The position numbers were made by a program, and so were the translations under genes. 64,000 nt of DNA from assembly GCA_002839315.1 (NCBI GenBank), contig PGXV01000012.1:62001-126000 (forward strand), read 5' to 3'. The number at the start of each line of letters is the position of its first letter. The first letter of the stretch is position 1. The notes under the pieces were generated by a model that saw only the letters and a program-made list of their open reading frames with translations, was not told the origin of the DNA and ran no database searches. Source of the DNA: Spirochaetae bacterium HGW-Spirochaetae-3. GTDB taxonomy: Bacteria; Spirochaetota; Spirochaetia; Treponematales; UBA12059. This document shows positions 1 through 64,000 of the stretch, piece by piece.

Positions 1-426
1 GAAGTAACCGTATACTACGGTAGGCACGCCGGAGAGCACCTCCAGTATCGGCTTCAGCGTCTCGCGTACGCGCTCGGACGCGTACTCGGCGAGGTAGACG
101 GCGACGCCCAGGCCCAAGGGCAGGGCTACGAGCATCGCCGCCAGGCTGGTCATGAGCGTCGCGTTGACGAGGGGCAGTATGCCGAACTCCCCGATAGAGG
201 GTTGCCACGACCTACCGGTGAGGAACTCCCGGAGGCTTACCTCCCGGAAGAAGGCGGAAGACTCGGTGCCCAGTACCACGATGATACCGAGCGTCGTGAG
301 TATGGATACGGCGGCGCAGAATACCAATACGGCCTGGATGATATTCTCGTGCGGCCTTGAACGCTTCCCGAAGGAAAGCACGCCGCGCGTCTCCTCCGGG
401 TACATCGCCGTCTGGACTGGTTTCAT
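1..426 (-). CDS. pstC: Phosphate ABC transporter permease PstC (partial, N-terminal 142 codons)
   Basis: Inner-membrane channel subunit of the PstSCAB high-affinity phosphate importer. Translating the minus strand from the ATG at 426 gives an open frame to the window edge, so the C-terminal half lies outside. It has a cytoplasmic N-terminus, a first membrane segment (about residues 30-52), a periplasmic loop, then 'LPLGLGVAVYLAEYAS' and 'LEVLSGVPTVVYGYF', both typical of PstC. A GAGAG ribosome site precedes the start. It follows pstS in the same direction, as in standard pst operons; pstA and pstB would be expected beyond the edge. The call rests on these motifs plus context. Confidence 0.9.
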   Translation of the reverse strand, partial: MKPVQTAMYPEETRGVLSFGKRSRPHENIIQAVLVFCAAVSILTTLGIIVVLGTESSAFFREVSLREFLTGRSWQPSIGEFGILPLVNATLMTSLAAMLVALPLGLGVAVYLAEYASERVRETLKPILEVLSGVPTVVYGYF

Positions 427-469
427 CGATCTCTCTTTCGGCTGGGCGGGCGCGGTTTACGCGGATACG

Positions 470-509
470 GCCGAGGGCGGACGGGGCAGGGCCCGTGCCC
501 GCCCTCGGC
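470..509 (-). promoter_or_regulatory. Intercistronic hairpin between pstS and pstC
   Basis: An 11-bp perfect stem (470-480 with 499-509) encloses a second 5-bp stem (481-485 with 492-496). No T-run follows on the minus strand, so it is not a standard intrinsic terminator. Sitting just after the binding-protein gene, it could protect pstS mRNA from 3' decay or partly reduce read-through into pstC. The structure is seen; the role is inferred. Confidence 0.6.
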
Positions 510-526
510 GAGACCTGGACCTCGGT

Positions 527-1501
527 CTAGTATCGGCCCTTGACGGCGTCCAGCCATGCCTGCTTGGCCTTCTTCTGCTCCGCGGCGGGGGCGGGGAAGT
601 AGCCGACTTCCTTGAGCGCCTCGTTCACGTAGGTCAGGTAATAGGCGATGAAGGCGGCGACCTGGGGCTTGTCGTTCATGATCTTCGCGTCGCTGTATAT
701 GAAGAGCGGGCGCGCCAGCGGGTAGGTCGCGTTATCGACGTTGGCGGCGTTCGCCTCTACATCGTCGATGGCGAGCACGTTGAGCTTGGCCTTATTCTCC
801 TGGTAGTACGCGAAGCCGAAGAAGCCTATCGCGTAGGCGTCGCCGGATACTCCGCGGACGAGCACGTTGTCGTCCTCCGACAGCTGGAGGTTCTTGGCGT
901 CGAGTATGGGCTTGCGGTCCTTCTTGTACAGGTGCTCGACGAAGTAATCGAAGGTGCCTGAATCGGTGCCGGGGATGAAGCGCTTGATCTCCTTCTTCGG
1001 CCAGCTGGCGCGGACGTCGGACCAGTAGACGGCCGTCGAGAACGCGAGCCTGAGCTCGGCCTGGCTCATGTCCTTGGCGAAGGTGTTCTTCTTGCTGACG
1101 ACGACGGCGAGGGCGTCGGTCCCGAGCCGGAACGCGATGGGCGAGCGGCCTATCGCCTTGGCGGCGTCGATCTGGCTCTGCTTGATGGCGACCGAGGCGT
1201 TGGATATGTCGGTCTCGCCGGTCTTGGTGAAACGCTCGAACCCGGCGCCCGAGCCGATCGAGTCTATCGTGACCTGGCCTGAGAATCCGTCTTCCTTGAA
1301 CATCGACGCGATCAGCTCCGATACCGGGAATACCGTGGAGCTACCCGCGGTGATGACCGTGCCTACGACCCTGGAGGGGTCGACGCCGGGTAGCATCCTG
1401 TCCGGGTCGTCGCTGGTCTTGCCTATCCATCCGAATTTTCCCTGCGCGAAAGCGCTTGCGGCCATCAGGCTCAGCGCCGCGATCATCGCCATCTTCTTCA
1501 T
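527..1501 (-). CDS. pstS: Phosphate-binding periplasmic protein PstS
   Basis: Periplasmic phosphate receptor for the Pst importer, 324 residues. The frame is open further upstream, but the ATG at 1501 is chosen because GGGAGG lies 7 bases before it and the protein then starts with a clean signal peptide (MKKMAMIAALSLMAASAFAQ). The mature part has the PBP-like motifs 'TAGSSTVFPVSE' and 'DSIGSGAGFERF' near the start, and 'IPGTDSGTFDYF' in the middle, which line the phosphate site in this family. A Pho-box-like repeat lies about 90 bp upstream, so induction by phosphate starvation is likely. pstC follows after a hairpin. Confidence 0.93.
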   Translation of the reverse strand: MKKMAMIAALSLMAASAFAQGKFGWIGKTSDDPDRMLPGVDPSRVVGTVITAGSSTVFPVSELIASMFKEDGFSGQVTIDSIGSGAGFERFTKTGETDISNASVAIKQSQIDAAKAIGRSPIAFRLGTDALAVVVSKKNTFAKDMSQAELRLAFSTAVYWSDVRASWPKKEIKRFIPGTDSGTFDYFVEHLYKKDRKPILDAKNLQLSEDDNVLVRGVSGDAYAIGFFGFAYYQENKAKLNVLAIDDVEANAANVDNATYPLARPLFIYSDAKIMNDKPQVAAFIAYYLTYVNEALKEVGYFPAPAAEQKKAKQAWLDAVKGRY

Positions 1502-1587
1502 GCGTTTCCTCCCGAGAACGAGTAGGTCGGCCACAGAGGCCGTCGGGAAGAAACATACGGGATCGATATTCGGCTTCCGTGAGCCTA

Positions 1588-1606
1588 CTGTTAGGAAACG
1601 GTTAAG
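1588..1606 (-). promoter_or_regulatory. Pho-box-like direct repeat upstream of pstS
   Basis: Read on the minus strand this is CTTAACCGTTTCCTAACAG: two near-identical 7-mers (CTTAACC and CCTAACA) 11 bases apart. The 7+4+7 layout is that of PhoB/PhoP-family boxes, and the half-site resembles the CTTAAC-type sites of cyanobacteria and the TTAACA type of Bacillus. It is 87 bp before the pstS start, with an AT-rich GAATAT about 16 bp downstream as a possible -10. The site is seen; binding is inferred. Confidence 0.5.
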
Positions 1607-1629
1607 CCGTCGGGCCGAGCCCCGGCTCG

Positions 1630-2562
1630 TCAGAGCAGGAGCGCTCCGATGTCGGCGACGCTCGATAGGCCTTCCTTCTCCATGAAGGCGCGTATGCCTT
1701 CCAGCGCCTCCAGAGGAGCCTCGGGGCGCGAGAATACGGCGGTGCCGAGCTGTACCGCGACCGCGCCCGCGAGCAGGTACTGGAGCGCGTCGTCGGCGTC
1801 GCAGATGCCGCCGAGCCCTATCACCGGTATCGAGACGGCTCTGCTGACCTTGTATACGCAGGCAACGCCGACCGGCCGTATGGCCGGCCCGGACAGGCCC
1901 CCGGTCCCCATCGCGAGCGTCGTGCGCTTGGCCTTCACGTCTATAACCATGCCGACCAGGGTGTTGATGCACGACACGGCGTCGGCCCCGCCGGCCTCGG
2001 CGGCCTTCGCTACGACGCAGATATCCGTGACGTTGGGGGATAGCTTGACGATAATCGGTCTTCTGGCGCCTCCGCGCGTCCTGGCGTCGGCGAGTCGCCT
2101 CGTCAGTCGCTCCACCTGCGCCGGGTCGGTACCGAAGGCCAGGCCACCGTGCGCGACGTTCGGGCAGCTGACGTTTATCTCGTAGCCGTCTATGCCGTCC
2201 TCCGCCTCGAGCCGCTCCAGTACGCGGAGGTAGTCGTCCTCGGTCTTGCCCGCCACGTTGACGACGACCGAACAGCGCCTGGCGCGCAGGCCGGGCAATT
2301 TCTCGGCTATGAACGCGTCGAGGCCCGGATTGGCCAACCCGATGGAGTTGAGCATGCCCGCCGGCGTATCGACGAGACGGGGGGCGGGGTTGCCCCGCCT
2401 AGGCTCGGGCGTCACCGCCTTGGTATATAGCGCGCCGAGCGCGTCCGCGTCGACGAGGGGCTCATATTCCTGGCCGTAGCCGAAGGTGCCGCTGGCGACG
2501 CCTACCGGATTCGGCATGACGAGATCGCCAATACGTACGCCCATGTCCATAGAGCCGATCAT
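1630..2562 (-). CDS. pyrD: Dihydroorotate dehydrogenase, class 1B catalytic subunit
   Basis: FMN enzyme that oxidises dihydroorotate to orotate in pyrimidine synthesis; the class 1B form works with PyrK and passes electrons to NAD+. The 310-residue protein has the class 1 pattern: 'PNPVGVASGTFGYG' near residue 20, 'NSIGLANPG' near 80, and 'INVSCPNVAHGG' in the middle with the catalytic cysteine that marks class 1 enzymes. 'IGLGGI' and 'AGAVAVQLGTA' near the end bind FMN phosphate. The start ATG at 2562 overlaps the pyrK stop (ATGA), so the two are translationally coupled. A 5-bp hairpin directly follows the stop but has no T-run. Confidence 0.95.
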   Translation of the reverse strand: MIGSMDMGVRIGDLVMPNPVGVASGTFGYGQEYEPLVDADALGALYTKAVTPEPRRGNPAPRLVDTPAGMLNSIGLANPGLDAFIAEKLPGLRARRCSVVVNVAGKTEDDYLRVLERLEAEDGIDGYEINVSCPNVAHGGLAFGTDPAQVERLTRRLADARTRGGARRPIIVKLSPNVTDICVVAKAAEAGGADAVSCINTLVGMVIDVKAKRTTLAMGTGGLSGPAIRPVGVACVYKVSRAVSIPVIGLGGICDADDALQYLLAGAVAVQLGTAVFSRPEAPLEALEGIRAFMEKEGLSSVADIGALLL

Positions 2563-3359
2563 CGCGATGCCTCCCAATCGACGATAGAGCCGTCCAGCAC
2601 CGGCCCGTCGACGCAGGCCCGGACGAACCCGCCCGACTTTACGGGAACCGCGCAGCCGGCGCAGGCGCCGACGCCGCAGGCCATCCATTGTTCTACCGCG
2701 GCTTCGTAGGGCGCACGCCTGGCCTCCGCGAGCCGCGCGACGGCGGCCATCATAGGCGCCGGACCGCACGCGTAGAAAGCGGGGGGCGATCCGGGGTCGA
2801 AGCCGGCGAGCCAGTCCGCTACCGTACCCTTGAAGCCGGACGAGCCGTCGTCGGTGCATATGACGGCCCCCGCCGGCAGGTCGATATCTGGCGCGAAGGC
2901 CGCGTTCCTGAAGCCCATCGCCAGTATCGGCGCCTCGCACAGTCCGGCCGCGGCGTCCTCGGCAAGCGTGGCCGCGAGGTACAGCATCGGCCCGACGCCT
3001 ATGCCGCCCGCGACGAGCACCGGCCGCGCGCCGCGCGCCGGCCTGCCGAAGCCCTTGCCCAGCGGCCCGAGCGCGTCGAGGCTATCGCCCGGCCGTAGCC
3101 CGGCCATGTGCGCCGTACCCCGGCCACGGACCTGGAAGACTATCGCTGCCTCGCCGCCTTCCCCGGCGGCGCCCGCGCGGTAATCGGAGAACGCGAAGGG
3201 ACGCCGGAGCGCCGGGTCGTAGCGGCCGCCGGCCCGTATCGTGACGAAGCGTCCCGGGCCGGGCTCGTCGCCGCCCTGCGCGGGCCACGCGAAGCGTAGT
3301 TCGTAGTAGCCTTCGGCTACCTGCCGTATAGAGCTGACCGTCGTGTCTAATCGTTTCAT
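2559..3359 (-). CDS. pyrK: Dihydroorotate dehydrogenase electron-transfer subunit PyrK
   Basis: FAD and [2Fe-2S] subunit that links PyrD to NAD+. The 266-residue protein has a ferredoxin-reductase-like beta barrel ('DPALRRPFAFSD', FAD site), a nucleotide-binding half ('LVAGGIGVGPMLYLA'), and a C-terminal cysteine cluster 'CGVGACAGCAVPV...RACVDGPV' for the iron-sulfur cluster. The frame is open up to a TTG at 3398, but that start lacks a ribosome site; the ATG at 3359 fits the usual beginning of PyrK. It is the first gene of the pair and overlaps pyrD by four bases. topA diverges from it. Confidence 0.93.
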   Translation of the reverse strand: MKRLDTTVSSIRQVAEGYYELRFAWPAQGGDEPGPGRFVTIRAGGRYDPALRRPFAFSDYRAGAAGEGGEAAIVFQVRGRGTAHMAGLRPGDSLDALGPLGKGFGRPARGARPVLVAGGIGVGPMLYLAATLAEDAAAGLCEAPILAMGFRNAAFAPDIDLPAGAVICTDDGSSGFKGTVADWLAGFDPGSPPAFYACGPAPMMAAVARLAEARRAPYEAAVEQWMACGVGACAGCAVPVKSGGFVRACVDGPVLDGSIVDWEASR

Positions 3360-3497
3360 GGCTTTCGGGAGCCTAGCCGCGGGAGGCGTGGATGTCAACT
3401 AAAGGACGGCCAGGCTATCGGGTTGAGGCCAAATGGACTATAGTGGACACTGTACGCAGATTAATTGCCCAACCGCATCCTGAAAGGTATCACTCCA

Positions 3498-5960
3498 GTG
3501 AAGCTAGTCATCGTCGAGTCCCCCGCCAAGGCTAAGACCATCAACAAGTATCTAGGCAAGGAATATATAGTAAAGGCCTCGATGGGCCACGTCCGCGACC
3601 TGCCGCTCAAGAAGCTCGGCGTGGACGTCGAGAATGGTTTCAAGCCTGCCTACGTCAACACGAGCGGGCGCCTGAAGGTCATAGCCGAGTTGAAGGCGGC
3701 CGCCAAGAAGTGCGACGAAGTGATCCTGGCGCCCGATCCGGACCGCGAAGGGGAGGCGATCGCCTGGCACCTGCTCGAGCTGCTCAAGGGAATCGTCCCG
3801 CCCGAGAAATTCAGTCGCGTCACCTACAACGAGATAACCAAGTCGGCGATCATCGAGGCGTTCTCGCGGCCAGGCGAACTCGACATGAAGCGCGTCGACT
3901 CCCAGCAGGCGCGCCGCGTTCTCGACCGGCTGGTCGGCTTCAAGGTCAGTCCCCTGCTCTGGAAGCAGGTGCGGGGAGGCGTCAGCGCCGGCCGCGTGCA
4001 ATCGGTCGCGCTACGCCTGGTCTGCGAGCGCGAGAACGAGATAAAGAGCTTCAACCCGGAAGAATACTGGATGCTCGGGGCCACCGTGCAGAAGCTGGTA
4101 GACCCGCGCGACCCGTTCGCCGTCAAGCTGGCGCAGATCGACGGAGAGAAGGCCGAGATCAAGAACGGCGAACAGGCCGCGAGGGTTCGCGCAGAACTCG
4201 AGGCGAGCTCGCTACGCGTCGCGCGCGTCATCGAGAAAGAGATCCAGCGCAAGGCTCGAGCGCCGTTCATCACCAGCTCGCTGCAGCAGGCGGCTTCAAG
4301 CGTCTGCGGTTTCTCCCCTGCGCGCGCGATGAGCATAGCGCAGGCCTTGTACGAGAACGGCCTGATAACGTACATGCGTACCGATTCGTTCAACATAGCC
4401 AGGAGCGCCCAGGAAGCATGCCGGGCGTTCGTGGCCTCGGAATACGGTGCGGAGTACCTGCCGGAAGAGCCGAACGTCTACAAGAGCCGCGGCTCCGCGC
4501 AGGAAGCGCATGAGGCGATCCGTCCGACCGAGGTCAGCCAGACGCCGCAAAGCCTCTCGAAGCTCAAGCCGGAAGAACTGAAACTGTATACCCTGATATG
4601 GGAGCGCTTCGTCGCGAGCCAGATGGTGCCCTCCCGCATCGCCCGCCGAACGGCAGAGATCGAAACCGACGGCGGGAATACGTATCTCTTCCGCGCGACG
4701 TCGTCCGAGATCGTCTTCCCCGGCTACATGCGCGCCAGCGGCATCGAGAAGGCCGCCGACAAGAAGGGCGACGACGACGACGATGAAAGCGACGAGGCCG
4801 GGCTGCCTCCGCTAGTCGAGGGTGAAAAGCTGGATTGCTTGGAGTGGCTCGGCGAGCGGAAGTACACCAAGCCGCCGGCCCGCTACAGCGAGGCGTCGCT
4901 TATCAAGGCTCTCGAGGAGAACGGCGTGGGGCGCCCGAGCACCTACGCCCAGACGCTGGCGACGCTCGACAAGCGCGAGTATGTTACGAAGGAAAAGCGC
5001 TCGCTGGTTCCGACGGAGGCCGGCATGCGCGTCTTCGAGTTCCTCGTCGGCGCGCTCGATCCGCTTTTCAACGTGAAGTTCACCGCCGAGATGGAGGAGA
5101 AGCTCGACAAGATAGAAGACGGCACCGTCGAATGGGTCGATATGATGCGGGGCTTCTACGCCCAGCTCCTCGAGTGGCTCGAAGGCGCGAAGGATATGGC
5201 CGAGCCCGAGGCTACCAAGGCCATCCTCGCGGCGCTGGGCCAGGTCAAGGACTGGGCAGAGCCGACCAAGCGCGGCCGCCGTACCTACGACGAACGCGAG
5301 ACGGTCACGTCGGTGGGCGAGCAGTTCGCGGCCGAGGGACAGGTCACCTCGCGGCAGCAGCAGCTGCTTTTCGGCCTGGCCTGTAAATACATCGATCAGA
5401 TCGACGGCACGTTGGCGAAAGGCCTGAAGCTGGAAAGACCCGAGGCGACTCCCCCGGAGACGCTACGGAAGTTCGAGCTGCTCTCCGCCGTGAAATTCGG
5501 CGAGGCGCGGAAAGTCGGGAAGAAGGTCTACGATGACGGTAAGTTCTATGAATCGCTACGCAGGCAGGTCCAGGACGGACGCGCGCTCAGCGTGCGTCAG
5601 CGCGCGGCCCTCGATTCGATACTGATAAAATACTCGGAGCAGATTCCGGACTTCGACGCGGTAAAGGAGGACCTCGACCTCGGGGCGCGGCCCGAGGCGG
5701 CGGACTCAGGCCAGACCGGCGCCGTTATCGATCTCATGAAGGCCGTGCGGAACTGGAACCCGCCGGTCAAGCGCGGGAAGCGCGAATTCAACGACCGCGA
5801 ATTCTACGAGTCGCTGTCAAGCCAGTTCGCCGGCAAGGGCTCCCTCTCTGAGAAACAGGTCGCCGCGCTCAAGAAGATGATCGCGCGGTACGCCGACCAG
5901 ATCGCGGAGTACGAAGAAGTACGAGAACGGTATGGCCTCCCGGAGCCGAAGGCGAAGTAG
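3498..5960 (+). CDS. topA: DNA topoisomerase I with three C-terminal ~45-residue repeats
   Basis: Type IA topoisomerase that relaxes negative supercoils. The GTG at 3498 is chosen since it gives the family's standard start MKLVIVESPAKAKTI and AAAGGT precedes it; a TTG at 3465 would add 11 residues. The toprim domain is seen ('DPDREGEAIAWH', about residue 85), as is the active-site tyrosine in 'LITYMRTDSFN' (about residue 295) and 'GRPSTYAQT'. An acidic stretch 'KKGDDDDDESDEA' lies mid-protein. After about residue 590 there are no zinc-ribbon cysteines; instead three related units occur at about 594-640, 673-718 and 758-805, each with an aromatic/charged start, '(F/L)SxxQ' and 'IxxYxxQI'. About 820 residues in total. 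A weak -10 (TATAGT, 3439) is upstream. Confidence 0.95.
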   Translation: MKLVIVESPAKAKTINKYLGKEYIVKASMGHVRDLPLKKLGVDVENGFKPAYVNTSGRLKVIAELKAAAKKCDEVILAPDPDREGEAIAWHLLELLKGIVPPEKFSRVTYNEITKSAIIEAFSRPGELDMKRVDSQQARRVLDRLVGFKVSPLLWKQVRGGVSAGRVQSVALRLVCERENEIKSFNPEEYWMLGATVQKLVDPRDPFAVKLAQIDGEKAEIKNGEQAARVRAELEASSLRVARVIEKEIQRKARAPFITSSLQQAASSVCGFSPARAMSIAQALYENGLITYMRTDSFNIARSAQEACRAFVASEYGAEYLPEEPNVYKSRGSAQEAHEAIRPTEVSQTPQSLSKLKPEELKLYTLIWERFVASQMVPSRIARRTAEIETDGGNTYLFRATSSEIVFPGYMRASGIEKAADKKGDDDDDESDEAGLPPLVEGEKLDCLEWLGERKYTKPPARYSEASLIKALEENGVGRPSTYAQTLATLDKREYVTKEKRSLVPTEAGMRVFEFLVGALDPLFNVKFTAEMEEKLDKIEDGTVEWVDMMRGFYAQLLEWLEGAKDMAEPEATKAILAALGQVKDWAEPTKRGRRTYDERETVTSVGEQFAAEGQVTSRQQQLLFGLACKYIDQIDGTLAKGLKLERPEATPPETLRKFELLSAVKFGEARKVGKKVYDDGKFYESLRRQVQDGRALSVRQRAALDSILIKYSEQIPDFDAVKEDLDLGARPEAADSGQTGAVIDLMKAVRNWNPPVKRGKREFNDREFYESLSSQFAGKGSLSEKQVAALKKMIARYADQIAEYEEVRERYGLPEPKAK

Positions 5961-6134
5961 TAAGACATCCTGTAGCTCGTCCTCGTCTATTTCGCATCTC
6001 CTGTGAGCAGGCGCGCGGAAGCCCAGGAGCTCGGCTACACCCTGCCGTCGTCCGGCGCGGCCTGGACGCTCGATATCCCTTGCGGCATCAAAGCGACTAT
6101 CGTCATAGATGGACGGCCGAGGCGAGGAATAGGG

Positions 6135-7259
6135 TCAGTAGGCCCATCCCAGCCTCAGCGACAGCGCGCCGGCCGCCGCGTCCATGTCGTAATAGGCGCC
6201 CTCCTCGTCCTCGAGCGTGCCTATATCGTAGACGTAGCGTAGCCCGAGGGCGTAGGAGCCGATACGTATATCACCGCCGAACTCGAACCCGTACGTCATT
6301 CCCGACCATGTGACGGAATTCGATCCGCCGGCGGAGTATTCCGTGACCAACATGAAGATCATGTATCCGCCGCGAACGCCGACGTAGGTCAGTACCGGGC
6401 CGATCGGGTAGTCAAGGCCGACGCCCATCCCGAACCCGAGCGCGTCGCTCGATACGTACGCCGCGCTGCCGTCGTACTCGGCCATCGTGTCGAGCGCGTA
6501 GGCGGATAAATAGAATAGCCCCGACGGGAACACTCCCGAGACGCCGTAGGAGAGGCCTGGTACCGCGTCGGTATCGCCGTTCACCCACGTGTAGTAATTA
6601 TATCCGGTACCGACCTCGTTCGACGCCGTAGCGCCCGATCCTATCTCCGCCGATACGGTCGAGAATCTGGCGCCTTGCGGTTTGGCCTGTCTCGCCGGCT
6701 TGGAGGCGACTGGCACGGCCTCGGGCGTCGGCGGCGCTAGCGTCGGTTGCGCGGTCCTGGACGATCTTCCCGACGTGGCGGGTTGTCCGAGCGCGTCGGC
6801 GACGAGCCCGCGGCCGAGATCGCCGGCCATGCCTATCAATACGGAAATGGAGCCCGCGCGATCCACGGAGCTCTGTGCCATTATTACGCCGGTCCTCACT
6901 TCAATCATCTTGGCCGAAAGGAAGTACGTCTCATCGAGGCGCTGGACGGTTGAGACGACGATATAGGTCGCCTTGAGGAAGCCGCCGATGGTGGCTATCC
7001 TGGCGCTATCGTCGGCGGTAAGGTCGGACGTGCTGAACTCCAGTTCGGACAGCGTCTTCTTTATGAACGAGCGGTCGAGGACGGTGAAGCGTTTCGACCG
7101 GACGAACTCCTCCATGATCTTCTCGGTTACCGGGATGACGACCTTGGTGTCCATGCCCTTGGGTAGCTCGGTATCGAGCACCGCTATGCGGTCTTGGGCG
7201 AAGGTCCCGGTCGCGACGGCGAAGGCGAAGACGGCGAACGAAAGAAGGCGACTGCGCAT
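6135..7259 (-). CDS. Secreted CsgG/LpoB-like protein with C-terminal outer-membrane barrel-like region
   Basis: A 374-residue exported protein. Residues 1-21 form a signal peptide (…ATGTFAQ). Residues about 22-150 resemble the CsgG/LpoB family: 'RIAVLDTELPKGMD', 'FTVLDRSFIKKTLSELEFS', 'YIVVSTVQRLDETYFLSAKMIEVRTGVIM'. A Pro/Ala/Thr linker (about 165-195) leads to a region rich in alternating Gly/Tyr strands ending 'LGLRYVYDIG...ALSLRLGWAY', with the terminal aromatic seen in outer-membrane barrels. In related spirochaete proteins the N-terminal fold acts in envelope assembly; here the role is unknown. GGGAGG precedes the ATG. It diverges from the B3/4 gene over an 87-bp gap. Confidence 0.6.
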   Translation of the reverse strand: MRSRLLSFAVFAFAVATGTFAQDRIAVLDTELPKGMDTKVVIPVTEKIMEEFVRSKRFTVLDRSFIKKTLSELEFSTSDLTADDSARIATIGGFLKATYIVVSTVQRLDETYFLSAKMIEVRTGVIMAQSSVDRAGSISVLIGMAGDLGRGLVADALGQPATSGRSSRTAQPTLAPPTPEAVPVASKPARQAKPQGARFSTVSAEIGSGATASNEVGTGYNYYTWVNGDTDAVPGLSYGVSGVFPSGLFYLSAYALDTMAEYDGSAAYVSSDALGFGMGVGLDYPIGPVLTYVGVRGGYMIFMLVTEYSAGGSNSVTWSGMTYGFEFGGDIRIGSYALGLRYVYDIGTLEDEEGAYYDMDAAAGALSLRLGWAY

Positions 7260-7346
7260 GGCATCCTCCCTGCTCGATCCTCGGTATGCGGGGCGCCGGA
7301 GCGCGAGAGTAGAAAAACCGGCGCTATCGTGCTACCGTCCTTAATC

Positions 7347-8018
7347 ATGATGGATGCCATTGGACTACGCAAGGACGACGACGCGAGGCTTTCCGGGACC
7401 CTCGTCTGCATGATAACGGCATTGATCGACGGGATCGGCCCGGCGCCCGAGGCGCTGGGCCTGGCCCTCTCGGAGCTCGCCGCGAGGCGCTCCTCCGAGG
7501 ATTTCCCGCCGATCGCGATCAAGGATTCGGTCCGCGCCATGCTACGGGCCGGCGGCTTCAAGCCGGCGGGCCGGCAGAAGCCGGCGAGCGAGTACCTCGC
7601 CCAGGCCGCGAGGGAAGGCCGGTTTCCGGCCATCAACGGCCCGGTGGACTGTAATAACCTCCTGTCGCTCGAGACGGGCCTGCCTATTAGCCTCCTGGAC
7701 GCCGACGAACTGGGCGGCTGTGCCGTCGTCCGTATCTGCGGGGACGGCGAATCCTACGTATTCAACGCGTCGGGCCAGGAGATGGATCTTTCGGGCCTCC
7801 TGTGCGCGAGCGCCGCCGACGGCTCCCCGCTAGGCAATCCTGTCAAGGATTCCATGCGCGGAAAGCTGAAGGACGGGACGAGGCGCGTGGCTGGCTTCAT
7901 ATACGCGCCGCTCGGGCCGTATTCACCCGTTTCGCTCGCCTTGGTCGGAGAGCGCTTCGCTACGCTCCTGCGCGAACACTGCGGCGCGACGGGCGCGACC
8001 GCGGCGATGGTGGTCTAG
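7347..8018 (+). CDS. B3/B4 (tRNA-editing-like) domain protein
   Basis: A 223-residue soluble protein (ATG at 7347; a second ATG follows at once). The stretch 'PINGPVDCNNLLSLETGLPISLLDADELGG' is written here in part only: the core 'VDCNNLLSLETGLPISLLD' (about residues 104-122) matches the B3/4 domain of the phenylalanyl-tRNA synthetase beta chain, which hydrolyses mischarged tRNA, and of free-standing relatives. The N-terminal half is helical. The stop is one base before the lysO start, so the two form an operon. Function of stand-alone B3/4 proteins is poorly known; editing of a misacylated tRNA or a free amino-acid-related substrate is an inference. Confidence 0.75.
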   Translation: MMDAIGLRKDDDARLSGTLVCMITALIDGIGPAPEALGLALSELAARRSSEDFPPIAIKDSVRAMLRAGGFKPAGRQKPASEYLAQAAREGRFPAINGPVDCNNLLSLETGLPISLLDADELGGCAVVRICGDGESYVFNASGQEMDLSGLLCASAADGSPLGNPVKDSMRGKLKDGTRRVAGFIYAPLGPYSPVSLALVGERFATLLREHCGATGATAAMVV

Positions 8019-8019
8019 T

Positions 8020-8973
8020 ATGGAAGCGTTCTTGCAGATACTCGTGCTTTTGGGTTTCATGGTGGCGGGCGCCGCGGTTCACCTGCTACGATTGTCGCCT
8101 CCGCCCAAGATCAGCGATCTTCTGATAAAGATCGTCCTGTGGGCCCTGCTGTTCGTCATGGGCTTCCGCCTGGGCAACGCTCGCGAGCTACGCGACAGGC
8201 TGGGGGAGATAGGCTTGCTCGCGATAAGCACGGCTATCGTGTCGGTCGCGGGTACCGTCCTGGCTATATGGATAGCGTACGCCGCCTTGGACGCGCTACA
8301 CTCGGGACGGGAATCGGCAGGCGGAGGCGCCGGCGCCAAGGCCGGTCATGCCAGGACCCGCCTGGACTGGAACCATTTCAAGAGTCCCGCGACGCTACTG
8401 TCGGTGGTCATCGTCGGATTCGCGATAGGCGCGTTCTCGCCCGAGGCCGCCCTGGATTACGGCCGGGTGACGGGGTGGGTGCTCAACGCGCTCCTGTTCA
8501 TGATAGGGCTACAGTTCGCGCAGTCGGGCATATCGCTCCGCTCGGCCTTCGTCAGGGCCGATACGGCGCTGGTTCCGATAGCCACCGTCGCGGGATCGCT
8601 GGCCGGCGGCCTCGCCGTAGCGGCCGTCTTCGGGCTCTCGGCGGGCAAGGGGCTTTCCCTGGCCGCCGGGTTCGGGTGGTACAGCCTCTCGGGCGTACTT
8701 ATATCGGATCTTGGAGACCCCGCGCTGGGTTCGGCGGCCTTCCTCGCCAATATGGCCCGCGAGTCGCTGGCGCTGATCCTTATCCCCGTTCTGGCTACGA
8801 CGAAACGGCCGTACGCCGCTATAGGCGTCGGCGGCGCCACCGCCATGGACGTGACTTTACCGCTCGTCGAACAGTGCCTGGGGCCGGATTCGGTGCCCGT
8901 AAGCTTTACGAGCGGAGCCATACTGTCGCTTCTGGTTCCCGTTCTCGTACCGCTATTCTACGGGTTAGGCTGA
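8020..8973 (+). CDS. lysO: LysO-family lysine exporter
   Basis: Inner-membrane exporter of the LysO (YbjE, DUF340) family, known in E. coli to export L-lysine and the toxic analogue thialysine. The 317-residue protein has about nine hydrophobic segments, and the family signature 'GFGWYSLSGVLISDLGDP' (about residues 225-242) followed by 'ANMARESLALILIPVLA'. A long basic Gly/Ala loop lies near residues 90-115. Only one base separates it from the B3/4 gene, so the two are probably made together. Substrate is inferred from family; the neighbour raises the idea of handling a lysine analogue. Confidence 0.85.
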   Translation: MEAFLQILVLLGFMVAGAAVHLLRLSPPPKISDLLIKIVLWALLFVMGFRLGNARELRDRLGEIGLLAISTAIVSVAGTVLAIWIAYAALDALHSGRESAGGGAGAKAGHARTRLDWNHFKSPATLLSVVIVGFAIGAFSPEAALDYGRVTGWVLNALLFMIGLQFAQSGISLRSAFVRADTALVPIATVAGSLAGGLAVAAVFGLSAGKGLSLAAGFGWYSLSGVLISDLGDPALGSAAFLANMARESLALILIPVLATTKRPYAAIGVGGATAMDVTLPLVEQCLGPDSVPVSFTSGAILSLLVPVLVPLFYGLG

Positions 8974-8980
8974 GCCGGCC

Positions 8981-9241
8981 TCAAGCCTCGGTGCTTTTTT
9001 CAGCCTCATGCAAGCGCTTGTTCTTGGTATAGGCAAGCGATCCCCATACCATTCCGAACGCTATGATCACGAGCGCCGCTACCCACCATTTCAGCGCCAG
9101 CAAATACATCGCCGTATAGAAAACGCCGAAGCATACGCCGCTCAACGCCGTGAAAACGATCCAGGATACCCATATAGGCTTGCCTGCTAATAATGACATC
9201 AGCTTCTCAGCCGGCGATTTCCCGATTTCGCTCATCTCCAT
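8981..9241 (-). CDS. Small two-helix membrane protein
   Basis: An 86-residue protein with a polar N-terminus (about 20 residues), two hydrophobic segments ('WIVFTALSGVCFGVFYTAMYLL' in part, about 25-46, and 'WVAALVIIAFGMVWGSLAY', about 53-71) and a charged tail. No family recognised. It converges with lysO seven bases away and stands alone on the minus strand. Base composition is a little lower in GC than the neighbours. Confidence 0.65.
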   Translation of the reverse strand: MEMSEIGKSPAEKLMSLLAGKPIWVSWIVFTALSGVCFGVFYTAMYLLALKWWVAALVIIAFGMVWGSLAYTKNKRLHEAEKSTEA

Positions 9242-9349
9242 ACTGGCCCCCTTCTCCGTGCGGTACGCGGAACCGCATCAAATCCTAGTATACTGCATAT
9301 TCCAGTCGAAGGCCCGTACGCTACCGTATCATACACGTCGATCCTTCGA

Positions 9350-10141
9350 TCAGTCGTCCCCGATCCTGGAAAGCTCGCTCTCCACCATAGCGAGGCGATC
9401 CTGGAGCGTATGGATGGTTCGCTCGAGCCGTTCCCGCTCCTTGTCGAGCCTCGCCTTCGGGTCGTCCGACGGTCTCTCCGACTTGACCAGCGCCTTGACG
9501 GATTCCGGGCTCTTCCCCGCCTTGAACGCGTCTATCGCTACGGCTCGGGTATCCGGCTTCTTGATGCCCGATACGACCTTCATCGCGTCCCAGCCTATGT
9601 CGGCGGGTATCTGATACGCGTACGCCTTCATCGCGGCGCCGGCGCTCGTCCTGGGCACGCCTATCGCCCGGTCCAGGTAATCCTCGAAGCGGACGAAACG
9701 CTTGCGGCACAGTGCCTCCGCCTCCGCTATCAGCTTGCCGAGGTCGAGCATCAAGCGGCCGTTCTCCGGCATTACGGCCCGTATCCTCTTCGTCATATCG
9801 ACGAATTCCGGGTCGGTCGCGAAGCTGTTCTCGTACGAGCCCTTCTCCTCGGCCTTCTCGAGTAGCTCGTGGAAGATGGCCCAGAACTCGTTGGTGTGCG
9901 CGCGGGCGCCCGGTACGAACGCTCCCCGCTCGCAATGGACATGGTGCGCGTATTCGTGTATGGCCGTGTAGACCAACTGGCCTTCGTTCTCGAAATTCTT
10001 GTTATGGATTAGTATTTCACGGGTCAGGGGTTTATAGAGTCCGTTGACCATTCCGCTTTTCTTGCCGGTAAACACGACGCTGAAGTCGGTCTTGCAGTCT
10101 TCGATGTCGAGTAGCAGCGCCTTTACCTGATCCTGGTTCAT
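9350..10141 (-). CDS. Putative zincin (HEYAH) peptidase-like protein
   Basis: A 263-residue cytoplasmic protein. 'IHEYAHHVHC' (residues 61-70) gives HExxH zinc ligands with a catalytic Glu63, and 'HTNEFWAIFHELL' about 17 residues later could supply the third ligand, a layout like SprT-type zincins. The middle is helical; the last 45 residues (KARLDKERERLERTIHTLQD...) form a short coiled coil. The ATG at 10141 is chosen over an upstream start that adds only Arg-rich residues. It stands alone. Protease activity is inferred from the motif; partner unknown. Confidence 0.65.
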   Translation of the reverse strand: MNQDQVKALLLDIEDCKTDFSVVFTGKKSGMVNGLYKPLTREILIHNKNFENEGQLVYTAIHEYAHHVHCERGAFVPGARAHTNEFWAIFHELLEKAEEKGSYENSFATDPEFVDMTKRIRAVMPENGRLMLDLGKLIAEAEALCRKRFVRFEDYLDRAIGVPRTSAGAAMKAYAYQIPADIGWDAMKVVSGIKKPDTRAVAIDAFKAGKSPESVKALVKSERPSDDPKARLDKERERLERTIHTLQDRLAMVESELSRIGDD

Positions 10142-10306
10142 TCTCGTCCTCCGCCGCGACAATCTACTACGCGTACGGTCGCGCGGGCAAGATCGACCTG
10201 GCGCCGTAGACCTCGAGGGGAAAATGGTTTAGGATAACGGCATCTAGTGCGTCCGCACGGAGGATGCGAAGCCTCAATTCCCCGTTCCAGCTCGAAAGGA
10301 TGAACC

Positions 10307-10531
10307 GTGGCGAAAAAGCCTAATTATTCGTACGAAAAACGCCAGAAAGACCTAGCCAAGAAGAAGAAGAAGGAAGAGAAGCTCAAGAAGAAGCAGGAGC
10401 GGAAGGCCGCCGGCGGAGTAGAGGGCGTCGATTCCGAAGAAGCAGAAGGAACCGAAGAAGACGGCGAATCGGACGAAGCCGAAGATTCCGAAAATTCCGA
10501 AGAATCCGCGGGCCCTAGCGACGAGGCCTAG
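10307..10531 (+). CDS. Small bipolar charged protein (Lys-rich head, Glu-rich tail)
   Basis: A 74-residue protein from a GTG start with AAAGGA 7 bases before it. Residues 1-34 carry about 18 Lys/Arg (KKKKKEEKLKKKQERK), residues 40-74 are almost only Glu, Asp, Ser and Gly. Such proteins are usually disordered and may bind RNA or ribosomes through the basic half; similar Lys-rich small proteins are common in spirochaetes and planctomycetes, but no function is known to me. It lies between the zincin and glutaredoxin genes, convergent with the latter. Confidence 0.6.
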   Translation: MAKKPNYSYEKRQKDLAKKKKKEEKLKKKQERKAAGGVEGVDSEEAEGTEEDGESDEAEDSENSEESAGPSDEA

Positions 10532-10553
10532 TTCCGATCCGCCTGCTCGGGCC

Positions 10554-10781
10554 TCAGCGTAGCGCCCGTTCCAGCTCGGCGGTGTTGAATCCGACGATGA
10601 CGCGGCCGTTGACATCCGTTACCGGTACGCCCATCTGTCCGGATTTCCTGACCATCTCTTCGGCCCTCCTCGGGTCGGCCGCTATGTTATAGTCGTCGAA
10701 TCGAACGTTTCTGGCCTTCAGCCAATCTTTTACCATCCTGCAGTACGAGCAGCTCGGGGTAGAATATACGGCAATCGCCAT
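10554..10781 (-). CDS. Glutaredoxin-family thiol oxidoreductase
   Basis: A 75-residue single-domain protein: 'VYSTPSCSYCRMVKDWL' has the CxxC active site (C11, C14), 'GVPVTDVNG' holds the cis-proline, and 'VGFNTAELERAL' matches the C-terminal helix of NrdH/YruB-type glutaredoxins ('uxx-type'). It is likely a small cytoplasmic redox carrier for thiols. A ribosome site TGGAGG sits upstream of the ATG. It diverges from the secreted-protein gene at 10875 over about 90 bp. Confidence 0.88.
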   Translation of the reverse strand: MAIAVYSTPSCSYCRMVKDWLKARNVRFDDYNIAADPRRAEEMVRKSGQMGVPVTDVNGRVIVGFNTAELERALR

Positions 10782-10874
10782 TGCGCGCCTCCATACATAT
10801 AGAATCTTGAATATAGCGTATTGAATTATCGACCTATCGTCAAGTGTGCGTGCGCCGACTTCCGTCCATGCTGC

Positions 10875-12188
10875 ATGAAGCCTTCATTAGCCTTCCTGTT
10901 ACAGTCTCGTCTCTCGATCGCGCTAGCGCTCGCGGCGATGGCCATAGCGCGTTCCGAGGCATCGCCTCCGCGCTCCGCGCTATCGCTATGCCTGACCGCG
11001 GCGGCCTCTACAATCGACGGCGCCGAGGCCGAGGCGCGTCTACGATCGGACGAAGTCGATATACGCGCCCTCGTCGCCGGGGTCGGCGGCGAGGGCGTCG
11101 AAGCGGGCTTCGCGGCTTCCTTCCCCTATGTCCGCCTCGGGGCGACGAGGCCCGCGGGGCTGGCCGCCTTCGTCTACGGTCCCGCATCGGCCGCGTTCCA
11201 GCTACTTGGCCGGTCCGGCTCGCCGTTGGCGCTCGACGGCCCTGGGGACGCGGCCTATCTCGGCGCGTCGCTCGGCGAGGATTTCGGGATATTCGCCGCG
11301 ACGCCGCTATCCGGCGACGGAACGCTCGGGGAACCGCGCGAGGCGTTCGGCGCCTGGTTGTCGCCGCGGGGCGGGCGGGTCTCGGCGTTGGCGATGGCGT
11401 GCGGGGAACCGGGTCGGGCCGGCGGGCCGAGCTGGTACGACGCGCCGGAACCGCCCTCGAGGCGGGCGTTCGCGGCGGTCTCCGCTCAGACGGCATCCGT
11501 ACCGGCGGCGGGAAGCGTCTGGGCGATCGCGGCCGCGGCCGTCGGTAGCGCCGGATTCCCCGGTCCCGACGCGGCGGCGGGCAGGCTCGAGGCGCGAGCG
11601 TCGTCGGGCCGATTTCGCCTGGAGGCGATCGGCTCGGTCGCCAGCGGATCATGGACGGACCCTGACGGCGCCGCCGCTCCCCGCATCAGGCTTGATTCAG
11701 ACGTACGATACTCGTCTCGCGGGTTCGCGTCGACCCTGGGCTACAGGTACACGGTTGCGGAATCCGCCCTATCCAGATACGCCGTATCGGCCGAGATGGT
11801 GAACCGCCTCGGATTCTCCAGGGTCGGGGCGAGCATGACTCCGGCGACGGATGCCGATGCGGCCGTCGTCGAGCTCGATACGCGCCTGCGGCCGGCCATG
11901 GCGCGGTGGCTTACGCTGTCAAGTTCCTGGCGGGCCGTCGGTGGCGAGGCGACCAGGCTGGACGCATTAGCGTCGATTCGCTTAGGCGACGCGATTCGCG
12001 CGGCGCTGGACTGCGGAGGACGATTATCGCCCGACGGCAGCTTCGCGAAGGGATCGGTGTCCGTATCGAGAGTCGGCCCGCGCGGTTCGTTGTGCTGCTC
12101 GGTCAGGAGCGTCGGGTGGATAGCGTCCGGCGATTTCAGCGACGAGTCCGTCGAGTATGCGGTACGCGCGACCGCTATGCTGAAGTAG
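10875..12188 (+). CDS. Exported protein, probable outer-membrane barrel, unknown function
   Basis: A 437-residue protein. The ATG at 10875 is chosen because it gives a signal peptide (MKPSLAFLLQSRLSIALALA, then AMAIARSEA); an earlier in-frame start at 10821 would put Cys-rich residues in front. The rest is rich in Ala, Gly, Ser and Arg with alternating strands near the end ('RYSSRGFASTLGYRYTV', 'VSVSRVGPRGSLCCSVRSVG'), as in barrels, but I recognise no family. It precedes pncA by 65 bp in the same direction. No clear ribosome site. Confidence 0.5.
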   Translation: MKPSLAFLLQSRLSIALALAAMAIARSEASPPRSALSLCLTAAASTIDGAEAEARLRSDEVDIRALVAGVGGEGVEAGFAASFPYVRLGATRPAGLAAFVYGPASAAFQLLGRSGSPLALDGPGDAAYLGASLGEDFGIFAATPLSGDGTLGEPREAFGAWLSPRGGRVSALAMACGEPGRAGGPSWYDAPEPPSRRAFAAVSAQTASVPAAGSVWAIAAAAVGSAGFPGPDAAAGRLEARASSGRFRLEAIGSVASGSWTDPDGAAAPRIRLDSDVRYSSRGFASTLGYRYTVAESALSRYAVSAEMVNRLGFSRVGASMTPATDADAAVVELDTRLRPAMARWLTLSSSWRAVGGEATRLDALASIRLGDAIRAALDCGGRLSPDGSFAKGSVSVSRVGPRGSLCCSVRSVGWIASGDFSDESVEYAVRATAMLK

Positions 12189-12253
12189 CGACGGTCGGCT
12201 TTACCTGATTTTGATAATCGGCTACTCTGGGACGTACCGGAGGAGGCCCTGGA

Positions 12254-12889
12254 GTGCTTATCGACAAGGGAAGAGCCGCGTTCATCGCAGTCGACGTGCA
12301 GAACGATTTCTGTCCCGGAGGGGCGCTCGCGGTACCGGAAGGCGACGCCGTCGTCCCCGTCGTGAATCGCCTCGCCGAATTCTTCGAGTTGTGCGTGGCG
12401 ACCCAGGACTGGCATCCGGCCGGCCACTCTTCGTTCGCGTCGTCCCACCCAGGCGCCGTTCCCTACGGATCCGCACTGATCGCCGGCAGGGACTCGACCC
12501 TGTGGCCCGACCATTGCGCCCAAGGCACGAGGGGCGCAGAATTCCACCCCGGGTTGAATACGGCCCCGTACCGCCTCGTCATCCGCAAGGGCTTCCGGCC
12601 GGCGCTCGATAGCTACTCGGCGTTCTTCGAGAACGATGGCGCGACGCCGACCGGACTCGACGGCTACCTTCGCGGCCTCGGCGCGCCTACCGTCGTCATA
12701 GCGGGGCTCGCCCTGGATTATTGCGTCTATTACAGCGCCCTGGACGCGGCCCGCCTCGGATATTCGGTATACGTCGCGCGCGACGCCTGCCGATCCGTCG
12801 GCTCGCCTTCCGGCTCGGAGGAGAGGGCGCTGGCCGACCTGTCCTCCAGGGGCGTCGCCATAATCGATTCCATGGAGGTTTTCCGTTGA
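12254..12889 (+). CDS. pncA: Nicotinamidase PncA
   Basis: Converts nicotinamide to nicotinate in NAD salvage. The 211-residue protein has the cysteine-hydrolase triad: Asp14 in 'IAVDVQNDFCPGG', Lys in 'VIRKGFRP' and Cys in 'ALDYCVYYSALDA'; the metal ligands are in 'TQDWHPAGHSSF'. GTG start at 12254 with GGAGGAGG upstream. Its stop overlaps the next start (TTGA), so it is coupled to pncB, which uses its product. Confidence 0.95.
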   Translation: MLIDKGRAAFIAVDVQNDFCPGGALAVPEGDAVVPVVNRLAEFFELCVATQDWHPAGHSSFASSHPGAVPYGSALIAGRDSTLWPDHCAQGTRGAEFHPGLNTAPYRLVIRKGFRPALDSYSAFFENDGATPTGLDGYLRGLGAPTVVIAGLALDYCVYYSALDAARLGYSVYVARDACRSVGSPSGSEERALADLSSRGVAIIDSMEVFR

Positions 12890-14310
12890 ACACGAGCGCA
12901 TTATTCACCGACTACTACGAGCTGACGATGGCCCAGGGCTATTGGAAGCACGATCTAGACACGAAGGCCGTGTTCGACATGTTCTTCCGACGACAGCCGT
13001 TCAAGGGCGGCTTCTCCGTATTCGCAGGCCTCGATCCCCTGCTGGACGCGCTGCAGGAATTCAGGTTCTCCAGCGACGACCTGGCCTGGCTGGAATCCCA
13101 GCGCTGCTTCGAGCCGGCCTTCCTGCGCTATCTCGAGGATTTCAGGTTCTCGGGAGACGTCTATTCGATACCAGAGGGCGAGGTCGTATTCCCTCAGGAG
13201 CCGCTCGTCCGGATCCACGCCGGCCTCATCGAGGCTCAGATCATCGAAGGGCTCGTCCTGAATACCGTCAACTTCCAGAGCCTCATAGCGACGAAGAGCG
13301 CCCGCGTGGCCATGGCCGCCAAGGGTAAGGGCGTCATGGAGTTCGGCCTGAGGCGGGCCCAGGGCTATGACGGCGCCATGTCCGCGTCGCGCGCCGCGTA
13401 CATAGGCGGCGCGGCCGCTACCTCCAATACGCTCGCCGCCAAGGAAATGGGCATTCCCGCGATGGGAACCATGGCCCACAGCTGGGTGATGGCGTTCGAC
13501 TCCGAGCTCGAGTCCTTCGAGGCCTACGCCGACCTGTATCCGGACGGTACGACCCTGCTCATCGATACCTTCGACACGCTCGCCTCCGGACTCCCCAACG
13601 CGATCAAGGTAGGCAAGCGGCTTAAGGCCGCGGAAAAGCGATTCGGCGTCAGGCTCGATTCCGGCGATATCGACTATCTGTCGCGCAAGGTCAGGGCCGC
13701 GCTCGACGCGGAAGGCCTTTCGAACGCGTTCATCGTCGTCTCCAACGAGCTGGACGAGGAGATCATCGAGACGCTCGTTTCCGGGGGAGCTCCCGTCGAC
13801 GTCTGGGGCGTCGGTACCCATCTGGTAACCGGAGGCGACGAGGCGTCCTTCACCGGCGTCTACAAGCTCGCGGCCGTCGAGCGCGGCGGAGTCCTGTCGC
13901 CGACGATGAAATTCTCCGATAACCCAGAGAAGTCGACGAATCCCGGCGTTAAGGACCTGTACCGGCTCTACGACGAATCGGGCTCGGCCGTCGCCGACGT
14001 GATGACGCTGGCCGGAGAGGGCATAGAGCCCGGGAAAAGCGCCAACTACCATCATCCGTCGCTCGATACGAGGCGATTCTCGTACACACCCTGCGGGACG
14101 ATACGTCCCATGCTCGGCAAGGTGATGGAGGCCGGGCGGAGGCTATCACCGGCGGCCAGCATGGACGAACTACGCTCGAGGCGCGTGACGTCGATGCGGT
14201 CCTTCGATCACACGTTCCTACGATTCCTTAATCCGCACGTCTACAAGGTATCTATAAACGACTCGCTACGCGCCCTCAAGCTGGGATTCGTTGAGCGTTA
14301 CAGGGGGTGA
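12886..14310 (+). CDS. pncB: Nicotinate phosphoribosyltransferase PncB
   Basis: Makes nicotinate mononucleotide from nicotinate and PRPP (Preiss-Handler route). The 474-residue protein starts at TTG 12886, which overlaps the pncA stop and has GGAGG 7 bases upstream. Family landmarks: 'ALFTDYYELTMAQGYW' at the start, 'EFGLRRAQGYDGAMSASRAAY' region in the middle (in part), 'GTMAHSWVMAF' with the conserved His, 'RLDSGDIDYLSRKVR' and 'GVGTHLVTGG'. Length fits the long bacterial form. With pncA it forms a two-step salvage unit. Confidence 0.95.
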   Translation: MNTSALFTDYYELTMAQGYWKHDLDTKAVFDMFFRRQPFKGGFSVFAGLDPLLDALQEFRFSSDDLAWLESQRCFEPAFLRYLEDFRFSGDVYSIPEGEVVFPQEPLVRIHAGLIEAQIIEGLVLNTVNFQSLIATKSARVAMAAKGKGVMEFGLRRAQGYDGAMSASRAAYIGGAAATSNTLAAKEMGIPAMGTMAHSWVMAFDSELESFEAYADLYPDGTTLLIDTFDTLASGLPNAIKVGKRLKAAEKRFGVRLDSGDIDYLSRKVRAALDAEGLSNAFIVVSNELDEEIIETLVSGGAPVDVWGVGTHLVTGGDEASFTGVYKLAAVERGGVLSPTMKFSDNPEKSTNPGVKDLYRLYDESGSAVADVMTLAGEGIEPGKSANYHHPSLDTRRFSYTPCGTIRPMLGKVMEAGRRLSPAASMDELRSRRVTSMRSFDHTFLRFLNPHVYKVSINDSLRALKLGFVERYRG

Positions 14311-14326
14311 TGACGGCCGACGGCGC

Positions 14327-15769
14327 TTACCGGCGTCCGCGAAGCCTCGCCGCCAGCCATAGCTTGAGGCCGTAGAGCGAAGCGAGAGCCAACGCGACCA
14401 AGAGGCGCCTGTCCGGTACGGTTCCCGCCTCGACTACGGTCCTTCGGCCGGAGGGCGCGTACTCGTCGGACGGCGGCACGACGACGAACGCCCGCCGGCC
14501 GCCGGCCGCCGCGTACAGGAACCCCTCGCCGACGCGCACGGGCGATGCGCGCGGCCGCGGGGCCGGGGCGACCGCGGCTCCCGAGGCCGCCCGAGCCAGG
14601 TAGAACGGTATAGCCGCCTCCGGAGACGCGAACGATGACTCGCCGAGCGCCAGGTCGGCTTTCCTGTCCATGCCGGCTGCGACGACCGCTCCGCGCGTCA
14701 GCCGCGGCGGTAGCACGTACGGCTCCTCGTCGACGCGCGATACCGATACGAAACCGCGCGCTCCGGCACCGCCTCCGTCCCTTACGACGATGCCGTACTC
14801 GCCGGCGCGCGCCTTCGTTCCGATGCTTCCGAGCGCGGCGACGATGCGCTTCGACAACGCCCCCGAGGCAGACAACGGCTCCGGGCGGCCAGGCGCGGCG
14901 AACGGTAGTCGCCTGCCGTCCCATTGCGCGGCCCAGAGCCCCTGTCCCTTGAACGACAGCTCGAAGCCCGACGGGCTCGGTATAATCTCGTAATCCTCCG
15001 GCTTGGCCCTGCGCATGCTTCCGTCGGCGATCAGTTCCCACAGCGCCTCGATTTCCGCGCCGCCGGCCGTCACGAAGCGAGCGACGCTCCTCTCCCGCTC
15101 GTCGTCCCAGACCGCCGAGGCGAGCGCCAGGTAGCGCGGCGGCTTGGCCGAGAGCCTCCTTACGTCGACGCCGAGCCCTTCCGCCGAGGCGTCGTCCGTT
15201 AGTAGGGTCAGCCCGCCATAGCCCCGCCGCGACAGCTCCGACAGCAGGCCGTAATCCGCGGACATGAACGATTCCGACGATTCGAGGGCCATCGCGAATT
15301 CCTGGGGGCTATCGGCGTCTTCGAGCGCCTCGGTCACGTCGCGGACGGTATTCCGCCGCGTCAGCGGGTCCCAGCCGAGCGTGAATACCGCCTGGCCGCG
15401 CAACGTGCCGTCCGAGAACAATAGTCGCGCCGCCTCGTCAAGCGGACGGTCGCCCCGAAGTCCCGCGAGCATGGAGCGCGACGCGTCGATCGCCGTCGCG
15501 GGCCCCTTCCAGAGCGCTGGCCCCGGGTAGCCTGCTATCGCCAGCCCTACTATGACGGCGCACGCGGCGTCTATCGCCGTGTCGTAATGAAGCCGCAGCG
15601 AACGGAACAGGGCGGCCGCGGGCCTTCCGTCATCTTTCGGCGACAGGAGCTCATGGGGATAATATACCCGCTTGCGAAGGCGTAGCGCGACGAATAACAG
15701 GAGAGCGACCGGCGCGAGCGCCGCCGCGACCGGTCCTACCGCGCCCAGGAGCCCCGAGGCGTCAGGCAT
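14327..15769 (-). CDS. BatA-like membrane protein with degenerate vWA domain
   Basis: Last gene of the MoxR cluster, 480 residues. Two N-terminal membrane segments (about 10-28 and 66-80) flank a short loop 'LRKRVYYPHELLSP', as in BatA-type proteins. 'TAIDASRSM' (about residue 92) keeps the DxSxS part of a vWA metal site, and 'LTLLTDDASAEG' may be the later motif, but the domain looks short and worn. A membrane segment near the C-terminus (about 455-472) ends in Arg residues. It overlaps the DUF58 gene by 8 bases. Role is inferred from cluster: a periplasm-facing partner handled by MoxR. Confidence 0.65.
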   Translation of the reverse strand: MPDASGLLGAVGPVAAALAPVALLLFVALRLRKRVYYPHELLSPKDDGRPAAALFRSLRLHYDTAIDAACAVIVGLAIAGYPGPALWKGPATAIDASRSMLAGLRGDRPLDEAARLLFSDGTLRGQAVFTLGWDPLTRRNTVRDVTEALEDADSPQEFAMALESSESFMSADYGLLSELSRRGYGGLTLLTDDASAEGLGVDVRRLSAKPPRYLALASAVWDDERERSVARFVTAGGAEIEALWELIADGSMRRAKPEDYEIIPSPSGFELSFKGQGLWAAQWDGRRLPFAAPGRPEPLSASGALSKRIVAALGSIGTKARAGEYGIVVRDGGGAGARGFVSVSRVDEEPYVLPPRLTRGAVVAAGMDRKADLALGESSFASPEAAIPFYLARAASGAAVAPAPRPRASPVRVGEGFLYAAAGGRRAFVVVPPSDEYAPSGRRTVVEAGTVPDRRLLVALALASLYGLKLWLAARLRGRR

Positions 15770-16607
15770 AGAGCCGCTCCAGCACGTCCCAATAGACGGG
15801 CGCGCGCGGGCTACCCGGGTCTAGCCGCCTGAAGAACGACCGCGGCGACGCGGCCAACGCGGCGTCGCGAGCGGCGTCGGACGCCAGCCATGCGTCTTCG
15901 TCCGACGCGCTCCACGGCACGACGACGAGCCGGCCGGATTCCGGGTCAAGGACCTCCGCCTCCGCTCCTCTCTCTACGAGGGCGGAGAACGGCGTCCGAT
16001 AGCGTATCAGGAACAGCTCCCCGGACGGCGGCGCGCGTAGCGTCAGGCCGGGCTCGTGGAAATCCGAGAAGATGAACGCGCGCTTCTGCCTGCCGCGCGC
16101 TCGCCAGAGCGCGTACGAGCGGGCCGTATCGGTAACGCCCGAGAAGGGAAGCGCGGAGAGCGCGGCCGCTATCGACGCGTGGCCGCCGGCGTTCTTCGAT
16201 CTCGCCGCGACGCAACGCCTCGATAGTCCCTCCGAGAAGGTCCAGAGCCGAACGCCCATCCCGAGCGAGAGCAGGATATAGGCCATCGAGCCTATGAAGG
16301 TTCGGTACTCGTCGACGGGCGCGCATCCCATGCTCGCCGACGAATCTACGAGGAACGCGACCTCGTCGTCCGACTCGTCGTAGAACTCCTTGACGAAGGC
16401 CCGGTCGGAGCGCCCGTACAGCTTCCAGTCTATGGCCCGCGGATCGTCGAAGGGCTGGTACTCGCGTATGCTCTTCAGGTCGTAGCTCGCGCCCGAGCGG
16501 CGGTACATAGGATCCTTGGCCGCGATGGAATCCGGCAGGCGCGCTCGGAAGTCCCTCCTCGCGAAGGCGGCCGCGATCGCGGCGCATTCCGGGTCTATGA
16601 ACGTCAC
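15762..16607 (-). CDS. DUF58 protein (MoxR partner with vWA-like fold)
   Basis: A 281-residue protein of the DUF58 family, nearly always encoded next to MoxR ATPases. The signature is 'YDLKSIREYQPFDDPRAIDW' followed by 'KLYGRSDRAFVKEFYDE' (about residues 42-78), then 'VAFLVDSSASMG' with a DxSxS metal-site motif and 'KRAFIFSDFHEP'. It is soluble, unlike membrane-anchored relatives. It starts 8 bases after the moxR stop and overlaps the next gene by 8 bases. Molecular role of DUF58 is unknown; client recruitment for MoxR is the usual idea. Confidence 0.88.
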   Translation of the reverse strand: MTFIDPECAAIAAAFARRDFRARLPDSIAAKDPMYRRSGASYDLKSIREYQPFDDPRAIDWKLYGRSDRAFVKEFYDESDDEVAFLVDSSASMGCAPVDEYRTFIGSMAYILLSLGMGVRLWTFSEGLSRRCVAARSKNAGGHASIAAALSALPFSGVTDTARSYALWRARGRQKRAFIFSDFHEPGLTLRAPPSGELFLIRYRTPFSALVERGAEAEVLDPESGRLVVVPWSASDEDAWLASDAARDAALAASPRSFFRRLDPGSPRAPVYWDVLERLYA

Positions 16608-16615
16608 CGCGGCCC

Positions 16616-17635
16616 CTACGCCCGGTCCCGGCCGCGGCTCAGGGAGAATTCCTTCGCGACCTCGGCCCGTACGGCGTCGAGCACGTCCCCGACGCCGACG
16701 CCGTCGGCCTCTGCCTCGAAATTGAGTATGACGCGATGCGCCGCGACGTCGGTCAGGAGATCGTCGACGTCGTCGAACGACGCGCTCGGGCGGCCGGACA
16801 TCGCGGCCTTCGTCTTGGCGGCCGAGTACAGGGCTATCGCCGAGCGCGGCGACGCCCCGTACAGCACGTACCTGCGGACGAGGTCCACCGGGGAACGGTC
16901 GGGATGGCTACTCTCGACGATGCGCGCGATGTACGACCGGACGCCGTCCGGGGCCGCGATATGGGGCGATAGCGCGCGCCACGAGGCGATAGCAGCGGAC
17001 GAGCGCTCGGGACCGGCCGCCGCGCCGGATTTCGTCGTCGCGGCCATATCCATGATGCCGAGCAGCGCGTGGAAATCGGGCATAGAGAACACGAGCTTCA
17101 TGAAGAAGCGGTCTATCTGCGCCTCGGGCAGCGGATAGGTCCCTTCCAGCTCTATGGGGTTCTGCGTAGCGATGACGAAGAACGGGTCGGGTAGCGGGTG
17201 CGCCTCGCCGAGGAACGTTACCCGTTTCTCCTCCATAGCCTCGAGGAAGGCCGACTGCGTTTTGGGCGTCGCGCGGTTTATCTCGTCGCCGAGCACGACG
17301 TTGGAGAATATCGGTCCGCGGTAGAACCGGAACGAGCGGCCGTTCGGCCCGTCCTCGAGCAGGTTAGAACCGATGATGTCGAGCGGCATCAGGTCGGGCG
17401 TGAATTGCACGCGGCTGAAACCGAGTCCGAAGAACTCGGCCCAGGTCTTGGCTAGCGTCGTCTTGCCGAGGCCGGGCGCTCCCTCCAGCAGGACGTTGCC
17501 GCCGGCGAGGAACGCGATGAAGAGACGTTCCAGCAGCTTGGGATAGCCGAGGACGCGGGTGCCTACGAAGGCGGTATAGTCTTCGTACAGTTCCTTGACG
17601 GACGCGAGGGATCGTTCGAATTCATCGGGTTGCAT
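16616..17635 (-). CDS. MoxR-family AAA+ ATPase
   Basis: A 339-residue AAA+ chaperone-like ATPase. Walker A 'EGAPGLGKTTLAK' (about residues 50-62), Walker B 'NVVLGDEINRATPKTQSAFL' and the following 'EAMEEKRVTF', sensor 'VIATQNPIELEGTYPLPEAQ' and 'DRFFMKL' are all intact. MoxR proteins are thought to mature or load metal-binding vWA proteins encoded nearby; here two vWA genes and a DUF58 gene are in the same operon. It overlaps the PrsW-like gene by 14 bases. Confidence 0.95.
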   Translation of the reverse strand: MQPDEFERSLASVKELYEDYTAFVGTRVLGYPKLLERLFIAFLAGGNVLLEGAPGLGKTTLAKTWAEFFGLGFSRVQFTPDLMPLDIIGSNLLEDGPNGRSFRFYRGPIFSNVVLGDEINRATPKTQSAFLEAMEEKRVTFLGEAHPLPDPFFVIATQNPIELEGTYPLPEAQIDRFFMKLVFSMPDFHALLGIMDMAATTKSGAAAGPERSSAAIASWRALSPHIAAPDGVRSYIARIVESSHPDRSPVDLVRRYVLYGASPRSAIALYSAAKTKAAMSGRPSASFDDVDDLLTDVAAHRVILNFEAEADGVGVGDVLDAVRAEVAKEFSLSRGRDRA

Positions 17636-18245
17636 AGATGCTCCAGTATCCGTACCGAATTGCCGTCGCCGCGGCGAGCGCCGCGAAGGCTATGACGTTG
17701 AGCGCCGTGCCGATGGCCGGCAGGGCGGGGAAGGGCGCGAGAGCCGCCGTTATATTGAAGGCGGCGTGCCAGCTCCAGGCGGCCAAGAACGACGCGGCGA
17801 CGGTTGCGATCCCGCGGCGCGACAGGCCGCGGCCCGGCTCCGCGAAGGGCGCCGTGACGAGCGCGTACAGGACGGCCGCGGAGGCGTGGATGGGTAGCGC
17901 GTAACCGAGTCGCCAATACGAGTCGAGCGTCGGGAACGCGGCCATGTACGAGGCGTTCTCCAGCGTCGCGACGACGCATGACGCGATCACGGCCAGGCTC
18001 GCCGCGCCAGGCTCCCGCCCGAGCCGACGTAGCGTCAGCGCAGCCGCAAGGGCCAGGCCGAGCCGGAGCGTCTCCTCGATGCCGGCGTTCATAGCGAGCG
18101 ACAGCCATTCGGGCGAGACGGACAGCGAAGGCGCAACGGCTCCCTCGCACAGGCGCATGGCGTACCAGAGCGCGACGCCCGCCGCGGCCGCGAGCGAGAC
18201 GCCGAGGACGGACCGTATCGCCGCCAGCGTCGACGCGCGCGTCAT
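17622..18245 (-). CDS. PrsW-like intramembrane metalloprotease
   Basis: A 207-residue membrane protein with about seven hydrophobic segments. The four PrsW/CPBP-type motifs appear in order: 'GIEETLRLG' (about 55), 'ATLENASYM' (about 92), 'PIHASAAVLYAL' (about 117) and 'SWHAAFNI' (about 157), giving the EE, E, H and H residues expected to hold zinc in the membrane. In Bacillus PrsW does site-1 cleavage of an anti-sigma factor. Here it is embedded between structural-looking genes and MoxR with ATGA and 14-base overlaps, so it likely acts on a cluster product. Proteolysis is inferred. Confidence 0.75.
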   Translation of the reverse strand: MTRASTLAAIRSVLGVSLAAAAGVALWYAMRLCEGAVAPSLSVSPEWLSLAMNAGIEETLRLGLALAAALTLRRLGREPGAASLAVIASCVVATLENASYMAAFPTLDSYWRLGYALPIHASAAVLYALVTAPFAEPGRGLSRRGIATVAASFLAAWSWHAAFNITAALAPFPALPAIGTALNVIAFAALAAATAIRYGYWSIYATR

Positions 18246-19387
18246 TCCGCGGCCTCCGAGCCGAAGGCCCTCCGCCAGGATTCTTCAGCGCGCGCTATGC
18301 CTGGATTCGCCGTAGAGCCTATGGCCACCCGGGCCTCGAACGATACGTAGAACCGGGCGATAAACTCGGCGACCATTTCTGCTGAGGGCGCGTCGCCCAG
18401 TATCGTTTCCCTGCCCGAGGTCTCGGCCAGCTGCCGTTCGAAGCGCGTCCGATAGTCGACGAGGGGGCTGGCGTCTATGGCGCTTCCGGAACCTTCCCAT
18501 CCGGGGGCGCGCGCCTCGCCCGCGGAGTCCCTGCCCGCGACCTCGCCTCCGTCGTCGGCCGGTTCCCCTCCTTCGGACGAAGCCGTGCCCTTGCCGGTCC
18601 CGGTCCCGCGGATAGCGACGTCCATCTTCCGTTCCGCCCGCTCGTCGCCGTTCGAGCGGCCTGATTCCGTAGCTTCCTCCTCTTCGCCGCCGTCGGCGGC
18701 GAAGACGGGCTTGGCGAGCGCGTCTTCTTCCTGCGAGCCGGATCCCGCGTACCGCCTCTCGCCGGGAGCCCCGCGATCCGCCTCCGGGAAGCCGGTCGTT
18801 CCCGGCGCGACAAGATCGCGGGAACCGTCGTCGTATATTTCGGCTCGCTCGATGACGATATCGGGCATCTGCTTGACGGGATACGACAGCGATACGCCGC
18901 AACCGGAACGAATCGACGCGATCTGCGCCGCCATGAAGGATACGGCGGCGAATGCGAAGAGGCCGACGACGACGCCGCGGGCCGCCCTCGAGGGGCGCGG
19001 CCTTCCCGGACCGTTCAGCGCGGCTATCGACAAGGCCTCGGCGGCCCTCGTCTCCAGCATGCGCTCCGCCGGCCCTCCGGAGTAGTCGAGCCACGACTCT
19101 ACCGCGGCTTCGCGATCGGATCGCCTGACGGCTTCGAGCGCCCAGGCCGGCCTGAACGGGAAGGCGATGAAGGCCGGCAGCGAGCCTAAAGCGGCCATCA
19201 GCACGATATGAAAGGATAGGGCCGAAGGCCTGAGACGAGAATCCAGCAACGCGACCGATACCAGTAGCGAGGATCCCCAGACGGCCAGGGCCGTAGCGAG
19301 CCATGCGGCGAAGCGGAAGGCCATACGCTTCGACATATCGGACAGAGCGAGGATACGGACCCTGACGCGAGCGTCCTTGCTCGTCAC
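18242..19387 (-). CDS. Membrane protein with long disordered segment, unknown
   Basis: A 381-residue protein from a GTG start that overlaps the previous stop (GTGA) and has GGAGGAG 4 bases upstream. Two membrane segments near the start (about 22-43 and 55-75) and a third at about 142-162, then a stretch of some 140 residues rich in Gly, Glu, Asp, Ala and Arg ('GTGTGKGTASSEGGEPADDG'), and a helical C-terminus ('MVAEFIARFYVSFEARV...ESWRRAFGSE'). No family recognised. The low-complexity part could be a flexible tether or a protease target. Position inside the MoxR operon suggests a structural role. Confidence 0.6.
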   Translation of the reverse strand: MTSKDARVRVRILALSDMSKRMAFRFAAWLATALAVWGSSLLVSVALLDSRLRPSALSFHIVLMAALGSLPAFIAFPFRPAWALEAVRRSDREAAVESWLDYSGGPAERMLETRAAEALSIAALNGPGRPRPSRAARGVVVGLFAFAAVSFMAAQIASIRSGCGVSLSYPVKQMPDIVIERAEIYDDGSRDLVAPGTTGFPEADRGAPGERRYAGSGSQEEDALAKPVFAADGGEEEEATESGRSNGDERAERKMDVAIRGTGTGKGTASSEGGEPADDGGEVAGRDSAGEARAPGWEGSGSAIDASPLVDYRTRFERQLAETSGRETILGDAPSAEMVAEFIARFYVSFEARVAIGSTANPGIARAEESWRRAFGSEAAE

Positions 19388-19857
19388 CGGCTCCTCCTGT
19401 CGCGGGCGAGCAGCGACGCCGCGACGACGAGGACGGAGATCGACACGCCTCCCCACTGGTACGATAAGAACGCGAGCGCGAGCCCGGGGCCCGCGCCTAC
19501 GGCTATCGCGGTCGCCGTACGCAGCCTCGTCGACGCCCGGGCCGTTGTCGCGGCGAGCGTCGAAGCGCTAGCGGCGGCGGCGGCCGTAGCTATCGCGAAA
19601 AGCCATGGGAGCGTCGGGACCGGGGAGAACGCCGCGAGCGCGTAGGACGAGAACGGCATGGCCGAGGCCAACGCGGCGGCCGTCCCCCACGGGCTCAGCC
19701 CGGCGACGACGGCGACGGCGGCGGCCCAGGCTAAAGGCAGGCCGCCCGAGACTAGCGGCGCCACGGCGTCGTCGAGCCCGGCCGGCAGGATGAAGGCGAG
19801 CGCCAGGAGCGGCGCGACTTCGATGGCGGCTATCAACGGAGAGAACGACCTATTCAT
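19384..19857 (-). CDS. Small polytopic membrane protein, unknown
   Basis: A 157-residue protein, almost all hydrophobic with about five membrane segments and many Ala/Gly/Leu; ends in 'LLARDRRSR', a cytoplasmic positive tail. The ATG at 19857 is chosen (it overlaps the previous gene by 8 bases); a longer frame would add Arg/Pro-rich residues. No motif recognised. It is one of three unknown membrane genes between the large vWA gene and the PrsW-like gene. Confidence 0.6.
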   Translation of the reverse strand: MNRSFSPLIAAIEVAPLLALAFILPAGLDDAVAPLVSGGLPLAWAAAVAVVAGLSPWGTAAALASAMPFSSYALAAFSPVPTLPWLFAIATAAAAASASTLAATTARASTRLRTATAIAVGAGPGLALAFLSYQWGGVSISVLVVAASLLARDRRSR

Positions 19858-20869
19858 GGAGCCCCCACGCGGACATGAACGGCGCGGGCGCCAGTAGGAA
19901 GCCGCCATCGGCGTCCATGATGACGAGAGGAGGACGCCTGAACCGTATCCTCCGGTAAGCGTCGAAGGCCGAGACGGGCACGGCGGCCGTTAACGGCGAT
20001 CGGACGCTGATTATCCGTAGCCCGGATTCCTCGACTCGTGCCGTGTCCCATGATATGGCCAGGTAGTCTTCGCCGTCCGTTTCGATGCGAACCAGGTTCT
20101 GTCCCGCGACAGCGGTCTCCTCTGCCGTTTCCCGTATCGCGACCGAATACAGTTCCGCCGGGGCTCTTCCGACCGAGTACGCCGCTATCGTGGCTACGAA
20201 CGCTACTATAGCCGCCGTCGCGACGGCCTGCCTGCCTGCGGCTCCCTCGGTAGCCATGCCGCGACCGCGCAGTATCCGCTGCCGGGCAACGAACGCGATG
20301 ACGCTTACCGTCCACAGCGTCAGGATAGCCAGAGGGAGAGCCCGTCTACCCGCGGCGAACAGGTCGGAGAGCGCCATACGCGCGAATTCTTCCGGCGCCA
20401 GGTCGGCGATTCCCTCGGCGTGGACCGCCTGTCGCCCGGAACCGAGAGGCATCAGCCTGAACGGGAACTCGAGCGCCTCTAGCGCGGCGGCCTCGGGCTC
20501 GAGTCCGGTAGCGGCGCCGGTTCCGTCGAAGCGCGGCCGAGCCCGGGCGACGAGCGCGAACCCGTCGCCGTCGCTTCCTTCGAACGATAGCGACGCGAGT
20601 TCCGGCCAGGCGTAATAGCGGACGTCCAGCGAGTCGGCGTAGCCGAGCCTCGTCTCGAACAGCAGGTAGCGTTCCCCGTCGAGGCCGACACCGTATACCC
20701 TCGCCGGGCCTGAAATACCGCGGCGGCACGAGACGGTCGCCGCGTTGAACGCGTACGGCGCTGTGCCGGCCATGGCGAAGGCGGCCGGCGAGGCGGGTTC
20801 CGCGTACGCGGGCGGGGCGGTAAAGGCCGCGATGGTCGTCAGCGCGAGGAAGAGCGTCGCCTTGCTCAT
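19850..20869 (-). CDS. Exported/membrane protein of the MoxR cluster, unknown
   Basis: A 339-residue protein whose ATG at 20869 overlaps the previous stop (ATGA). A signal peptide (MSKATLFLALTTIAAFTAPPAYAEP) is followed by a periplasmic domain of about 150 residues with beta-rich character, two membrane segments (about 185-203 and 223-242), and a C-terminal domain of about 95 residues ('LVRIETDGEDYLAISWDTARV...FRRPPLVIMDADGGFLLAP' in part). The plan resembles BatD-like proteins, which have an N-terminal periplasmic part and later membrane segments, but it is much shorter, so I leave it unassigned. Confidence 0.55.
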   Translation of the reverse strand: MSKATLFLALTTIAAFTAPPAYAEPASPAAFAMAGTAPYAFNAATVSCRRGISGPARVYGVGLDGERYLLFETRLGYADSLDVRYYAWPELASLSFEGSDGDGFALVARARPRFDGTGAATGLEPEAAALEALEFPFRLMPLGSGRQAVHAEGIADLAPEEFARMALSDLFAAGRRALPLAILTLWTVSVIAFVARQRILRGRGMATEGAAGRQAVATAAIVAFVATIAAYSVGRAPAELYSVAIRETAEETAVAGQNLVRIETDGEDYLAISWDTARVEESGLRIISVRSPLTAAVPVSAFDAYRRIRFRRPPLVIMDADGGFLLAPAPFMSAWGLHE

Positions 20870-22980
20870 CTCTTGAGCCTTAGCATCAGCGTGATGCATA
20901 GCGACAGCGTGAAGAAGGCTACGAGCCAGGGTGCGCCGCCTCGCGGAAGGATCCAGAAAGGCGTTCGGTACGCCTGGGCCGCGGCCGCCGAATCGCTCGG
21001 CGCCGCGCCGGCGGTACCGTTCATGTATAGAGGGAATCGGGCTATCGTACGCCCCCTGTCCTCGACGAGGGCGGTATAGCGACCCGGCCGAGGCCTTCCC
21101 AACGCAGCGTGGAACATGCCGGGGCCTACCTCGATGAATCGAGATTCAAAGACGATACGACCGCCTGAGTCCGCGAGAGCTACGCGCGGCGATAGCAGGT
21201 AGTCGGCGTCTATCGATAGCGACAGGCCGTCCGCCGTCTCGGTTACGGTCGCCGACGGAGGCCGTTCCGAGAATAGCCCGCCCAGGACCGCGGCGATAAC
21301 CGAGAGCGTCCCGGGACGCTCGAGGAATTCCTTGTCGTAGTTTCCGTAGACGTCGCTCGCGAAGACGAGCGTAGACCTGGTTCCCTCTCGCCTGGTCGCG
21401 AATAGCGGGTCGCCCGCCTCGCTCGAGAAGAAAGCCACCGCGTCGGGCTTCGGGCCAAGGCGGGCCATGCCGTAGACGCTGCCCGCGGCCTCGCCCGCAA
21501 TGTCGACGACTCCTGTCTTCTCGGCGGCGAAGATGGTTCGCGAGACGCTTTTCCTGTCTTCTATTATAAGCGAAGGCACCTCGGTCGCGTCCTTGACCCG
21601 GTAGAATCGTCCGCCGGAGCCCGCGGCTATCCTGGTAAGCAACGCCTTGTCGTATTCCGCCCCGACGGCCATCGCGGAGATGGCTATGCCCGAACGGAAC
21701 GCCCTGGCGGCGAGCGCGTCGAAATCGGCCGGAGCCGTGATCCCGTCGGATACGATAACGATGCGCTTCTCGGGGAGGTCGGACGCTTCCAGCGCCGCGA
21801 TGCATTCGACAAGGGCAGGGTAGAGCCTCGTGCCGCCGCCGGCCCGTAGCGGCGCCAGGCTACGCCGCGCGTCGAGGTCGGATACCGGCGCCGGCGGATA
21901 GAGCCAACGGGCCTCCTCGTCGAAGAGTACCAGGCCGGCCACGTCGCTCGGCTTGAGGTTGCCGACTAGCTCGAGGCCCACGGCCTTGGCGAGCGACAGC
22001 TTGTCGCCGTACATGGAACCCGATACGTCTATGGCGACGGCCATGGCGACGTCCGGCAGTCTGGATAGCGACCGAGGTGACAGCTCGACGGGCAGGAGCT
22101 CCTCTATGGACGGACAGTCTCCCGGCTTGCCTATATCGGACGAATCGACGACGACGAGCAGGCTGCCGGCGCCGCGCCCGACGTACTCGGCTATGGCCGC
22201 GGCCGCCCCGCCGTCGAGTCTCGCGAGGACGGGGCCGTCGAGCACGAGCAGCTCGTAGCCGTATAGCCCGACCTGGAGCAATTCGTCGTAGGGGATCTTC
22301 CGCACCGGGAATAGAGCCTCGATGACGCTCCTCGCGTCCTGGCGGTCGCTGGCCATCAGGATGCGCGGTTCGCCGAAGTCGGGCGAAATTACGGTCAAGC
22401 CCGAGTCGGGAGTCGCGCCGCCCGCTTCCACGGTGACGACCGTCTCGCTTCCGTATCCTGCTATCGGTAGCCGTACCCTGCGGTCGATCGGAGCGGCGTC
22501 GGCCGCGAAGGCGGTCCTCCCGTCGACCCGCGCCAGTACGGAACCGGTCGCCGACGCGGCGTCGAGGAGCAGGGTAAGCGCCGATGGCGAACCGTCGCCG
22601 GATATCCGTAGTGAATAGGCGGCGATCGTCTGCGACGTCAGACGCTGGCCCGATCTCTCTAACGACACCGGCATGCCGGTGGACGCGTAATGATCCTTCG
22701 CCGCGATGACGTCCTCGAGCGATGGTGGGGCGTCGGAAAGGACGCGAACCGTTCCGAACCGATCCGAGGAGTCCCTCAGAATGGCGCTCATCGTCGATCC
22801 CGGCTCATGGTATTTCGCGCTAGGCGCGAGGAAGCGGGGTATGGGCAACGGCAGGCGGGCCGCGTAGGCGGCGAGGCAGAGTAACGGTACGGCGAATGCG
22901 GCGAGGAGCGCGGGACTTCGAAGAAGATGTGGGGCTCGGTCTCCGCGCGTACCGTTCTTTTCGCCCTTGTGGATCGTCAT
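20866..22980 (-). CDS. Large membrane-anchored vWA-domain protein
   Basis: First gene of the cluster, about 704 residues. One N-terminal membrane segment (about 27-45) and one at the C-terminus ('LVAFFTLSLCITLMLRLKR'). The vWA domain is intact: 'VAIDVSGSMYGDK' (about residue 330) with DxSxS, 'GGGTRLYPAL' giving the Thr, and 'RIVIVSDGITAP'. Around it are beta-rich regions, and a glutamine-amidotransferase-like stretch 'YELLVLDGPVLA' (about 245) as in related large BatA-type proteins. Start ATG 22980 lacks a ribosome site but lies right after a good promoter. Likely faces the periplasm. Confidence 0.75.
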   Translation of the reverse strand: MTIHKGEKNGTRGDRAPHLLRSPALLAAFAVPLLCLAAYAARLPLPIPRFLAPSAKYHEPGSTMSAILRDSSDRFGTVRVLSDAPPSLEDVIAAKDHYASTGMPVSLERSGQRLTSQTIAAYSLRISGDGSPSALTLLLDAASATGSVLARVDGRTAFAADAAPIDRRVRLPIAGYGSETVVTVEAGGATPDSGLTVISPDFGEPRILMASDRQDARSVIEALFPVRKIPYDELLQVGLYGYELLVLDGPVLARLDGGAAAAIAEYVGRGAGSLLVVVDSSDIGKPGDCPSIEELLPVELSPRSLSRLPDVAMAVAIDVSGSMYGDKLSLAKAVGLELVGNLKPSDVAGLVLFDEEARWLYPPAPVSDLDARRSLAPLRAGGGTRLYPALVECIAALEASDLPEKRIVIVSDGITAPADFDALAARAFRSGIAISAMAVGAEYDKALLTRIAAGSGGRFYRVKDATEVPSLIIEDRKSVSRTIFAAEKTGVVDIAGEAAGSVYGMARLGPKPDAVAFFSSEAGDPLFATRREGTRSTLVFASDVYGNYDKEFLERPGTLSVIAAVLGGLFSERPPSATVTETADGLSLSIDADYLLSPRVALADSGGRIVFESRFIEVGPGMFHAALGRPRPGRYTALVEDRGRTIARFPLYMNGTAGAAPSDSAAAAQAYRTPFWILPRGGAPWLVAFFTLSLCITLMLRLKR

Positions 22981-22990
22981 GGTTCGCACT

Positions 22991-23019
22991 ATTCTAGTAC
23001 GGTATCGGAACGGGGACAA
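22991..23019 (-). promoter_or_regulatory. Sigma70-type promoter of the MoxR/vWA operon
   Basis: On the minus strand TTGTCC (23014-23019) and TAGAAT (22991-22996) are 17 bp apart. Transcription would start near 22984, only about 4 bases before the ATG at 22980, so the message would be nearly leaderless. No ribosome site is present upstream of that ATG, which fits. Confidence 0.55.
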
Positions 23020-23060
23020 GAAAAACCGCTCCGCCAATCCTGGCAACAAGGACGCTTCGC

Positions 23061-23528
23061 ATGGATAGTAATGGATTGCAGCCCTTCTTCGACGCCGCCG
23101 GCGCCGTTTTCTCCCAGATGTTCGGCATCGACGCCAAGGCGGCGGCTCCCCGCGCGCTTGAAGGCGCCGAGAGCCATGAGTGGGAGATTTCCGGGCTGCT
23201 CGGCATAGCCGGGACCGCGCAGGGCGTCGTGGCCATGCGCTTTACCCTCGCGACCGTCGACGCGCTCCTCAAGGCTTCGGGAGTCGAGACGAGCGGCGAG
23301 CAGGACCGGCTAGCTACTGCGTCGGGGCTCGTCGCCGAGATGACGAACATCGTCTCGGGCAACGCCATAGGCGAATTCCCGGGGTTGAACCTGGAGATAT
23401 CGCCGCCCGTCGTGATCAAGGGCAAGAATCACCAGATCACCTGGCCGAAGATAGCCCCCGTAATCGCCACCGTATACGCTACGAAGCTAGGCGCCTTTGA
23501 GTTGGCCGTATGCTTCAACGGGAAATAG
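23061..23528 (+). CDS. cheX: CheX-type chemotaxis phosphatase
   Basis: A 155-residue protein of the CheC/CheX/FliY family, which removes phosphate from CheY-P. The key motif is 'GLVAEMTNIVSGNAIGEF' (about residues 93-110) with the Glu and Asn that act in catalysis (E-x2-N), and 'GTAQGVVAMRF' gives the beta strand before it. CheX is the usual CheY phosphatase in spirochaetes. No other chemotaxis gene is nearby. It is followed by the his leader 41 bp after its stop. Confidence 0.85.
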   Translation: MDSNGLQPFFDAAGAVFSQMFGIDAKAAAPRALEGAESHEWEISGLLGIAGTAQGVVAMRFTLATVDALLKASGVETSGEQDRLATASGLVAEMTNIVSGNAIGEFPGLNLEISPPVVIKGKNHQITWPKIAPVIATVYATKLGAFELAVCFNGK

Positions 23529-23532
23529 CGGC

Positions 23533-23560
23533 TTGACGAGCTTAGCCGATTGGATGTAGT
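23533..23560 (+). promoter_or_regulatory. Probable his operon promoter
   Basis: TTGACG (23533-23538) and TGTAGT (23555-23560) are 16 bp apart, a fair sigma70 match. The start of transcription would fall near 23567, two to three bases before the leader-peptide ATG at 23570. It lies just after the cheX stop. Confidence 0.45.
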
Positions 23561-23578
23561 GTTACTCCGATGAGTAAC
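23561..23578. promoter_or_regulatory. 18-bp perfect dyad over the his leader start
   Basis: GTTACTCCGATGAGTAAC: 7-bp arms around CGAT, with the leader ATG starting in the loop. It overlaps the predicted transcription start, a place typical for repressor operators, but could also fold in RNA. No regulator gene is beside it. Confidence 0.5.
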
Positions 23579-23653
23579 AAGCGATCGATACGGATTAACC
23601 ATCTCCATCATCACGGCCACGCCTACGCGGTCACGATGATCGTTATACCCTAG
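23570..23653 (+). CDS. hisL: Histidine leader peptide (attenuator)
   Basis: A 27-residue open frame, ATG to TAG, reading MSNKRSIRINHLHHHGHAYA and then VTMIVIP. Codons 11, 13, 14, 15 and 17 are His: five His in seven codons, directly before the his operon. Such a run is the hallmark of ribosome-stalling leader peptides that sense charged tRNA-His. There is no ribosome site; the likely transcript starts about three bases upstream, so it may be read as a leaderless message. The His codons lie in one arm of an RNA hairpin (23607-23640) and the stop codon touches the next one. Confidence 0.88.
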   Translation: MSNKRSIRINHLHHHGHAYAVTMIVIP

Positions 23654-23670
23654 GTTCCCGAAAGGGAACC
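23607..23670 (+). promoter_or_regulatory. Two hairpins of the his attenuator leader
   Basis: Hairpin one pairs 23607-23612 with 23635-23640 and, after a 2x2 mismatch, GGCC with GGUC; its 5' arm holds the last His codons. Hairpin two is a perfect GGTTCCC-GAAA-GGGAACC (23653-23670) starting at the leader stop codon. I could not settle by eye which segments form the alternative antiterminator. Confidence 0.6.
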
Positions 23671-23683
23671 GAACGGAACGACA

Positions 23684-23715
23684 CGCCGGCCGCCATGGCC
23701 GGCGTTTTCGTTTTT
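23684..23715 (+). terminator. Intrinsic terminator of the his attenuator
   Basis: CGCCGGCC (23684-23691) pairs perfectly with GGCCGGCG (23697-23704) around a 5-base loop, followed by TTTTCGTTTTT. It stands 76 bp before hisG and 31 bp after the leader stop, the normal place for a his attenuator. Stalling at His codons should prevent it from forming. Confidence 0.85.
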
Positions 23716-23790
23716 CCAGGGCTTTCGGGCCTTCGCGAGACGGACGCGGCCACGGGCGGCCAGGCTTCTATCTCGGAAGGAGCGAACGAT

Positions 23791-24660
23791 ATGGAACGTA
23801 AAGACGGGAATCTACGCCTGGCATTGCCCAAGGGCCGCATGCAGGAGGGCGTCCTGCGTCTCCTCTCGGAGGCGGGTATCGATATGAGGGCCGCCGAGCG
23901 GGACTATAGACCGGCCGCGGGCATCGACGGGCTCGACGTAAAGGTGCTCAAGCCCCAGAACATCATAGAGATGCTCGACGTAGGAAGCCGCGACCTCGGT
24001 TTCGCCGGGGCCGACTGGGTGGCCGAGCTCGGCATAGACCTCGTGGAGGTGCTGGATACCGGCCTCGATCCCGTACGCCTCGTGGCGGCCGCCCCGGCGT
24101 CTATACTCGAGGCGGGCAGGCTGCCCGCGCGTCGCCTCGTCGTAGCGAGCGAATACGAAGGTATAGCCAGGCGCTGGATAGCGGAGAAAGGCGTCGACGC
24201 GGAGTTCGTGCGCTCGTACGGAGCGACCGAGGTATTCCCGCCCGAGGACGCGGACTGCATCGTCGACAACACCGCGACCGGCTCGACGCTACGGGCCAAC
24301 GGCCTGGCGATCGTCGACGACGTGATGCGCTCGACGACGCGGCTGTACGCCAACAGGCGCGCGATGGAGGATCCGTCGAGGCGAGAGCGCATCGAGTGGT
24401 TCGCGATGCTGTGCGGTAGCGTACTCGCCGCGCGCGTACGCGTCATGCTCGAGGTCAACGTCGACGCGGAACGGCTCGAGGGGCTCATCGCCATATTGCC
24501 AGCGATGAAGGAGCCGACCGTGTCGAGGCTCATTGGCGACGCGGGCTTCGCCGTCAAGGTCGCCGCCCCACGGGCGTCATTGCCCTCGCTCCTTCCGGCC
24601 ATCCGCGCCAAGGGCGGAACGGGCATCATCATCACCCAGCCCTCCCAGATAGTGCCATGA
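23791..24660 (+). CDS. hisG: ATP phosphoribosyltransferase, long form HisG
   Basis: First enzyme of histidine synthesis: ATP plus PRPP to phosphoribosyl-ATP. The ATG at 23791 follows GGAAGGAG by 8 bases; an upward extension of the frame runs through the attenuator and is rejected. The 289-residue protein has 'LRLALPKGRMQEG' at the start, 'ADCIVDNTATGSTLRANGL' with the PRPP loop, and a C-terminal ACT-like domain of about 80 residues ending 'GIIITQPSQIVP', which marks the long form that works without HisZ and binds histidine for feedback control. The stop overlaps hisC (ATGA). Confidence 0.95.
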   Translation: MERKDGNLRLALPKGRMQEGVLRLLSEAGIDMRAAERDYRPAAGIDGLDVKVLKPQNIIEMLDVGSRDLGFAGADWVAELGIDLVEVLDTGLDPVRLVAAAPASILEAGRLPARRLVVASEYEGIARRWIAEKGVDAEFVRSYGATEVFPPEDADCIVDNTATGSTLRANGLAIVDDVMRSTTRLYANRRAMEDPSRRERIEWFAMLCGSVLAARVRVMLEVNVDAERLEGLIAILPAMKEPTVSRLIGDAGFAVKVAAPRASLPSLLPAIRAKGGTGIIITQPSQIVP

Positions 24661-25781
24661 CGATGAACGATACCGTCGACTCGGCTCCTCGGCCGTCGTC
24701 GCTGTCCCCGTGGATAGGGACGTCCGCCGCGTACACCCCGAGGCGGCCCGATCCGCGCGTCCGCTGGTTCCTGGACGCCAACGAGGGCCGTCCTTCGCCG
24801 GCCGTCGTCGCTACGATAATCGAGACGCTGTCCGGTTCCGCCCGGGGCGTCTATCGCTATCCGTCGTTCTACGAGCTCGAGGCCGTCATCGCGGCTACGT
24901 GGGGCGTCGACGCGGCGAGGGTCGTCGCGACCGCGGGAGGCGACGACGCGATAGGCCGCGTCGTCGCCTCCCGCCTCGCGCCCGAGGCCAAGATCCTCGT
25001 GCACGAGCCCGCGTTCGAGATGTTCGGCGCCTACGCCAGGTCCAGGGGCGGCATCACGCTCGGCATCCGCTGGATGGACGGCGAGGCCTTCCCTCTGGAA
25101 CAGACGATCGAGGCGATAGCGCGCTGTCCGTCGCTCGGGCTGGCTACCGTCGTGTCGCCGTCTAATCCGACCGGCGGAGTCGTCTCCGCGGACGACGCGC
25201 TGGCGGTCGCGGCCGCGTGCGCCGATAACGGCGCGGCGTTCCTGTTCGACGCGGCCTACGGAGAATTCGCCGACGACGATCCCAGCCCCCGCCTCGTGGC
25301 CGAAGGCTCCGCGTACGTCGTACGTAGCTTCTCCAAGGCGTACGGCCTCGCGGGGATGCGCATCGGCTACGCCATCGCGCCGGACGCGGGATCGGCCGCG
25401 GCGCTCCGTTCCTGCGGCATGCCGTACCCCAGCTCGGGACCGTCTTGCGCGGCCGCCATGGCGGCGCTGAACGACCGATCATCGATGCTTTCCGCCGTCG
25501 AGGCCGTTCGGGCCGAGCGATCCGCGATCGCCGGCCGCTTCCGCGCGCTCGGCGCCCGCGTCGCCGATTCAGGCGCCAACTTCGTCCTGGCGCGCGTACG
25601 CGACCCCGCCGGCCTCTCCGAGAGCATGGCGGATGCAGGCGTTGCCATCAGGACGTACGGCGGCCGCGACCTGCTCGCCGACGCCGTACGCGTCAGCTGC
25701 CCGTGCGACGACGAGGGCCTCGCCGTCGTCCTCGACGCCATTGACCGGGCGAAGGAGTATATAGTATGTGCGAAATCGTGA
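24657..25781 (+). CDS. hisC: Histidinol-phosphate aminotransferase HisC
   Basis: PLP enzyme for the step from imidazole acetol phosphate to histidinol phosphate, 374 residues. Class II aminotransferase landmarks: 'WFLDANEGRPSP' near the start, 'VVSPSNPTGGVVS' (about 165), 'FLFDAAYGEFAD' and 'VVRSFSKAYGLAGMRIGYA' with the PLP-binding Lys (about 228). 'VRVSC' near the end binds the carboxylate. It starts inside the hisG stop and overlaps hisB by 16 bases. Context makes HisC far more likely than another aminotransferase. Confidence 0.93.
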   Translation: MTMNDTVDSAPRPSSLSPWIGTSAAYTPRRPDPRVRWFLDANEGRPSPAVVATIIETLSGSARGVYRYPSFYELEAVIAATWGVDAARVVATAGGDDAIGRVVASRLAPEAKILVHEPAFEMFGAYARSRGGITLGIRWMDGEAFPLEQTIEAIARCPSLGLATVVSPSNPTGGVVSADDALAVAAACADNGAAFLFDAAYGEFADDDPSPRLVAEGSAYVVRSFSKAYGLAGMRIGYAIAPDAGSAAALRSCGMPYPSSGPSCAAAMAALNDRSSMLSAVEAVRAERSAIAGRFRALGARVADSGANFVLARVRDPAGLSESMADAGVAIRTYGGRDLLADAVRVSCPCDDEGLAVVLDAIDRAKEYIVCAKS

Positions 25782-26368
25782 CTCCGCGTTCGGCCATCGT
25801 CGAACGCCTCACCAAGGAAACGAACGTACGCGTAGCGTTGTCTCTCGTCCCGGGACCCGTCGACGTCAGGACCGGCGTCGGCTTCCTCGATCATCTGCTG
25901 TCGAGCCTCGCCTTCCACGGCGGCTTTAGCCTGTCCATGACCTGCGACGGTGACCTGCGGGTCGACGATCACCACAGCGCCGAGGACTGCGCGCTGGCGC
26001 TCGGCGCGGCGCTCAGGCAGGCCTTGGGGGATAAGGCCGGCATCCGCCGCTTCGGTTCGGCGTTCGCGCCTCTGGACGAGTCGCTGGCGAGGGCCGTCGT
26101 CGACCTCTCGGGTAGGCCCTGCGCCGTCGTCGACCTGGGCCTGACGCGAGAGGCCATAGGCGGCCTGGCCTGTGAAAACGTGACCCACGTCGTTACCAGC
26201 CTCGCGAACGCGGCGATGGCGACGATACACCTGGACGTGCTACGCGGGGCTAACGACCACCATAGGGCCGAGGCGGCCTTCAAGGCGCTCGCGCTGGCCT
26301 TACGAGAGGCCGTGACGGTAGACGGCGCCTATGGTTCGGCCGTGCCGAGCGCGAAAGGGACGCTATGA
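25766..26368 (+). CDS. hisB: Imidazoleglycerol-phosphate dehydratase HisB
   Basis: Single-domain dehydratase, 200 residues; no histidinol-phosphatase domain is fused, unlike E. coli HisB. The two manganese-binding repeats are 'DDHHSAEDC' (about residue 70) and 'NDHHRAEAAFKAL' (about 170), with 'GFLDHLLSSLAFHGG' near the start. ATG at 25766 follows AAGGAG. It overlaps hisC by 16 bases and hisH-hisF by 4. The phosphatase for the next step must be encoded elsewhere. Confidence 0.95.
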   Translation: MCEIVTPRSAIVERLTKETNVRVALSLVPGPVDVRTGVGFLDHLLSSLAFHGGFSLSMTCDGDLRVDDHHSAEDCALALGAALRQALGDKAGIRRFGSAFAPLDESLARAVVDLSGRPCAVVDLGLTREAIGGLACENVTHVVTSLANAAMATIHLDVLRGANDHHRAEAAFKALALALREAVTVDGAYGSAVPSAKGTL

Positions 26369-27885
26369 GTCCTACCGGTCTGGAAGTCGTCATAGTCGAC
26401 ACGGGACGGTCCAACGCGGCCAGCCTCGCCGCCGCGCTGGAGAGGGCGGGCGCCAGGCCCGTGCTCAGCACCGATCCGTCCGCCGTCAAGGCCGCCCGGT
26501 TCGCGGTACTGCCGGGCGTCGGCGCATTCGGCGCGGTCATGGATAGGCTACGGGCCATGGGCGTCGACGAGGCGCTCAAGGAGCGCGTAGCGCGCGGCGC
26601 CCCGACTCTCGGCGCCTGCCTGGGTATGCAACTGTTCTTCGAGTCGAGCGAGGAATCGCCCGGCGTCGAGGGCATCGCCGCCATACCGGGCTCTATTACC
26701 GCGTACGGCCCGGACGTCCGATCTCCTCAGTTCGGCTGGAACCGCCTGACGCTACCGGTACCCGCCACGGGCGGCATGCTCGCCGGATCGGCGGATGCCG
26801 GCGGGGCTCCCTCCGGGTCTCCCTCCGGGTCTCCCTCCGGGTCTCCCTCCGGGTCTCCCTGCGTATATTTCGCCAATTCGTTCAAGCTCGACGAAGCGCC
26901 GGACGGCTGGGCCGTCGCGGTCGCCGACTACGGCGCGCCGTTCGTCGCCGCGATAGAGCGCGGGCCGATACTATTGTGCCAATTCCATCCCGAGCTGTCC
27001 GGGGCCTGGGGGCAAGCGCTGCTGGAACGTTGGTTGGCAGTCGGCTCAGGCGCGTCGCCTTCGGCTAGCGTAGCCCGTATATCGTCTGCGCCGTCGACGA
27101 CGGCCGTGAAACGGACGACGGCCGTGAAACGGACGACGTTGCCTAGGATCATCCCCTGTCTCGACGTGTCCGGCGGCCGGGTCGTCAAGGGTGTGAAATT
27201 CCAGGAATTACGCGACTCGGGCGATCCCGCCGACCTCGCGTCCCGGTACGAGGCGTCGGGAGCCGACGAGATAGTCATGCTCGATATAAGCGCGGGCATC
27301 GACGGCCGCGATACCGCCGTCGAGACCGTCCGCGCCGTCAGGCGTAGGATAGGCATACCGTTATGCGTAGGTGGTGGCGTCCGATGCCTCGCCGACGCCG
27401 AGCGTATCCTCGAGGCGGGAGCCGACAAGGTGTCCCTCAATTCGAGGGGATACCGCGATCCGTCCCTGCTGTCGGATATCGCGCGCGAATTCGGCCGCCA
27501 GTGTTGCGTCGCCGCCATAGACGCCGCCAGGAGAGACGGGACGCCGATCGTCGTACTGGACGCGGGGAGGACCGAGACCGCGACGCCGGTTACGGATTGG
27601 ATACGCCGGGCCGTAGACGCCGGGGCCGGCGAGATACTGCTGACGAGCCGCGACCGCGACGGTACACGCTCCGGCTACGACCTGGATCTGCTGCGCTCGG
27701 CCTGCGCCGTGGCTCCCGGTACCCCGGTCATAGCGTCGGGCGGAGCCGCCAGTCCCGAGCAGATACTGGAAGGCCTCCGGGCCGGCGCCGACGCGGCGTT
27801 GCTCGCCGGCGCGCTCCATGATGGATCTTTGACCATATCCGCCATTAAGGATTACATGCGCCAGTGCGGCGCGGAGGTACGCTGA
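26365..27885 (+). CDS. hisHF: HisH-HisF fusion, imidazole glycerol phosphate synthase
   Basis: A 506-residue fusion of the glutaminase and cyclase, like yeast HIS7. HisH part: nucleophile Cys85 in 'GACLGMQLFF', His208 and Glu210 in 'CQFHPELSG', oxyanion strand near 'LPGVGAFG'. Residues 150-165 hold four SGSP-type units coded by a 12-bp tandem repeat, absent from standard HisH. A linker (about 229-259) carries 'TTAVKRTTAVKRTT' from an 18-bp repeat. HisF part: Asp267 in 'IIPCLDVSGGRVVKG', second Asp in 'AAIDAARRDG', 'GEILLTSRDRDGTRSGYD' and 'VIASGGA'. Both halves keep their catalytic residues. It starts in the hisB stop and its stop touches hisA. Confidence 0.95.
   Translation: MSPTGLEVVIVDTGRSNAASLAAALERAGARPVLSTDPSAVKAARFAVLPGVGAFGAVMDRLRAMGVDEALKERVARGAPTLGACLGMQLFFESSEESPGVEGIAAIPGSITAYGPDVRSPQFGWNRLTLPVPATGGMLAGSADAGGAPSGSPSGSPSGSPSGSPCVYFANSFKLDEAPDGWAVAVADYGAPFVAAIERGPILLCQFHPELSGAWGQALLERWLAVGSGASPSASVARISSAPSTTAVKRTTAVKRTTLPRIIPCLDVSGGRVVKGVKFQELRDSGDPADLASRYEASGADEIVMLDISAGIDGRDTAVETVRAVRRRIGIPLCVGGGVRCLADAERILEAGADKVSLNSRGYRDPSLLSDIAREFGRQCCVAAIDAARRDGTPIVVLDAGRTETATPVTDWIRRAVDAGAGEILLTSRDRDGTRSGYDLDLLRSACAVAPGTPVIASGGAASPEQILEGLRAGADAALLAGALHDGSLTISAIKDYMRQCGAEVR
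26807..26860 (+). repeat. 12-bp tandem repeat inside hisH
   Basis: Four perfect copies of CTCCCTCCGGGT (26807-26854) plus a partial fifth. It codes for Ser-Gly-Ser-Pro-type units in the HisH domain. Since 12 is a multiple of three, copy-number slippage would lengthen or shorten the loop without breaking the frame. Confidence 0.95.
27097..27138 (+). repeat. 18-bp tandem repeat in the HisH-HisF linker
   Basis: Two perfect copies of ACGACGGCCGTGAAACGG (27097-27132) and six bases of a third. It codes the 'TTAVKR' units of the linker between the two enzyme domains and is also in frame. Confidence 0.95.
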
Positions 27886-29240
27886 TGCTCATTCCTTCTA
27901 TCGATATCATGGGCGGCCGAGCCGTCCAGCTCGTCGGTGGCGAACGTTTCGAGTTGGACGGAGGCGATCCACGGGAGCTGGCCGAGCGCTTCTCCGTGTT
28001 CGGAGAGATAGCCGTCGTCGACCTTGACGCCGCGCTCGGCAAGGGATCCAACCTGGAACTGGTAGCCGCTATAGCGTCGCGTTACCCATGCCGCGTAGGC
28101 GGCGGCGTTCGCGACGAATCGACGATGAGGCGGCTCCTAGACGCCGGGGCGCGCTCCGTGATGGTCGGCACCAAGGCGAATCCGGAGTTCCTGTCGGCGT
28201 TTCCGAGGGACCGCCTGATCGCGGCGCTCGACTTCAAGCGCGGCATAGTGATGGCCGAGGGCTGGAAGGCGAGCACCGGCGCTACGGTGACCGACAAGGC
28301 CGCCGAGCTGGCGCCGTTCGTAGGCGGATTCCTCGTCACCGCGATCGATATCGAGGGCTCGCTGTCCGGCATCGACATGGACGCGTCCCGCGCGCTCGTA
28401 GAGTCGATACGCGCGGCCGGCTTCGACGGAGCGCTGACGATGGCCGGCGGGGTGACTTCCGCGGCCGAGGTCGCGGCCCTCGACGCGATGGGCGTCGACG
28501 CGCAGGTCGGCATGGCGCTGTACAAGGGCGTCCTCGAACCCTCTGACGCATTCGCCGCGTGCCTATCCTCCGACCGGCCCGACGGGCTATGGCCGACGGT
28601 CGTCTGCGACGAGTCCGGCGTGGCTCTCGGGCTCGTGTACTCGGACGCGGAGAGCCTGCGCGCCGCGCTGACCGAGCGCGCCGGTATATATCGCTCGCGC
28701 AGGCGCGGCCTGTGGCGGAAGGGCGAGTCGAGCGGCGATCGCCAGATCCTCGTGCGCGTCGACGCGGATTGCGACCGGGACGCGCTTCGATTCACCGTAC
28801 GCCAGTCGGGCGCGGGGTTCTGCCACCGCGGCACCAGGACCTGCTTCGGCGCGACCGGGGCGGACGGATTCGGCGGCGACGAGCGCGGGTTCCCCCTCTT
28901 GTCCCGGACTACGGCGAGGCGCCTCGCCGAGGTCGCCTCTAGCGAGGCGCCCGCGGGTTCGTATACGGCGAGGCTCTTTACCGAGCCGGGGCTGCTCGCC
29001 GCTAAGATAGCCGAGGAGGCGGCCGAGCTGTGCGAGGCGAAGGGCCCGGAGCGATCCGCCGAGGAGGCCGCGGACCTCGTATACTTCGCGTCGGTGAAGC
29101 TCGCCCGCGAGGGAGCCAGCCTCGCCGACGTCGAGCGCGTGCTCGATAGGCGCGCGATGCGCGTGACCAGGCGGCCAGGCAACGCCAAGGCGCCGTACCA
29201 GGAGAAAGGGAACGAACCGTGGAAAATCGGTATACACTGA
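27885..29240 (+). CDS. hisAIE: HisA-HisI-HisE trifunctional fusion
   Basis: A 451-residue protein carrying three pathway steps. Residues 1-230: HisA isomerase, a (beta/alpha)8 barrel with Asp7 in 'IPSIDIMGG' and 'VTAIDIEGSLSGID'. Residues about 235-322: HisI cyclohydrolase with 'GLWRKGESSGDRQ', metal site 'DADCD' (293-297) and Cys313/Cys320 in 'GFCHRGTRTCFG'. Residues about 362-432: HisE pyrophosphohydrolase with 'KIAEEAAELCEA' and 'EEAADLVYFASVKL'. The ATG at 27885 shares a base with the hisHF stop. HisI-HisE fusion is common; joining HisA to it is unusual. Order of domains is not the order of reactions (E, I, A). Confidence 0.92.
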   Translation: MLIPSIDIMGGRAVQLVGGERFELDGGDPRELAERFSVFGEIAVVDLDAALGKGSNLELVAAIASRYPCRVGGGVRDESTMRRLLDAGARSVMVGTKANPEFLSAFPRDRLIAALDFKRGIVMAEGWKASTGATVTDKAAELAPFVGGFLVTAIDIEGSLSGIDMDASRALVESIRAAGFDGALTMAGGVTSAAEVAALDAMGVDAQVGMALYKGVLEPSDAFAACLSSDRPDGLWPTVVCDESGVALGLVYSDAESLRAALTERAGIYRSRRRGLWRKGESSGDRQILVRVDADCDRDALRFTVRQSGAGFCHRGTRTCFGATGADGFGGDERGFPLLSRTTARRLAEVASSEAPAGSYTARLFTEPGLLAAKIAEEAAELCEAKGPERSAEEAADLVYFASVKLAREGASLADVERVLDRRAMRVTRRPGNAKAPYQEKGNEPWKIGIH

Positions 29241-30496
29241 GGCGCGTCGGCCTTGACGGAATAGGCCGCAAGGGCAGGCCAGCCGACGATCCGGCCTGCG
29301 AGACGAGCGTCAGGCGCATCATGGACGACGTGCAGGACGGCGGCGAGGCCGCGCTCGCCCGGTGGGCCGCGGAACTCGACGGTAATTCCGGTAGGCTCTG
29401 GTACGGGCCGGACGATTTCGCGGCGGCGCTGGAATCGGCGCCCGCCGCCGAGCGGGCGGCCCTGGAGCGGGCTGCCGGCAGGGTAGGAGCCTTCGCCGCC
29501 ACGCAGCTGGCCTCGCTCTGTTCCGTAGACGTGGCGGTACCGGGCGGCAGGGCCGGTCACCAGGCTCTGCCCGTGGAGCGCGCCGGATGCTACGTGCCGG
29601 GGGGACGCTATCCCTTGCCGTCTACCGTGCTGATGACCGCCCTCGTAGCGAGGACGGCCGGCGTCGAGGACGTCGCGGTCGCCTGCCCCAAGCCTTCTCC
29701 CCTGATACTGGCGGCCTGCGCCGTCGCGGGCGCGGATACGTTGCTCGCGGCGGGAGGCGCCCAGGCTATCGCCGCGTTCGCGTACGGCGCGGGGCCCCTC
29801 TCTCCGCGGGACGTCATCGTCGGCCCCGGCAACCGCTACGTCGCCGCGGCCAAGCGCCTCGCCCAGGCGACGGTACGGACCGACGCGCCCGCCGGCCCGA
29901 GCGAGCTGCTCGTCGTAGCCGACGGGTCGGCCGACCCGATAACGGTCGCCTGGGACCTGCTCGCCCAGGCCGAGCACGATCCTGACGCCGTGCCGGCCCT
30001 CGCGGCATCGTCGGAATCGGTCGCGCTGGCAGTAGAGCGTGCCCTGGCGGTATGCCTCGAGGATCTAGCGGCTCAGAGGCCCGAGTCGGCCAGGATAGCC
30101 AGGGCGGCCCTGGAAAACGGCTGGGCCTTCGTTTCTTCCGATCGGGCGGCCCTGGCGGAGGCCGCGGACCGCTTCGCCCCCGAGCACCTGGAGCTCGCGC
30201 TCGCCGACGCCCGCGGTTTCTCGGACTCGTGCCGGCACGCCGGGGCGCTGTTCATCGGGAGCTCGAGCGCCGAGGTTTTCGGCGACTACGGGGCCGGGCC
30301 GAACCACACGCTACCGACGTCGGGACGTGCGAGATCCTCGGGAGGGTTATCCGTATTCGATTTCCTGAGGATCAGGACGTGGCTCGAGATCGACCGGCCG
30401 GACGCGGCGCTCGTCGGGGATACCGTCGCCCTGGCGAACGCCGAGGGCCTGTTCGCGCATGCGAGGTCGGCCGCGCGGCGCTCTCCTGGTGCATGA
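29219..30496 (+). CDS. hisD: Histidinol dehydrogenase HisD
   Basis: Zinc enzyme for the last two oxidations, histidinol to histidine. The 425-residue protein starts at GTG 29219, overlapping the previous gene by 22 bases. Conserved parts: 'ERAGCYVPGGRYPLPSTVLM' (about 121-140), 'AGGAQAIAAFAYG', 'DAPAGPSELLVVAD', zinc ligands in 'QAEHDPDAV', catalytic pair in 'FAPEHLEL' and 'GAGPNHTLPT'. It ends the operon; no clear terminator follows in the 158-bp gap, only an AT-rich promoter-like TATATT at 30593. Confidence 0.96.
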   Translation: MENRYTLRRVGLDGIGRKGRPADDPACETSVRRIMDDVQDGGEAALARWAAELDGNSGRLWYGPDDFAAALESAPAAERAALERAAGRVGAFAATQLASLCSVDVAVPGGRAGHQALPVERAGCYVPGGRYPLPSTVLMTALVARTAGVEDVAVACPKPSPLILAACAVAGADTLLAAGGAQAIAAFAYGAGPLSPRDVIVGPGNRYVAAAKRLAQATVRTDAPAGPSELLVVADGSADPITVAWDLLAQAEHDPDAVPALAASSESVALAVERALAVCLEDLAAQRPESARIARAALENGWAFVSSDRAALAEAADRFAPEHLELALADARGFSDSCRHAGALFIGSSSAEVFGDYGAGPNHTLPTSGRARSSGGLSVFDFLRIRTWLEIDRPDAALVGDTVALANAEGLFAHARSAARRSPGA

Positions 30497-30654
30497 CGCT
30501 CGCGATGGAATCCGGCACGCCGCGTATCGTCGCGCCGCTAAACCGGCTGTTGCCGCCGTTAGAGCTCGCCCTTTTCTTTAAGGATAGTAGCGTATATTAT
30601 TCTGGTAGCTTTATTGCGGATCGACGCCGAACAGGCGCCTAGTAAGGAGTATCC

Positions 30655-31149
30655 ATGAATTTCCGCCGGATCATACTTGCCATCGGTATCGCCTCCATCG
30701 TATCCGTATCCACCTACGCCCAGGACGCCGCCGACCCGAGAGTCGCCGAGGCGCTCGATTCGCTGGGCATCAAGTATTCGGTCAACTCCTCGAATAACTA
30801 TAAGGTCGTCTATCGCATGGATAATGACCCCGACCGATCGCATCTGGTCTTCGTCGTATCCAAGACGTCCATATACCGAAGCGTCGAGATCCGCGAGATA
30901 TGGTCTATCGCGGCCATCCTGGACGAGTATCCGGACAGCGAGATGATCCATCGCCTGCTGTCGATGAACTCCACTACGAAGATAGGTGCCTGGGCCATCG
31001 AGGAATCAGAAGATGGAGAGATCTGGCTGATGTACACGACGAAGATCCTCGCCGGCCTGAAGCCCGAAGAGCTGAAGGATACCATCTATTTCGTCGCCGA
31101 GGTCTGCGACGAGATGGAGGCCGAGCTCGTGGGTGATGATAATTACTGA
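30655..31149 (+). CDS. Small exported YbjN-like protein
   Basis: A 164-residue protein with a signal peptide (…IASIVSVSTYAQ). The mature part, 'RVAEALDSLGIKYSVNSSNN', 'DRSHLVFVVSKTS' and 'MIHRLLSMNSTTKIGAWAIE' followed by a helix ending in acidic residues, has the alpha/beta pattern of YbjN / type III chaperone-like folds. Several spirochaetes export such proteins; function is unknown. AAGGAG lies 8 bases before the ATG. It is a single gene convergent with the PHP-like gene, 22 bp away. Confidence 0.6.
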   Translation: MNFRRIILAIGIASIVSVSTYAQDAADPRVAEALDSLGIKYSVNSSNNYKVVYRMDNDPDRSHLVFVVSKTSIYRSVEIREIWSIAAILDEYPDSEMIHRLLSMNSTTKIGAWAIEESEDGEIWLMYTTKILAGLKPEELKDTIYFVAEVCDEMEAELVGDDNY

Positions 31150-31171
31150 TTCCGGCTCTTCGAGCGGCGGC

Positions 31172-33877
31172 CTATGCTCGGCGGAAACGCCTGGCATGGG
31201 CGCCTAACCACGAGCGGAACGACGGCAGCACGGTGGTGGCTAGGTCCAGGAGCTCTACCGACATCTCCGGCGCGTACCGCGAGAGTATAAAATCGATAAA
31301 GCCCGAGTCGAGTCGCTCGTCCATGACCGCATCGAGCAGTTCATCGTACGTGCAGGGCTTCTCATCGGAATCGGCCAGGAAAATTCCGAAGGAATGGCGT
31401 TTGATCGCCAGTATGGTAGCCAGTGAGCTCGCCATTCGGGGCTCCTCGCGATACAGGTAGAGCAAGTCGAGGAGGGCGACGAACCGTTCCTCTTCTTCCC
31501 CCGATATGACCTGCGGTATGATTTCCTCCAGGTCCCTCCTGCGTAGCTTTATCACCGCCAGGTACTTGCCGCTTCCTTCTATGAATCCGGCGACGAAATC
31601 CGACCATATCTTCGCCTGCACGATGCTCGGGATTCCCAGTAGCGTTCCCAGGGGCGCCGTGACGGTCGCGAACGGCCAGGCCAGTATGCTCCTGAAGAAG
31701 TTGACCCTGACGACCTTCTTGTCGAATCCTCGTAACGTATTATGGGTCGCCAGGTACAGGCCGTTACAGAACGAGATGGCGAAGAACTTAACGGCTTCGA
31801 ACAGCACGCCTTCGGTAGGGCCCGGCCAGAGTACGTCGAATCGGGCCTTGACGAATCCGAGTATCGGTACCGAGAAACCCGTCCAGAACAGGGACCTGGC
31901 GACGTTCTCGAAATTGACGCTCTTGAGGTTCCATTCGCGGATGCGCGTGCCCCGGCTAGCGACGAGATCGGCGATGGAATTCCTGAAGCCCGTTATGGCT
32001 AGCCATAAGAGCGCATACGGCGCGCCTATGAACCTCCTCGCCACGAGGAAGCCTATCAGCGCGTGGACGAAGTTGATCAGGCCAGGATTGAGGTATCGCC
32101 ACGCGCGCGATGGCGGAATCGCTTCAAGCCCCGATTCCCCCTCGTCGCCGATATGGACGCGATAGTCGCTCGAAGTCTTTCCCATGCAGAGGATGATCGG
32201 CGCCGACGCTATCGCTTCCTCCGCTACCGGCTTTTTCCCGGCCTCTATCATGGCGGAGACTATGGCCGGCAGGGCGCGGTGCCGCGCAGCGTAGCCTCGC
32301 CTGAATTTGCCGAGCAGCCTGTCTTCCCTGATGAACCCCATGCCCGGGACCTTTGGGTTGCGGCCCGTCGAGTCGCTGCCGCATACGGGAACGTAGGGAG
32401 CGAGCCCCGCTCGATCGCACTCCGCGTTATGGTCGTTAACGATCCTTGCGAATTCGATCAGCTCGGCTGGTGCGCGATCGGCCGAGTCCTGGACGTTGTA
32501 GATCTCGATCTCGTCTATGATGCCCCGGCTTTCGTTGACTATCTCCTTGGCCTTCTGAAGGCCGTGCTCTAGCGGTTGTAGCATGCGTATGGCGCATCCG
32601 GCCTCGGAAAGCATCGTCTTAAGCTTCTTTAGATCCGAGAATACGGTGTGGTAGTCCGCTATAGCGGGATTGGAGAAATAGTCCTTGCGCAGTTGCTCCG
32701 GGTCGAGGCCGGTATAGTGCGCGCGGGCCGCCGCATACTCCCGCTCGATCGCCGAGAGCTCGCTATCCTGCAGTAGCCTTTGACGATGTCGCAGCAGCGC
32801 CGTCTGGTATCGCGCCTTGAGCAGCATGACCCTGTTGAACAGGATCGGCCTGTAGCGAGCGTACATGAACTCGCCCAGGTTCATCCGGTTTATGCTGGCG
32901 CGAGGCATGACGGACATGAGGTCCTTCATCTTCAGGCGATGAAGCCGGTAGAGTTTTCCGCTCGGGAATCCGGCGTTCAGCGTTTCCAGCTCGTTTTCGT
33001 TGAAGTGCTTGAGGAGGGCATGGACTGACTCGATACGATTGTCCTGGTTCTTCTCCAACCCGTCGAATAGTTCCTCGAGCCCGTCGGCGTGCTCGTTGAA
33101 CCATCGGGTGGTTTCCTTGCCGTTCTTGAACGGCGGGAGGACGGCCATGAAATGGAATCGGGACCCCTGCGCGATGGCGCTGAACTCGAGCCCGATCGAA
33201 ACGCGGATTCCGACGATCTTGCCTGCGTCCACCGCCTCCGTCATCATCGCGATAGACGACGCCGAGCTGTACGCGATCGTCAGCTCCGATATGCCCTTTA
33301 TAAAGGCGTCGAGCAGGAGCTGGGTCGGATTCTTCCTTCCGGAGGTCGACGTGTCGTGGACATGGCCGTCCCAGCCCGCCCCCAGCTTCTTGAGGCGGTC
33401 TCCCGTTTCCGGAAGCTCGATGATATTGAGCTCGTTGAGCAGCTTGCGGATGACTTGGTTCTGGCCGTGCGCTGAAATGGAGAAGTCGTACAGTAGCTCG
33501 AGCTGTTTGCGCTTGTCGTTACGGTTCTTTATGGCGCCCTTGATGAGGGCCATCTGCACGCGGGCCGTATTGAGGGGCAGGTCGAGGGTCTTCGCGTGGA
33601 GCGAGACGTCCATCATCATGCGGAGCGCGCGGAGCCTCGCCTTGGCATGCTGCGATTCGAGGTCCCGTACGACCATCAGGTAGGCTTCCGCGATCGATAT
33701 CCTTCTTCTCTTGAACGACCTCGAGACGCCGAGAGGATGGGATGAAGGGCCGGGTTCTATGGTGCTCGGCGCGTCTATCCTCGCGTTGAGGTCGCGCCTG
33801 AGCTTCTGAAGCTCCGACGAGAAACTGAGCGCGTTGACGAGTCTTGAATAATAATGTGATAGCTTCGGTTTGCTCAT
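31172..33877 (-). CDS. 901-residue protein: degenerate PHP-like domain fused to a membrane domain
   Basis: ATG at 33877 with GAAGGA upstream. Residues about 165-240 look like the start of a PHP phosphoesterase: 'GWDGHVHDTSTSG' (H172, H174) and 'VSIGLEFSA'. About residue 498 comes 'CGSDSTGRNPKVPGMGF', where PHP proteins usually have SDxH, so one ligand seems lost. Between them lies a helical insert. Residues about 585-760 hold several hydrophobic segments ('NFVHALIGFLVARRFIG', 'ALLWLAITGFRNSIADLV', 'SLFWTGFSVPILGFV'), then a soluble C-terminus. A TATACT -10 lies about 30 bp upstream. No family recognised with confidence; a membrane-bound phosphoesterase is only a guess. Confidence 0.55.
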   Translation of the reverse strand: MSKPKLSHYYSRLVNALSFSSELQKLRRDLNARIDAPSTIEPGPSSHPLGVSRSFKRRRISIAEAYLMVVRDLESQHAKARLRALRMMMDVSLHAKTLDLPLNTARVQMALIKGAIKNRNDKRKQLELLYDFSISAHGQNQVIRKLLNELNIIELPETGDRLKKLGAGWDGHVHDTSTSGRKNPTQLLLDAFIKGISELTIAYSSASSIAMMTEAVDAGKIVGIRVSIGLEFSAIAQGSRFHFMAVLPPFKNGKETTRWFNEHADGLEELFDGLEKNQDNRIESVHALLKHFNENELETLNAGFPSGKLYRLHRLKMKDLMSVMPRASINRMNLGEFMYARYRPILFNRVMLLKARYQTALLRHRQRLLQDSELSAIEREYAAARAHYTGLDPEQLRKDYFSNPAIADYHTVFSDLKKLKTMLSEAGCAIRMLQPLEHGLQKAKEIVNESRGIIDEIEIYNVQDSADRAPAELIEFARIVNDHNAECDRAGLAPYVPVCGSDSTGRNPKVPGMGFIREDRLLGKFRRGYAARHRALPAIVSAMIEAGKKPVAEEAIASAPIILCMGKTSSDYRVHIGDEGESGLEAIPPSRAWRYLNPGLINFVHALIGFLVARRFIGAPYALLWLAITGFRNSIADLVASRGTRIREWNLKSVNFENVARSLFWTGFSVPILGFVKARFDVLWPGPTEGVLFEAVKFFAISFCNGLYLATHNTLRGFDKKVVRVNFFRSILAWPFATVTAPLGTLLGIPSIVQAKIWSDFVAGFIEGSGKYLAVIKLRRRDLEEIIPQVISGEEEERFVALLDLLYLYREEPRMASSLATILAIKRHSFGIFLADSDEKPCTYDELLDAVMDERLDSGFIDFILSRYAPEMSVELLDLATTVLPSFRSWLGAHARRFRRA

Positions 33878-33957
33878 CCAGTCCTTCAATGCTCGGCTCT
33901 AGTATAGGTCATAGGGAGACAAAAGTTCAGCATGGCGTCTCGCTCCGGCGTGGAACG

Positions 33958-34001
33958 GCGGAGGAGCGGCAGAGCCGCGAACGGCTATGCCGCTCCTCCG
34001 C
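33958..34001 (-). terminator. Long hairpin after the tct operon
   Basis: GCGGAGGAGCGGCA (33958-33971) pairs over all 14 bases with 33988-34001, and AGCCG/CGGCT continues inside around CGAA. It lies 43 bases beyond the DHH gene stop. No T-run follows on the minus strand, so it may be a processing or stabilising element rather than a true intrinsic terminator. Confidence 0.55.
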
Positions 34002-34043
34002 GTATCTTTCCGCGTAGCGCGCTGTGGGACTCGAGAAGCGGAT

Positions 34044-35132
34044 CTATCCCAAGTACTCGGAAAGCAAAGGCTGTAGCTTCTTCCGCGATTGACTCAGGTC
34101 GGCCTGGGAATAGTAATCGGTATCGCCGACCGGCGCCTTGACTTCGTCCTTCAATGCGGCGAGTCCGAGGCCCGACTGGTTCATGAACTCGAATAGTTTC
34201 CTTCTTAGGCTCGGGTCGACCGCGTGGACGGCGAGTTCCCGGGTGAACTCCGGAGCCGTATATGCGTTCATGACAAGGAGTACGTCCAACTTCCTTGCTT
34301 CCGCGTAATCGCTCAGCGCGGCCTCTATGTCTTCGTCCTTCTTGAACCAGTCTGCCAGAGGTAGCAGGGCCGAGCTCATGCCGACCTTGAGCCTACCCAT
34401 CGTATACTCCTTGTAATCCTTTCGGAGTATGTCGCGGGAGCTCAAGGCGGCCACGTTGAATTTCTCCAGCTGCAGGCGGTCAAATAGAATCTTCTGTCTG
34501 GCTCCAGAGACAGGCATGATCCTGTTGACGACGGCCTCGTCCCGCTCGGTAACGCGTTTAGCCTCGGGGTCTAGGTTTACCGTGTCGAGCAGAATCGTGC
34601 CGAGAGCCAGCGTGGCGACATTGGCCGGTAGCGGCGTGCCCGTAGCGAGCATGATCTCCGTGACGAGGGTGGAGGCCGATCCGACGGGGGCTATGCTTCT
34701 CTTCGCGGTAGGGTAGAGCCCCTCGTCTGCGTGGTGGTCTAGTATCTCTTCAACCTTGGACGCCCACGCGCCTTGAGCCGCCGATAGCTTGTTGTGGTCT
34801 ATAAGGACGAGCCTTGAGGCAGCGTTGGCCAGGAGCGCCCCGAGGTCGACGTCGTCGAGGAACACGAGGTCCTTGATGTCGATACCGGCGTCCTCGAAGA
34901 GCCACAGAGCCTCGGTCCGTAGGTTGAAGTCTTCCCGTGGGATGTTCATAACGGGGACATTGGGCAGGCCGTCCGAGGCGGCGCCCCTGGACCAGGCCAG
35001 GAGTATGGCGGATGCCATAGAATCGAGGTCGGAGGCTTCGTTGCCTATGAAGGCGCGTACTGGCTTCCCTTCACGGGCCGCCTCCGACGAGGCTTTCAAG
35101 AAGACGTTCAAGGCGTCGCTATGTAGTTCCAT
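34044..35132 (-). CDS. DHH/DHHA2 phosphohydrolase (PPX1 or pyrophosphatase type)
   Basis: A 362-residue cytoplasmic protein of the DHH family with the DHHA2 C-terminal domain, as in yeast exopolyphosphatase PPX1 and family II pyrophosphatases. Metal-site motifs: 'IGNEASDLDSMASAI' (about 29-43; the usual first motif is poorly kept), 'FLDDVD', 'LVLIDHNKLSAAQ' and 'EILDHHADEG' with the DHH triad, and 'ILLDTVNL'. The C-terminal third is helical with conserved 'RDILRKDYKEY', 'GMSSALLPL'. AGAGGAG precedes the ATG. It follows tctA by 46 bp and may be the last gene of that operon. PolyP, pyrophosphate or a nucleotide could be the substrate. Confidence 0.8.
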   Translation of the reverse strand: MELHSDALNVFLKASSEAAREGKPVRAFIGNEASDLDSMASAILLAWSRGAASDGLPNVPVMNIPREDFNLRTEALWLFEDAGIDIKDLVFLDDVDLGALLANAASRLVLIDHNKLSAAQGAWASKVEEILDHHADEGLYPTAKRSIAPVGSASTLVTEIMLATGTPLPANVATLALGTILLDTVNLDPEAKRVTERDEAVVNRIMPVSGARQKILFDRLQLEKFNVAALSSRDILRKDYKEYTMGRLKVGMSSALLPLADWFKKDEDIEAALSDYAEARKLDVLLVMNAYTAPEFTRELAVHAVDPSLRRKLFEFMNQSGLGLAALKDEVKAPVGDTDYYSQADLSQSRKKLQPLLSEYLG

Positions 35133-35178
35133 GTCTATGTATCTCCTCTAGTGTGTATCGTGGAATCATCTCGCTGTA

Positions 35179-36681
35179 TCATTCGCCTTTTACGGCCTTT
35201 TTCTTTTCACGACCCGCCTGCCAGAACGGCAGGGCGAAGGCCGCGACGCTTATCAGTAGCAGGGCGAGGCTCGCCGGGCGGGTAAAGAATACGCTATAGC
35301 CGCCCATTATGACTGCTCTGCGGAAATTGACCTCGGCTAGCTTGCCGAGCACCATGCCGAGCACTATTGGCGCCATCGGGTAGCCCTTGCGCTTGAGCGC
35401 CCAGCCCCCGACGCCGAATACGAAGCACGCCGCTACGTCGAAGAGAGAGTTCTTGACGGCGAAGCTCCCTATGAAGGCTACCGCTATTATCATGGGCATG
35501 AGGACGGCGGGCGATATCTTGATTACTTTAAGCCATAGCTTGCCTCCGAGCCCTCCTACGAAGAGCATGAAAATATTGGCTACGAGCATGCTGGCGAAGA
35601 GTCCATAGACCAGTCCCGGGTTGGACGTAAAGAGCATGGGGCCTGGTACGAGGTCGTGTATCATCAGGGCGCCGACCAGGACAGCAGTCGCCGCGCTGCC
35701 TGGAATGCCGAGAGTAAGGAGCGGCACCATCGCGCCGCCGACGGAGGCTGAGTTCGCTGCCTCGGAGGCGCAAACGCCTTCTGGATTACCCTTACCGAAT
35801 GTATCCGGATGCTTGCTCGTGCGCTTGGCCAAGTCATAGGCCAGGAATGACGCTATGGCTGAACCGGCTCCTGGGAAAATGCCTATCAGCGTGCCGAATA
35901 CGGACGACTGCAGCGTGACCCGGCGATGGCTCCAATACTCCTTAAGGGTCGGCCAGGTATCCTTTCGCGTCTCGGCATCGCCGACGTCTATCCCCTTTGT
36001 CTCACGCGCCTCTAGCTTGGTGAATACCTCGCTCAGGGCGAACAGGCCTATCAGCGCGGGAATGATATCGAAACCGTCGAAGATGTTCGTCACGCCGAAG
36101 GTGAAGCGCTTCACGCTTGATATAGGGTCTATGCCGACCGTGTTTATAAGAAGGCCGATGAGGGCGGCGACGAAGGCCTTGGCCCAGTTCTTGCCGCCCA
36201 AGGAGGCTACCGTCGTCAAACCGAACAGCGCCAAGGCAAAATACTCGGCTGGGTGCATCTTTACGGCTACCTTAGCCAAAGGCCTGGCGAAGAGTATCAG
36301 TATGATGATGCCGACCATGCCACCCACGACCGATGACACGAGGGAGTGCCCTAGCCCGATGCCGGCCTTGCCTTGCTGGGTCAAGGGATATCCATCGAAA
36401 GCCGTCGCTACGGCGGACGGCGTACCGGGGGTGTTTATGGTGACAGCGGTTATTGATCCGCCGTAGTTAGACGCGAGGTAGACGGCCGTCAGCATGACCA
36501 GCCCTACCAATGGATCCAGGCGGAAGGTAAAGGGTAAGAGGAGGGCTACCCCCATTGAAGGAGACAGGCCCGGCATGGCGCCGACTAGTATGCCCATGAA
36601 AACGCCGGCTGCTATAGCGAGCAATGGTGCGACGGCAAGTATGTTGCCGAAACCTTCGAGCATATATGATACTGTTTCCAT
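35179..36681 (-). CDS. tctA: Tripartite tricarboxylate transporter, large membrane subunit TctA
   Basis: A 500-residue protein with about 12 membrane segments. TctA signatures are clear: 'GVFMGILVGAMPGLSPSMGV' near residue 30, 'YGGSITAVTINTPGTPSAVA' near 95, 'FPGAGSAIASFLAYDLAKRT' (about 270) and 'TLGIPGSAATAVLVGAL' (about 330). It works with TctB and the binding protein TctC to import a carboxylate with a sodium or proton gradient; the substrate cannot be read from sequence. AAGGAG precedes the ATG, 28 bp after tctB. Confidence 0.95.
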   Translation of the reverse strand: METVSYMLEGFGNILAVAPLLAIAAGVFMGILVGAMPGLSPSMGVALLLPFTFRLDPLVGLVMLTAVYLASNYGGSITAVTINTPGTPSAVATAFDGYPLTQQGKAGIGLGHSLVSSVVGGMVGIIILILFARPLAKVAVKMHPAEYFALALFGLTTVASLGGKNWAKAFVAALIGLLINTVGIDPISSVKRFTFGVTNIFDGFDIIPALIGLFALSEVFTKLEARETKGIDVGDAETRKDTWPTLKEYWSHRRVTLQSSVFGTLIGIFPGAGSAIASFLAYDLAKRTSKHPDTFGKGNPEGVCASEAANSASVGGAMVPLLTLGIPGSAATAVLVGALMIHDLVPGPMLFTSNPGLVYGLFASMLVANIFMLFVGGLGGKLWLKVIKISPAVLMPMIIAVAFIGSFAVKNSLFDVAACFVFGVGGWALKRKGYPMAPIVLGMVLGKLAEVNFRRAVIMGGYSVFFTRPASLALLLISVAAFALPFWQAGREKKKAVKGE

Positions 36682-36708
36682 GAATTCAGCTCCTTGTGAA
36701 GGGACGGC

Positions 36709-37278
36709 TCAGCCGAAAAGCGCGTTGATCAGTAGTCCTTGTGGTAGGGGGACATAGAGCAACTTATAGAAGACAAGATAAGAAAAGACCATCCAGCCGA
36801 CGCCTATGCTCACCGTGACTATACGACGTCGGTAGGATAGCATCGCCATGGCGACGAACAGGAACATGATGCTGGCTATGAAGTAGCCGACTAAAACCAT
36901 GAGCACGATATAGGCTGCTGTAGCGGCCATGAATTTGACCGTCAAGGCTATGTCGCCTTTTGCTTGGTCCGGCTTTTCCGTCTTATTGACTATCAGTACG
37001 AACAAGTAGATGAGGCACGCGAAGATACCGGCGATCCATAGGCGGGGAACCACGGCGGCCGATACCTCTCCTCTTACGGGGAACCATATCGTCAACGCGA
37101 AGAGCATGGCCGAAATAAGGCCCAGGCTCAACAGGAGCGAGGCCTGGCCGAGGTACTCCTTGCCGATGAACTTCTTCATGATGGCGCGTCCCGCTAGAAT
37201 CAAGGCCATGATTACAACGCAGATGGCCAAGAATCCCACCTTGCTGTTCAAGAACGATCCCAATTGCTTTAAAGGCAT
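36709..37278 (-). CDS. tctB: Tripartite tricarboxylate transporter, small membrane subunit TctB
   Basis: A 189-residue protein with four or five membrane segments, the size and plan of TctB. The first segment ('VGFLAICVVIMALILAGRAI' in part) and the last ('VGWMVFSYLVFYKLLYVPLP') fit the family, including the ending 'VPLPQGLL'. It lies between tctC and tctA, with a 60-bp gap and hairpin on the tctC side. Confidence 0.88.
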   Translation of the reverse strand: MPLKQLGSFLNSKVGFLAICVVIMALILAGRAIMKKFIGKEYLGQASLLLSLGLISAMLFALTIWFPVRGEVSAAVVPRLWIAGIFACLIYLFVLIVNKTEKPDQAKGDIALTVKFMAATAAYIVLMVLVGYFIASIMFLFVAMAMLSYRRRIVTVSIGVGWMVFSYLVFYKLLYVPLPQGLLINALFG

Positions 37279-37300
37279 GTTCGGGTACTCCTTACAATAG

Positions 37301-37330
37301 AAAACCGCGGGAGGCGATAAGGCCTCCCGC
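37301..37330 (-). terminator. Intercistronic terminator-like hairpin after tctC
   Basis: On the minus strand a 9-bp perfect stem (37322-37330 with 37307-37315, loop of 6) is followed by GGTTTTC. It would let the binding protein be made in excess over TctB and TctA by ending part of the transcripts. Confidence 0.7.
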
Positions 37331-37338
37331 AGCGCATG

Positions 37339-38280
37339 TTATTTCTTGAAGTACGTCTTAAAGTCCTTAACCTCATCGGCTACTATAGCGTTGAATTTTT
37401 CGCTCTTGTAATGAACGACCTCCATGCCGTCCTTCTCGTTGAACTGCCTCCACTCGGGGTCAGCCGTTATCCTGGTGAACAGCTCGTCGTACCAGGCTAT
37501 GATGCTGGCGGGGGTTCCCTTCTTGAGGGCGAATCCACGCCAGAACGATTCTGCGTCGAGGCCCTTGATTCCTAGTTCCTTGAAGGTGGGTACATCGGGG
37601 AATTGGGTAAAGCGTTTCTCCGCGGAGATGGCGGCCATCATGAGGTCGGGCTTGCCGCGTACGTCGACGGGGTTGCCTACGTATACCTGGGCCTGTTGCC
37701 CGATGACCGCGGCCATCGCCTGTCCGCCTGCGTCGTAGGGAACGTACTTACCGCTAATGCCGTTCCTGTCCCAGAATTTATACGTCACGACTTCGTCAAC
37801 TCCGGGAGGTGCCACCCATATCTGCTGACCCGGCCTGGCCTTGGCGTCGGCAACTATATCCGCAATGGTCCTAATCTTGGAGTTAGCGTTGGTAATTATT
37901 GTCTCGGCGTCGTTTATCAGGAAGGCCGTCCAGTTAAGCGACATAGGGTCTACATCGAACTCGTCCTTCACATGGTTGGCGATAAGCGTTTTTGTTACGG
38001 CCATCAGGGTGTATCCGTCCTCTGGCTGGGACAGTACGTATTCCCATCCGACGAGACCGCCCGCACCGGGCTTGTTCTCTACCACGAAAGTAGCGGGCGT
38101 ATACTTGGCTGCGATCTCGGCGAATTTCCTGGCGGTTATGTCGAGCTGCCCGCCGGCGGCGGCATAGACGATGACTCTGATCGGCTTGGAGGGGAAGGCT
38201 ACCGCTTCCTTCGTACCCTCTGCATAGAGGCCTATGCAGAGGGTCGTAAGAAGCATGGCGACGATGGCAATCTTTTTCAT
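37339..38280 (-). CDS. tctC: Tripartite tricarboxylate transporter, periplasmic binding protein TctC
   Basis: A 313-residue extracytoplasmic receptor. Signal peptide MKKIAIVAMLLTTLCIGLYA, then 'EGTKEAVAFPSKPIRVIVYA' (the EGTKE start is a spirochaete habit). Bug/TctC motifs: 'AAAGGQLDITARKFAE', 'VVENKPGAGGLVGWEY' (about 80-95) and 'GYTLMAVTKTLI'; 'PYDAGGQAMAAVIGQQ' forms the second substrate loop. First of the three transporter genes; it follows the CYTH-like gene by 22 bp. Confidence 0.95.
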   Translation of the reverse strand: MKKIAIVAMLLTTLCIGLYAEGTKEAVAFPSKPIRVIVYAAAGGQLDITARKFAEIAAKYTPATFVVENKPGAGGLVGWEYVLSQPEDGYTLMAVTKTLIANHVKDEFDVDPMSLNWTAFLINDAETIITNANSKIRTIADIVADAKARPGQQIWVAPPGVDEVVTYKFWDRNGISGKYVPYDAGGQAMAAVIGQQAQVYVGNPVDVRGKPDLMMAAISAEKRFTQFPDVPTFKELGIKGLDAESFWRGFALKKGTPASIIAWYDELFTRITADPEWRQFNEKDGMEVVHYKSEKFNAIVADEVKDFKTYFKK

Positions 38281-38302
38281 CTGTGACTCCTTTTCTAGAC
38301 TA

Positions 38303-38941
38303 TTACAGCATGCCTACTACGCGCTTGGCCGCGCGTAGATAATTCGTGTTTGGCATCGAGGCAAGGCCCAGGCCCTCTATTACCTGCTTCATCCCTTCGT
38401 AGTTCTCGCTCTCGACGCAGGCCGACTCCACGAGGGCGCCGTTGAACCAGACCTGGGCGTATTCGCAGATGATACCGTCGATGGTAAACCCGTATCGCAT
38501 CTTCTCTACGGTGACGGCGGCCATGCCAGGAAAGGCCCTGACCATCTCTATGAACGACTCGATGGTGTACGTATCCTTATCGAGCCTCATGTCTACCTTG
38601 AGGTTAGACAGTATCGTCTCTAGGTCGGCCCGGCTGACGGGGAACTGGAACTTCCCGCGTGGCTGGAAAATTTCGTAGCCTTCGGGCGTCTCGCCCGTCT
38701 TTACCTTGATGTCCAGGAGGCCGTCACGAACCTTGACGTTAGCCTCGCTTGTCTTGGAGGAAAGGAAATACGTCTCGGCAGGCATCTTGCGAGCCTGGAA
38801 GAGCACCGTCTTTCCATTCCACATCTTGTTCTTGACGATTTCTATGACTCCATGACCGAACACCCTGAACTCTGCCCGGGGAACGATCTTGGCTGCTTCG
38901 TCGGCGCTTGTAGCAGCGTTCTTGGCGAAAACATCCGGCAT
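38303..38941 (-). CDS. CYTH-like (triphosphate tunnel) protein at the head of the tct operon
   Basis: A 212-residue protein. The pattern of strands recalls CYTH enzymes: 'RAEFRVFGHGVIEI' at the place of ExExK, 'PAETYFLSSKTSEANVKVRD' and 'LLDIKVKTGETPEGYEIFQP', and late 'VEKMRYGFTIDGIICEYAQV' then 'VESACVESENYEGMKQVIEG', 'LGL', close to the K..R..Y..(D)..E.E..LG order of the family. The first motif is not well kept, so activity is doubtful. GGGAGG lies upstream. Its place before tctC suggests a ligand- or energy-linked role in the uptake system, but this is inference. Confidence 0.5.
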   Translation of the reverse strand: MPDVFAKNAATSADEAAKIVPRAEFRVFGHGVIEIVKNKMWNGKTVLFQARKMPAETYFLSSKTSEANVKVRDGLLDIKVKTGETPEGYEIFQPRGKFQFPVSRADLETILSNLKVDMRLDKDTYTIESFIEMVRAFPGMAAVTVEKMRYGFTIDGIICEYAQVWFNGALVESACVESENYEGMKQVIEGLGLASMPNTNYLRAAKRVVGML

Positions 38942-39060
38942 CGAGTACCTCCCTCTCCTGGTTTAACGCGCGCGCGATATCGAAGCGGGCGCCTGCAAGG
39001 CGACTCCGATCGACCAGTCAGGTTTACCAGCGGAAGGAGGTATCGTCCAATTAAAGATTT

Positions 39061-39075
39061 TTATCCTAGCGATAA
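39061..39075. promoter_or_regulatory. 15-bp dyad upstream of the tct operon
   Basis: TTATCCTAGCGATAA, 5-bp arms around 5 bases, 120 bp before the first tct-operon gene and 10 bp beyond the lysR stop. The T-rich/A-rich arms fit a LysR-type site. On the minus strand TTAAAC and GATAAA, 17 bp apart, overlap it as a possible weak promoter. Confidence 0.4.
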
Positions 39076-39084
39076 GGGATTTGT

Positions 39085-40002
39085 TTAATAGGTAGGAAAA
39101 GTACGATTCGCGATAGCCTTATCGAGCACGAATTCGATGAACTGCGAAGACGCTCTCGAACGTTTTTGGTTTTCATCGGTCAGTAGGCAGAAATACCTTG
39201 ACAGATCGAGACCCAGCACCGAAATAGCGCATAGTCTGGATTCGGCTACTTCCTGCTGGACGGCAGAGCGGCAGAGGACGGTGATCCCTAGCTTATGCTC
39301 GACCAGGTGCTTGATCGCTTCGGTATTGGCGACCTCAAGCGCGATATTCAGTGAAAACCCCATCTGGTGGAACCGTTCCTCGACTTGCCTTCTGGTCAGT
39401 ATGTTCCTGGGCGGCAGAACCATCGGCAAGTCAGCCAATTCCTCTACCCTCAGATCACTTCTGTGCGCCAGCGGGTGTGATGGCGGCATTACGGCTATAA
39501 GATCATCCTTGAACAGGAGGTGCTCGGTCAGCGCGCCTGCCGAGGCCCTCATTCTTTTCCTCCCGGCGAATCCTACCTCGATCTGGTTGGCGTATAGCAT
39601 GCGCTCGACCTGGTAGTTGTTGTTGATGGAAAGGGTAAAGGATATATCGGGATAGACAGCGCTTGCTTTTTCCATGAGTCCCGGAACCAGGTGAACTCCG
39701 GGAAGGCTACTCGATCCGATCTTGACTATACGGCTGTCGTGAGTCTCGCTGCCCGGCAACGCATCCCGCATCTCCTGAACGCTTTTCAGGAGTCTATGGG
39801 CGAACGGCAGTATTGCCTTGCCGGCGACAGACAGATCGACCGTTTTCCCTGATTTCTTGAAGAGCGGTACCTTGAGTTCGTTCTCAAGCTCGCGTATCTG
39901 GGCGCTTATCGCAGGTTGGGTATAATTGAGTCGTCTAGCGGCCTCGCTATAATTCTTCAGCTCGGCTACGGCGCAAAACGCCTGCAGCTTGGTGGTATCC
40001 AT
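39085..40002 (-). CDS. LysR-family transcriptional regulator
   Basis: A 305-residue regulator. The N-terminal winged helix is 'LQAFCAVAELKNYSEAARRL' and 'NYTQPAISAQIRELENELKV' (residues about 6-45), then 'PLFKKSGKTVDLSVAGKAIL'. The C-terminal part is a two-lobed ligand domain ('IGSSSLPGVHLVPGLM', 'VGFAGRKRM', 'LGITVLCRSAV'). ATG at 40002 has GGAG 7 bases upstream. It lies just before the tct genes in the same direction, so it probably controls them in response to a carboxylate. Confidence 0.92.
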   Translation of the reverse strand: MDTTKLQAFCAVAELKNYSEAARRLNYTQPAISAQIRELENELKVPLFKKSGKTVDLSVAGKAILPFAHRLLKSVQEMRDALPGSETHDSRIVKIGSSSLPGVHLVPGLMEKASAVYPDISFTLSINNNYQVERMLYANQIEVGFAGRKRMRASAGALTEHLLFKDDLIAVMPPSHPLAHRSDLRVEELADLPMVLPPRNILTRRQVEERFHQMGFSLNIALEVANTEAIKHLVEHKLGITVLCRSAVQQEVAESRLCAISVLGLDLSRYFCLLTDENQKRSRASSQFIEFVLDKAIANRTFPTY

Positions 40003-40129
40003 GAATTCGCTCCACGATCGTAGTCGGTATCTCGGCGATGAAGAACTATACAGGGCATTAGCGCGTGTCCGCAATGAAATATTCGTAAGCAATGCGTCGG
40101 TTGAAACGTCATGGCTGCGGTGTGTAGCA

Positions 40130-40165
40130 ATAGAAACGGCCGCCGATCATCGCGATCGGCGGCCG
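40130..40165 (-). terminator. Intrinsic terminator of ssrA
   Basis: A 12-bp perfect stem (CGGCCGCCGATC, 40137-40148, with 40154-40165, loop of 5). On the minus strand it is followed by TTTCTATT. It begins 7 bases after the tmRNA 3' end. Confidence 0.88.
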
Positions 40166-40171
40166 CTCTTC

Positions 40172-40465
40172 TGGAGGTGGCGAGAGTCGAACTCGCGTCC
40201 TGACACGCGGAAGGAAGGCTTCTACAGGTTTAGGCGGCCATTCAAGTTGTCGGGAGGCGGGCGGCGGGCCGTCGCGCTATCGCCTCCGTATCCCGCTATA
40301 TTTCCCCCCCGTCCCGCGGGCGTGGCGGGGGGTAAGCCCTGGTCGGGTTGCAGACCGTACGCGGCGCTCAGAGCGGGGCACCGCGGGGTCCGTCGCTATC
40401 GGCGCTTACGCGGCGAGAGCGAGATTGCCGTTGTTGTTGGCAATTGAAAGTATAAGATAGCGACG
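40172..40465 (-). ncRNA. ssrA: tmRNA (ssrA), 3' two-thirds recognised, 5' acceptor domain not found
   Basis: On the minus strand the tag frame (40441-40406) reads ANNNGNLALAA-stop, a standard proteolysis tag. The 3' end has a canonical T-arm: GCGAG-TTCGACT-CTCGC, acceptor strand CACCTCC and discriminator A at 40172; CCA is not encoded. 'TAAACCTGTAGAAGC' before it fits the usual 3' region. But mnmA stops at 40479, only 38 bases before the tag, so the normal ~90-nt 5' part (acceptor 5' strand, GGxTTCGAC D-loop, PK1) has no room, and I find no copy between the tag and terminator. CGTCGCTAT (40465-40457) pairs with ATAGCGACG (40399-40391) around the tag. The 5' end given is a guess. Confidence 0.8.
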
Positions 40466-40478
40466 CGGCGACGCGTGG

Positions 40479-41597
40479 TCAAGCGCGCGCGGCCGGCCTC
40501 TCGGAACCCTCGATGATGCAACCGCCCAGCACGAAGCCGTCCTCGTCGTAGAACACGGCGGACTGGCCCGGAGCCGCGGCGCGTTGGGGCTCGGTGAAGT
40601 CTATACGGGCAGCCTCTCCGTCGACGCGGACTATTGCCTTCGCCGGCCTGTGGTTCTGGCGTATGCGTACGAATGCATCGAACGGCGAACTCGCTAGCGA
40701 CGGATCATGGATTATCGCGTCGCCGCCGCTAATCGCCGCGCAGAAGAGCGATTCGTCGCCTGATACTATAACCCTGTTGCGCTCCGCGTCGAGGGCCGCC
40801 ACGTAGAGCGGTTTCGGACCCGTAGAAACGCCGAGGCCCCGTCTCTGTCCGATGGTGTAGTTGATGATGCCGCGATGCCGTCCGATGACCTTGCCTTCCC
40901 CGTCGACGATGTCTCCGGGTTCCTGTTCGCCGAAGAGAGCTCCGTAACCGCCCGCGACGAAATCCTGGCTCTCGGCCTTGTCGGCAGAAGCTAGCCCGAG
41001 CCTCTTGGCCTCGGCCCTGACCTGCACCTTGGAGAGCCCTCCGAGAGGGAACGCGACGCGCGCCAGCGTCTCAGGAGACAGCCGGTGAATGAAGTAGGTC
41101 TGGTCCTTCGACTCCTCCGCGGCCCGCCTGAGCGTCGCTATGCCGCGACGTATCTCTATCCGGGCGTAATGGCCGGTCGCGAAGAGCTCGAAGTCGGAAC
41201 CAGCGGCCCTGGCGCGCTCGAGGAGGAATCCGAATTTCATCTCCTGATTGCAGCGGACGCAGGGATTCGGCGTTCTTCCCGCGCGGTACTCGCTCCTGAA
41301 GTAGTCGAGTATCCTCGCTTCGTATTCCGCGGATAGGTCGAGCGACAGGTACGGTACGCCGAGGCTCTCGCAGAGCGCCCCGGCGGCGGCGACGTCCTCC
41401 TCTTCTCCGGGACCGTAGCACGCGTCGCCTATGCCCGAAACGGGAACGGCTCCCGGTCGCCAAATCCGCATCGTAAGCCCGAATACGTCTGCGCCGGCCT
41501 CGGCCAGGAGAGCCAGCGCCGTCGACGAATCGACTCCTCCTGAGAGGCCGACGGCAATGCGCCTGCCTGAATATGCTCGTAGGTCTATGCTGTTCAT
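40479..41597 (-). CDS. mnmA: tRNA-specific 2-thiouridylase MnmA
   Basis: Adds sulfur to U34 of tRNAs for Lys, Glu and Gln. The 372-residue protein starts at the ATG at 41597, giving 'RIAVGLSGGVDSSTALALL' with the PP-loop. 'AGRTPNPCVRCNQEMKF' holds the first catalytic Cys and the CxxC pair; 'FATGHYARI', 'KDQTYFIHRLS' and 'GIINYTIGQRRGLGV' are all typical. Where the second catalytic Cys normally stands (xxGICFIG) the protein reads 'AESQDFVAGGYGALFG', so that Cys is absent. A longer frame upstream is rejected for lack of homology. It directly precedes ssrA. Confidence 0.9.
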   Translation of the reverse strand: MNSIDLRAYSGRRIAVGLSGGVDSSTALALLAEAGADVFGLTMRIWRPGAVPVSGIGDACYGPGEEEDVAAAGALCESLGVPYLSLDLSAEYEARILDYFRSEYRAGRTPNPCVRCNQEMKFGFLLERARAAGSDFELFATGHYARIEIRRGIATLRRAAEESKDQTYFIHRLSPETLARVAFPLGGLSKVQVRAEAKRLGLASADKAESQDFVAGGYGALFGEQEPGDIVDGEGKVIGRHRGIINYTIGQRRGLGVSTGPKPLYVAALDAERNRVIVSGDESLFCAAISGGDAIIHDPSLASSPFDAFVRIRQNHRPAKAIVRVDGEAARIDFTEPQRAAAPGQSAVFYDEDGFVLGGCIIEGSERPAARA

Positions 41598-41659
41598 CGC
41601 GCCTATACTAGCTTGAAGCGGTATCCGCATACAAGGATTGTCTACGCATCCCGTAACGT

Positions 41660-41688
41660 CTGACTTTCCCGGGGTGTTGTGGTATAGT
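41660..41688 (+). promoter_or_regulatory. Promoter of the secreted-protein gene at 41745
   Basis: CTGACT (41660-41665) and TATAGT (41683-41688) are 17 bp apart, a fair sigma70 match, leaving a leader of about 50 bases with a CGGAG ribosome site. Confidence 0.5.
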
Positions 41689-41744
41689 GTAGCGCTGATC
41701 CCGTCGCGAAGCAATTTCCATAATAAGCAAACGGAGTATGACTC

Positions 41745-42803
41745 ATGAAATTTTCAAGACGCGTCATCGTCGCGTGCGTTTTTTTTTCTATAGTCCCTGT
41801 CGTCGGCGCCTTGGCTCAGGTTGGCTCCGCTTCGATCAAGGCGTTCCCTGATTTCCTGTCGGTCAGGGCGGAATTCCTATCGAGCGCCATAACCGCGGCC
41901 CCTTCAAGGGCGCTGGCGTTCAAGCCGGTCTTCAGGGATAGCCCCGCCGGGCGCATCCGCGTATCGGTGGAGCGGGACGGCGATTCCTTCTTCGTGATGT
42001 TCCAACGGGAACGCGACGGCGCCTATCCGGTAGGTTCCCGCGGGAATATCATAATAAAGCGAAGCGTCGCTACGGGATACGTGACGCGCGTCGTATGGTA
42101 TCTCGGCGATGACGGACTAAGCTTCATAAGCCTTACCCCGAAGAACGAACGAACCGCCGTCGACTACGTCGTCGCGGGCTCGCTATCACGCGGGGGGTAT
42201 ACCGTTTCCAGCCTTATCTATTACTTTTTTACGAACCCTTTCCAGTATCTGTATAATATAACGCGCGCCGGCCTGGACTGGCCGTTAATATTCGGCGTGC
42301 CCGGGCCCGAAGCGGCCGCTCGGATCGGGGCCGCTATCGCCTCGGGAACCCCGAACGGAGTCGCGTCGGCGCTACAGAAGGCCGCGGCCGATTTTTCATC
42401 GATCGGCGAGTACCTGAGCTCCGCGGGATACCCGAGAACCGTTCCCGTTGAGGAAACCGCCTTCGCCTCGGACAAGGCGGCCTCCTTCGAGGATCCGCGC
42501 GATCCCCGGCTGATCGCCGTATCGCCCTGGAGCGAGGCTCGCGGCCTACCCCTGGAGTCGTCCCCGGCCATCGTGCTCGCGGGCATCGAGACGGGATCGG
42601 CGTTCATCGCGCTTATCGGAGGCTCGGGCGAACTTCCGCCCGTCAGCGTAGCCATCGTCCCTTACCGAACCGATGACGGAAGCTACGTCATAGCGGCCAT
42701 CGACGCCGAATCGCGCGCTCCGATAGACTACGGAGCCGTCGTCGCCTCGAGGCCGGGGGTTTCCGTGCGATTATTCCGCGTGCCGTTGCCCGCTTCAAGC
42801 TGA
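41745..42803 (+). CDS. Exported protein of unknown function
   Basis: A 352-residue protein with a signal peptide (MKFSRRVIVACVFFSIVPVV, then GALAQ). The mature part begins with a beta-rich region ('GRIRVSVERDGDSFFVMFQR', 'GNIIIKRSVATGYVTRVVWY'), then a helical middle ('YYFFTNPFQYLYNIT'), and a C-terminal beta region ('VSVAIVPYRTDDGSYVIAAI'). No family recognised. It stands 70 bp before the decarboxylase beta subunit on the same strand; whether they are co-transcribed is unclear. Confidence 0.55.
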   Translation: MKFSRRVIVACVFFSIVPVVGALAQVGSASIKAFPDFLSVRAEFLSSAITAAPSRALAFKPVFRDSPAGRIRVSVERDGDSFFVMFQRERDGAYPVGSRGNIIIKRSVATGYVTRVVWYLGDDGLSFISLTPKNERTAVDYVVAGSLSRGGYTVSSLIYYFFTNPFQYLYNITRAGLDWPLIFGVPGPEAAARIGAAIASGTPNGVASALQKAAADFSSIGEYLSSAGYPRTVPVEETAFASDKAASFEDPRDPRLIAVSPWSEARGLPLESSPAIVLAGIETGSAFIALIGGSGELPPVSVAIVPYRTDDGSYVIAAIDAESRAPIDYGAVVASRPGVSVRLFRVPLPASS

Positions 42804-42872
42804 CGGGCGCGGGCCGGGCCTCTAGTCAGTCTCTCTTCCCGGTTCTATGCTCTGATTACGGGAGGATGGAAT

Positions 42873-44006
42873 ATGGGCGACGTATTCATCGGTTTCAGTT
42901 CGCTTGGCTGGCAGGAATTCGTCATGTACCTCGTCGGCGCGACGCTCGTCTGGCTCGCGATCACGAAAGAGTACGAGCCAATGCTGCTCCTGCCTATCGG
43001 GTTCGGCGCTATCCTCGTCAACCTTCCCCTCTCCGTCGTCTGGGAGCACGAGGGGAGCGCCGGTTTCCTTAAGGTACTATACGACGGCGGCATCGCGAAC
43101 GAGCTGTTCCCGATACTGATATTCATCGCGGTCGGCGCGATGATCGATTTCGGCCCCCTGTTCAAGAATCCGTTCATGATCTTCTTCGGGGCGGCGGCTC
43201 AGCTCGGCATATTCGCGACTATGATCATCGCGACGCTTCCTCCTTTCGGCTTCAGCCTCAAGGAAGCGGCCGCCATCGGCGTCATCGGCGCGGCCGACGG
43301 CCCCACCGCTATATACGTAGCCAATAAATTCGCCAAGGGCATGCTCGGACCGATATCGGTAGCCGCGTACTCGTACATGTCACTCGTGCCGCTCATCCAG
43401 CCTCCCGTCATTCGGTTGCTGACTACCAGGAAAGAGCGGCGCATCCATATGGCGTATCATGAAGCGGGCGTGCCCCGCTGGCTCAAGGTGGCCTTCCCGA
43501 TAGTCGCCACGATGATAGCGGGCATCGTCGCCCCTATTTCCGTTCCGCTCGTCGGGTCCTTGATGTTCGGCAACCTGATACGGGAGTCGGGCGTACTCGA
43601 GCGCCTGTCGAAGACCGCGCAGAACGAGCTGGCCTACCTCGTCACGCTGCTCCTCGGCATAACGATAGGCTCGAGCATGAGGGCGGATACGTTCCTCAAC
43701 GTACGGACCCTGATGATACTCGGCATGGGGCTCGTGGCTTTCGTTTTCGATACGGCCGGAGGAGTGCTCTTCGCCAAGCTGATCAACCTGTTCCTCCCGG
43801 GGGACCGGAAGATCAACCCGATGATAGGAGCTTGCGGAATATCGGCTTTCCCGATGTCGGGGCGGGTTATCCAGAAGATGGCGGCCGAGGAGGAGAAGGG
43901 CAATATCATCCTCATGCACGCGATAGGCTCGAACGTCTCGGGGCAGCTCGGTTCTATCATCGCGGGGGGCATGATCCTGGCGCTCGTGCCGCTCTTGGCC
44001 AAGTAG
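42873..44006 (+). CDS. oadB: Sodium-pumping decarboxylase beta subunit (OadB/GcdB family)
   Basis: A 377-residue membrane protein with about nine membrane segments, the sodium-translocating subunit of biotin-dependent decarboxylases (oxaloacetate, glutaconyl-CoA or methylmalonyl-CoA). Signature 'GVIGAADGPTAIYVANKFA' (about residues 148-166) has the conserved Asp used for Na+ and proton exchange; 'GNLIRESGVLERLSKTAQN', 'GITIGSSMRADTFL' and 'PMIGACGISAFPMSGRV' are also typical. GGGAGG precedes the ATG. A small gamma-like gene follows; no alpha (carboxyltransferase) or biotin carrier gene is in the window. Confidence 0.93.
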   Translation: MGDVFIGFSSLGWQEFVMYLVGATLVWLAITKEYEPMLLLPIGFGAILVNLPLSVVWEHEGSAGFLKVLYDGGIANELFPILIFIAVGAMIDFGPLFKNPFMIFFGAAAQLGIFATMIIATLPPFGFSLKEAAAIGVIGAADGPTAIYVANKFAKGMLGPISVAAYSYMSLVPLIQPPVIRLLTTRKERRIHMAYHEAGVPRWLKVAFPIVATMIAGIVAPISVPLVGSLMFGNLIRESGVLERLSKTAQNELAYLVTLLLGITIGSSMRADTFLNVRTLMILGMGLVAFVFDTAGGVLFAKLINLFLPGDRKINPMIGACGISAFPMSGRVIQKMAAEEEKGNIILMHAIGSNVSGQLGSIIAGGMILALVPLLAK

Positions 44007-44022
44007 CACGGAGGAGGCGAGT

Positions 44023-44172
44023 ATGGATGGCGTGATCGAGTCTTTAAGGCATTCCGGTACGACGGCGCAGGCCTTGGGCGTCAGCGTAGGCGGATTGATC
44101 GGGGTATTCGGGACGCTCGCAGTTTTTTTCGCGTTGATATGGATAGCGGTCAGGATAGGCGGCAGAAGCTAA
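44023..44172 (+). CDS. Small single-helix protein, OadG-like gamma subunit
   Basis: A 49-residue open frame with GGAGGAGG 6 bases before its ATG: MDGVIESLRHSGTTAQALGV followed by one membrane segment ('LIGVFGTLAVFFALIWIAVR', about residues 25-44) and a short basic tail. Size, single helix and place 16 bp after the beta subunit fit the gamma subunit that anchors the pump complex, though the C-terminal zinc-binding tail of E. coli-type OadG is missing. Confidence 0.7.
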   Translation: MDGVIESLRHSGTTAQALGVSVGGLIGVFGTLAVFFALIWIAVRIGGRS

Positions 44173-44207
44173 GGAGCTTCTCGAGGATATCTTCGCGAAC
44201 GATTCTG

Positions 44208-44381
44208 TTGACAGATACGAAAACATGACGTAACGTTTACTCGGTCCTGATTCGATGATCCGTGGGGGCGGATTATCGGCTCGGACTATAACCTGGGAAC
44301 GAGGGCCGTTCTTGGGAAACCTCCTTATGCAAGGGCCCCCGACCGTCCGCGTAGCATGGCTACCGCGGACGGTTCTTTTTT
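44208..44381 (+). ncRNA. Candidate small RNA with its own promoter and terminator
   Basis: A perfect -35 TTGACA (44208-44213) and a weak TAACGT 17 bp later are followed by about 105 non-coding bases with internal pairings (a GGGGGC/GCCCCC closing stem, GAACG-AGGGC-CGTTC, CCTT-ATGC-AAGG) and then a strong terminator. It does not match SRP RNA or 6S RNA by eye. It might also be just the 3' end of the oadB message. Confidence 0.35.
44343..44381 (+). terminator. Intrinsic terminator
   Basis: CCGTCCGCG (44343-44351) pairs with CGCGGACGG (44364-44372), with TAGC/GCTA inside, followed by TTCTTTTTT. Oriented for the plus strand: it ends the oadB operon or the candidate small RNA, and separates them from the convergent flavodiiron gene. 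Confidence 0.9.
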
Positions 44382-44413
44382 CGTACTCGCCGGGACGCGC
44401 GCTGCCGTTCGGG

Positions 44414-45625
44414 TCAGCCGGCCTTTACGGCGCGGGCGAGGTCGCGCCCTCGTTCGCGGAGCAGGGCGAGGGTAGCCTCGTCGGCCGCGCCGGCCCATTC
44501 CACCGGATCGAGCAGCGTCCACTTGAGCGGGGCTACCTTCTCGTCGAATTCCTTCTTGGCGCCGCCGACCCAGCCCCAGGATCCGATGCGCAGGGCCTTG
44601 CGGTTCCAGACGTGCTTACGCTCGAACATGTCGAGCACGTAGGCCATCGGCGGGAACATCTTGTACTCGTAGGTCGGCATCGCGATGACGATGCCGGCGC
44701 TCTTATACGCGTCCGCGAGCACGAACGAGACGTCCTCGTCTGGAACGCGGTGGATGGAGAACGGCACGCGCTCGTCCTCTATGCCCTTGAGCAGCGATTC
44801 CAGCGCCTTCCTGGTGTTGCCGTACATAGAACCCCAGACGACGCAGATTTCCTTCTCCTGGGGGCCTTCCATATAGCCGGCGTACTTCATATAGCGGTCG
44901 ATGATGGTCTGGGGCTTTTCGCGCCAGATAAGCCCGTGGCTCGGCGCGACGATCTTGATGCCGAGCGGCGCCAGCTTCTGTACGGCCCTCTTCACGAACA
45001 GGCTGAAGCTACCGACTATGTTGGCGTAGTAGCGGAGGCTCTCGCCCTGGAAGAAGGCGTGCTCCTCGGCGTAGTACTCGTCGTCGAAGACGCGCTTGCC
45101 GAGCTTGCCGTAGCTCCCGAACGCGTCGCACGAGAACAGCGTGCCGGACTCGGGCTCGAAGGTCATCATCGTCTCGGGCCAATGGACGTTGGGCGTCTCC
45201 TCGAATCGTAGCGTCACGCCGCCCAGGTCGAGGACGTCTCCGGACTTAACGGCCTTGAGCCCATCGGCGACCTTATAGAAGCTCTTGACCAGTTCTAGGC
45301 CCTTCGCCGTCGCTATGATCTCGACGCCGGGGTTCTCGGCCTTGAACTCGGCAAGCCAGCCGGTGTGGTCCGGCTCCAGATGGTTGAGGACGAGGTAGTC
45401 GATCGAAGAGACCTCTACTCCGGCGTCGGATAGCTGTGCCTTGAGGTTGGCGGCGGCTCCGCACCAATCGCGTACGAGGTCGATAAGGGCGACCTTCTCG
45501 CCCTTGACGAGGTAGGAATTCAAGGATACCCCGTTCGGTATCGGCCAGATGCCCTCGAAACGATCGTCTGAATCGACGTCGGCGTGCAGGGCCCATATGC
45601 GTTCGCTGATCTTGGCTGCTTTCAT
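44414..45625 (-). CDS. Flavodiiron protein (FprA/ROO type)
   Basis: A 403-residue protein with an N-terminal metallo-beta-lactamase-like di-iron domain and a C-terminal flavodoxin domain, which reduces O2 to water or NO to N2O and so protects anaerobes. Iron ligands: 'NHLEPDHTGW' (His82, Glu84, Asp86, His87), 'NVHWPETM', 'SCDAFGSYG' and 'APSHGLIW'. FMN site: 'VVWGSMYGNTRKALESLLKG' (about 262) and 'GSWGWVGGAKKEF'. No rubredoxin domain is fused. The ATG follows AGGAG; a TATAAT and hairpin lie upstream. It implies an anaerobe that meets oxygen or NO. Confidence 0.95.
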   Translation of the reverse strand: MKAAKISERIWALHADVDSDDRFEGIWPIPNGVSLNSYLVKGEKVALIDLVRDWCGAAANLKAQLSDAGVEVSSIDYLVLNHLEPDHTGWLAEFKAENPGVEIIATAKGLELVKSFYKVADGLKAVKSGDVLDLGGVTLRFEETPNVHWPETMMTFEPESGTLFSCDAFGSYGKLGKRVFDDEYYAEEHAFFQGESLRYYANIVGSFSLFVKRAVQKLAPLGIKIVAPSHGLIWREKPQTIIDRYMKYAGYMEGPQEKEICVVWGSMYGNTRKALESLLKGIEDERVPFSIHRVPDEDVSFVLADAYKSAGIVIAMPTYEYKMFPPMAYVLDMFERKHVWNRKALRIGSWGWVGGAKKEFDEKVAPLKWTLLDPVEWAGAADEATLALLRERGRDLARAVKAG

Positions 45626-45652
45626 CCTCAGAGGCTCCTTTTGACGGTACTA

Positions 45653-45685
45653 GGGCGCGACCGTCAGGCCGCGCCCTTCATTATA
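45653..45685 (-). promoter_or_regulatory. TATAAT box and 5'-end hairpin of the flavodiiron message
   Basis: A perfect TATAAT on the minus strand (45680-45685, poor -35) would start transcription at about 45673. The first bases of the RNA then fold into a hairpin, GGGCGCG (45653-45659) with CGCGCCC (45670-45676), extended by two pairs inside. It could stabilise the message. Confidence 0.45.
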
Positions 45686-45762
45686 GCCGATACTAGGCCT
45701 AAATGCCCGAATAGCACAAGATAAAAACGCGGGACGGGAGGGGCGAGCGTAGGGCCATGGAG

Positions 45763-47154
45763 CTAGAAGGCTCCGGAGCCGAGGGTCAGGGCTATCGATA
45801 CGCCGAAGGCGCGACCGTCGTTGAGCACGACGTATTCCCCGGAATCGAAGCCGACGGCGAACAGCGTGGACAGCGATATCGACATGCCGTCGAAGAACGC
45901 GTACGAAAGGCTAGGCTTCAGGTACGCCGAGAAATCCGACAGGTTGCCTACGGCGAACATCGTGAACGACAGGTCGTCGACGAGGAAGTCGCTCTTGGAG
46001 AAGCTGGCCGCGGCGTAGTGCCGGCCGGAATTGAGTATCAAGCCCTTGAGGAAGAGAGAGTACAGTGCGTCGTCCCCGAGCAATGACTTGATGGCGGCCT
46101 CGTCGTCGCGGGCCTCCGTTATCCGATCGTCCCTGTCGGCGTTTGAGTATCCTTCTCCGTCGAAGAGATACTGACCCATCACGGTGATGCCCGATTCGCT
46201 ATTAGAGTAGCTGAGACCGGTCGTCCCCTTGAAGAAGACTGTGTCATCATAGTCGGCGGTGTCGGTGGTCGTTACGAAATTGGTCGAGACCAGGGCTGAG
46301 GAGACTTCAGTGACCCAAGTCCTGGACGTACCGAGCTGGAGCGTCGCCTCGCCGAATACGCTTATCTGGCCGACGGAGCCGACGGCCGTCAGCATGCCGC
46401 GTATCGGGTCGTCCTTCTTATAATAGCCGCCGACGCCCAGTTCCCAGCCGCCGTAGACGAACTCGGCCTTGGCGGCGAGCGCGGTCTCCTCGGGCTTCAT
46501 GTCCGCGGAGTCGAAGACCGCGTAGGCCCACAGGTTGTGCTGGGTACCGGGGACGGGGTAGTTGACGCGCAGCGCGACCGGGCCCTCGAGCTGGGCGCCA
46601 GGGTCGAGCACGTCTATAGTCTGCAGGTTCATGACGTTGGCGGGCGAGAAGAAGTAGCCGACGCCCCAGTTGATCGTCTGCTTGCCGAAGCGGAAGTACA
46701 GCGAGTCGTTCCACGAGAAGTCGGAGAACAGCTCGAAGACCCGGGTGTTGTCGGCGTCGTCGAACGGCCAGGCCGTCTTCACCGAGCCGTAGAAGCGGGT
46801 GCTCTGGCTCGGGCGCCCGTCGAAGTACACGAGCGCCGAAAGCGCCGGCTCGAGACCGTACGAATCGGGCGAGGTCGGGTCGAGGCCGTCGGCCCAGGGA
46901 TCGAACCATTTCCAGGACGGCGTGACGCTGCCGGAGATGGAGCCGCCGAGCCTCGCGACGTCCGATGACAGGAGGCTCTCCATAGCGGAACCCCGTTCGG
47001 ATTCCGCGACGACCTCGACTACATCGCCCGAGCCGAAGAGGTCGTCCTCGTTAAAGGACGGCGAATCCTGGGCGACGGCCGGTGTCGCGAGGGCGAGGCC
47101 GAGTACGAGGACGGTCAGCGCGGCCGCGGGGGAAAGACGCCCGGACGTCGTCAT
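45763..47154 (-). CDS. Outer-membrane beta-barrel protein of the ABC export cluster
   Basis: A 463-residue protein. Signal peptide ends '…LALATPAVAQ'; then a short acidic stretch, and about 390 residues of alternating strands typical of porin-like barrels: 'STRFYGSVKTAWPF', 'SLYFRFGKQTINWGVGYFFS', 'HYAAASFSKSDFL', 'AYLKPSLSYAFFDGMSISLS', ending 'FGVSIALTLGSGAF' with a C-terminal Phe. Its ATG overlaps the LolA-like stop (ATGA). It is the last gene of a five-gene unit with an FtsX-type ABC exporter, so it may be the end point or client of that pathway. Confidence 0.75.
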   Translation of the reverse strand: MTTSGRLSPAAALTVLVLGLALATPAVAQDSPSFNEDDLFGSGDVVEVVAESERGSAMESLLSSDVARLGGSISGSVTPSWKWFDPWADGLDPTSPDSYGLEPALSALVYFDGRPSQSTRFYGSVKTAWPFDDADNTRVFELFSDFSWNDSLYFRFGKQTINWGVGYFFSPANVMNLQTIDVLDPGAQLEGPVALRVNYPVPGTQHNLWAYAVFDSADMKPEETALAAKAEFVYGGWELGVGGYYKKDDPIRGMLTAVGSVGQISVFGEATLQLGTSRTWVTEVSSALVSTNFVTTTDTADYDDTVFFKGTTGLSYSNSESGITVMGQYLFDGEGYSNADRDDRITEARDDEAAIKSLLGDDALYSLFLKGLILNSGRHYAAASFSKSDFLVDDLSFTMFAVGNLSDFSAYLKPSLSYAFFDGMSISLSTLFAVGFDSGEYVVLNDGRAFGVSIALTLGSGAF

Positions 47155-47897
47155 TTATTCACCTGCTCCAGGAATGCCTTCGTGAACACCTTGTCCGGCA
47201 ACGCCGAGAGGGACTGCTCGGTCATCGTCAGCTGGCTACGCTCGCCGGGGTTGAGCTCGTCTATGAAGAGCATCTGCGACGGCATCAACCGGCCCGATAT
47301 CTCCGCGTACTTGGGATAGAGGCTGGTTCGCATGAGTCGGCCGGAGACGCTGTAGTCCTCCTGCTTGAGTAGCATCGTCCTGTCCTTGCGGACGTGCATC
47401 ACGACGCGCTCGTAGGAGACGTCCTTGGTCTTGGCCGTCAGGTCCAGTATCCATACGGGAATCTTCCCGATGACGCCTTCTACGACGCTCGAGACGTCGT
47501 AATCGTCGAGTATGCTCCTCTGGGTCAGGTCGGAGTTCTTGGCCTCGGAATTCTGGATATTCTCCTTTATAGAGGAGAACGAGAATTTGCGGCTCGTAGG
47601 GTCGTAGAACCATACGTTGTCGTCCTCGCGGAGGTAGCCCTGACCCTTGTTTACCTCCGGTAGGACTATGAGCATCGCGAACTGCTTCCTGGCGTCGCGG
47701 CGGAACATGCGCACCTGTGTGACGGTATCCTTCTCTCCCGGCTTCTGGGAGACTATCGTGTACACGGCGGAGAAATCGACGCCGGAGAAGTCCCCCAGCC
47801 TGTCGAGCTCGGCGAGAATCGCGGGCGCGTCCTGTGCGACGGCCGCCTGGCCGATCGCGGCGAGCGCGATCGCTACGATGGCGAATATGCGTTTCAT
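47151..47897 (-). CDS. LolA-like outer-membrane lipoprotein-sorting protein
   Basis: A 248-residue periplasmic protein. Signal peptide MKRIFAIVAIALAAIGQAAVAQ, then the LolA/LppX-like half-barrel pattern: 'VDFSAVYTIVSQKPGEKDTV', 'QFAMLIVLPEVNKGQGYLRE', 'DNVWFYDPTSRKFSFSS', 'VVMHVRKDRTMLLKQEDYSV'. 'GYL..DDNVWFYDP' is the usual mark of this group. It is coupled to the barrel gene and follows the two permeases by 13 bp, so it may take a lipid or lipoprotein from the permeases across the periplasm. Confidence 0.8.
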   Translation of the reverse strand: MKRIFAIVAIALAAIGQAAVAQDAPAILAELDRLGDFSGVDFSAVYTIVSQKPGEKDTVTQVRMFRRDARKQFAMLIVLPEVNKGQGYLREDDNVWFYDPTSRKFSFSSIKENIQNSEAKNSDLTQRSILDDYDVSSVVEGVIGKIPVWILDLTAKTKDVSYERVVMHVRKDRTMLLKQEDYSVSGRLMRTSLYPKYAEISGRLMPSQMLFIDELNPGERSQLTMTEQSLSALPDKVFTKAFLEQVNK

Positions 47898-47910
47898 GGC
47901 TATGCCTTTC

Positions 47911-49230
47911 CTATTTCTGGGTCCTGAGCGCCTCGGCGGGGGTCAGCCTGGCGGCCTTGCCCGCGGGGCTCGCCACGGCTATGAGCGTCAGTACGGCTAT
48001 TATCGCCACGTTGCCGACTGCCCGTAGCGGCGGCAGGAAGAAGGACAGGTGGCCGTTCCTCATGATGAGGAAGGCCGGACTGTCCATACCGAAATCGAAC
48101 AGCGATATGACGCCCATCGCGACGAGGGCCAGGGCGATACCCGCGACGGCGCCGCCGAGCGCGAGGAACAGCGCCTCGAACAGGAACATCGACCTGACGC
48201 CGCCGCGCTGCACGCCCAGCGCCCGCATCGTCCCTATCTCGCCTATCCGCTCGAACATCACCATGCTGAAGGTGTTGGCTATGCCGACCATGATGATGAC
48301 GAACAGCACGACGAGTATGACGGCGGCGGTCGTGTCGAGGGCGGCGACGATCTGCTTGATCTGGGACAGCACCTCGTTGATCGTGAAGAGGCGATAGCGG
48401 ACGCCTTCCCAGCTCTCCTTCTTCTGCTGGCGGATAAGCGCCTGGAACGGGGTCTCCGCGCCGTCGGAGCCCTTGGCGCCGCGCTCGAACAGCTGTACTG
48501 AGCCGGAGAGCTTGTCGTATATGCCGGCCGCCGCCGATTCCGTATGCTTGAGCCCGTCGAGCATGATGCCCATGGTCTGGTACTCGCCCGGGGCCAGGCC
48601 CAGGAGCTCGTTGACGTACGCCAGGTTGGCGTACGACATCATCTGTCCGAAGATGCCCGTGTCGAAGCTGATGCCGGCGAGCCTGAACTCCCCGACGTTG
48701 TTCTGGCCCGTCGCCGTCTGCAACTGGACGAGCAGGTTGTCGCCCACGTCGACGTTGAGCTTCCTGGCGATCTTCTCGGACAGGATGAGGGCGTTCCCCT
48801 CGGCCATCGCGTCCCAGGAGCCGGCCTTGAGGAGCAGCCTGTCGCGGAGGAAGGTCTCCTTCTCGAGGTCGGCGCCGTCGACGTTGGTCCGTAGTTTCTT
48901 GCCCTCGAAGATCAGCGTGCCCGAGAACGCCGACCGCCTCGTCACGTACCGTATCGGAGCGCCGGAGGCGGCGACGGCCGAGGTCAGCGCCCTGTCGTCG
49001 CGTATCACCGAGACGTCCTTGTCGTCGGGACCCTTCTCCGTCCCGCTTATGAAGATGTGCCCGGCCATAAGGTCGGAGAAATTCTCGGCCACGTTGGCCG
49101 AGAACGCTCCCGCGAAACCGTTGATCAGCGTGACTATCATCACGCCGAAGGCTATCGCGCTACCGAGGAGTATCGTTCGTTTCTTCTGCCTGGAGAGATT
49201 CCTCAGGGCTATATTGGCTATGGTATTCAC
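47911..49230 (-). CDS. FtsX-family ABC transporter permease (second)
   Basis: A 439-residue permease of the MacB/LolC/E type: N-terminal 'IALRNLSRQKKRTILLGSAI' with the first membrane segment, a periplasmic domain of about 230 residues, and three C-terminal segments with 'FVIIMVGIANTFSMVMFERI' and 'GEIGTMRALGVQRG', the FtsX coupling motif. It is 9 bp after the first permease. With the ATPase it should form a mechanotransmission-type complex. Confidence 0.9.
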   Translation of the reverse strand: MNTIANIALRNLSRQKKRTILLGSAIAFGVMIVTLINGFAGAFSANVAENFSDLMAGHIFISGTEKGPDDKDVSVIRDDRALTSAVAASGAPIRYVTRRSAFSGTLIFEGKKLRTNVDGADLEKETFLRDRLLLKAGSWDAMAEGNALILSEKIARKLNVDVGDNLLVQLQTATGQNNVGEFRLAGISFDTGIFGQMMSYANLAYVNELLGLAPGEYQTMGIMLDGLKHTESAAAGIYDKLSGSVQLFERGAKGSDGAETPFQALIRQQKKESWEGVRYRLFTINEVLSQIKQIVAALDTTAAVILVVLFVIIMVGIANTFSMVMFERIGEIGTMRALGVQRGGVRSMFLFEALFLALGGAVAGIALALVAMGVISLFDFGMDSPAFLIMRNGHLSFFLPPLRAVGNVAIIAVLTLIAVASPAGKAARLTPAEALRTQK

Positions 49231-49239
49231 GGTTTCCCC

Positions 49240-50757
49240 TTACGCTTGCATCGCGCGGACGGGTTGTATGCGGAGCGCTACGCTGACGGGGTAGACGCTC
49301 GCCACGAGGCCTACGGCCACGATGACGACGAACGAACCCGCCACCGCCAGCGGATCGATGACCGCCCGCAGCACCTTGCCGCCGAACAGGATCTGCAGGA
49401 ACGCGTTCGTCGCCTCTATACCGACGGCGTTGATGATCGCGGCCGCCGCGAACGATAGCGCCAGGCCTACGAGGCCGAAGACGACCGACAGCGAGACCGT
49501 CTCCGCCGCGAACATCCTGCGCACGAAGCCCTTTCCGCCTCCCAGCGCCCGCATCGTGCCTATTTCCCCGGTCCGCTCGATGATAGACACGACCAGGGTG
49601 TTCATGATGATGATGATGGAAACGACGGCGAGTATCACGATCGCGACCGTGAACACGACGCGGAGCACGTCCACAGACTGCGCGTACGGGCCGGCCGCCT
49701 TCTGCCAGTCCCCCGCCTCGGCCCGGATGCCTTCGCCCGCGAACCACGCGTTGAGCCCGGCCGCCACGGCGCCCGCCTCGCCCGGATCGTCGAGCCGCAG
49801 CAGTATCGAGTGCCAGGCGCCGGAATCGGCGGCGTTGAGGCGTTCCCGGGCGCTCGTGTCGCCGAGGAGAGAGCCGATGCCCGCCTCGGTCAGCGCGACG
49901 CCGGAGCCGGCGGGCGAGGCCTCGACGGCGCCGAATCCGCCTTCGTCGAACAGCGAGTCGATGTCGTCCACGGAGAGCATCGAGGTCTGAGCGTCGCTCA
50001 GGGTAATGTTCTCGGACGCGCCGACCGTCATGCCGGCCAGCACGCGAAGCGTGTCTATGTCGATGTACGTCAGTTGCTCGGGGCCCGCGCCGTCAGACAC
50101 GCGCTTGAAGGTGCCGACTATCCTGGCGCTACGGAGGTGCATCCCCGTGGAGCCTATGCCCTGGATCAGTACCTCGTCGCCGACCTTGAGCTCTCGCTTC
50201 AGGTATTTTCCCAGTTTCTCGAGCCTGTCGGACGCGATCATCAGGCCGGGCTCGCCGGGCCGTATGAAAGCGCCGTCTTCGAGCTCGACGGTCTCGAACA
50301 GGTTCCAGTAATTGGCCGCGTCGACGCCGAACAGCATCATCACCGCGGCCATCATGTTCTCGTCGCCCTCGCCCTCGCCCTCGCCCGGCTCGACGTCCCC
50401 GGCCTCGTTCGTCGCGATGCCGAAGCCGGTAGCCATGCCCGATATGGCCTTTACGCCTGGCAAGGAAGCGGCGCGCGCGAATACCCGCTCGTAGTCGGGG
50501 ATGGTCGGAGTCGCCTCCATGCCGCCGACCGACTGGACGCCGAACAGCGAGACGGGGCCGTCCGCGAGGCCGGTTATGATGACGTCTCCCGTATAGTTGC
50601 GGGTGAACGAGCTCTCTATGCCCCGCCTGGAGGCGTCGAGGAACGAGTTGCCCAGTACCATGATCAGCATGCCCAGGGCGAGCAGCACGCCGACTATGAG
50701 GCTCTTGGCCCTGTGCTCGACGAGGTTCCGGAGCGCCATGCGTAGCGTTACGGGCAT
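49240..50757 (-). CDS. FtsX-family ABC transporter permease (first)
   Basis: A 505-residue permease with the same plan as the next one: 'MALRNLVEHRAKSLIVGVLL' at the start, a large periplasmic domain, then 'SIIIIMNTLVVSIIERTGEI' and 'GTMRALGGGKGFVRRMFAAE', and two more segments. The periplasmic part holds a low-complexity acidic insert 'VEPGEGEGEGDENMM' (about residue 120). Its start is two bases after the ATPase stop. Two different FtsX proteins with one ATPase recall LolCDE. Confidence 0.9.
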   Translation of the reverse strand: MPVTLRMALRNLVEHRAKSLIVGVLLALGMLIMVLGNSFLDASRRGIESSFTRNYTGDVIITGLADGPVSLFGVQSVGGMEATPTIPDYERVFARAASLPGVKAISGMATGFGIATNEAGDVEPGEGEGEGDENMMAAVMMLFGVDAANYWNLFETVELEDGAFIRPGEPGLMIASDRLEKLGKYLKRELKVGDEVLIQGIGSTGMHLRSARIVGTFKRVSDGAGPEQLTYIDIDTLRVLAGMTVGASENITLSDAQTSMLSVDDIDSLFDEGGFGAVEASPAGSGVALTEAGIGSLLGDTSARERLNAADSGAWHSILLRLDDPGEAGAVAAGLNAWFAGEGIRAEAGDWQKAAGPYAQSVDVLRVVFTVAIVILAVVSIIIIMNTLVVSIIERTGEIGTMRALGGGKGFVRRMFAAETVSLSVVFGLVGLALSFAAAAIINAVGIEATNAFLQILFGGKVLRAVIDPLAVAGSFVVIVAVGLVASVYPVSVALRIQPVRAMQA

Positions 50758-50759
50758 GA

Positions 50760-51521
50760 TCAGGCTCCGGCCCTCGCGCCTCGGACGCCTACGCCCGCGG
50801 CCCCTGCGGCGCAGGCTTCCGCGGCCGGTTCATCGCGGCGGCGGTTCTCCGTGACGAGGCCGTCCCTCAAGCGTATGATGTGGTCGGCTATGTCGACGAT
50901 GCGGGCGTCGTGGGTACTGAATATGAAGGTCGTCTCGAGCTCTCTATTTATCTTCTTCATCAATTCCAGTATCTGCTCGCCGGTCGCGCTGTCCAGGTTG
51001 GCGGTCGGCTCGTCGGCCAGGACGATCTGGGGCCGCGTTACGAGGGCCCGCGCGATGGCTACGCGCTGGCGCTGGCCGCCCGAAAGCTCGTTGGGCTTGT
51101 GCTTGCGCCATTCGGACAGGCCGACTTCCTCGATAAGGTGATCGATCCATTCCTTCTTCTCGTCCTTACCCACGCGGGTCTTGCCGAGCAGCAGCGGGAA
51201 TTCTATGTTCTCCCAGACGTTAAGAACCGGGATGAGGTTGAACGACTGGAAAATGAAGCCGAGCGTCTCATGGCGAAGCCTGGTCAGTTCCGCGTCCTTC
51301 AGACCGGAGGTCGGCTTGCCGTCGAGGAATACCTCCCCCTCGGTCGGCTGGTCTACGAGGCCGACCATGTTCAGGATCGTCGTCTTGCCCGAGCCCGAGG
51401 GGCCGGCGATCGATATGAAGTCGCCCTTCTCGATGCAGAACGATACGCCCTTTACCGCTTCGACCTGAACCTTGCCCAACGGATATACTTTCCTGACGTT
51501 CTGCAACTCTACTATGCCCAT
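50760..51521 (-). CDS. LolD/MacB-type ABC transporter ATPase
   Basis: A 253-residue ATPase, first gene of the export unit. Walker A 'SIAGPSGSGKTTILNMVGLV' (about 37-56), Q-loop 'GFIFQSFNLIPVL', signature 'ELSGGQRQRVAIARAL' (about 140), Walker B 'IVLADEPTANLDSATG', H-loop 'FIFSTHD'. The 'FQSFNLIPVLNVWENI' stretch is typical of the MacB/LolD group. The last ~25 residues are Ala/Gly-rich and unlike relatives. Confidence 0.94.
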   Translation of the reverse strand: MGIVELQNVRKVYPLGKVQVEAVKGVSFCIEKGDFISIAGPSGSGKTTILNMVGLVDQPTEGEVFLDGKPTSGLKDAELTRLRHETLGFIFQSFNLIPVLNVWENIEFPLLLGKTRVGKDEKKEWIDHLIEEVGLSEWRKHKPNELSGGQRQRVAIARALVTRPQIVLADEPTANLDSATGEQILELMKKINRELETTFIFSTHDARIVDIADHIIRLRDGLVTENRRRDEPAAEACAAGAAGVGVRGARAGA

Positions 51522-51924
51522 GATCGCTCCTTTTTATGTGTCGCGCGCCTCATCCCGCCCTCGAGGCCTGGCAGAGGTGCCGTCGTGTCTACCGTCGTCG
51601 GAAATCAAATCCTATGACGGCGCATACTCAATAAAATACGAAGGGAGATACGCGCCGATCAAGGGATAGTGGGTCGCATTATTGCAATAAAGCGCATTTT
51701 TTATTGTTACGATCAGAAAGGGCAGCCGCGCACTTGCCTGGCGATACGCTTCTCCGTATTATAACGATGATAATATTGTTGCCCTTTGCACGAGGGCTAC
51801 ACTATTATTACGAAAACGGTCTTGGACCGTCACCGGTCGCGCATTACGCGGGCCGGAAGTCGTAAGGCTACGGAATCGCTCGGCGTTCGCGCGCGCGGTA
51901 CGGAAGCACACTACAGGAGTATAT
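51522..51924. promoter_or_regulatory. 403-bp divergent intergenic region between ABC export and RND operons
   Basis: AT-rich compared with the flanks. It holds a perfect 12-bp palindrome TTATTGCAATAA (51679-51690) and, for the plus strand, TTGCCC (51779-51784) and TATTAT (51803-51808) 18 bp apart, giving a leader of about 110 bases before the TolC-like gene. I see no gene in it and no clear promoter for the minus strand. Confidence 0.5.
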
Positions 51925-53466
51925 ATGCCAATCGCCCCGCCGATCGCGCGAGCCCGCGTATCGTCTCGCCCGGTTCGCGCCCTCATCACCCTCGCAGCAT
52001 TGACGCTCATGGTCTCGGTCTCGCCTCCAGAACTGGCCGCCCTCGGTACCAAGGAGCCCCGCGAGCCATTGTCGGACCAGGCCGTCCGGCTGTCCGCCGC
52101 CGCGCCGTACGACGCGCCCGCGGATATACGGGCCGAGTGGGACGTCTCCGTTCCCCCTCGGCTCGGCCCGTCGCCCGACGGCGCCTTCCGCGGAGCGGAC
52201 GCGCCCGCCGGCCCCGTCGTCGTCGACGTGGATAGCGCCGTGGCGCTCGCTCTGGCTAACAACGTCGGCCTGGCCTCCGGCCGCATAGACGCCGCCGCGA
52301 AGAAGCGCAAGGTGGATACCGCGTGGAACGTCTTCCTGCCTACGGTCGACGTCTCCGGTACGCTCGCTCGGCTCAACGAATTTACCCCCTCGCCATACGC
52401 GCAATACCAATGGAGCGCTACCGCGTCGGTATCGGCCCAGTTGGCGCTCAATCTCGCCTTGTTCGAGGGTATGCGCAACCTCAAGCTGGACTACGAGGCG
52501 GGGCTGATCACCTACGCCCAGGCCAAGGCACGGCTGGAGCGCGACGTGCGCAAGGCTTATTACGGCATCCTCCTGCTGCAGGAGAATATCTCCATAATAG
52601 AGGAGACCCTCGGCGCCGCCGAGCGGCGCGCCAGGCAGGCCGAGGCCAACTACCGCGCGGGCCAGGTACCCGAGCTCGCCATGCTGCAGGCGCGGGTGGC
52701 GGCCGAGAACCTCAAGCCGGCCATCGCCGAGATGCGCAACGGCCTCAGCTCGTCCCTGGCCGCCTTCGCGATGAACCTCGGCTATCCCCGCGGCGTCGAG
52801 CTCCGCCTGGCCGGCTTCGGCCAGCCGGACTTCGTCGGCCTGGACGTCGACGGCCTGATACCGGGAGCCTTGTCGCGCCGCCTCGACGTGCAGGGCCTCG
52901 TCAAATCGATGGAGAGCCTCGAGAGCACGCGCAAGCTGATGTACTTCCAGCTCTACACGCCGACGCTCGCGCTCGGGCTCAACTTCGACCCGAGCTTCCA
53001 GGGCGATCCCTGGAAGGATTCGTGGTTCATGGAAGACGGCTGGAAACAATCCTCCGGCATGTTCAGGGCGACCCTGACCTATCGGCTCAACGGCCTCCTG
53101 CCGTTCTCGGGCGAGGCCCAGGGCCTCGTCGGCATGGACGAGAACATAGAGAAGCTGCGCATGGCGCTGGCGCAGACCGTGCGCGGCATGGAGACGGAGA
53201 TAGACTCCATCGTGCTACAGCTGGAGAAGTCCAGCGGCAGCATCGCGACCCTCGCGCTCAACGTCCAGTTGGCCGAGCGCGCCTATCGCCTGTCAGAGGA
53301 ATCGTACCGTGCCGGCGCCCAGGATATCCTGGAAGTGCAGAACGCCGAGCTGGAGCTGCGTAAGGCTCGCAACGAGGTCCTCAAGGAAAAATTCAACTAT
53401 TTAAACGGGCTCCTCGACTTGGAGTACGCCCTCGGCGTGCCTTTCGGCACCCTCGGAAGGAAATAA
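51925..53466 (+). CDS. TolC-family outer-membrane efflux protein
   Basis: A 513-residue outer-membrane channel partner of the RND pump that follows. The signal peptide is long and hydrophobic near residues 18-38; the mature part starts 'LGTKEPREP'. Two TolC-like repeats of long helices: 'VVVDVDSAVALALANNVGLA' (about 92-111), 'AKARLERDVRKAYYGILLLQ', 'ERRARQAEANYRAGQVPELA' and, in the second half, 'AYRLSEESYRAGAQDILEVQ', 'NAELELRKARNEVLKEKFNY'. AGGAG lies 6 bases before the ATG. Three bases separate it from the adaptor gene. Confidence 0.92.
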   Translation: MPIAPPIARARVSSRPVRALITLAALTLMVSVSPPELAALGTKEPREPLSDQAVRLSAAAPYDAPADIRAEWDVSVPPRLGPSPDGAFRGADAPAGPVVVDVDSAVALALANNVGLASGRIDAAAKKRKVDTAWNVFLPTVDVSGTLARLNEFTPSPYAQYQWSATASVSAQLALNLALFEGMRNLKLDYEAGLITYAQAKARLERDVRKAYYGILLLQENISIIEETLGAAERRARQAEANYRAGQVPELAMLQARVAAENLKPAIAEMRNGLSSSLAAFAMNLGYPRGVELRLAGFGQPDFVGLDVDGLIPGALSRRLDVQGLVKSMESLESTRKLMYFQLYTPTLALGLNFDPSFQGDPWKDSWFMEDGWKQSSGMFRATLTYRLNGLLPFSGEAQGLVGMDENIEKLRMALAQTVRGMETEIDSIVLQLEKSSGSIATLALNVQLAERAYRLSEESYRAGAQDILEVQNAELELRKARNEVLKEKFNYLNGLLDLEYALGVPFGTLGRK

Positions 53467-53469
53467 TCG

Positions 53470-54459
53470 ATGAAACTGACTAATATGACGATACAGAGGG
53501 CCTCGGCCAGGGGCCTCAAGTCTCTACTGATACTCGGAGGAGTGCTGGCGATGAGCGCGGCGCTCGCGTCCTGCGGCCCGAAGGCAGACGCGAAGGCCGC
53601 CAAAGACAAGGCCGACGCGGAGGCCGTGACCGTCTTCGCGGTCAACACCACGACAGCGACGCGCGGACAGATACGCGATTACCTGTCGCTGTCGGGCGAT
53701 ATCGTCGCGGGTTCCACCGTCGACGCGTACTCGGACGTGGCCGGCAAGGTCACCAGGCTCTACGTCTCCATAGGGGACAGGGTAGAGAAGGGCGCGCCGC
53801 TCGCCGACGTCGACCCGTCCAGGCCCGGCATGAGCTACATACCAGGCGTCGCCAAGGCGCCGATTGCGGGAACCATCGTGGTTTTGCCCGCCCAGCTGGG
53901 CATGACTATCAGCCAGTCCGTTCCGGTGGCGCGGCTGTCCAGGACCGATGCGCTGGAACTGCGTACCTACGTGGCCGAGCGCTTCGTGTCGAAGGTTCGG
54001 GCCGGCCAGAAGGCCGAGGTGCTACTCGACGCGTACCCGGGCGACGTCTTCTCGGCGACCGTCAGGGAGGTCAGCCCCGTCCTCGACCCGGCCTCCAGGA
54101 CCCTGGAGCTGCGGCTGGACCTGGATAAGGCCGACGCCCGCGTCAAGGCCGGCATGTTCGCCAAGCTCAAGGTGATCACCGAGGACAAGCCGAGCATCGT
54201 CAAGATACCGTCGGGAGCCGTCGTACGGCGATTCGGCGATAACTACGTCTTCGCGGTAGAAGCCGACGAGGCCAACCCCGGGAGCTACGTGGTGCGCAGG
54301 CGGTCCGTCGTACCGGGCATCCTGGTCGACGACAAGCTGGAAGTACTGGAAGGCCTGTCGGCCGGCGACGAGATAGTCGTGCGCGGACAGACCCTGCTCG
54401 AGGACGGCTCGCGGGTCAACGTGGTGGACCGCGTCGCCCCGCTGCCGGTCTCCGACTAA
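53470..54459 (+). CDS. RND periplasmic adaptor (membrane fusion) lipoprotein
   Basis: A 329-residue HlyD/AcrA-type adaptor. Lipobox 'LAMSAALASC' with the lipid Cys at about residue 36, then a charged 'GPKADAKAAKDKADAEAV'. The lipoyl-like halves are 'GDIVAGSTVDAYSDVAGKVT' and 'PIAGTIVVLPAQLGMTISQS'; the helical hairpin between is very short. Beta-barrel part: 'LRTYVAERFVSKVRAGQKAE', then 'VKAGMFAKLKVITEDKPSIV', and a C-terminal membrane-proximal domain. It bridges the pump and the TolC-like channel. Confidence 0.93.
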   Translation: MKLTNMTIQRASARGLKSLLILGGVLAMSAALASCGPKADAKAAKDKADAEAVTVFAVNTTTATRGQIRDYLSLSGDIVAGSTVDAYSDVAGKVTRLYVSIGDRVEKGAPLADVDPSRPGMSYIPGVAKAPIAGTIVVLPAQLGMTISQSVPVARLSRTDALELRTYVAERFVSKVRAGQKAEVLLDAYPGDVFSATVREVSPVLDPASRTLELRLDLDKADARVKAGMFAKLKVITEDKPSIVKIPSGAVVRRFGDNYVFAVEADEANPGSYVVRRRSVVPGILVDDKLEVLEGLSAGDEIVVRGQTLLEDGSRVNVVDRVAPLPVSD

Positions 54460-54471
54460 GCTGGAGCCATC

Positions 54472-57400
54472 ATGAGCATAACCAAGACGGCGGTGGGTAA
54501 GCCCACCACCATATTCATAGCGTTCGCGCTACTCATAGGACTCGGCGTATTCGCCGCGGCCAACCTCCCCGTCGACCTGTACCCGGAGATAGAGCCACCG
54601 ATACTGGTCGTCCTGACAAGCTACGCCGGCGCCGGCCCCGAGGAAGTCGAGCGTACCGTGACGCGGCCCCTCGAGGGCTCGCTGTCCAACGTATCGAGCC
54701 TCAAGAAGATAACGTCGACGTCGTCCAAGGGTTCCAGCATGGTGATGATGGAGTTCACCTACGGCACGGACATGGCCGACGCGTCCAACTCGGTCCGCGA
54801 CAACATGGAGCTCGTGAAGAGCTATCTGCCCGAGGGATCGGACTCGCCGCTGATATTCAAGTTCGACCCGGCGATGATACCGATCATGGGCCTCATGGTC
54901 ACCGGCAACCGCACGCCCGAGGAACTGCGCGAGATATCCGAGAAGACCATACTGCCGCGGATCGAGCAGGTGCCCGGCGTCGCCATGGCCTCCGTGTCCG
55001 GCGGCCGCGAGAAGGTGATACGCGTCGAGGTACCGCAGAACCGGCTGGAGGCCTACGGCCTGACGGTCACCCAGATCGTCGGCCTGCTCGGCGCCCAGAA
55101 CGCCCAGGTGTCCGCCGGCTCCATCGCGGACGGCGGCCTGTCGTACATCCTGACCACCGCCGGCGAGTACCGCGACGTCGAGGAGATAAAGTCGACGGTA
55201 ATAGCCTACAAGGGCGGCGGTATGTCGGGCGGCGAGCTGGAGCTGGCCCGCACGGTGCGGCTGCGCGACGTGGCCGACGTGTTCGAGGGCTATCGCGACG
55301 AGGACAGCCTGGTCTTCGTCAACGGGACACCGGCGGTGCAGATAACCGTCCAGAAGCAGAGCGGCAAGAACTCGGTGCAGACCGCCGCGGCCCTCCGCGC
55401 CAGGCTTGAGCGCATAGCCAGGGAAATCCCGCAGGGCATCAAGATCACCGAGATATACAACACGACCGACATCATCCAGAATTCCATTGACCAGGTGTCG
55501 TCCAGCGCGCTCAACGGCGCGATGCTCGCCATCATCGTTCTGTTCATCTTCCTGCGTTCCATAAAGCCGACGCTTATCATCGGCATAACGATACCGATAT
55601 CGCTTCTGTTCACGCTGATGCTCATGTACTTCACGGGCCTCACCCTCAACGTGATGACCCTCGCGGGCCTCGCCCTCGGCGTGGGCATGCTGGTGGACAA
55701 CTCCATCGTCATATTGGAGAACATCTACCGCTATCGCGAGAAGGGTACCAAGCTGACGGCCTCCGCCGTGCTCGGTAGCCAGGAGATGGTCACGGCCATC
55801 GTCGCGTCCACCCTGACGACCATCTGCGTGTTCGCGCCGATGATCATGTTCAAGTCCCAGCTGGAGCTCGTAGGCGAGCTGTTCGCGGGGCTCGCGTTCA
55901 CCGTCGTCATATCGCTTGTCACGTCGCTGGCCGTGGCGCTGCTCCTCATCCCGGTACTGTCCAGCCACTACCTCCCCGTGACGACGCGCAAGCAGAAACC
56001 GCTGTCCGGCTGGCTGGGCCGGATCGACGCGTTCATGGAGAAGGGCTTCACCGGCCTCGACAACGCCTATCGCCGCGCCGTCGCCAAGGTGCTGCGCCAC
56101 AAGCTGGTCACGATCATAGTGATAGCGGTCGTTACCGTGGGCAGCATGGCCCTGGTGCCGCTCGTAGGCTTCGTGTTCATGCCGTCGCAGGCCTCTGATT
56201 CAGTGTCAGTGACGGTGGACCTGCCCGTGGGCACCCCGCTCGCCGAGACCGAGGCGGTGATGAAGCAGCTGGAGCGCCTGGTCGAGGGCGAGGTGGCCGG
56301 CTACGAGCGTCTCGTCGTCGAGGTGGGCCCCGGCTCCTTCTTCGGCCTGGGCGGCTCCTCCAACGCGCACCGCGGCACCCTGCAGATAACCCTGCCTGAC
56401 TTCGAGGAGCGCGTCGATAGCGCCGACGACATCAAGGCGATGCTGCGCGGCCACTTCAACGACTTCCCGGCCGCGACGTTCTCGTTCGGGGACTCCGGCG
56501 GCGGCATGGGCTTCGGCGGCAGCCCGGTGGACATCATCGTCAAGACCGAGGACCTGGTTAAGGGCAAGGCCATAGCCGAGAAGATAGCCTCGCTGATACG
56601 CGAGGGCGTGCCCGAGGCGACCGAGCCGAGCGTCGACCTCAAGGACGGCCTGCCCCAGATAGAGCTGCGGGTAGACCGCGAGCGCCTCTACTCCCTCGGC
56701 CTCAACGTGTACACGGTAGGACAGGAGATAAAGGCGGCCGTGGACGGCATCACCGCGACCAGGTACCGTTCGGGCGGCTCCGAGTACGACGTGCTCGTCA
56801 TACTGGCCGAGGCCGACCGCAGCGAGCTGCCGGCCCTGGACCGCATCTTCGTGGTCAACCCGGCCGGGCTGCGCGTGCCGCTGTCCAGCTTCGCCAGCTA
56901 CGAGAAGACGACCGGACCGATAGACGTGATGCGCGAGAACCAGAGCCGCGTCATCCACGTGACGGCCGGCACGAAGCCAGGCACGCCCGTGGACCGCGTG
57001 GAGACCAAGATACGCTCGCTTATCGCCTCGGAGATACCCGCCGAGGACGACGTCGTCATCGAGTACGCGGGCGACTACCAGGAGCTTATGGAGTACGGCG
57101 GCAAGTTCGCGCTCATCATGCTCGTCGCGGTGTTCCTCGTCTTCGGCGTCATGGCCAGCCAGTTCGAGTCCTTCATGGACCCCTTCATCATACTCTTCAC
57201 CGTGCCACTGTCGTTCGTCGGCGTCGTATGGATATACTTCCTGACCGGCGAGACGTTCAACATCCTGACGGCGGTCGGCCTGATCGTGCTGGTCGGCGTC
57301 ATAGTCAACAACGGTATCGTACTGGTCGACTACACCAACCTGCTGCGCAAGCGCGGCCTCGGCCTGAACGAGGCCTGCGTCGAGGCGGCGGGCAACCGGC

Positions 57401-57663
57401 TACGGCCCATACTGATGACGACGCTGACGACGGTCCTGGGCCTTTTCCCGATGGCGTTCTTCCCCGGCGAGGGCTCCGAGCTGGTAGCCCCGATAGGCAA
57501 GTCCGTGCTCGGCGGCCTGTCCTTCGGTACCCTGATGACGCTGTTCCTTATGCCGGTGATATACGCGATATTCAACAGGCGCTCCGACGAGCGCAAGGCC
57601 AAGGCCGAGGCCCGCCGCGACAGGATAGCCGCCGGACTAGGCCGCAAGGAGCTTAAACAGTGA
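54472..57663 (+). CDS. RND efflux transporter, AcrB/HAE type
   Basis: A 1063-residue inner-membrane pump with the usual 12 membrane segments and two large periplasmic loops. Landmarks: 'LPVDLYPEIEPPILVVLTSY' near the start, 'GYRDEDSLVFVNGTPAVQIT', segment four 'LALGVGMLVDNSIVILENIY' (about residue 400; one Asp where AcrB has two), and 'GLIVLVGVIVNNGIVLVDYT' near the end with 'TNLLRKRGLGLNEACVEAAG'. It is of the broad HAE1/HAE2-like class; substrate cannot be told. The stop overlaps the next gene (ATGA). Confidence 0.95.
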   Translation: MSITKTAVGKPTTIFIAFALLIGLGVFAAANLPVDLYPEIEPPILVVLTSYAGAGPEEVERTVTRPLEGSLSNVSSLKKITSTSSKGSSMVMMEFTYGTDMADASNSVRDNMELVKSYLPEGSDSPLIFKFDPAMIPIMGLMVTGNRTPEELREISEKTILPRIEQVPGVAMASVSGGREKVIRVEVPQNRLEAYGLTVTQIVGLLGAQNAQVSAGSIADGGLSYILTTAGEYRDVEEIKSTVIAYKGGGMSGGELELARTVRLRDVADVFEGYRDEDSLVFVNGTPAVQITVQKQSGKNSVQTAAALRARLERIAREIPQGIKITEIYNTTDIIQNSIDQVSSSALNGAMLAIIVLFIFLRSIKPTLIIGITIPISLLFTLMLMYFTGLTLNVMTLAGLALGVGMLVDNSIVILENIYRYREKGTKLTASAVLGSQEMVTAIVASTLTTICVFAPMIMFKSQLELVGELFAGLAFTVVISLVTSLAVALLLIPVLSSHYLPVTTRKQKPLSGWLGRIDAFMEKGFTGLDNAYRRAVAKVLRHKLVTIIVIAVVTVGSMALVPLVGFVFMPSQASDSVSVTVDLPVGTPLAETEAVMKQLERLVEGEVAGYERLVVEVGPGSFFGLGGSSNAHRGTLQITLPDFEERVDSADDIKAMLRGHFNDFPAATFSFGDSGGGMGFGGSPVDIIVKTEDLVKGKAIAEKIASLIREGVPEATEPSVDLKDGLPQIELRVDRERLYSLGLNVYTVGQEIKAAVDGITATRYRSGGSEYDVLVILAEADRSELPALDRIFVVNPAGLRVPLSSFASYEKTTGPIDVMRENQSRVIHVTAGTKPGTPVDRVETKIRSLIASEIPAEDDVVIEYAGDYQELMEYGGKFALIMLVAVFLVFGVMASQFESFMDPFIILFTVPLSFVGVVWIYFLTGETFNILTAVGLIVLVGVIVNNGIVLVDYTNLLRKRGLGLNEACVEAAGNRLRPILMTTLTTVLGLFPMAFFPGEGSELVAPIGKSVLGGLSFGTLMTLFLMPVIYAIFNRRSDERKAKAEARRDRIAAGLGRKELKQ

Positions 57664-57935
57664 AACGCATAGAGATCATTGCCAACCGCTCGGTCGAGGA
57701 AGACCTGATGGAGGCCTTCGCCAAGGCCGGCGTCGCGCGGGGATACACGAAATTCCCCGTCGTGCACGGCGCCGGCCGCAGCGGACCCAAGGTCGGCGAC
57801 GCGATCTGGCCCGAGGAGAATTTCGCGCTCGTGGTCTATTGCGAGGCGGACGAGGCGGCTCTCATCGAGGAAGCCGTCCGATCGGTAAAGGAAAAATTCC
57901 CCAATGAAGGGGTGAAGGTCTTCTCCCTGGGATAG
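57660..57935 (+). CDS. PII-like small protein coupled to the RND pump
   Basis: A 91-residue protein: 'MKRIEIIANRSVEEDLMEAF' and 'NFALVVYCEADEAALIEEAV' give the beta-alpha-beta pattern of the PII/CutA superfamily, with a Gly-rich loop 'VVHGAGRSGPKVGD' in place of the T-loop. Similar PII-like genes (such as DUF3240) sit beside RND metal pumps in other bacteria. It starts within the pump's stop codon, so its level tracks the pump. Sensing a metal or small ligand is a guess. Confidence 0.7.
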   Translation: MKRIEIIANRSVEEDLMEAFAKAGVARGYTKFPVVHGAGRSGPKVGDAIWPEENFALVVYCEADEAALIEEAVRSVKEKFPNEGVKVFSLG

Positions 57936-57954
57936 GCGGGACGGCTAGGATGAG

Positions 57955-57990
57955 AAAAAGGAAGCCCGCGTCGCCGCGGGCTTCCTTTTT
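57955..57990. terminator. Bidirectional intrinsic terminator
   Basis: GGAAGCCCGCG (57960-57970) pairs with CGCGGGCTTCC (57975-57985) around TCGC; five A's before and five T's after extend the stem and give a T-run on both strands. It ends the RND operon (plus) and the aminotransferase gene (minus). Confidence 0.95.
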
Positions 57991-58014
57991 CTCTAGCGAG
58001 TATCGACGCGGCTT

Positions 58015-59259
58015 TCAGGCCTTCTCGTGCTCGCGGATGGCTTCCGCTACGACGGCTCCGAGGCGCTTGACGCCTTCCTCTATCTGATCCAGCGACGAGT
58101 ACGAGAAATTCATGCGCATCGAATTGTGCTCCGGCTCGTCGATATAGAATCCGGAACCGGCTACGAAGGCGACCTTCCTCTCTATCGCCTTGAGGAGGAG
58201 CTTGTCGGTGTCGATGAACGACGGCATCGTGACCCACAGGAACAGGCCGCCTTCGGGCTCGGTCCAGCGTATGTCGTCGCGGTTCGGCATGTACTTCCGG
58301 AGCGCGTCGGTCATCATGGTGCGCTTGACCCGGTACTTCTCCCTCGTCGAGGCGATGACGCCGTCGAGCTTGCCCGTCCTCATGTACTCGGCGAGCCACA
58401 TCTGCGTGAAGACGTTGGTGCACAGGTCCATCGCCTGCTTCGCGACGACGAATTTCGATATCAGGGCCGGGGCGGCCATGATCCATCCCATGCGGGTGCC
58501 GGGCGCGAGTATCTTGGAGAAGGTCTTGAGGTTGATGACGACGCCCTTGTTCGCGCCGTCCTGGTCGAGCTGGAACATAGACGGTATCGGGTCGCCGATG
58601 AAGCGGATCTCGCGGTACGGAGAGTCCTCGAGTATGGGAAGGCCGGTCTCGTAGGCGAAGTCGAGCAGAGCCTGCCGCTTCTCGAGGCTCCAGCAGAAGC
58701 CGGCGGGATTCTGGAAATCCGGGATCACGTAGATGTACTTGATCTTCTTTCCGGCGGCGATCGCCTCCGCGTAGCGCTTCTCGAGCGCCTGCATGTCGAA
58801 GCCGTCCTGGGCGTCGGTGAACGGTATGCCGAGCACCTTGGCGGAGTAGGACTGGATGGCTTGTAGCGCCCCGAGGTAGGTGGGGCGGCCGGCGATGACG
58901 TAGTCGCCTGGGTCGAGGAACAGCTTCGCGACGATATCGAGCGCCTGCTGGCTGGCCGATACGACGAGGAGGTTATCCTTCTTGATCGTCACGCCCTGCT
59001 TGGACTCGAATTTTATGAGCTCGTCCCTCAGCCCGTCGTCGCCCTCGGTGGTGCCGTACTGCAGCGCCTTCCTGGCGTCGCGGTCGAATACGATATTGGC
59101 GGCCGCCCTGAGATCCTCGACCGGGAATACGTCCGGCGCCGGGAGTCCGCCGGCGAACGATATGATATCGGGCTTCTGCGTCAGCTTGAGCAGCTCGCGG
59201 ATGGTGCTCGCCTTCATGTTGTTGGCGTTGGCGGAAAAGAGCGAACCGAAATCGGGCAT
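58015..59259 (-). CDS. PLP-dependent aminotransferase (2-aminoadipate/LysN-like group)
   Basis: A 414-residue fold-type I aminotransferase. 'IISFAGGLPAPDVFPVEDLR' near residue 33, 'LQYGTTEGDDGLRDELIKF', 'VSASQQALDIVAKLFLDPGD', 'YVIPDFQNPAGFCWSLEKRQ' and 'TFSKILAPGTRMGWIMA' with the PLP Lys (about 245). 'MRMNFSY' holds the carboxylate-binding Arg. This group includes LysN, kynurenine/2-aminoadipate and valine-type enzymes; substrate not decided. The ATG at 59259 follows AGGAGG by 8 bases; an upward frame is rejected. It is a single gene. Confidence 0.88.
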   Translation of the reverse strand: MPDFGSLFSANANNMKASTIRELLKLTQKPDIISFAGGLPAPDVFPVEDLRAAANIVFDRDARKALQYGTTEGDDGLRDELIKFESKQGVTIKKDNLLVVSASQQALDIVAKLFLDPGDYVIAGRPTYLGALQAIQSYSAKVLGIPFTDAQDGFDMQALEKRYAEAIAAGKKIKYIYVIPDFQNPAGFCWSLEKRQALLDFAYETGLPILEDSPYREIRFIGDPIPSMFQLDQDGANKGVVINLKTFSKILAPGTRMGWIMAAPALISKFVVAKQAMDLCTNVFTQMWLAEYMRTGKLDGVIASTREKYRVKRTMMTDALRKYMPNRDDIRWTEPEGGLFLWVTMPSFIDTDKLLLKAIERKVAFVAGSGFYIDEPEHNSMRMNFSYSSLDQIEEGVKRLGAVVAEAIREHEKA

Positions 59260-59294
59260 GGAATGGTCCTCCTGGAGAGTGCTGTGCGTTTTTA

Positions 59295-59323
59295 ATAGTA
59301 CACCGAAACGGAGCACTGGTAAA
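59295..59323 (-). promoter_or_regulatory. Promoter of the aminotransferase gene
   Basis: On the minus strand TTTACC (59318-59323) and TACTAT (59295-59300) are 17 bp apart; the leader would be about 30 bases and includes AGGAGG. Confidence 0.55.
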
Positions 59324-59425
59324 TACGAAAAATCAAAACGATGTTTCTATTAATGAAACAAGCATGCATGATATACGCCTGTAAGGCAGTATTGTATCGA
59401 CAAGAAGAAACGTATTCAAGTTGTA

Positions 59426-59453
59426 TTGCGCCCTACGAGGCTTTCCGTATACT
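59426..59453 (+). promoter_or_regulatory. Promoter of ychF
   Basis: TTGCGC (59426-59431) and TATACT (59448-59453) with a 16-bp spacer; transcription would start near 59460, about 29 bases before the ychF ATG. Confidence 0.55.
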
Positions 59454-59488
59454 CTTGCACCGTACAACCCGATCGTTCAGAGGAACCC

Positions 59489-60598
59489 ATGGCATTGAAT
59501 TGTGGAATCGTAGGACTGCCCAACGTCGGCAAGTCGACAATATTCTCGGCCCTGTCGAGCGCCAAGGCCGAAGCGGCCAATTATCCTTTCTGCACCATAG
59601 AGCCGAATACCGGCATCGTGACGCTACCCGATCCCCGGCTGGACCGGCTCGTCGAGCTATTCCGGCCCGAGCGCCGGATTCCCGCCGTCGTCGAATTCGT
59701 CGATATAGCCGGCCTCGTAGCCGGCGCCTCCAAGGGCGAGGGCCTCGGCAACAAGTTCCTCGCGCACATCCGCGAGACCGGCATCGTCGCCCACGTCGTC
59801 CGCTGCTTCGAGGACGCGGACATCGTGCACGTGGCCAATCGCGTCGACCCCATAAACGACATGGACGTGATCGCGACCGAGCTGGCCCTGGCCGACCTCG
59901 ATACGGTGGACAAGCGCCTGGAGAAGGCCGTCAAGAATATGCGCCAGCTCGGCGGCGACCAGAAGAAGGCGGCCGAGCACGAGGTGTCGGCGCTGAACAA
60001 GGTCAGGCCGGCGCTACAGGAAGGCAAGCCCGCCCGGTCCGTCGCCCTGAGCGACGAGGAGCTCGCGGAGGCTCGCTCGTGGTTCCTCCTGACGATGAAG
60101 CAGCAGGTCTACGTCTGCAACACCGACGAGGACGGCGTCAGGAACGGGAACGAGCACATAGACGCCGTCCGCGCCCGCGCCGCCGCCGAGGGCTCCGAGG
60201 CCGTCGTCATATGCGGCAAGTTCGAGGCCGAGCTCGCCGAGATGGAGAGCGACGAGGACCGCCTCGAGTTCCTCTCCGAGCTGGGCCTCAAGGAATCCGG
60301 CCTGTCGGCGCTCATACACGCGGCCTATCGCCTGCTCGGCCTGCGCACCTTCTTCACGTCCGGCAAGGACGAATGCCGCGCGTGGACCATAAAGGCGGGC
60401 GACAAGGCTCCCCAGGCCGCAGGCGTGATACACACCGACTTCGAGAAGGGCTTCATCAAGGCCGACGTGTACTCCTACGCCGACATCGACGCATTGGGCT
60501 CCGAAGCCGCCCTCAAGGCAGCCGGCAAGATCCGCATCGAAGGCAAGGAGTACGTCGTCCAGGACGGCGACGTGATGTTCTTCAAATTCAACGTTTAG
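59489..60598 (+). CDS. ychF: Ribosome-binding P-loop ATPase YchF (Obg family)
   Basis: A 369-residue protein. Its start is the ATG at 59489 with AGAGGA 5 bases upstream: 'ALNCGIVGLPNVGKSTIFSA' has the P-loop, 'FVDIAGLVAGASKGEGLGNK' the switch II region with YchF's hydrophobic 'VA' start, and 'VYVCNTDEDG' the altered NKxD-like motif that favours ATP over GTP. A helical coiled domain follows and the TGS domain ends the protein ('CRAWTIKAGDKAPQAAGVIH', '...DVMFFKFNV'). Its last 29 bases recur 141 bp downstream. Confidence 0.96.
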   Translation: MALNCGIVGLPNVGKSTIFSALSSAKAEAANYPFCTIEPNTGIVTLPDPRLDRLVELFRPERRIPAVVEFVDIAGLVAGASKGEGLGNKFLAHIRETGIVAHVVRCFEDADIVHVANRVDPINDMDVIATELALADLDTVDKRLEKAVKNMRQLGGDQKKAAEHEVSALNKVRPALQEGKPARSVALSDEELAEARSWFLLTMKQQVYVCNTDEDGVRNGNEHIDAVRARAAAEGSEAVVICGKFEAELAEMESDEDRLEFLSELGLKESGLSALIHAAYRLLGLRTFFTSGKDECRAWTIKAGDKAPQAAGVIHTDFEKGFIKADVYSYADIDALGSEAALKAAGKIRIEGKEYVVQDGDVMFFKFNV

Positions 60599-60735
60599 CG
60601 CTCGCGTTCGCTGACGACGTCAATACCGTCGCCGTCCTGGCGCGCACGGACGCGCGCTCCGCGCAAGCCCCGCGGACGTTCGCGTCCGCGACGCCATGGA
60701 TGGCGAGGCGACGTGATGTTCTTCAAATTCAACGT
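60566..60735. repeat. 29-bp direct repeat of the ychF 3' end
   Basis: Bases 60566-60594 (end of ychF) recur exactly at 60707-60735, both followed by a TAG. Between the copies are 112 bases that hold a perfect CGCGGACG-TTCG-CGTCCGCG hairpin (60671-60690). The second copy forms the 3' end of the flavodoxin gene on the other strand and supplies its stop codon. Confidence 0.9.
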
Positions 60736-61166
60736 GTAGCGTTCCCTAGCGCTTCCTTGCCGAATGCCGCGGCCGCCTCCAGGTCCTTGGCGTTCGGATG
60801 CCCCAGGTTGAACAGGGCGAAGCGTCCGAGGCAGAAGAAGCTCTCCTCGGCTACGGGTATGCCGCGTCCGGTCAGCAGCCCGCGAAGCATGGCCGTCGCT
60901 TCGCTCTGTATGAACCCGGTGGAGAAGATGGCCGCCCGCTTTACCGATTCGGGGTCGAGACCCGCGATGAAGTCCTTGACCGTCTTATGGACGCCGTGGT
61001 CGTGCGTGGCGTAGACGGCCGCGCCTATGAACAGCACGTCCACCGGGGCCGAGTCCGGGACGTACGAGGCGATGTCGACGGCGTCGGCGCCGACGGCGGA
61101 GGCTATGGCGGCGGCGACCTTCCTCGTGTTGCCGGTGGCTGAGTAGTAGGCTACGCGCGCGTTCAT
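60729..61166 (-). CDS. Flavodoxin-family protein
   Basis: A 145-residue protein. 'VAYYSATGNTRKVAAAIASA' (residues 5-24) is the FMN phosphate loop; 'VDVLFIGAAVYATHDHGVHK' and 'RAAIFSTGFIQSEATAM' fit the other FMN-contact loops of flavodoxin-like quinone/flavin proteins. Its ATG lies in the stop of the FMN-binding-domain gene (ATGA). The last three codons lie inside the duplicated ychF segment. Together the pair may pass electrons from a flavin carrier to a membrane FMN protein. Confidence 0.85.
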   Translation of the reverse strand: MNARVAYYSATGNTRKVAAAIASAVGADAVDIASYVPDSAPVDVLFIGAAVYATHDHGVHKTVKDFIAGLDPESVKRAAIFSTGFIQSEATAMLRGLLTGRGIPVAEESFFCLGRFALFNLGHPNAKDLEAAAAFGKEALGNATR

Positions 61167-61564
61167 CGCTCTATTCCTTTCGACAATGCATTCTCTATCG
61201 CCTTGAGTATCGTCAGGCTCGAGTAGGTCGCGCCGGCGATCACGTCGACGCCGAGCGACTGGTCGGCTATTACGTCGCCGACGATGGCCTCCGCGGGCTT
61301 GCCCTGGCCGTTGAAATGCTTGAGAAGCTCTATAGAGGCTATGCGGCCGTCGGAGACGGTCGCGCGGACGCGGACGGATACCGGCAGCAGGAAGGCCCGG
61401 CCTTCGTACACCCCGTTCTGCACGGCCGAGACGCTGAAGGCCTTCGTAGAGGCCCGTAGCGAAGGGACCCGCGAATCTATGAAGCGCGGCAGCATCTTGC
61501 CTATGGCGTATAGCGCGACGAGCGCGACGACGATGACGACCGTGGATTTCCTGAATTTGATCAT
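61163..61564 (-). CDS. Membrane-anchored FMN-binding domain protein
   Basis: A 133-residue protein with one N-terminal membrane segment (about 8-22) and an extracytoplasmic FMN_bind domain as in RnfG and NqrC: 'VQNGVYEGRAF', 'VRVRATVSDGRIASIELLKH' and 'DVIAGATYSSLTILKAIENA', where the Thr/Ser of GATYSS would carry covalently bound FMN. A flavin transferase (ApbE) would be needed but is not in the window. It is the first gene of a pair with the flavodoxin. Confidence 0.88.
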   Translation of the reverse strand: MIKFRKSTVVIVVALVALYAIGKMLPRFIDSRVPSLRASTKAFSVSAVQNGVYEGRAFLLPVSVRVRATVSDGRIASIELLKHFNGQGKPAEAIVGDVIADQSLGVDVIAGATYSSLTILKAIENALSKGIER

Positions 61565-61714
61565 TGCGGCTATCTCCTTTTCCCATGCGGAGGCGCCAGT
61601 ATAGTTTGGCTCTATGCGCCGCGCAAGCGCCGTCGTCGACCAGCATTTTATACTATACGCCCGTTAAGCCCCACTTGCCGTACTGCGCCCCTCGGCGATA
61701 TCCTAGATCCCAAC

Positions 61715-64000
61715 ATGGACAAGCTCATAGTAAAAGGCGCGCGCGAGAACAATCTCAAGAACATAGACGTGGAGCTCCCGAGGGACAAGCTGATAGTCAT
61801 ATCGGGCCTCTCCGGGTCGGGCAAGAGCTCCCTGGCGTTCGATACGATATTCGCGGAGGGCCAGCGGCGCTACGTGGAGTCGCTGTCCGCCTACGCGAGG
61901 CAGTTCCTCGGGCAGATGAAGAAGCCGGACGTCGACTTCATCGAGGGCCTCTCGCCGGCCATATCGATAGAGCAGAAGACGACGCACCGCAATCCCCGCT
62001 CGACGGTCGGCACCGTCACCGAGATATTCGACTACTACCGCCTCCTGTACGCCCGCATAGGCACGCCCCATTGCCCGCAATGCGGCCGCGAGATACGCGA
62101 GCAGGGCATAGACCAGATACTCGACACGATCATGTCGTGGAAGACCGGCACGAAGATCCAGGTCCTGGCGCCGGCCGTCAGGGGCAAGAAGGGCGAGCAC
62201 CGCAAGATACTCGACGACGCCGCCAAGCAGGGCTTCGTCCGCGCCCGCGTCGACGGCGAGCTCCGCCAGCTCGACGAGGAGATCGTCCTCGACAAGCAGA
62301 AGAAGCATACGATCGAGGTGGTCGTCGACCGGCTCAAGCTGTCCGAGGACGGCCGGCGCCGCCTCGCGGAGGCGGTCGAGACGGCGCTGCGGATAGCCGA
62401 CGGCGTGGCGATCGTCACGAGGGAGCAGGGCGGCGAGGAAGTCGACGAGTTCTTCAGCCAGCGCGGCTCCTGCCCCGACTGCAACATCAGCCTGCCGGAG
62501 ATGGAGCCGCGGCTGTTCTCGTTCAATACGCCCCACGGCGCCTGCCCTGAGTGCACCGGCCTCGGCATCAAGCTGGAATTCGACCCGGACCTGGTGATAC
62601 CCGACAAGACGCTGTCGTTCAACGAGGGCGGCTGCGTGCCGTACAACCCCGACGCGGCCTGGTACCGCTCACGCTTCGAGGCGCTGGCTTCGCACTACAA
62701 GTTCAGCCTGGATACGCCGTTCGGAAAACTGCCGGCCAAGGCGATGAACGCCATCCTGTACGGCGGCGACGAGAAGGTGCGCGTGCGCTACGACAACGCC
62801 AAGGGCACCGGCCACTTCGAGTACGAGTCGTCCTTCCCCGGCATCCTCGCCGAGCTCAAGCGGCGCTACATAGAGACGAGCAGCGACGGCATCAAGGACT
62901 GGCTCGAGAAGTTCATGAGCGAGAAGCCCTGCGAGAGCTGCGGCGGCAAGCGCCTTAGGCCCGAGGCCCTGGCGGTGACGATAAACGACACGAATATCCA
63001 CGATCTCGCCGCCAAGTCGGTGGAGGAGTCGATACGCTTCTTCGAGTCCGTCAGCCTGACCGAGACGCAGAAGCAGATATCCAGGCAGGTGTTCAAGGAG
63101 ATAACCGCCCGCCTGTCGTTCCTGCAGAACGTCGGGCTCGAGTACCTGACCCTGGAGCGCAAGGCCGGCACCCTGTCCGGCGGCGAGGCGCAGCGCATCA
63201 GGCTGGCCACGCAGATAGGCTCGAGCCTCGTCGGCGTGCTGTACATACTCGACGAGCCGTCCATCGGCCTGCACCAGCGGGACAACCAGCGCCTGATCGA
63301 TACGCTTATCTACCTGCGGGACATCGGCAACACGGTGCTCGTCGTCGAGCACGACGAGCAGACGCTCCGTACCGCCGACTACGTCGTCGACCTCGGGCCG
63401 GGAGCCGGCGTCCACGGCGGCCACGTGGTGGCGGCGGGCACGCCCGAAGAGGTGATGAAGAACAAGAAGAGCATCACCGGCCGCTACCTCGCCGGCGACC
63501 TGTCGATACCGGTACCGACGGAGCGCCGGACGGGCAACGGCCACGCCATAACGATACGCGGCTGCCGCGAGCACAACCTCAAGAACGTCGACGTGACGAT
63601 ACCGCTGGGCGGCTTCACCTGCATCACCGGCGTCTCGGGCTCCGGCAAGAGCACCCTGCTGACCGACCTGATATATCCCGCCATATCCAACCGCATCACG
63701 CGTACCGTCCAGAAGGAGGGCGAGTTCGACTCGATCGAGGGCCTCGGCGCTATCGACAAGGTGATAAACATCGACCAGAGCCCGATCGGCCGCACCCCGC
63801 GTTCCAACCCGGCCACCTACGTCGGCGTGTTCACCCAGATACGCGACCTGTTCGCCGCGCTGCCCGAGTCAAAGGCCCGCGGCTACAAGCCGGGCCGATT
63901 CAGCTTCAACGTCAAGGGCGGACGCTGCGAGCACTGCCAGGGCGACGGTACCATCAAGATAGAGATGCAGTTCCTGCCCGACGTCTACGTCACCTGCGAG
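61715..64000 (+). CDS. uvrA: Excinuclease ABC subunit UvrA (partial, first 762 codons)
   Basis: Damage-sensing ATPase of nucleotide excision repair; the C-terminal fifth lies beyond the window. Start ATG 61715 gives '[20 protein letters not shown]', Walker A '[20 protein letters not shown]', '[20 protein letters not shown]', first zinc module 'CPDCN...[10 protein letters not shown]', signature '[20 protein letters not shown]' and Walker B '[19 protein letters not shown]'. The second ATPase begins '[19 protein letters not shown]' and the second zinc module '[20 protein letters not shown]' is cut by the edge. A TATACT (61649) lies upstream; no clear LexA box seen. Confidence 0.97.

Follow-up and report, generated by a model that had tools for sequence, protein, structure and literature searches.

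The window, the 64-kb stretch of DNA analysed here, carries a full his operon behind cheX, and the sequence between them holds a promoter and a short histidine-rich reading frame. The genes and the elements of expression are as follows.

23061-23528, + strand: cheX, the upstream neighbour
23533-23538, + strand: -35 hexamer TTGACG (TTGAC invariant within the genus)
23557-23562, + strand: -10 hexamer TAGTGT, after a spacer of 18 nt, ending 7 nt 5′ of the leader ATG
23570-23653, + strand: leader peptide ORF MSNKRSIRINHLHHHGHAYAVTMIVIP*, 27 codons, predicted leaderless, without a Shine-Dalgarno sequence
23600-23620, + strand: regulatory codons CAT CTC CAT CAT CAC GGC CAC, five His in seven
23775-23782, + strand: Shine-Dalgarno sequence of hisG, GGAAGGAG, invariant within the genus
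23791-24660, + strand: hisG (PF01634 and PF08029)
24657-25781, + strand: hisC (aminotransferase)
25766-26368, + strand: hisB (IGPD)
26365-27885, + strand: hisH-hisF fusion (GATase and His_biosynth)
27864-29240, + strand: hisA-hisI-hisE fusion (His_biosynth, PRA-CH, and PRA-PH)
29219-30496, + strand: hisD

A sequence-only reading of this region had proposed a frame with five His in seven codons ahead of hisG, a good hisG ribosome site, and a his operon downstream. The frame is correct to the base, its histidines being codons 11, 13, 14, 15, and 17 of the leader peptide; the ribosome site lies 5′ of the hisG start at the position listed; and the domains of all six his genes or gene fusions were identified. 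The region marked in that reading begins at 23533, the first base of the -35 hexamer. We note that the hisHF fusion is collinear in two further loci (L003 and L004).

The leader transcript is predicted to form four structures.

23607-23640, + strand: 1:2 hairpin over the His codons (anti-antiterminator), -12.8 kcal/mol fold
23627-23693, + strand: antiterminator 2:3, enclosing the stop-codon hairpin
23653-23670, + strand: stop-codon hairpin GGTTCCC-GAAA-GGGAACC, present in both states
23677-23712, + strand, with T-run UUUUCGUUUUU to 23715: intrinsic terminator 3:4, core 23683-23691/23697-23705

The hairpins at 23607-23640 and 23653-23670 fold exactly as the sequence-only reading had claimed, and folding also bears out its strong terminator with T-run, at 23677-23715. 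The elements it named are thus real; what it overlooked are the promoter and the antiterminator (23627-23644 with 23677-23693). The latter pairs 23627-23632 with 23688-23693 (GCGGUC:GGCCGC) and 23634-23644 with 23677-23685. The stop-codon hairpin is nested inside the antiterminator and hence fits either state, which rules it out as the switch.

The fold of 23533-23720 is more stable than all of 200 dinucleotide shuffles (z = -4.7), with the qualification that its GTTACTC part is probably 5′ of the transcription start and hence outside the RNA. This heptamer belongs to an inverted repeat, GTTACTC-CGAT-GAGTAAC (23563-23578), that spans the predicted transcription start and the leader ATG and is also found in locus L087; we set it aside as an element, since it is not kept in the genus and is partly upstream of the predicted start. 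In folding of RNA from 23612 with the terminator 3′ arm absent, the minimum free energy structure is the antiterminator (-33.6 kcal/mol). Once the 3′ arm is included, the terminator is favoured at equilibrium in every state that has both arms, and in this model the switch must therefore be kinetic, which resembles known attenuators. An intermediate without any ribosome also favours the antiterminator (-37.9), so that in the absence of translation either state might be the default; the dependence of the antiterminator on ribosome position is a prediction of the folding model.

Some his attenuators in other bacteria act at translation (PMC9413887), and an alternative structure might here mask the hisG ribosome site. 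We regard this as most improbable: the 3:4 hairpin has a T-run, ends 60 nt 5′ of the hisG Shine-Dalgarno sequence, and leaves GGAAGGAG outside.

Clusters of at least five His in seven codons occur at three places in the six frames of the 64-kb window, so His density alone is weak evidence; the leader cluster rises above chance because it is conserved in relatives. Five congeneric metagenome-assembled genomes (SZUA-370, MM_PW_MetaG.mb.34, USDV_maxbin.089, HGW-Spirochaetae-7, and ZodW_maxbin.191, labelled Spirochaetes or Spirochaetota) encode HLHHHGH at matching codons, 131-140 nt 5′ of hisG. Across the six congeners, leader codons 4-10 are variable with their count fixed, and the residues encoded by codons 11-17 are unchanged. 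The terminator structure is the same throughout the genus, with nearly all pairs retained (98.8% of cells paired; 98.6% for the 1:2 hairpin). The helices are nearly invariant, and the single compensatory change in the genus is a U-A to C-G replacement in the stop-codon hairpin of L002. Sequence that is both coding and paired can owe its conservation to either role.

The MIV(I/L)P motif of the peptide C-terminus is retained in the genus, as might be expected if the main role were in trans, with the terminated RNA, the His-rich peptide, or both acting elsewhere and attenuation in cis a side effect or an addition. There is precedent in rnTrpL/peTrpL, from a leaderless attenuator RNA in S. meliloti (PMC7298713). 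The MIV(I/L)P codons are, however, those of paired segment 2, which accounts for their conservation, and the C-terminus is not retained beyond the genus and its close kin; a main role in trans thus appears very unlikely.

The wider comparison took in 37 leaders of spirochaete hisG genes, all with His clusters. At the equivalent position, peptides at the level of the order include LHHHGHH, HHHHGHH, and HHHHHGYS; MKRITMNHHHHHGYSSRGA is borne by a cultured, free-living member, which we take to be, putatively, Treponema caldarium H1. A strong intrinsic terminator starts 39-70 nt past the last His codon in 36 of the 37, the exception (L094) having a hairpin with a poor T-run. The sequence-only reading had suggested asking whether His codons and terminator co-occur in relatives: They do so in six of six members of the genus and in these 36 of 37 spirochaete leaders.

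The terminator follows cheX and precedes hisG, all on one strand, which invites a simpler explanation: that it merely ends cheX transcription and that the His-rich frame is due to chance or to G+C content. The equally dense His clusters, three in the window, are in keeping with this. Yet the leader is separated from cheX by a near-consensus promoter, which makes the transcript that starts at the leader the one on which the terminator acts. Many genera with differing upstream sequence, moreover, have retained the His clusters, the terminator, and the spacing. This explanation, too, has very little probability.

In the spirochaete leaders, the segment that separates the His codons from the terminator can base-pair with the terminator 5′ arm. 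This pairing exceeds that of dinucleotide shuffles when one sequence per genus is combined (P = 9e-6, Fisher), while single-locus shuffle tests are mostly nonsignificant, the window's own giving P = 0.19. In the more telling test, of co-variation, helices formed by segments from the same genus are stronger than those from swaps between genera (P = 0.00015, 23 genera); both the shuffle and the cross-pairing tests take genera as independent. The matched pairs differ in sequence: GCGGUCG:CGGCCGC in the window's family, and GGAGCCG:CGGCUCU, AGCCGG:CCGGCU, and GAGUCCA:UGGACUC elsewhere. For the 1:2 hairpin, order-wide cross-pairing is weak (P = 0.036).

Leaders of this kind are present in families f1, f4, f5, and part of f3, all of the same order, and in two f13 genomes of the same class. 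None stood directly 5′ of hisG in most f3 genomes sampled or in the phylum's other classes; the search covered the region upstream of hisG, and leaders 5′ of other first genes would escape it. The hisG tree has two far-apart lineages within one spirochaete order, both with such leaders. The lineage of f1 and f4 groups with Myxococcota, Planctomycetota, and Pseudomonadota types, and that of f5 and f3 is separate, on a long branch, hinting that his genes may have been replaced or transferred.

A second feature common to these leaders concerns where the transcript is predicted to begin. In 36 of the 37 spirochaete leaders, the -10 hexamer of the best sigma70-like promoter ends 6-10 nt 5′ of an in-frame start, compared with 6%-8% for the same starts behind shuffled upstream DNA. 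The E. coli hisL promoter is not recovered by the simple promoter score and so provides no control for this gap measure. The promoters are near-consensus, with a median score of 15.5 versus 11.2 in shuffles, and sequences resembling a Shine-Dalgarno precede one of 36 leader starts, as against 28 of the 43 long ORFs of the window. If transcription starts 7 nt past the -10 hexamer, the 5′ end falls on the leader start codon or at most 4 nt before it; in the window the predicted start is 23569/23570. The leader ORF is thus strongly predicted to be leaderless.

These features are best read as transcription attenuation mediated by the ribosome, through which the his operon would sense charged tRNA-His; we give this reading a probability of about 0.88. 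The sequence-only reading had likewise proposed ribosome-mediated attenuation, and its proposal gains support from the conservation of leader and terminator and from the co-variation of the antiterminator between genera. We infer leader translation, the transcription start, the starvation response, and the order of events, which may be as follows. RNA polymerase would start on the leader AUG or no more than one nucleotide away, and a 70S ribosome would initiate at this 5′-terminal AUG and trail the polymerase. With ample histidine, the ribosome would pass the His codons, reach the stop, and cover segment 2 (about 23627-23644); the terminator at 23677-23715 would then form, and transcription would end short of hisG. 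With little charged tRNA-His, the ribosome would stall at 23600-23620, covering segment 1 and freeing segment 2, which could pair with the terminator 5′ arm before the 3′ arm is made. With the antiterminator formed, polymerase would continue into hisGCB-HF-AIE-D. Most likely, the his genes are expressed only when histidine runs low.

Histidine or tRNA-His could instead be read directly, without leader translation, by a T-box or another leader that senses a ligand or protein. T-boxes do occur in the order, and the only T-box match in the window's own genome precedes thrS. But positions 23401-23900 match no Rfam family, T-box (RF00230) and His_leader included, with no match to either model in front of the his operon in the window, and a scan of the whole window at the gathering score returned only a tmRNA. 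Direct sensing would also leave the His codons, the reading frame, and the leaderless start unexplained, and we consider it exceedingly improbable. The match 5′ of thrS (contig C6, 26219-26463) is a T-box-like element of 80 bits, below the gathering score; single T-box matches were found in 37 of 58 relatives.

With RF00514 (His_leader), no match above the cut-off was found in the window region or in the 58 relatives, and the E. coli control was matched. One subthreshold match, in genome G007, was rejected as a terminator after unrelated genes. By its predicted structure, the window element would work like a his attenuator that lies outside the RF00514 sequence family and differs by its leaderless start. 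With the E. coli and Salmonella his leader it shares a short ORF bearing a run of His codons, a terminator before hisG, a mutually exclusive antiterminator, and, as predicted here, control of the whole his operon. In contrast, its His codons are fewer and interrupted (HLHHHGH), and it has one antiterminator, which encloses the stop-codon hairpin. E. coli hisL (51 nt, MTRVQFKHHHHHHHPD*) has a 5′ UTR with a Shine-Dalgarno sequence, whereas the window leader sits on its promoter and is predicted to be leaderless, with no such sequence.

Leader-peptide attenuation of his genes is described for Proteobacteria and Firmicutes, in the latter by comparative genomics (PMC2965389; PMC9413887). The Firmicutes cases are from the Bacillus cereus group, Peptostreptococcaceae, and Erysipelotrichales (PMC9413887), and in bacilli such attenuators also precede hisS/hisZ (PMC2965389). 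Like the window element, they have three to five tandem His codons with attenuator, terminator, and antiterminator hairpins and were found by genome comparison; they belong to another phylum, and the likeness is that of their published descriptions. Leaderless leader peptides are described for Sinorhizobium meliloti trpL (PMC7298713; PMC10117765) and Corynebacterium glutamicum ilvBNC (PMC11857589). In these, transcription starts on the regulatory ORF's own AUG, and a terminator precedes the biosynthetic gene, as in the window, where the start is predicted from promoter position; the amino acids and phyla are different. We found no report of a his attenuator in spirochaetes in a literature of mostly open papers, although a 2010 survey by Lopatovskaya et al. 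(cited in PMC4833913) could include some. The window would thus extend classical leader-peptide attenuation to a phylum from which we know of no report, beside the use of a T-box for thrS. The design appears uniform, with the sensing ORF predicted at the 5′ end of the transcript, and leaderless 70S initiation is a plausible common starting point for the coupling of translation and transcription in attenuators. Models based on enterobacterial his leaders miss most such elements.

Similar leaders were seen in other phyla. Among non-spirochaete hisG loci (L006-L080), 29 of 34 His-rich leaders are leaderless by promoter position, and 22 of 34 have a terminator by our rule. They come from Planctomycetota (Phycisphaerae), Myxococcota, Pseudomonadota, and single metagenome-assembled genomes of other phyla, and several of their terminators share a ACGCCGGC core.

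Between the first terminator and hisG, 11 of 36 leaders have a second intrinsic terminator (L087, L088, L089, L091, L092, L093, L096, L099, L101, L102, and L138); the window has none. In these tandem leaders, the second terminator's 5′ arm is complementary to the 3′ arm of its predecessor, with co-variation between the two (P = 0.0015 over all, 0.005 over seven), suggesting a chained attenuator. On balance we lean toward the view that leaderless His leader-peptide attenuation is widespread and little recognised, being shared by at least Spirochaetota, Planctomycetota (Phycisphaerae), Myxococcota, and others, with the sensing ORF as the 5′ end of the transcript, and that some spirochaetes have extended it to a two-terminator chain with partner-exchanging arms.

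For other amino acids, no trpE leaders were found in relatives under the leaderless rule, and the window's genome has neither a trpE match nor a leaderless leader of the following kind at its own ilvB. In a relative from the same taxonomic order (genome G033), ilvB is preceded on the minus strand, at about 3535-3350, by an Ile-rich leader, MAVSARNGIIIISSIIITPGMMKEE, that is leaderless by promoter position and is followed by a strong terminator.
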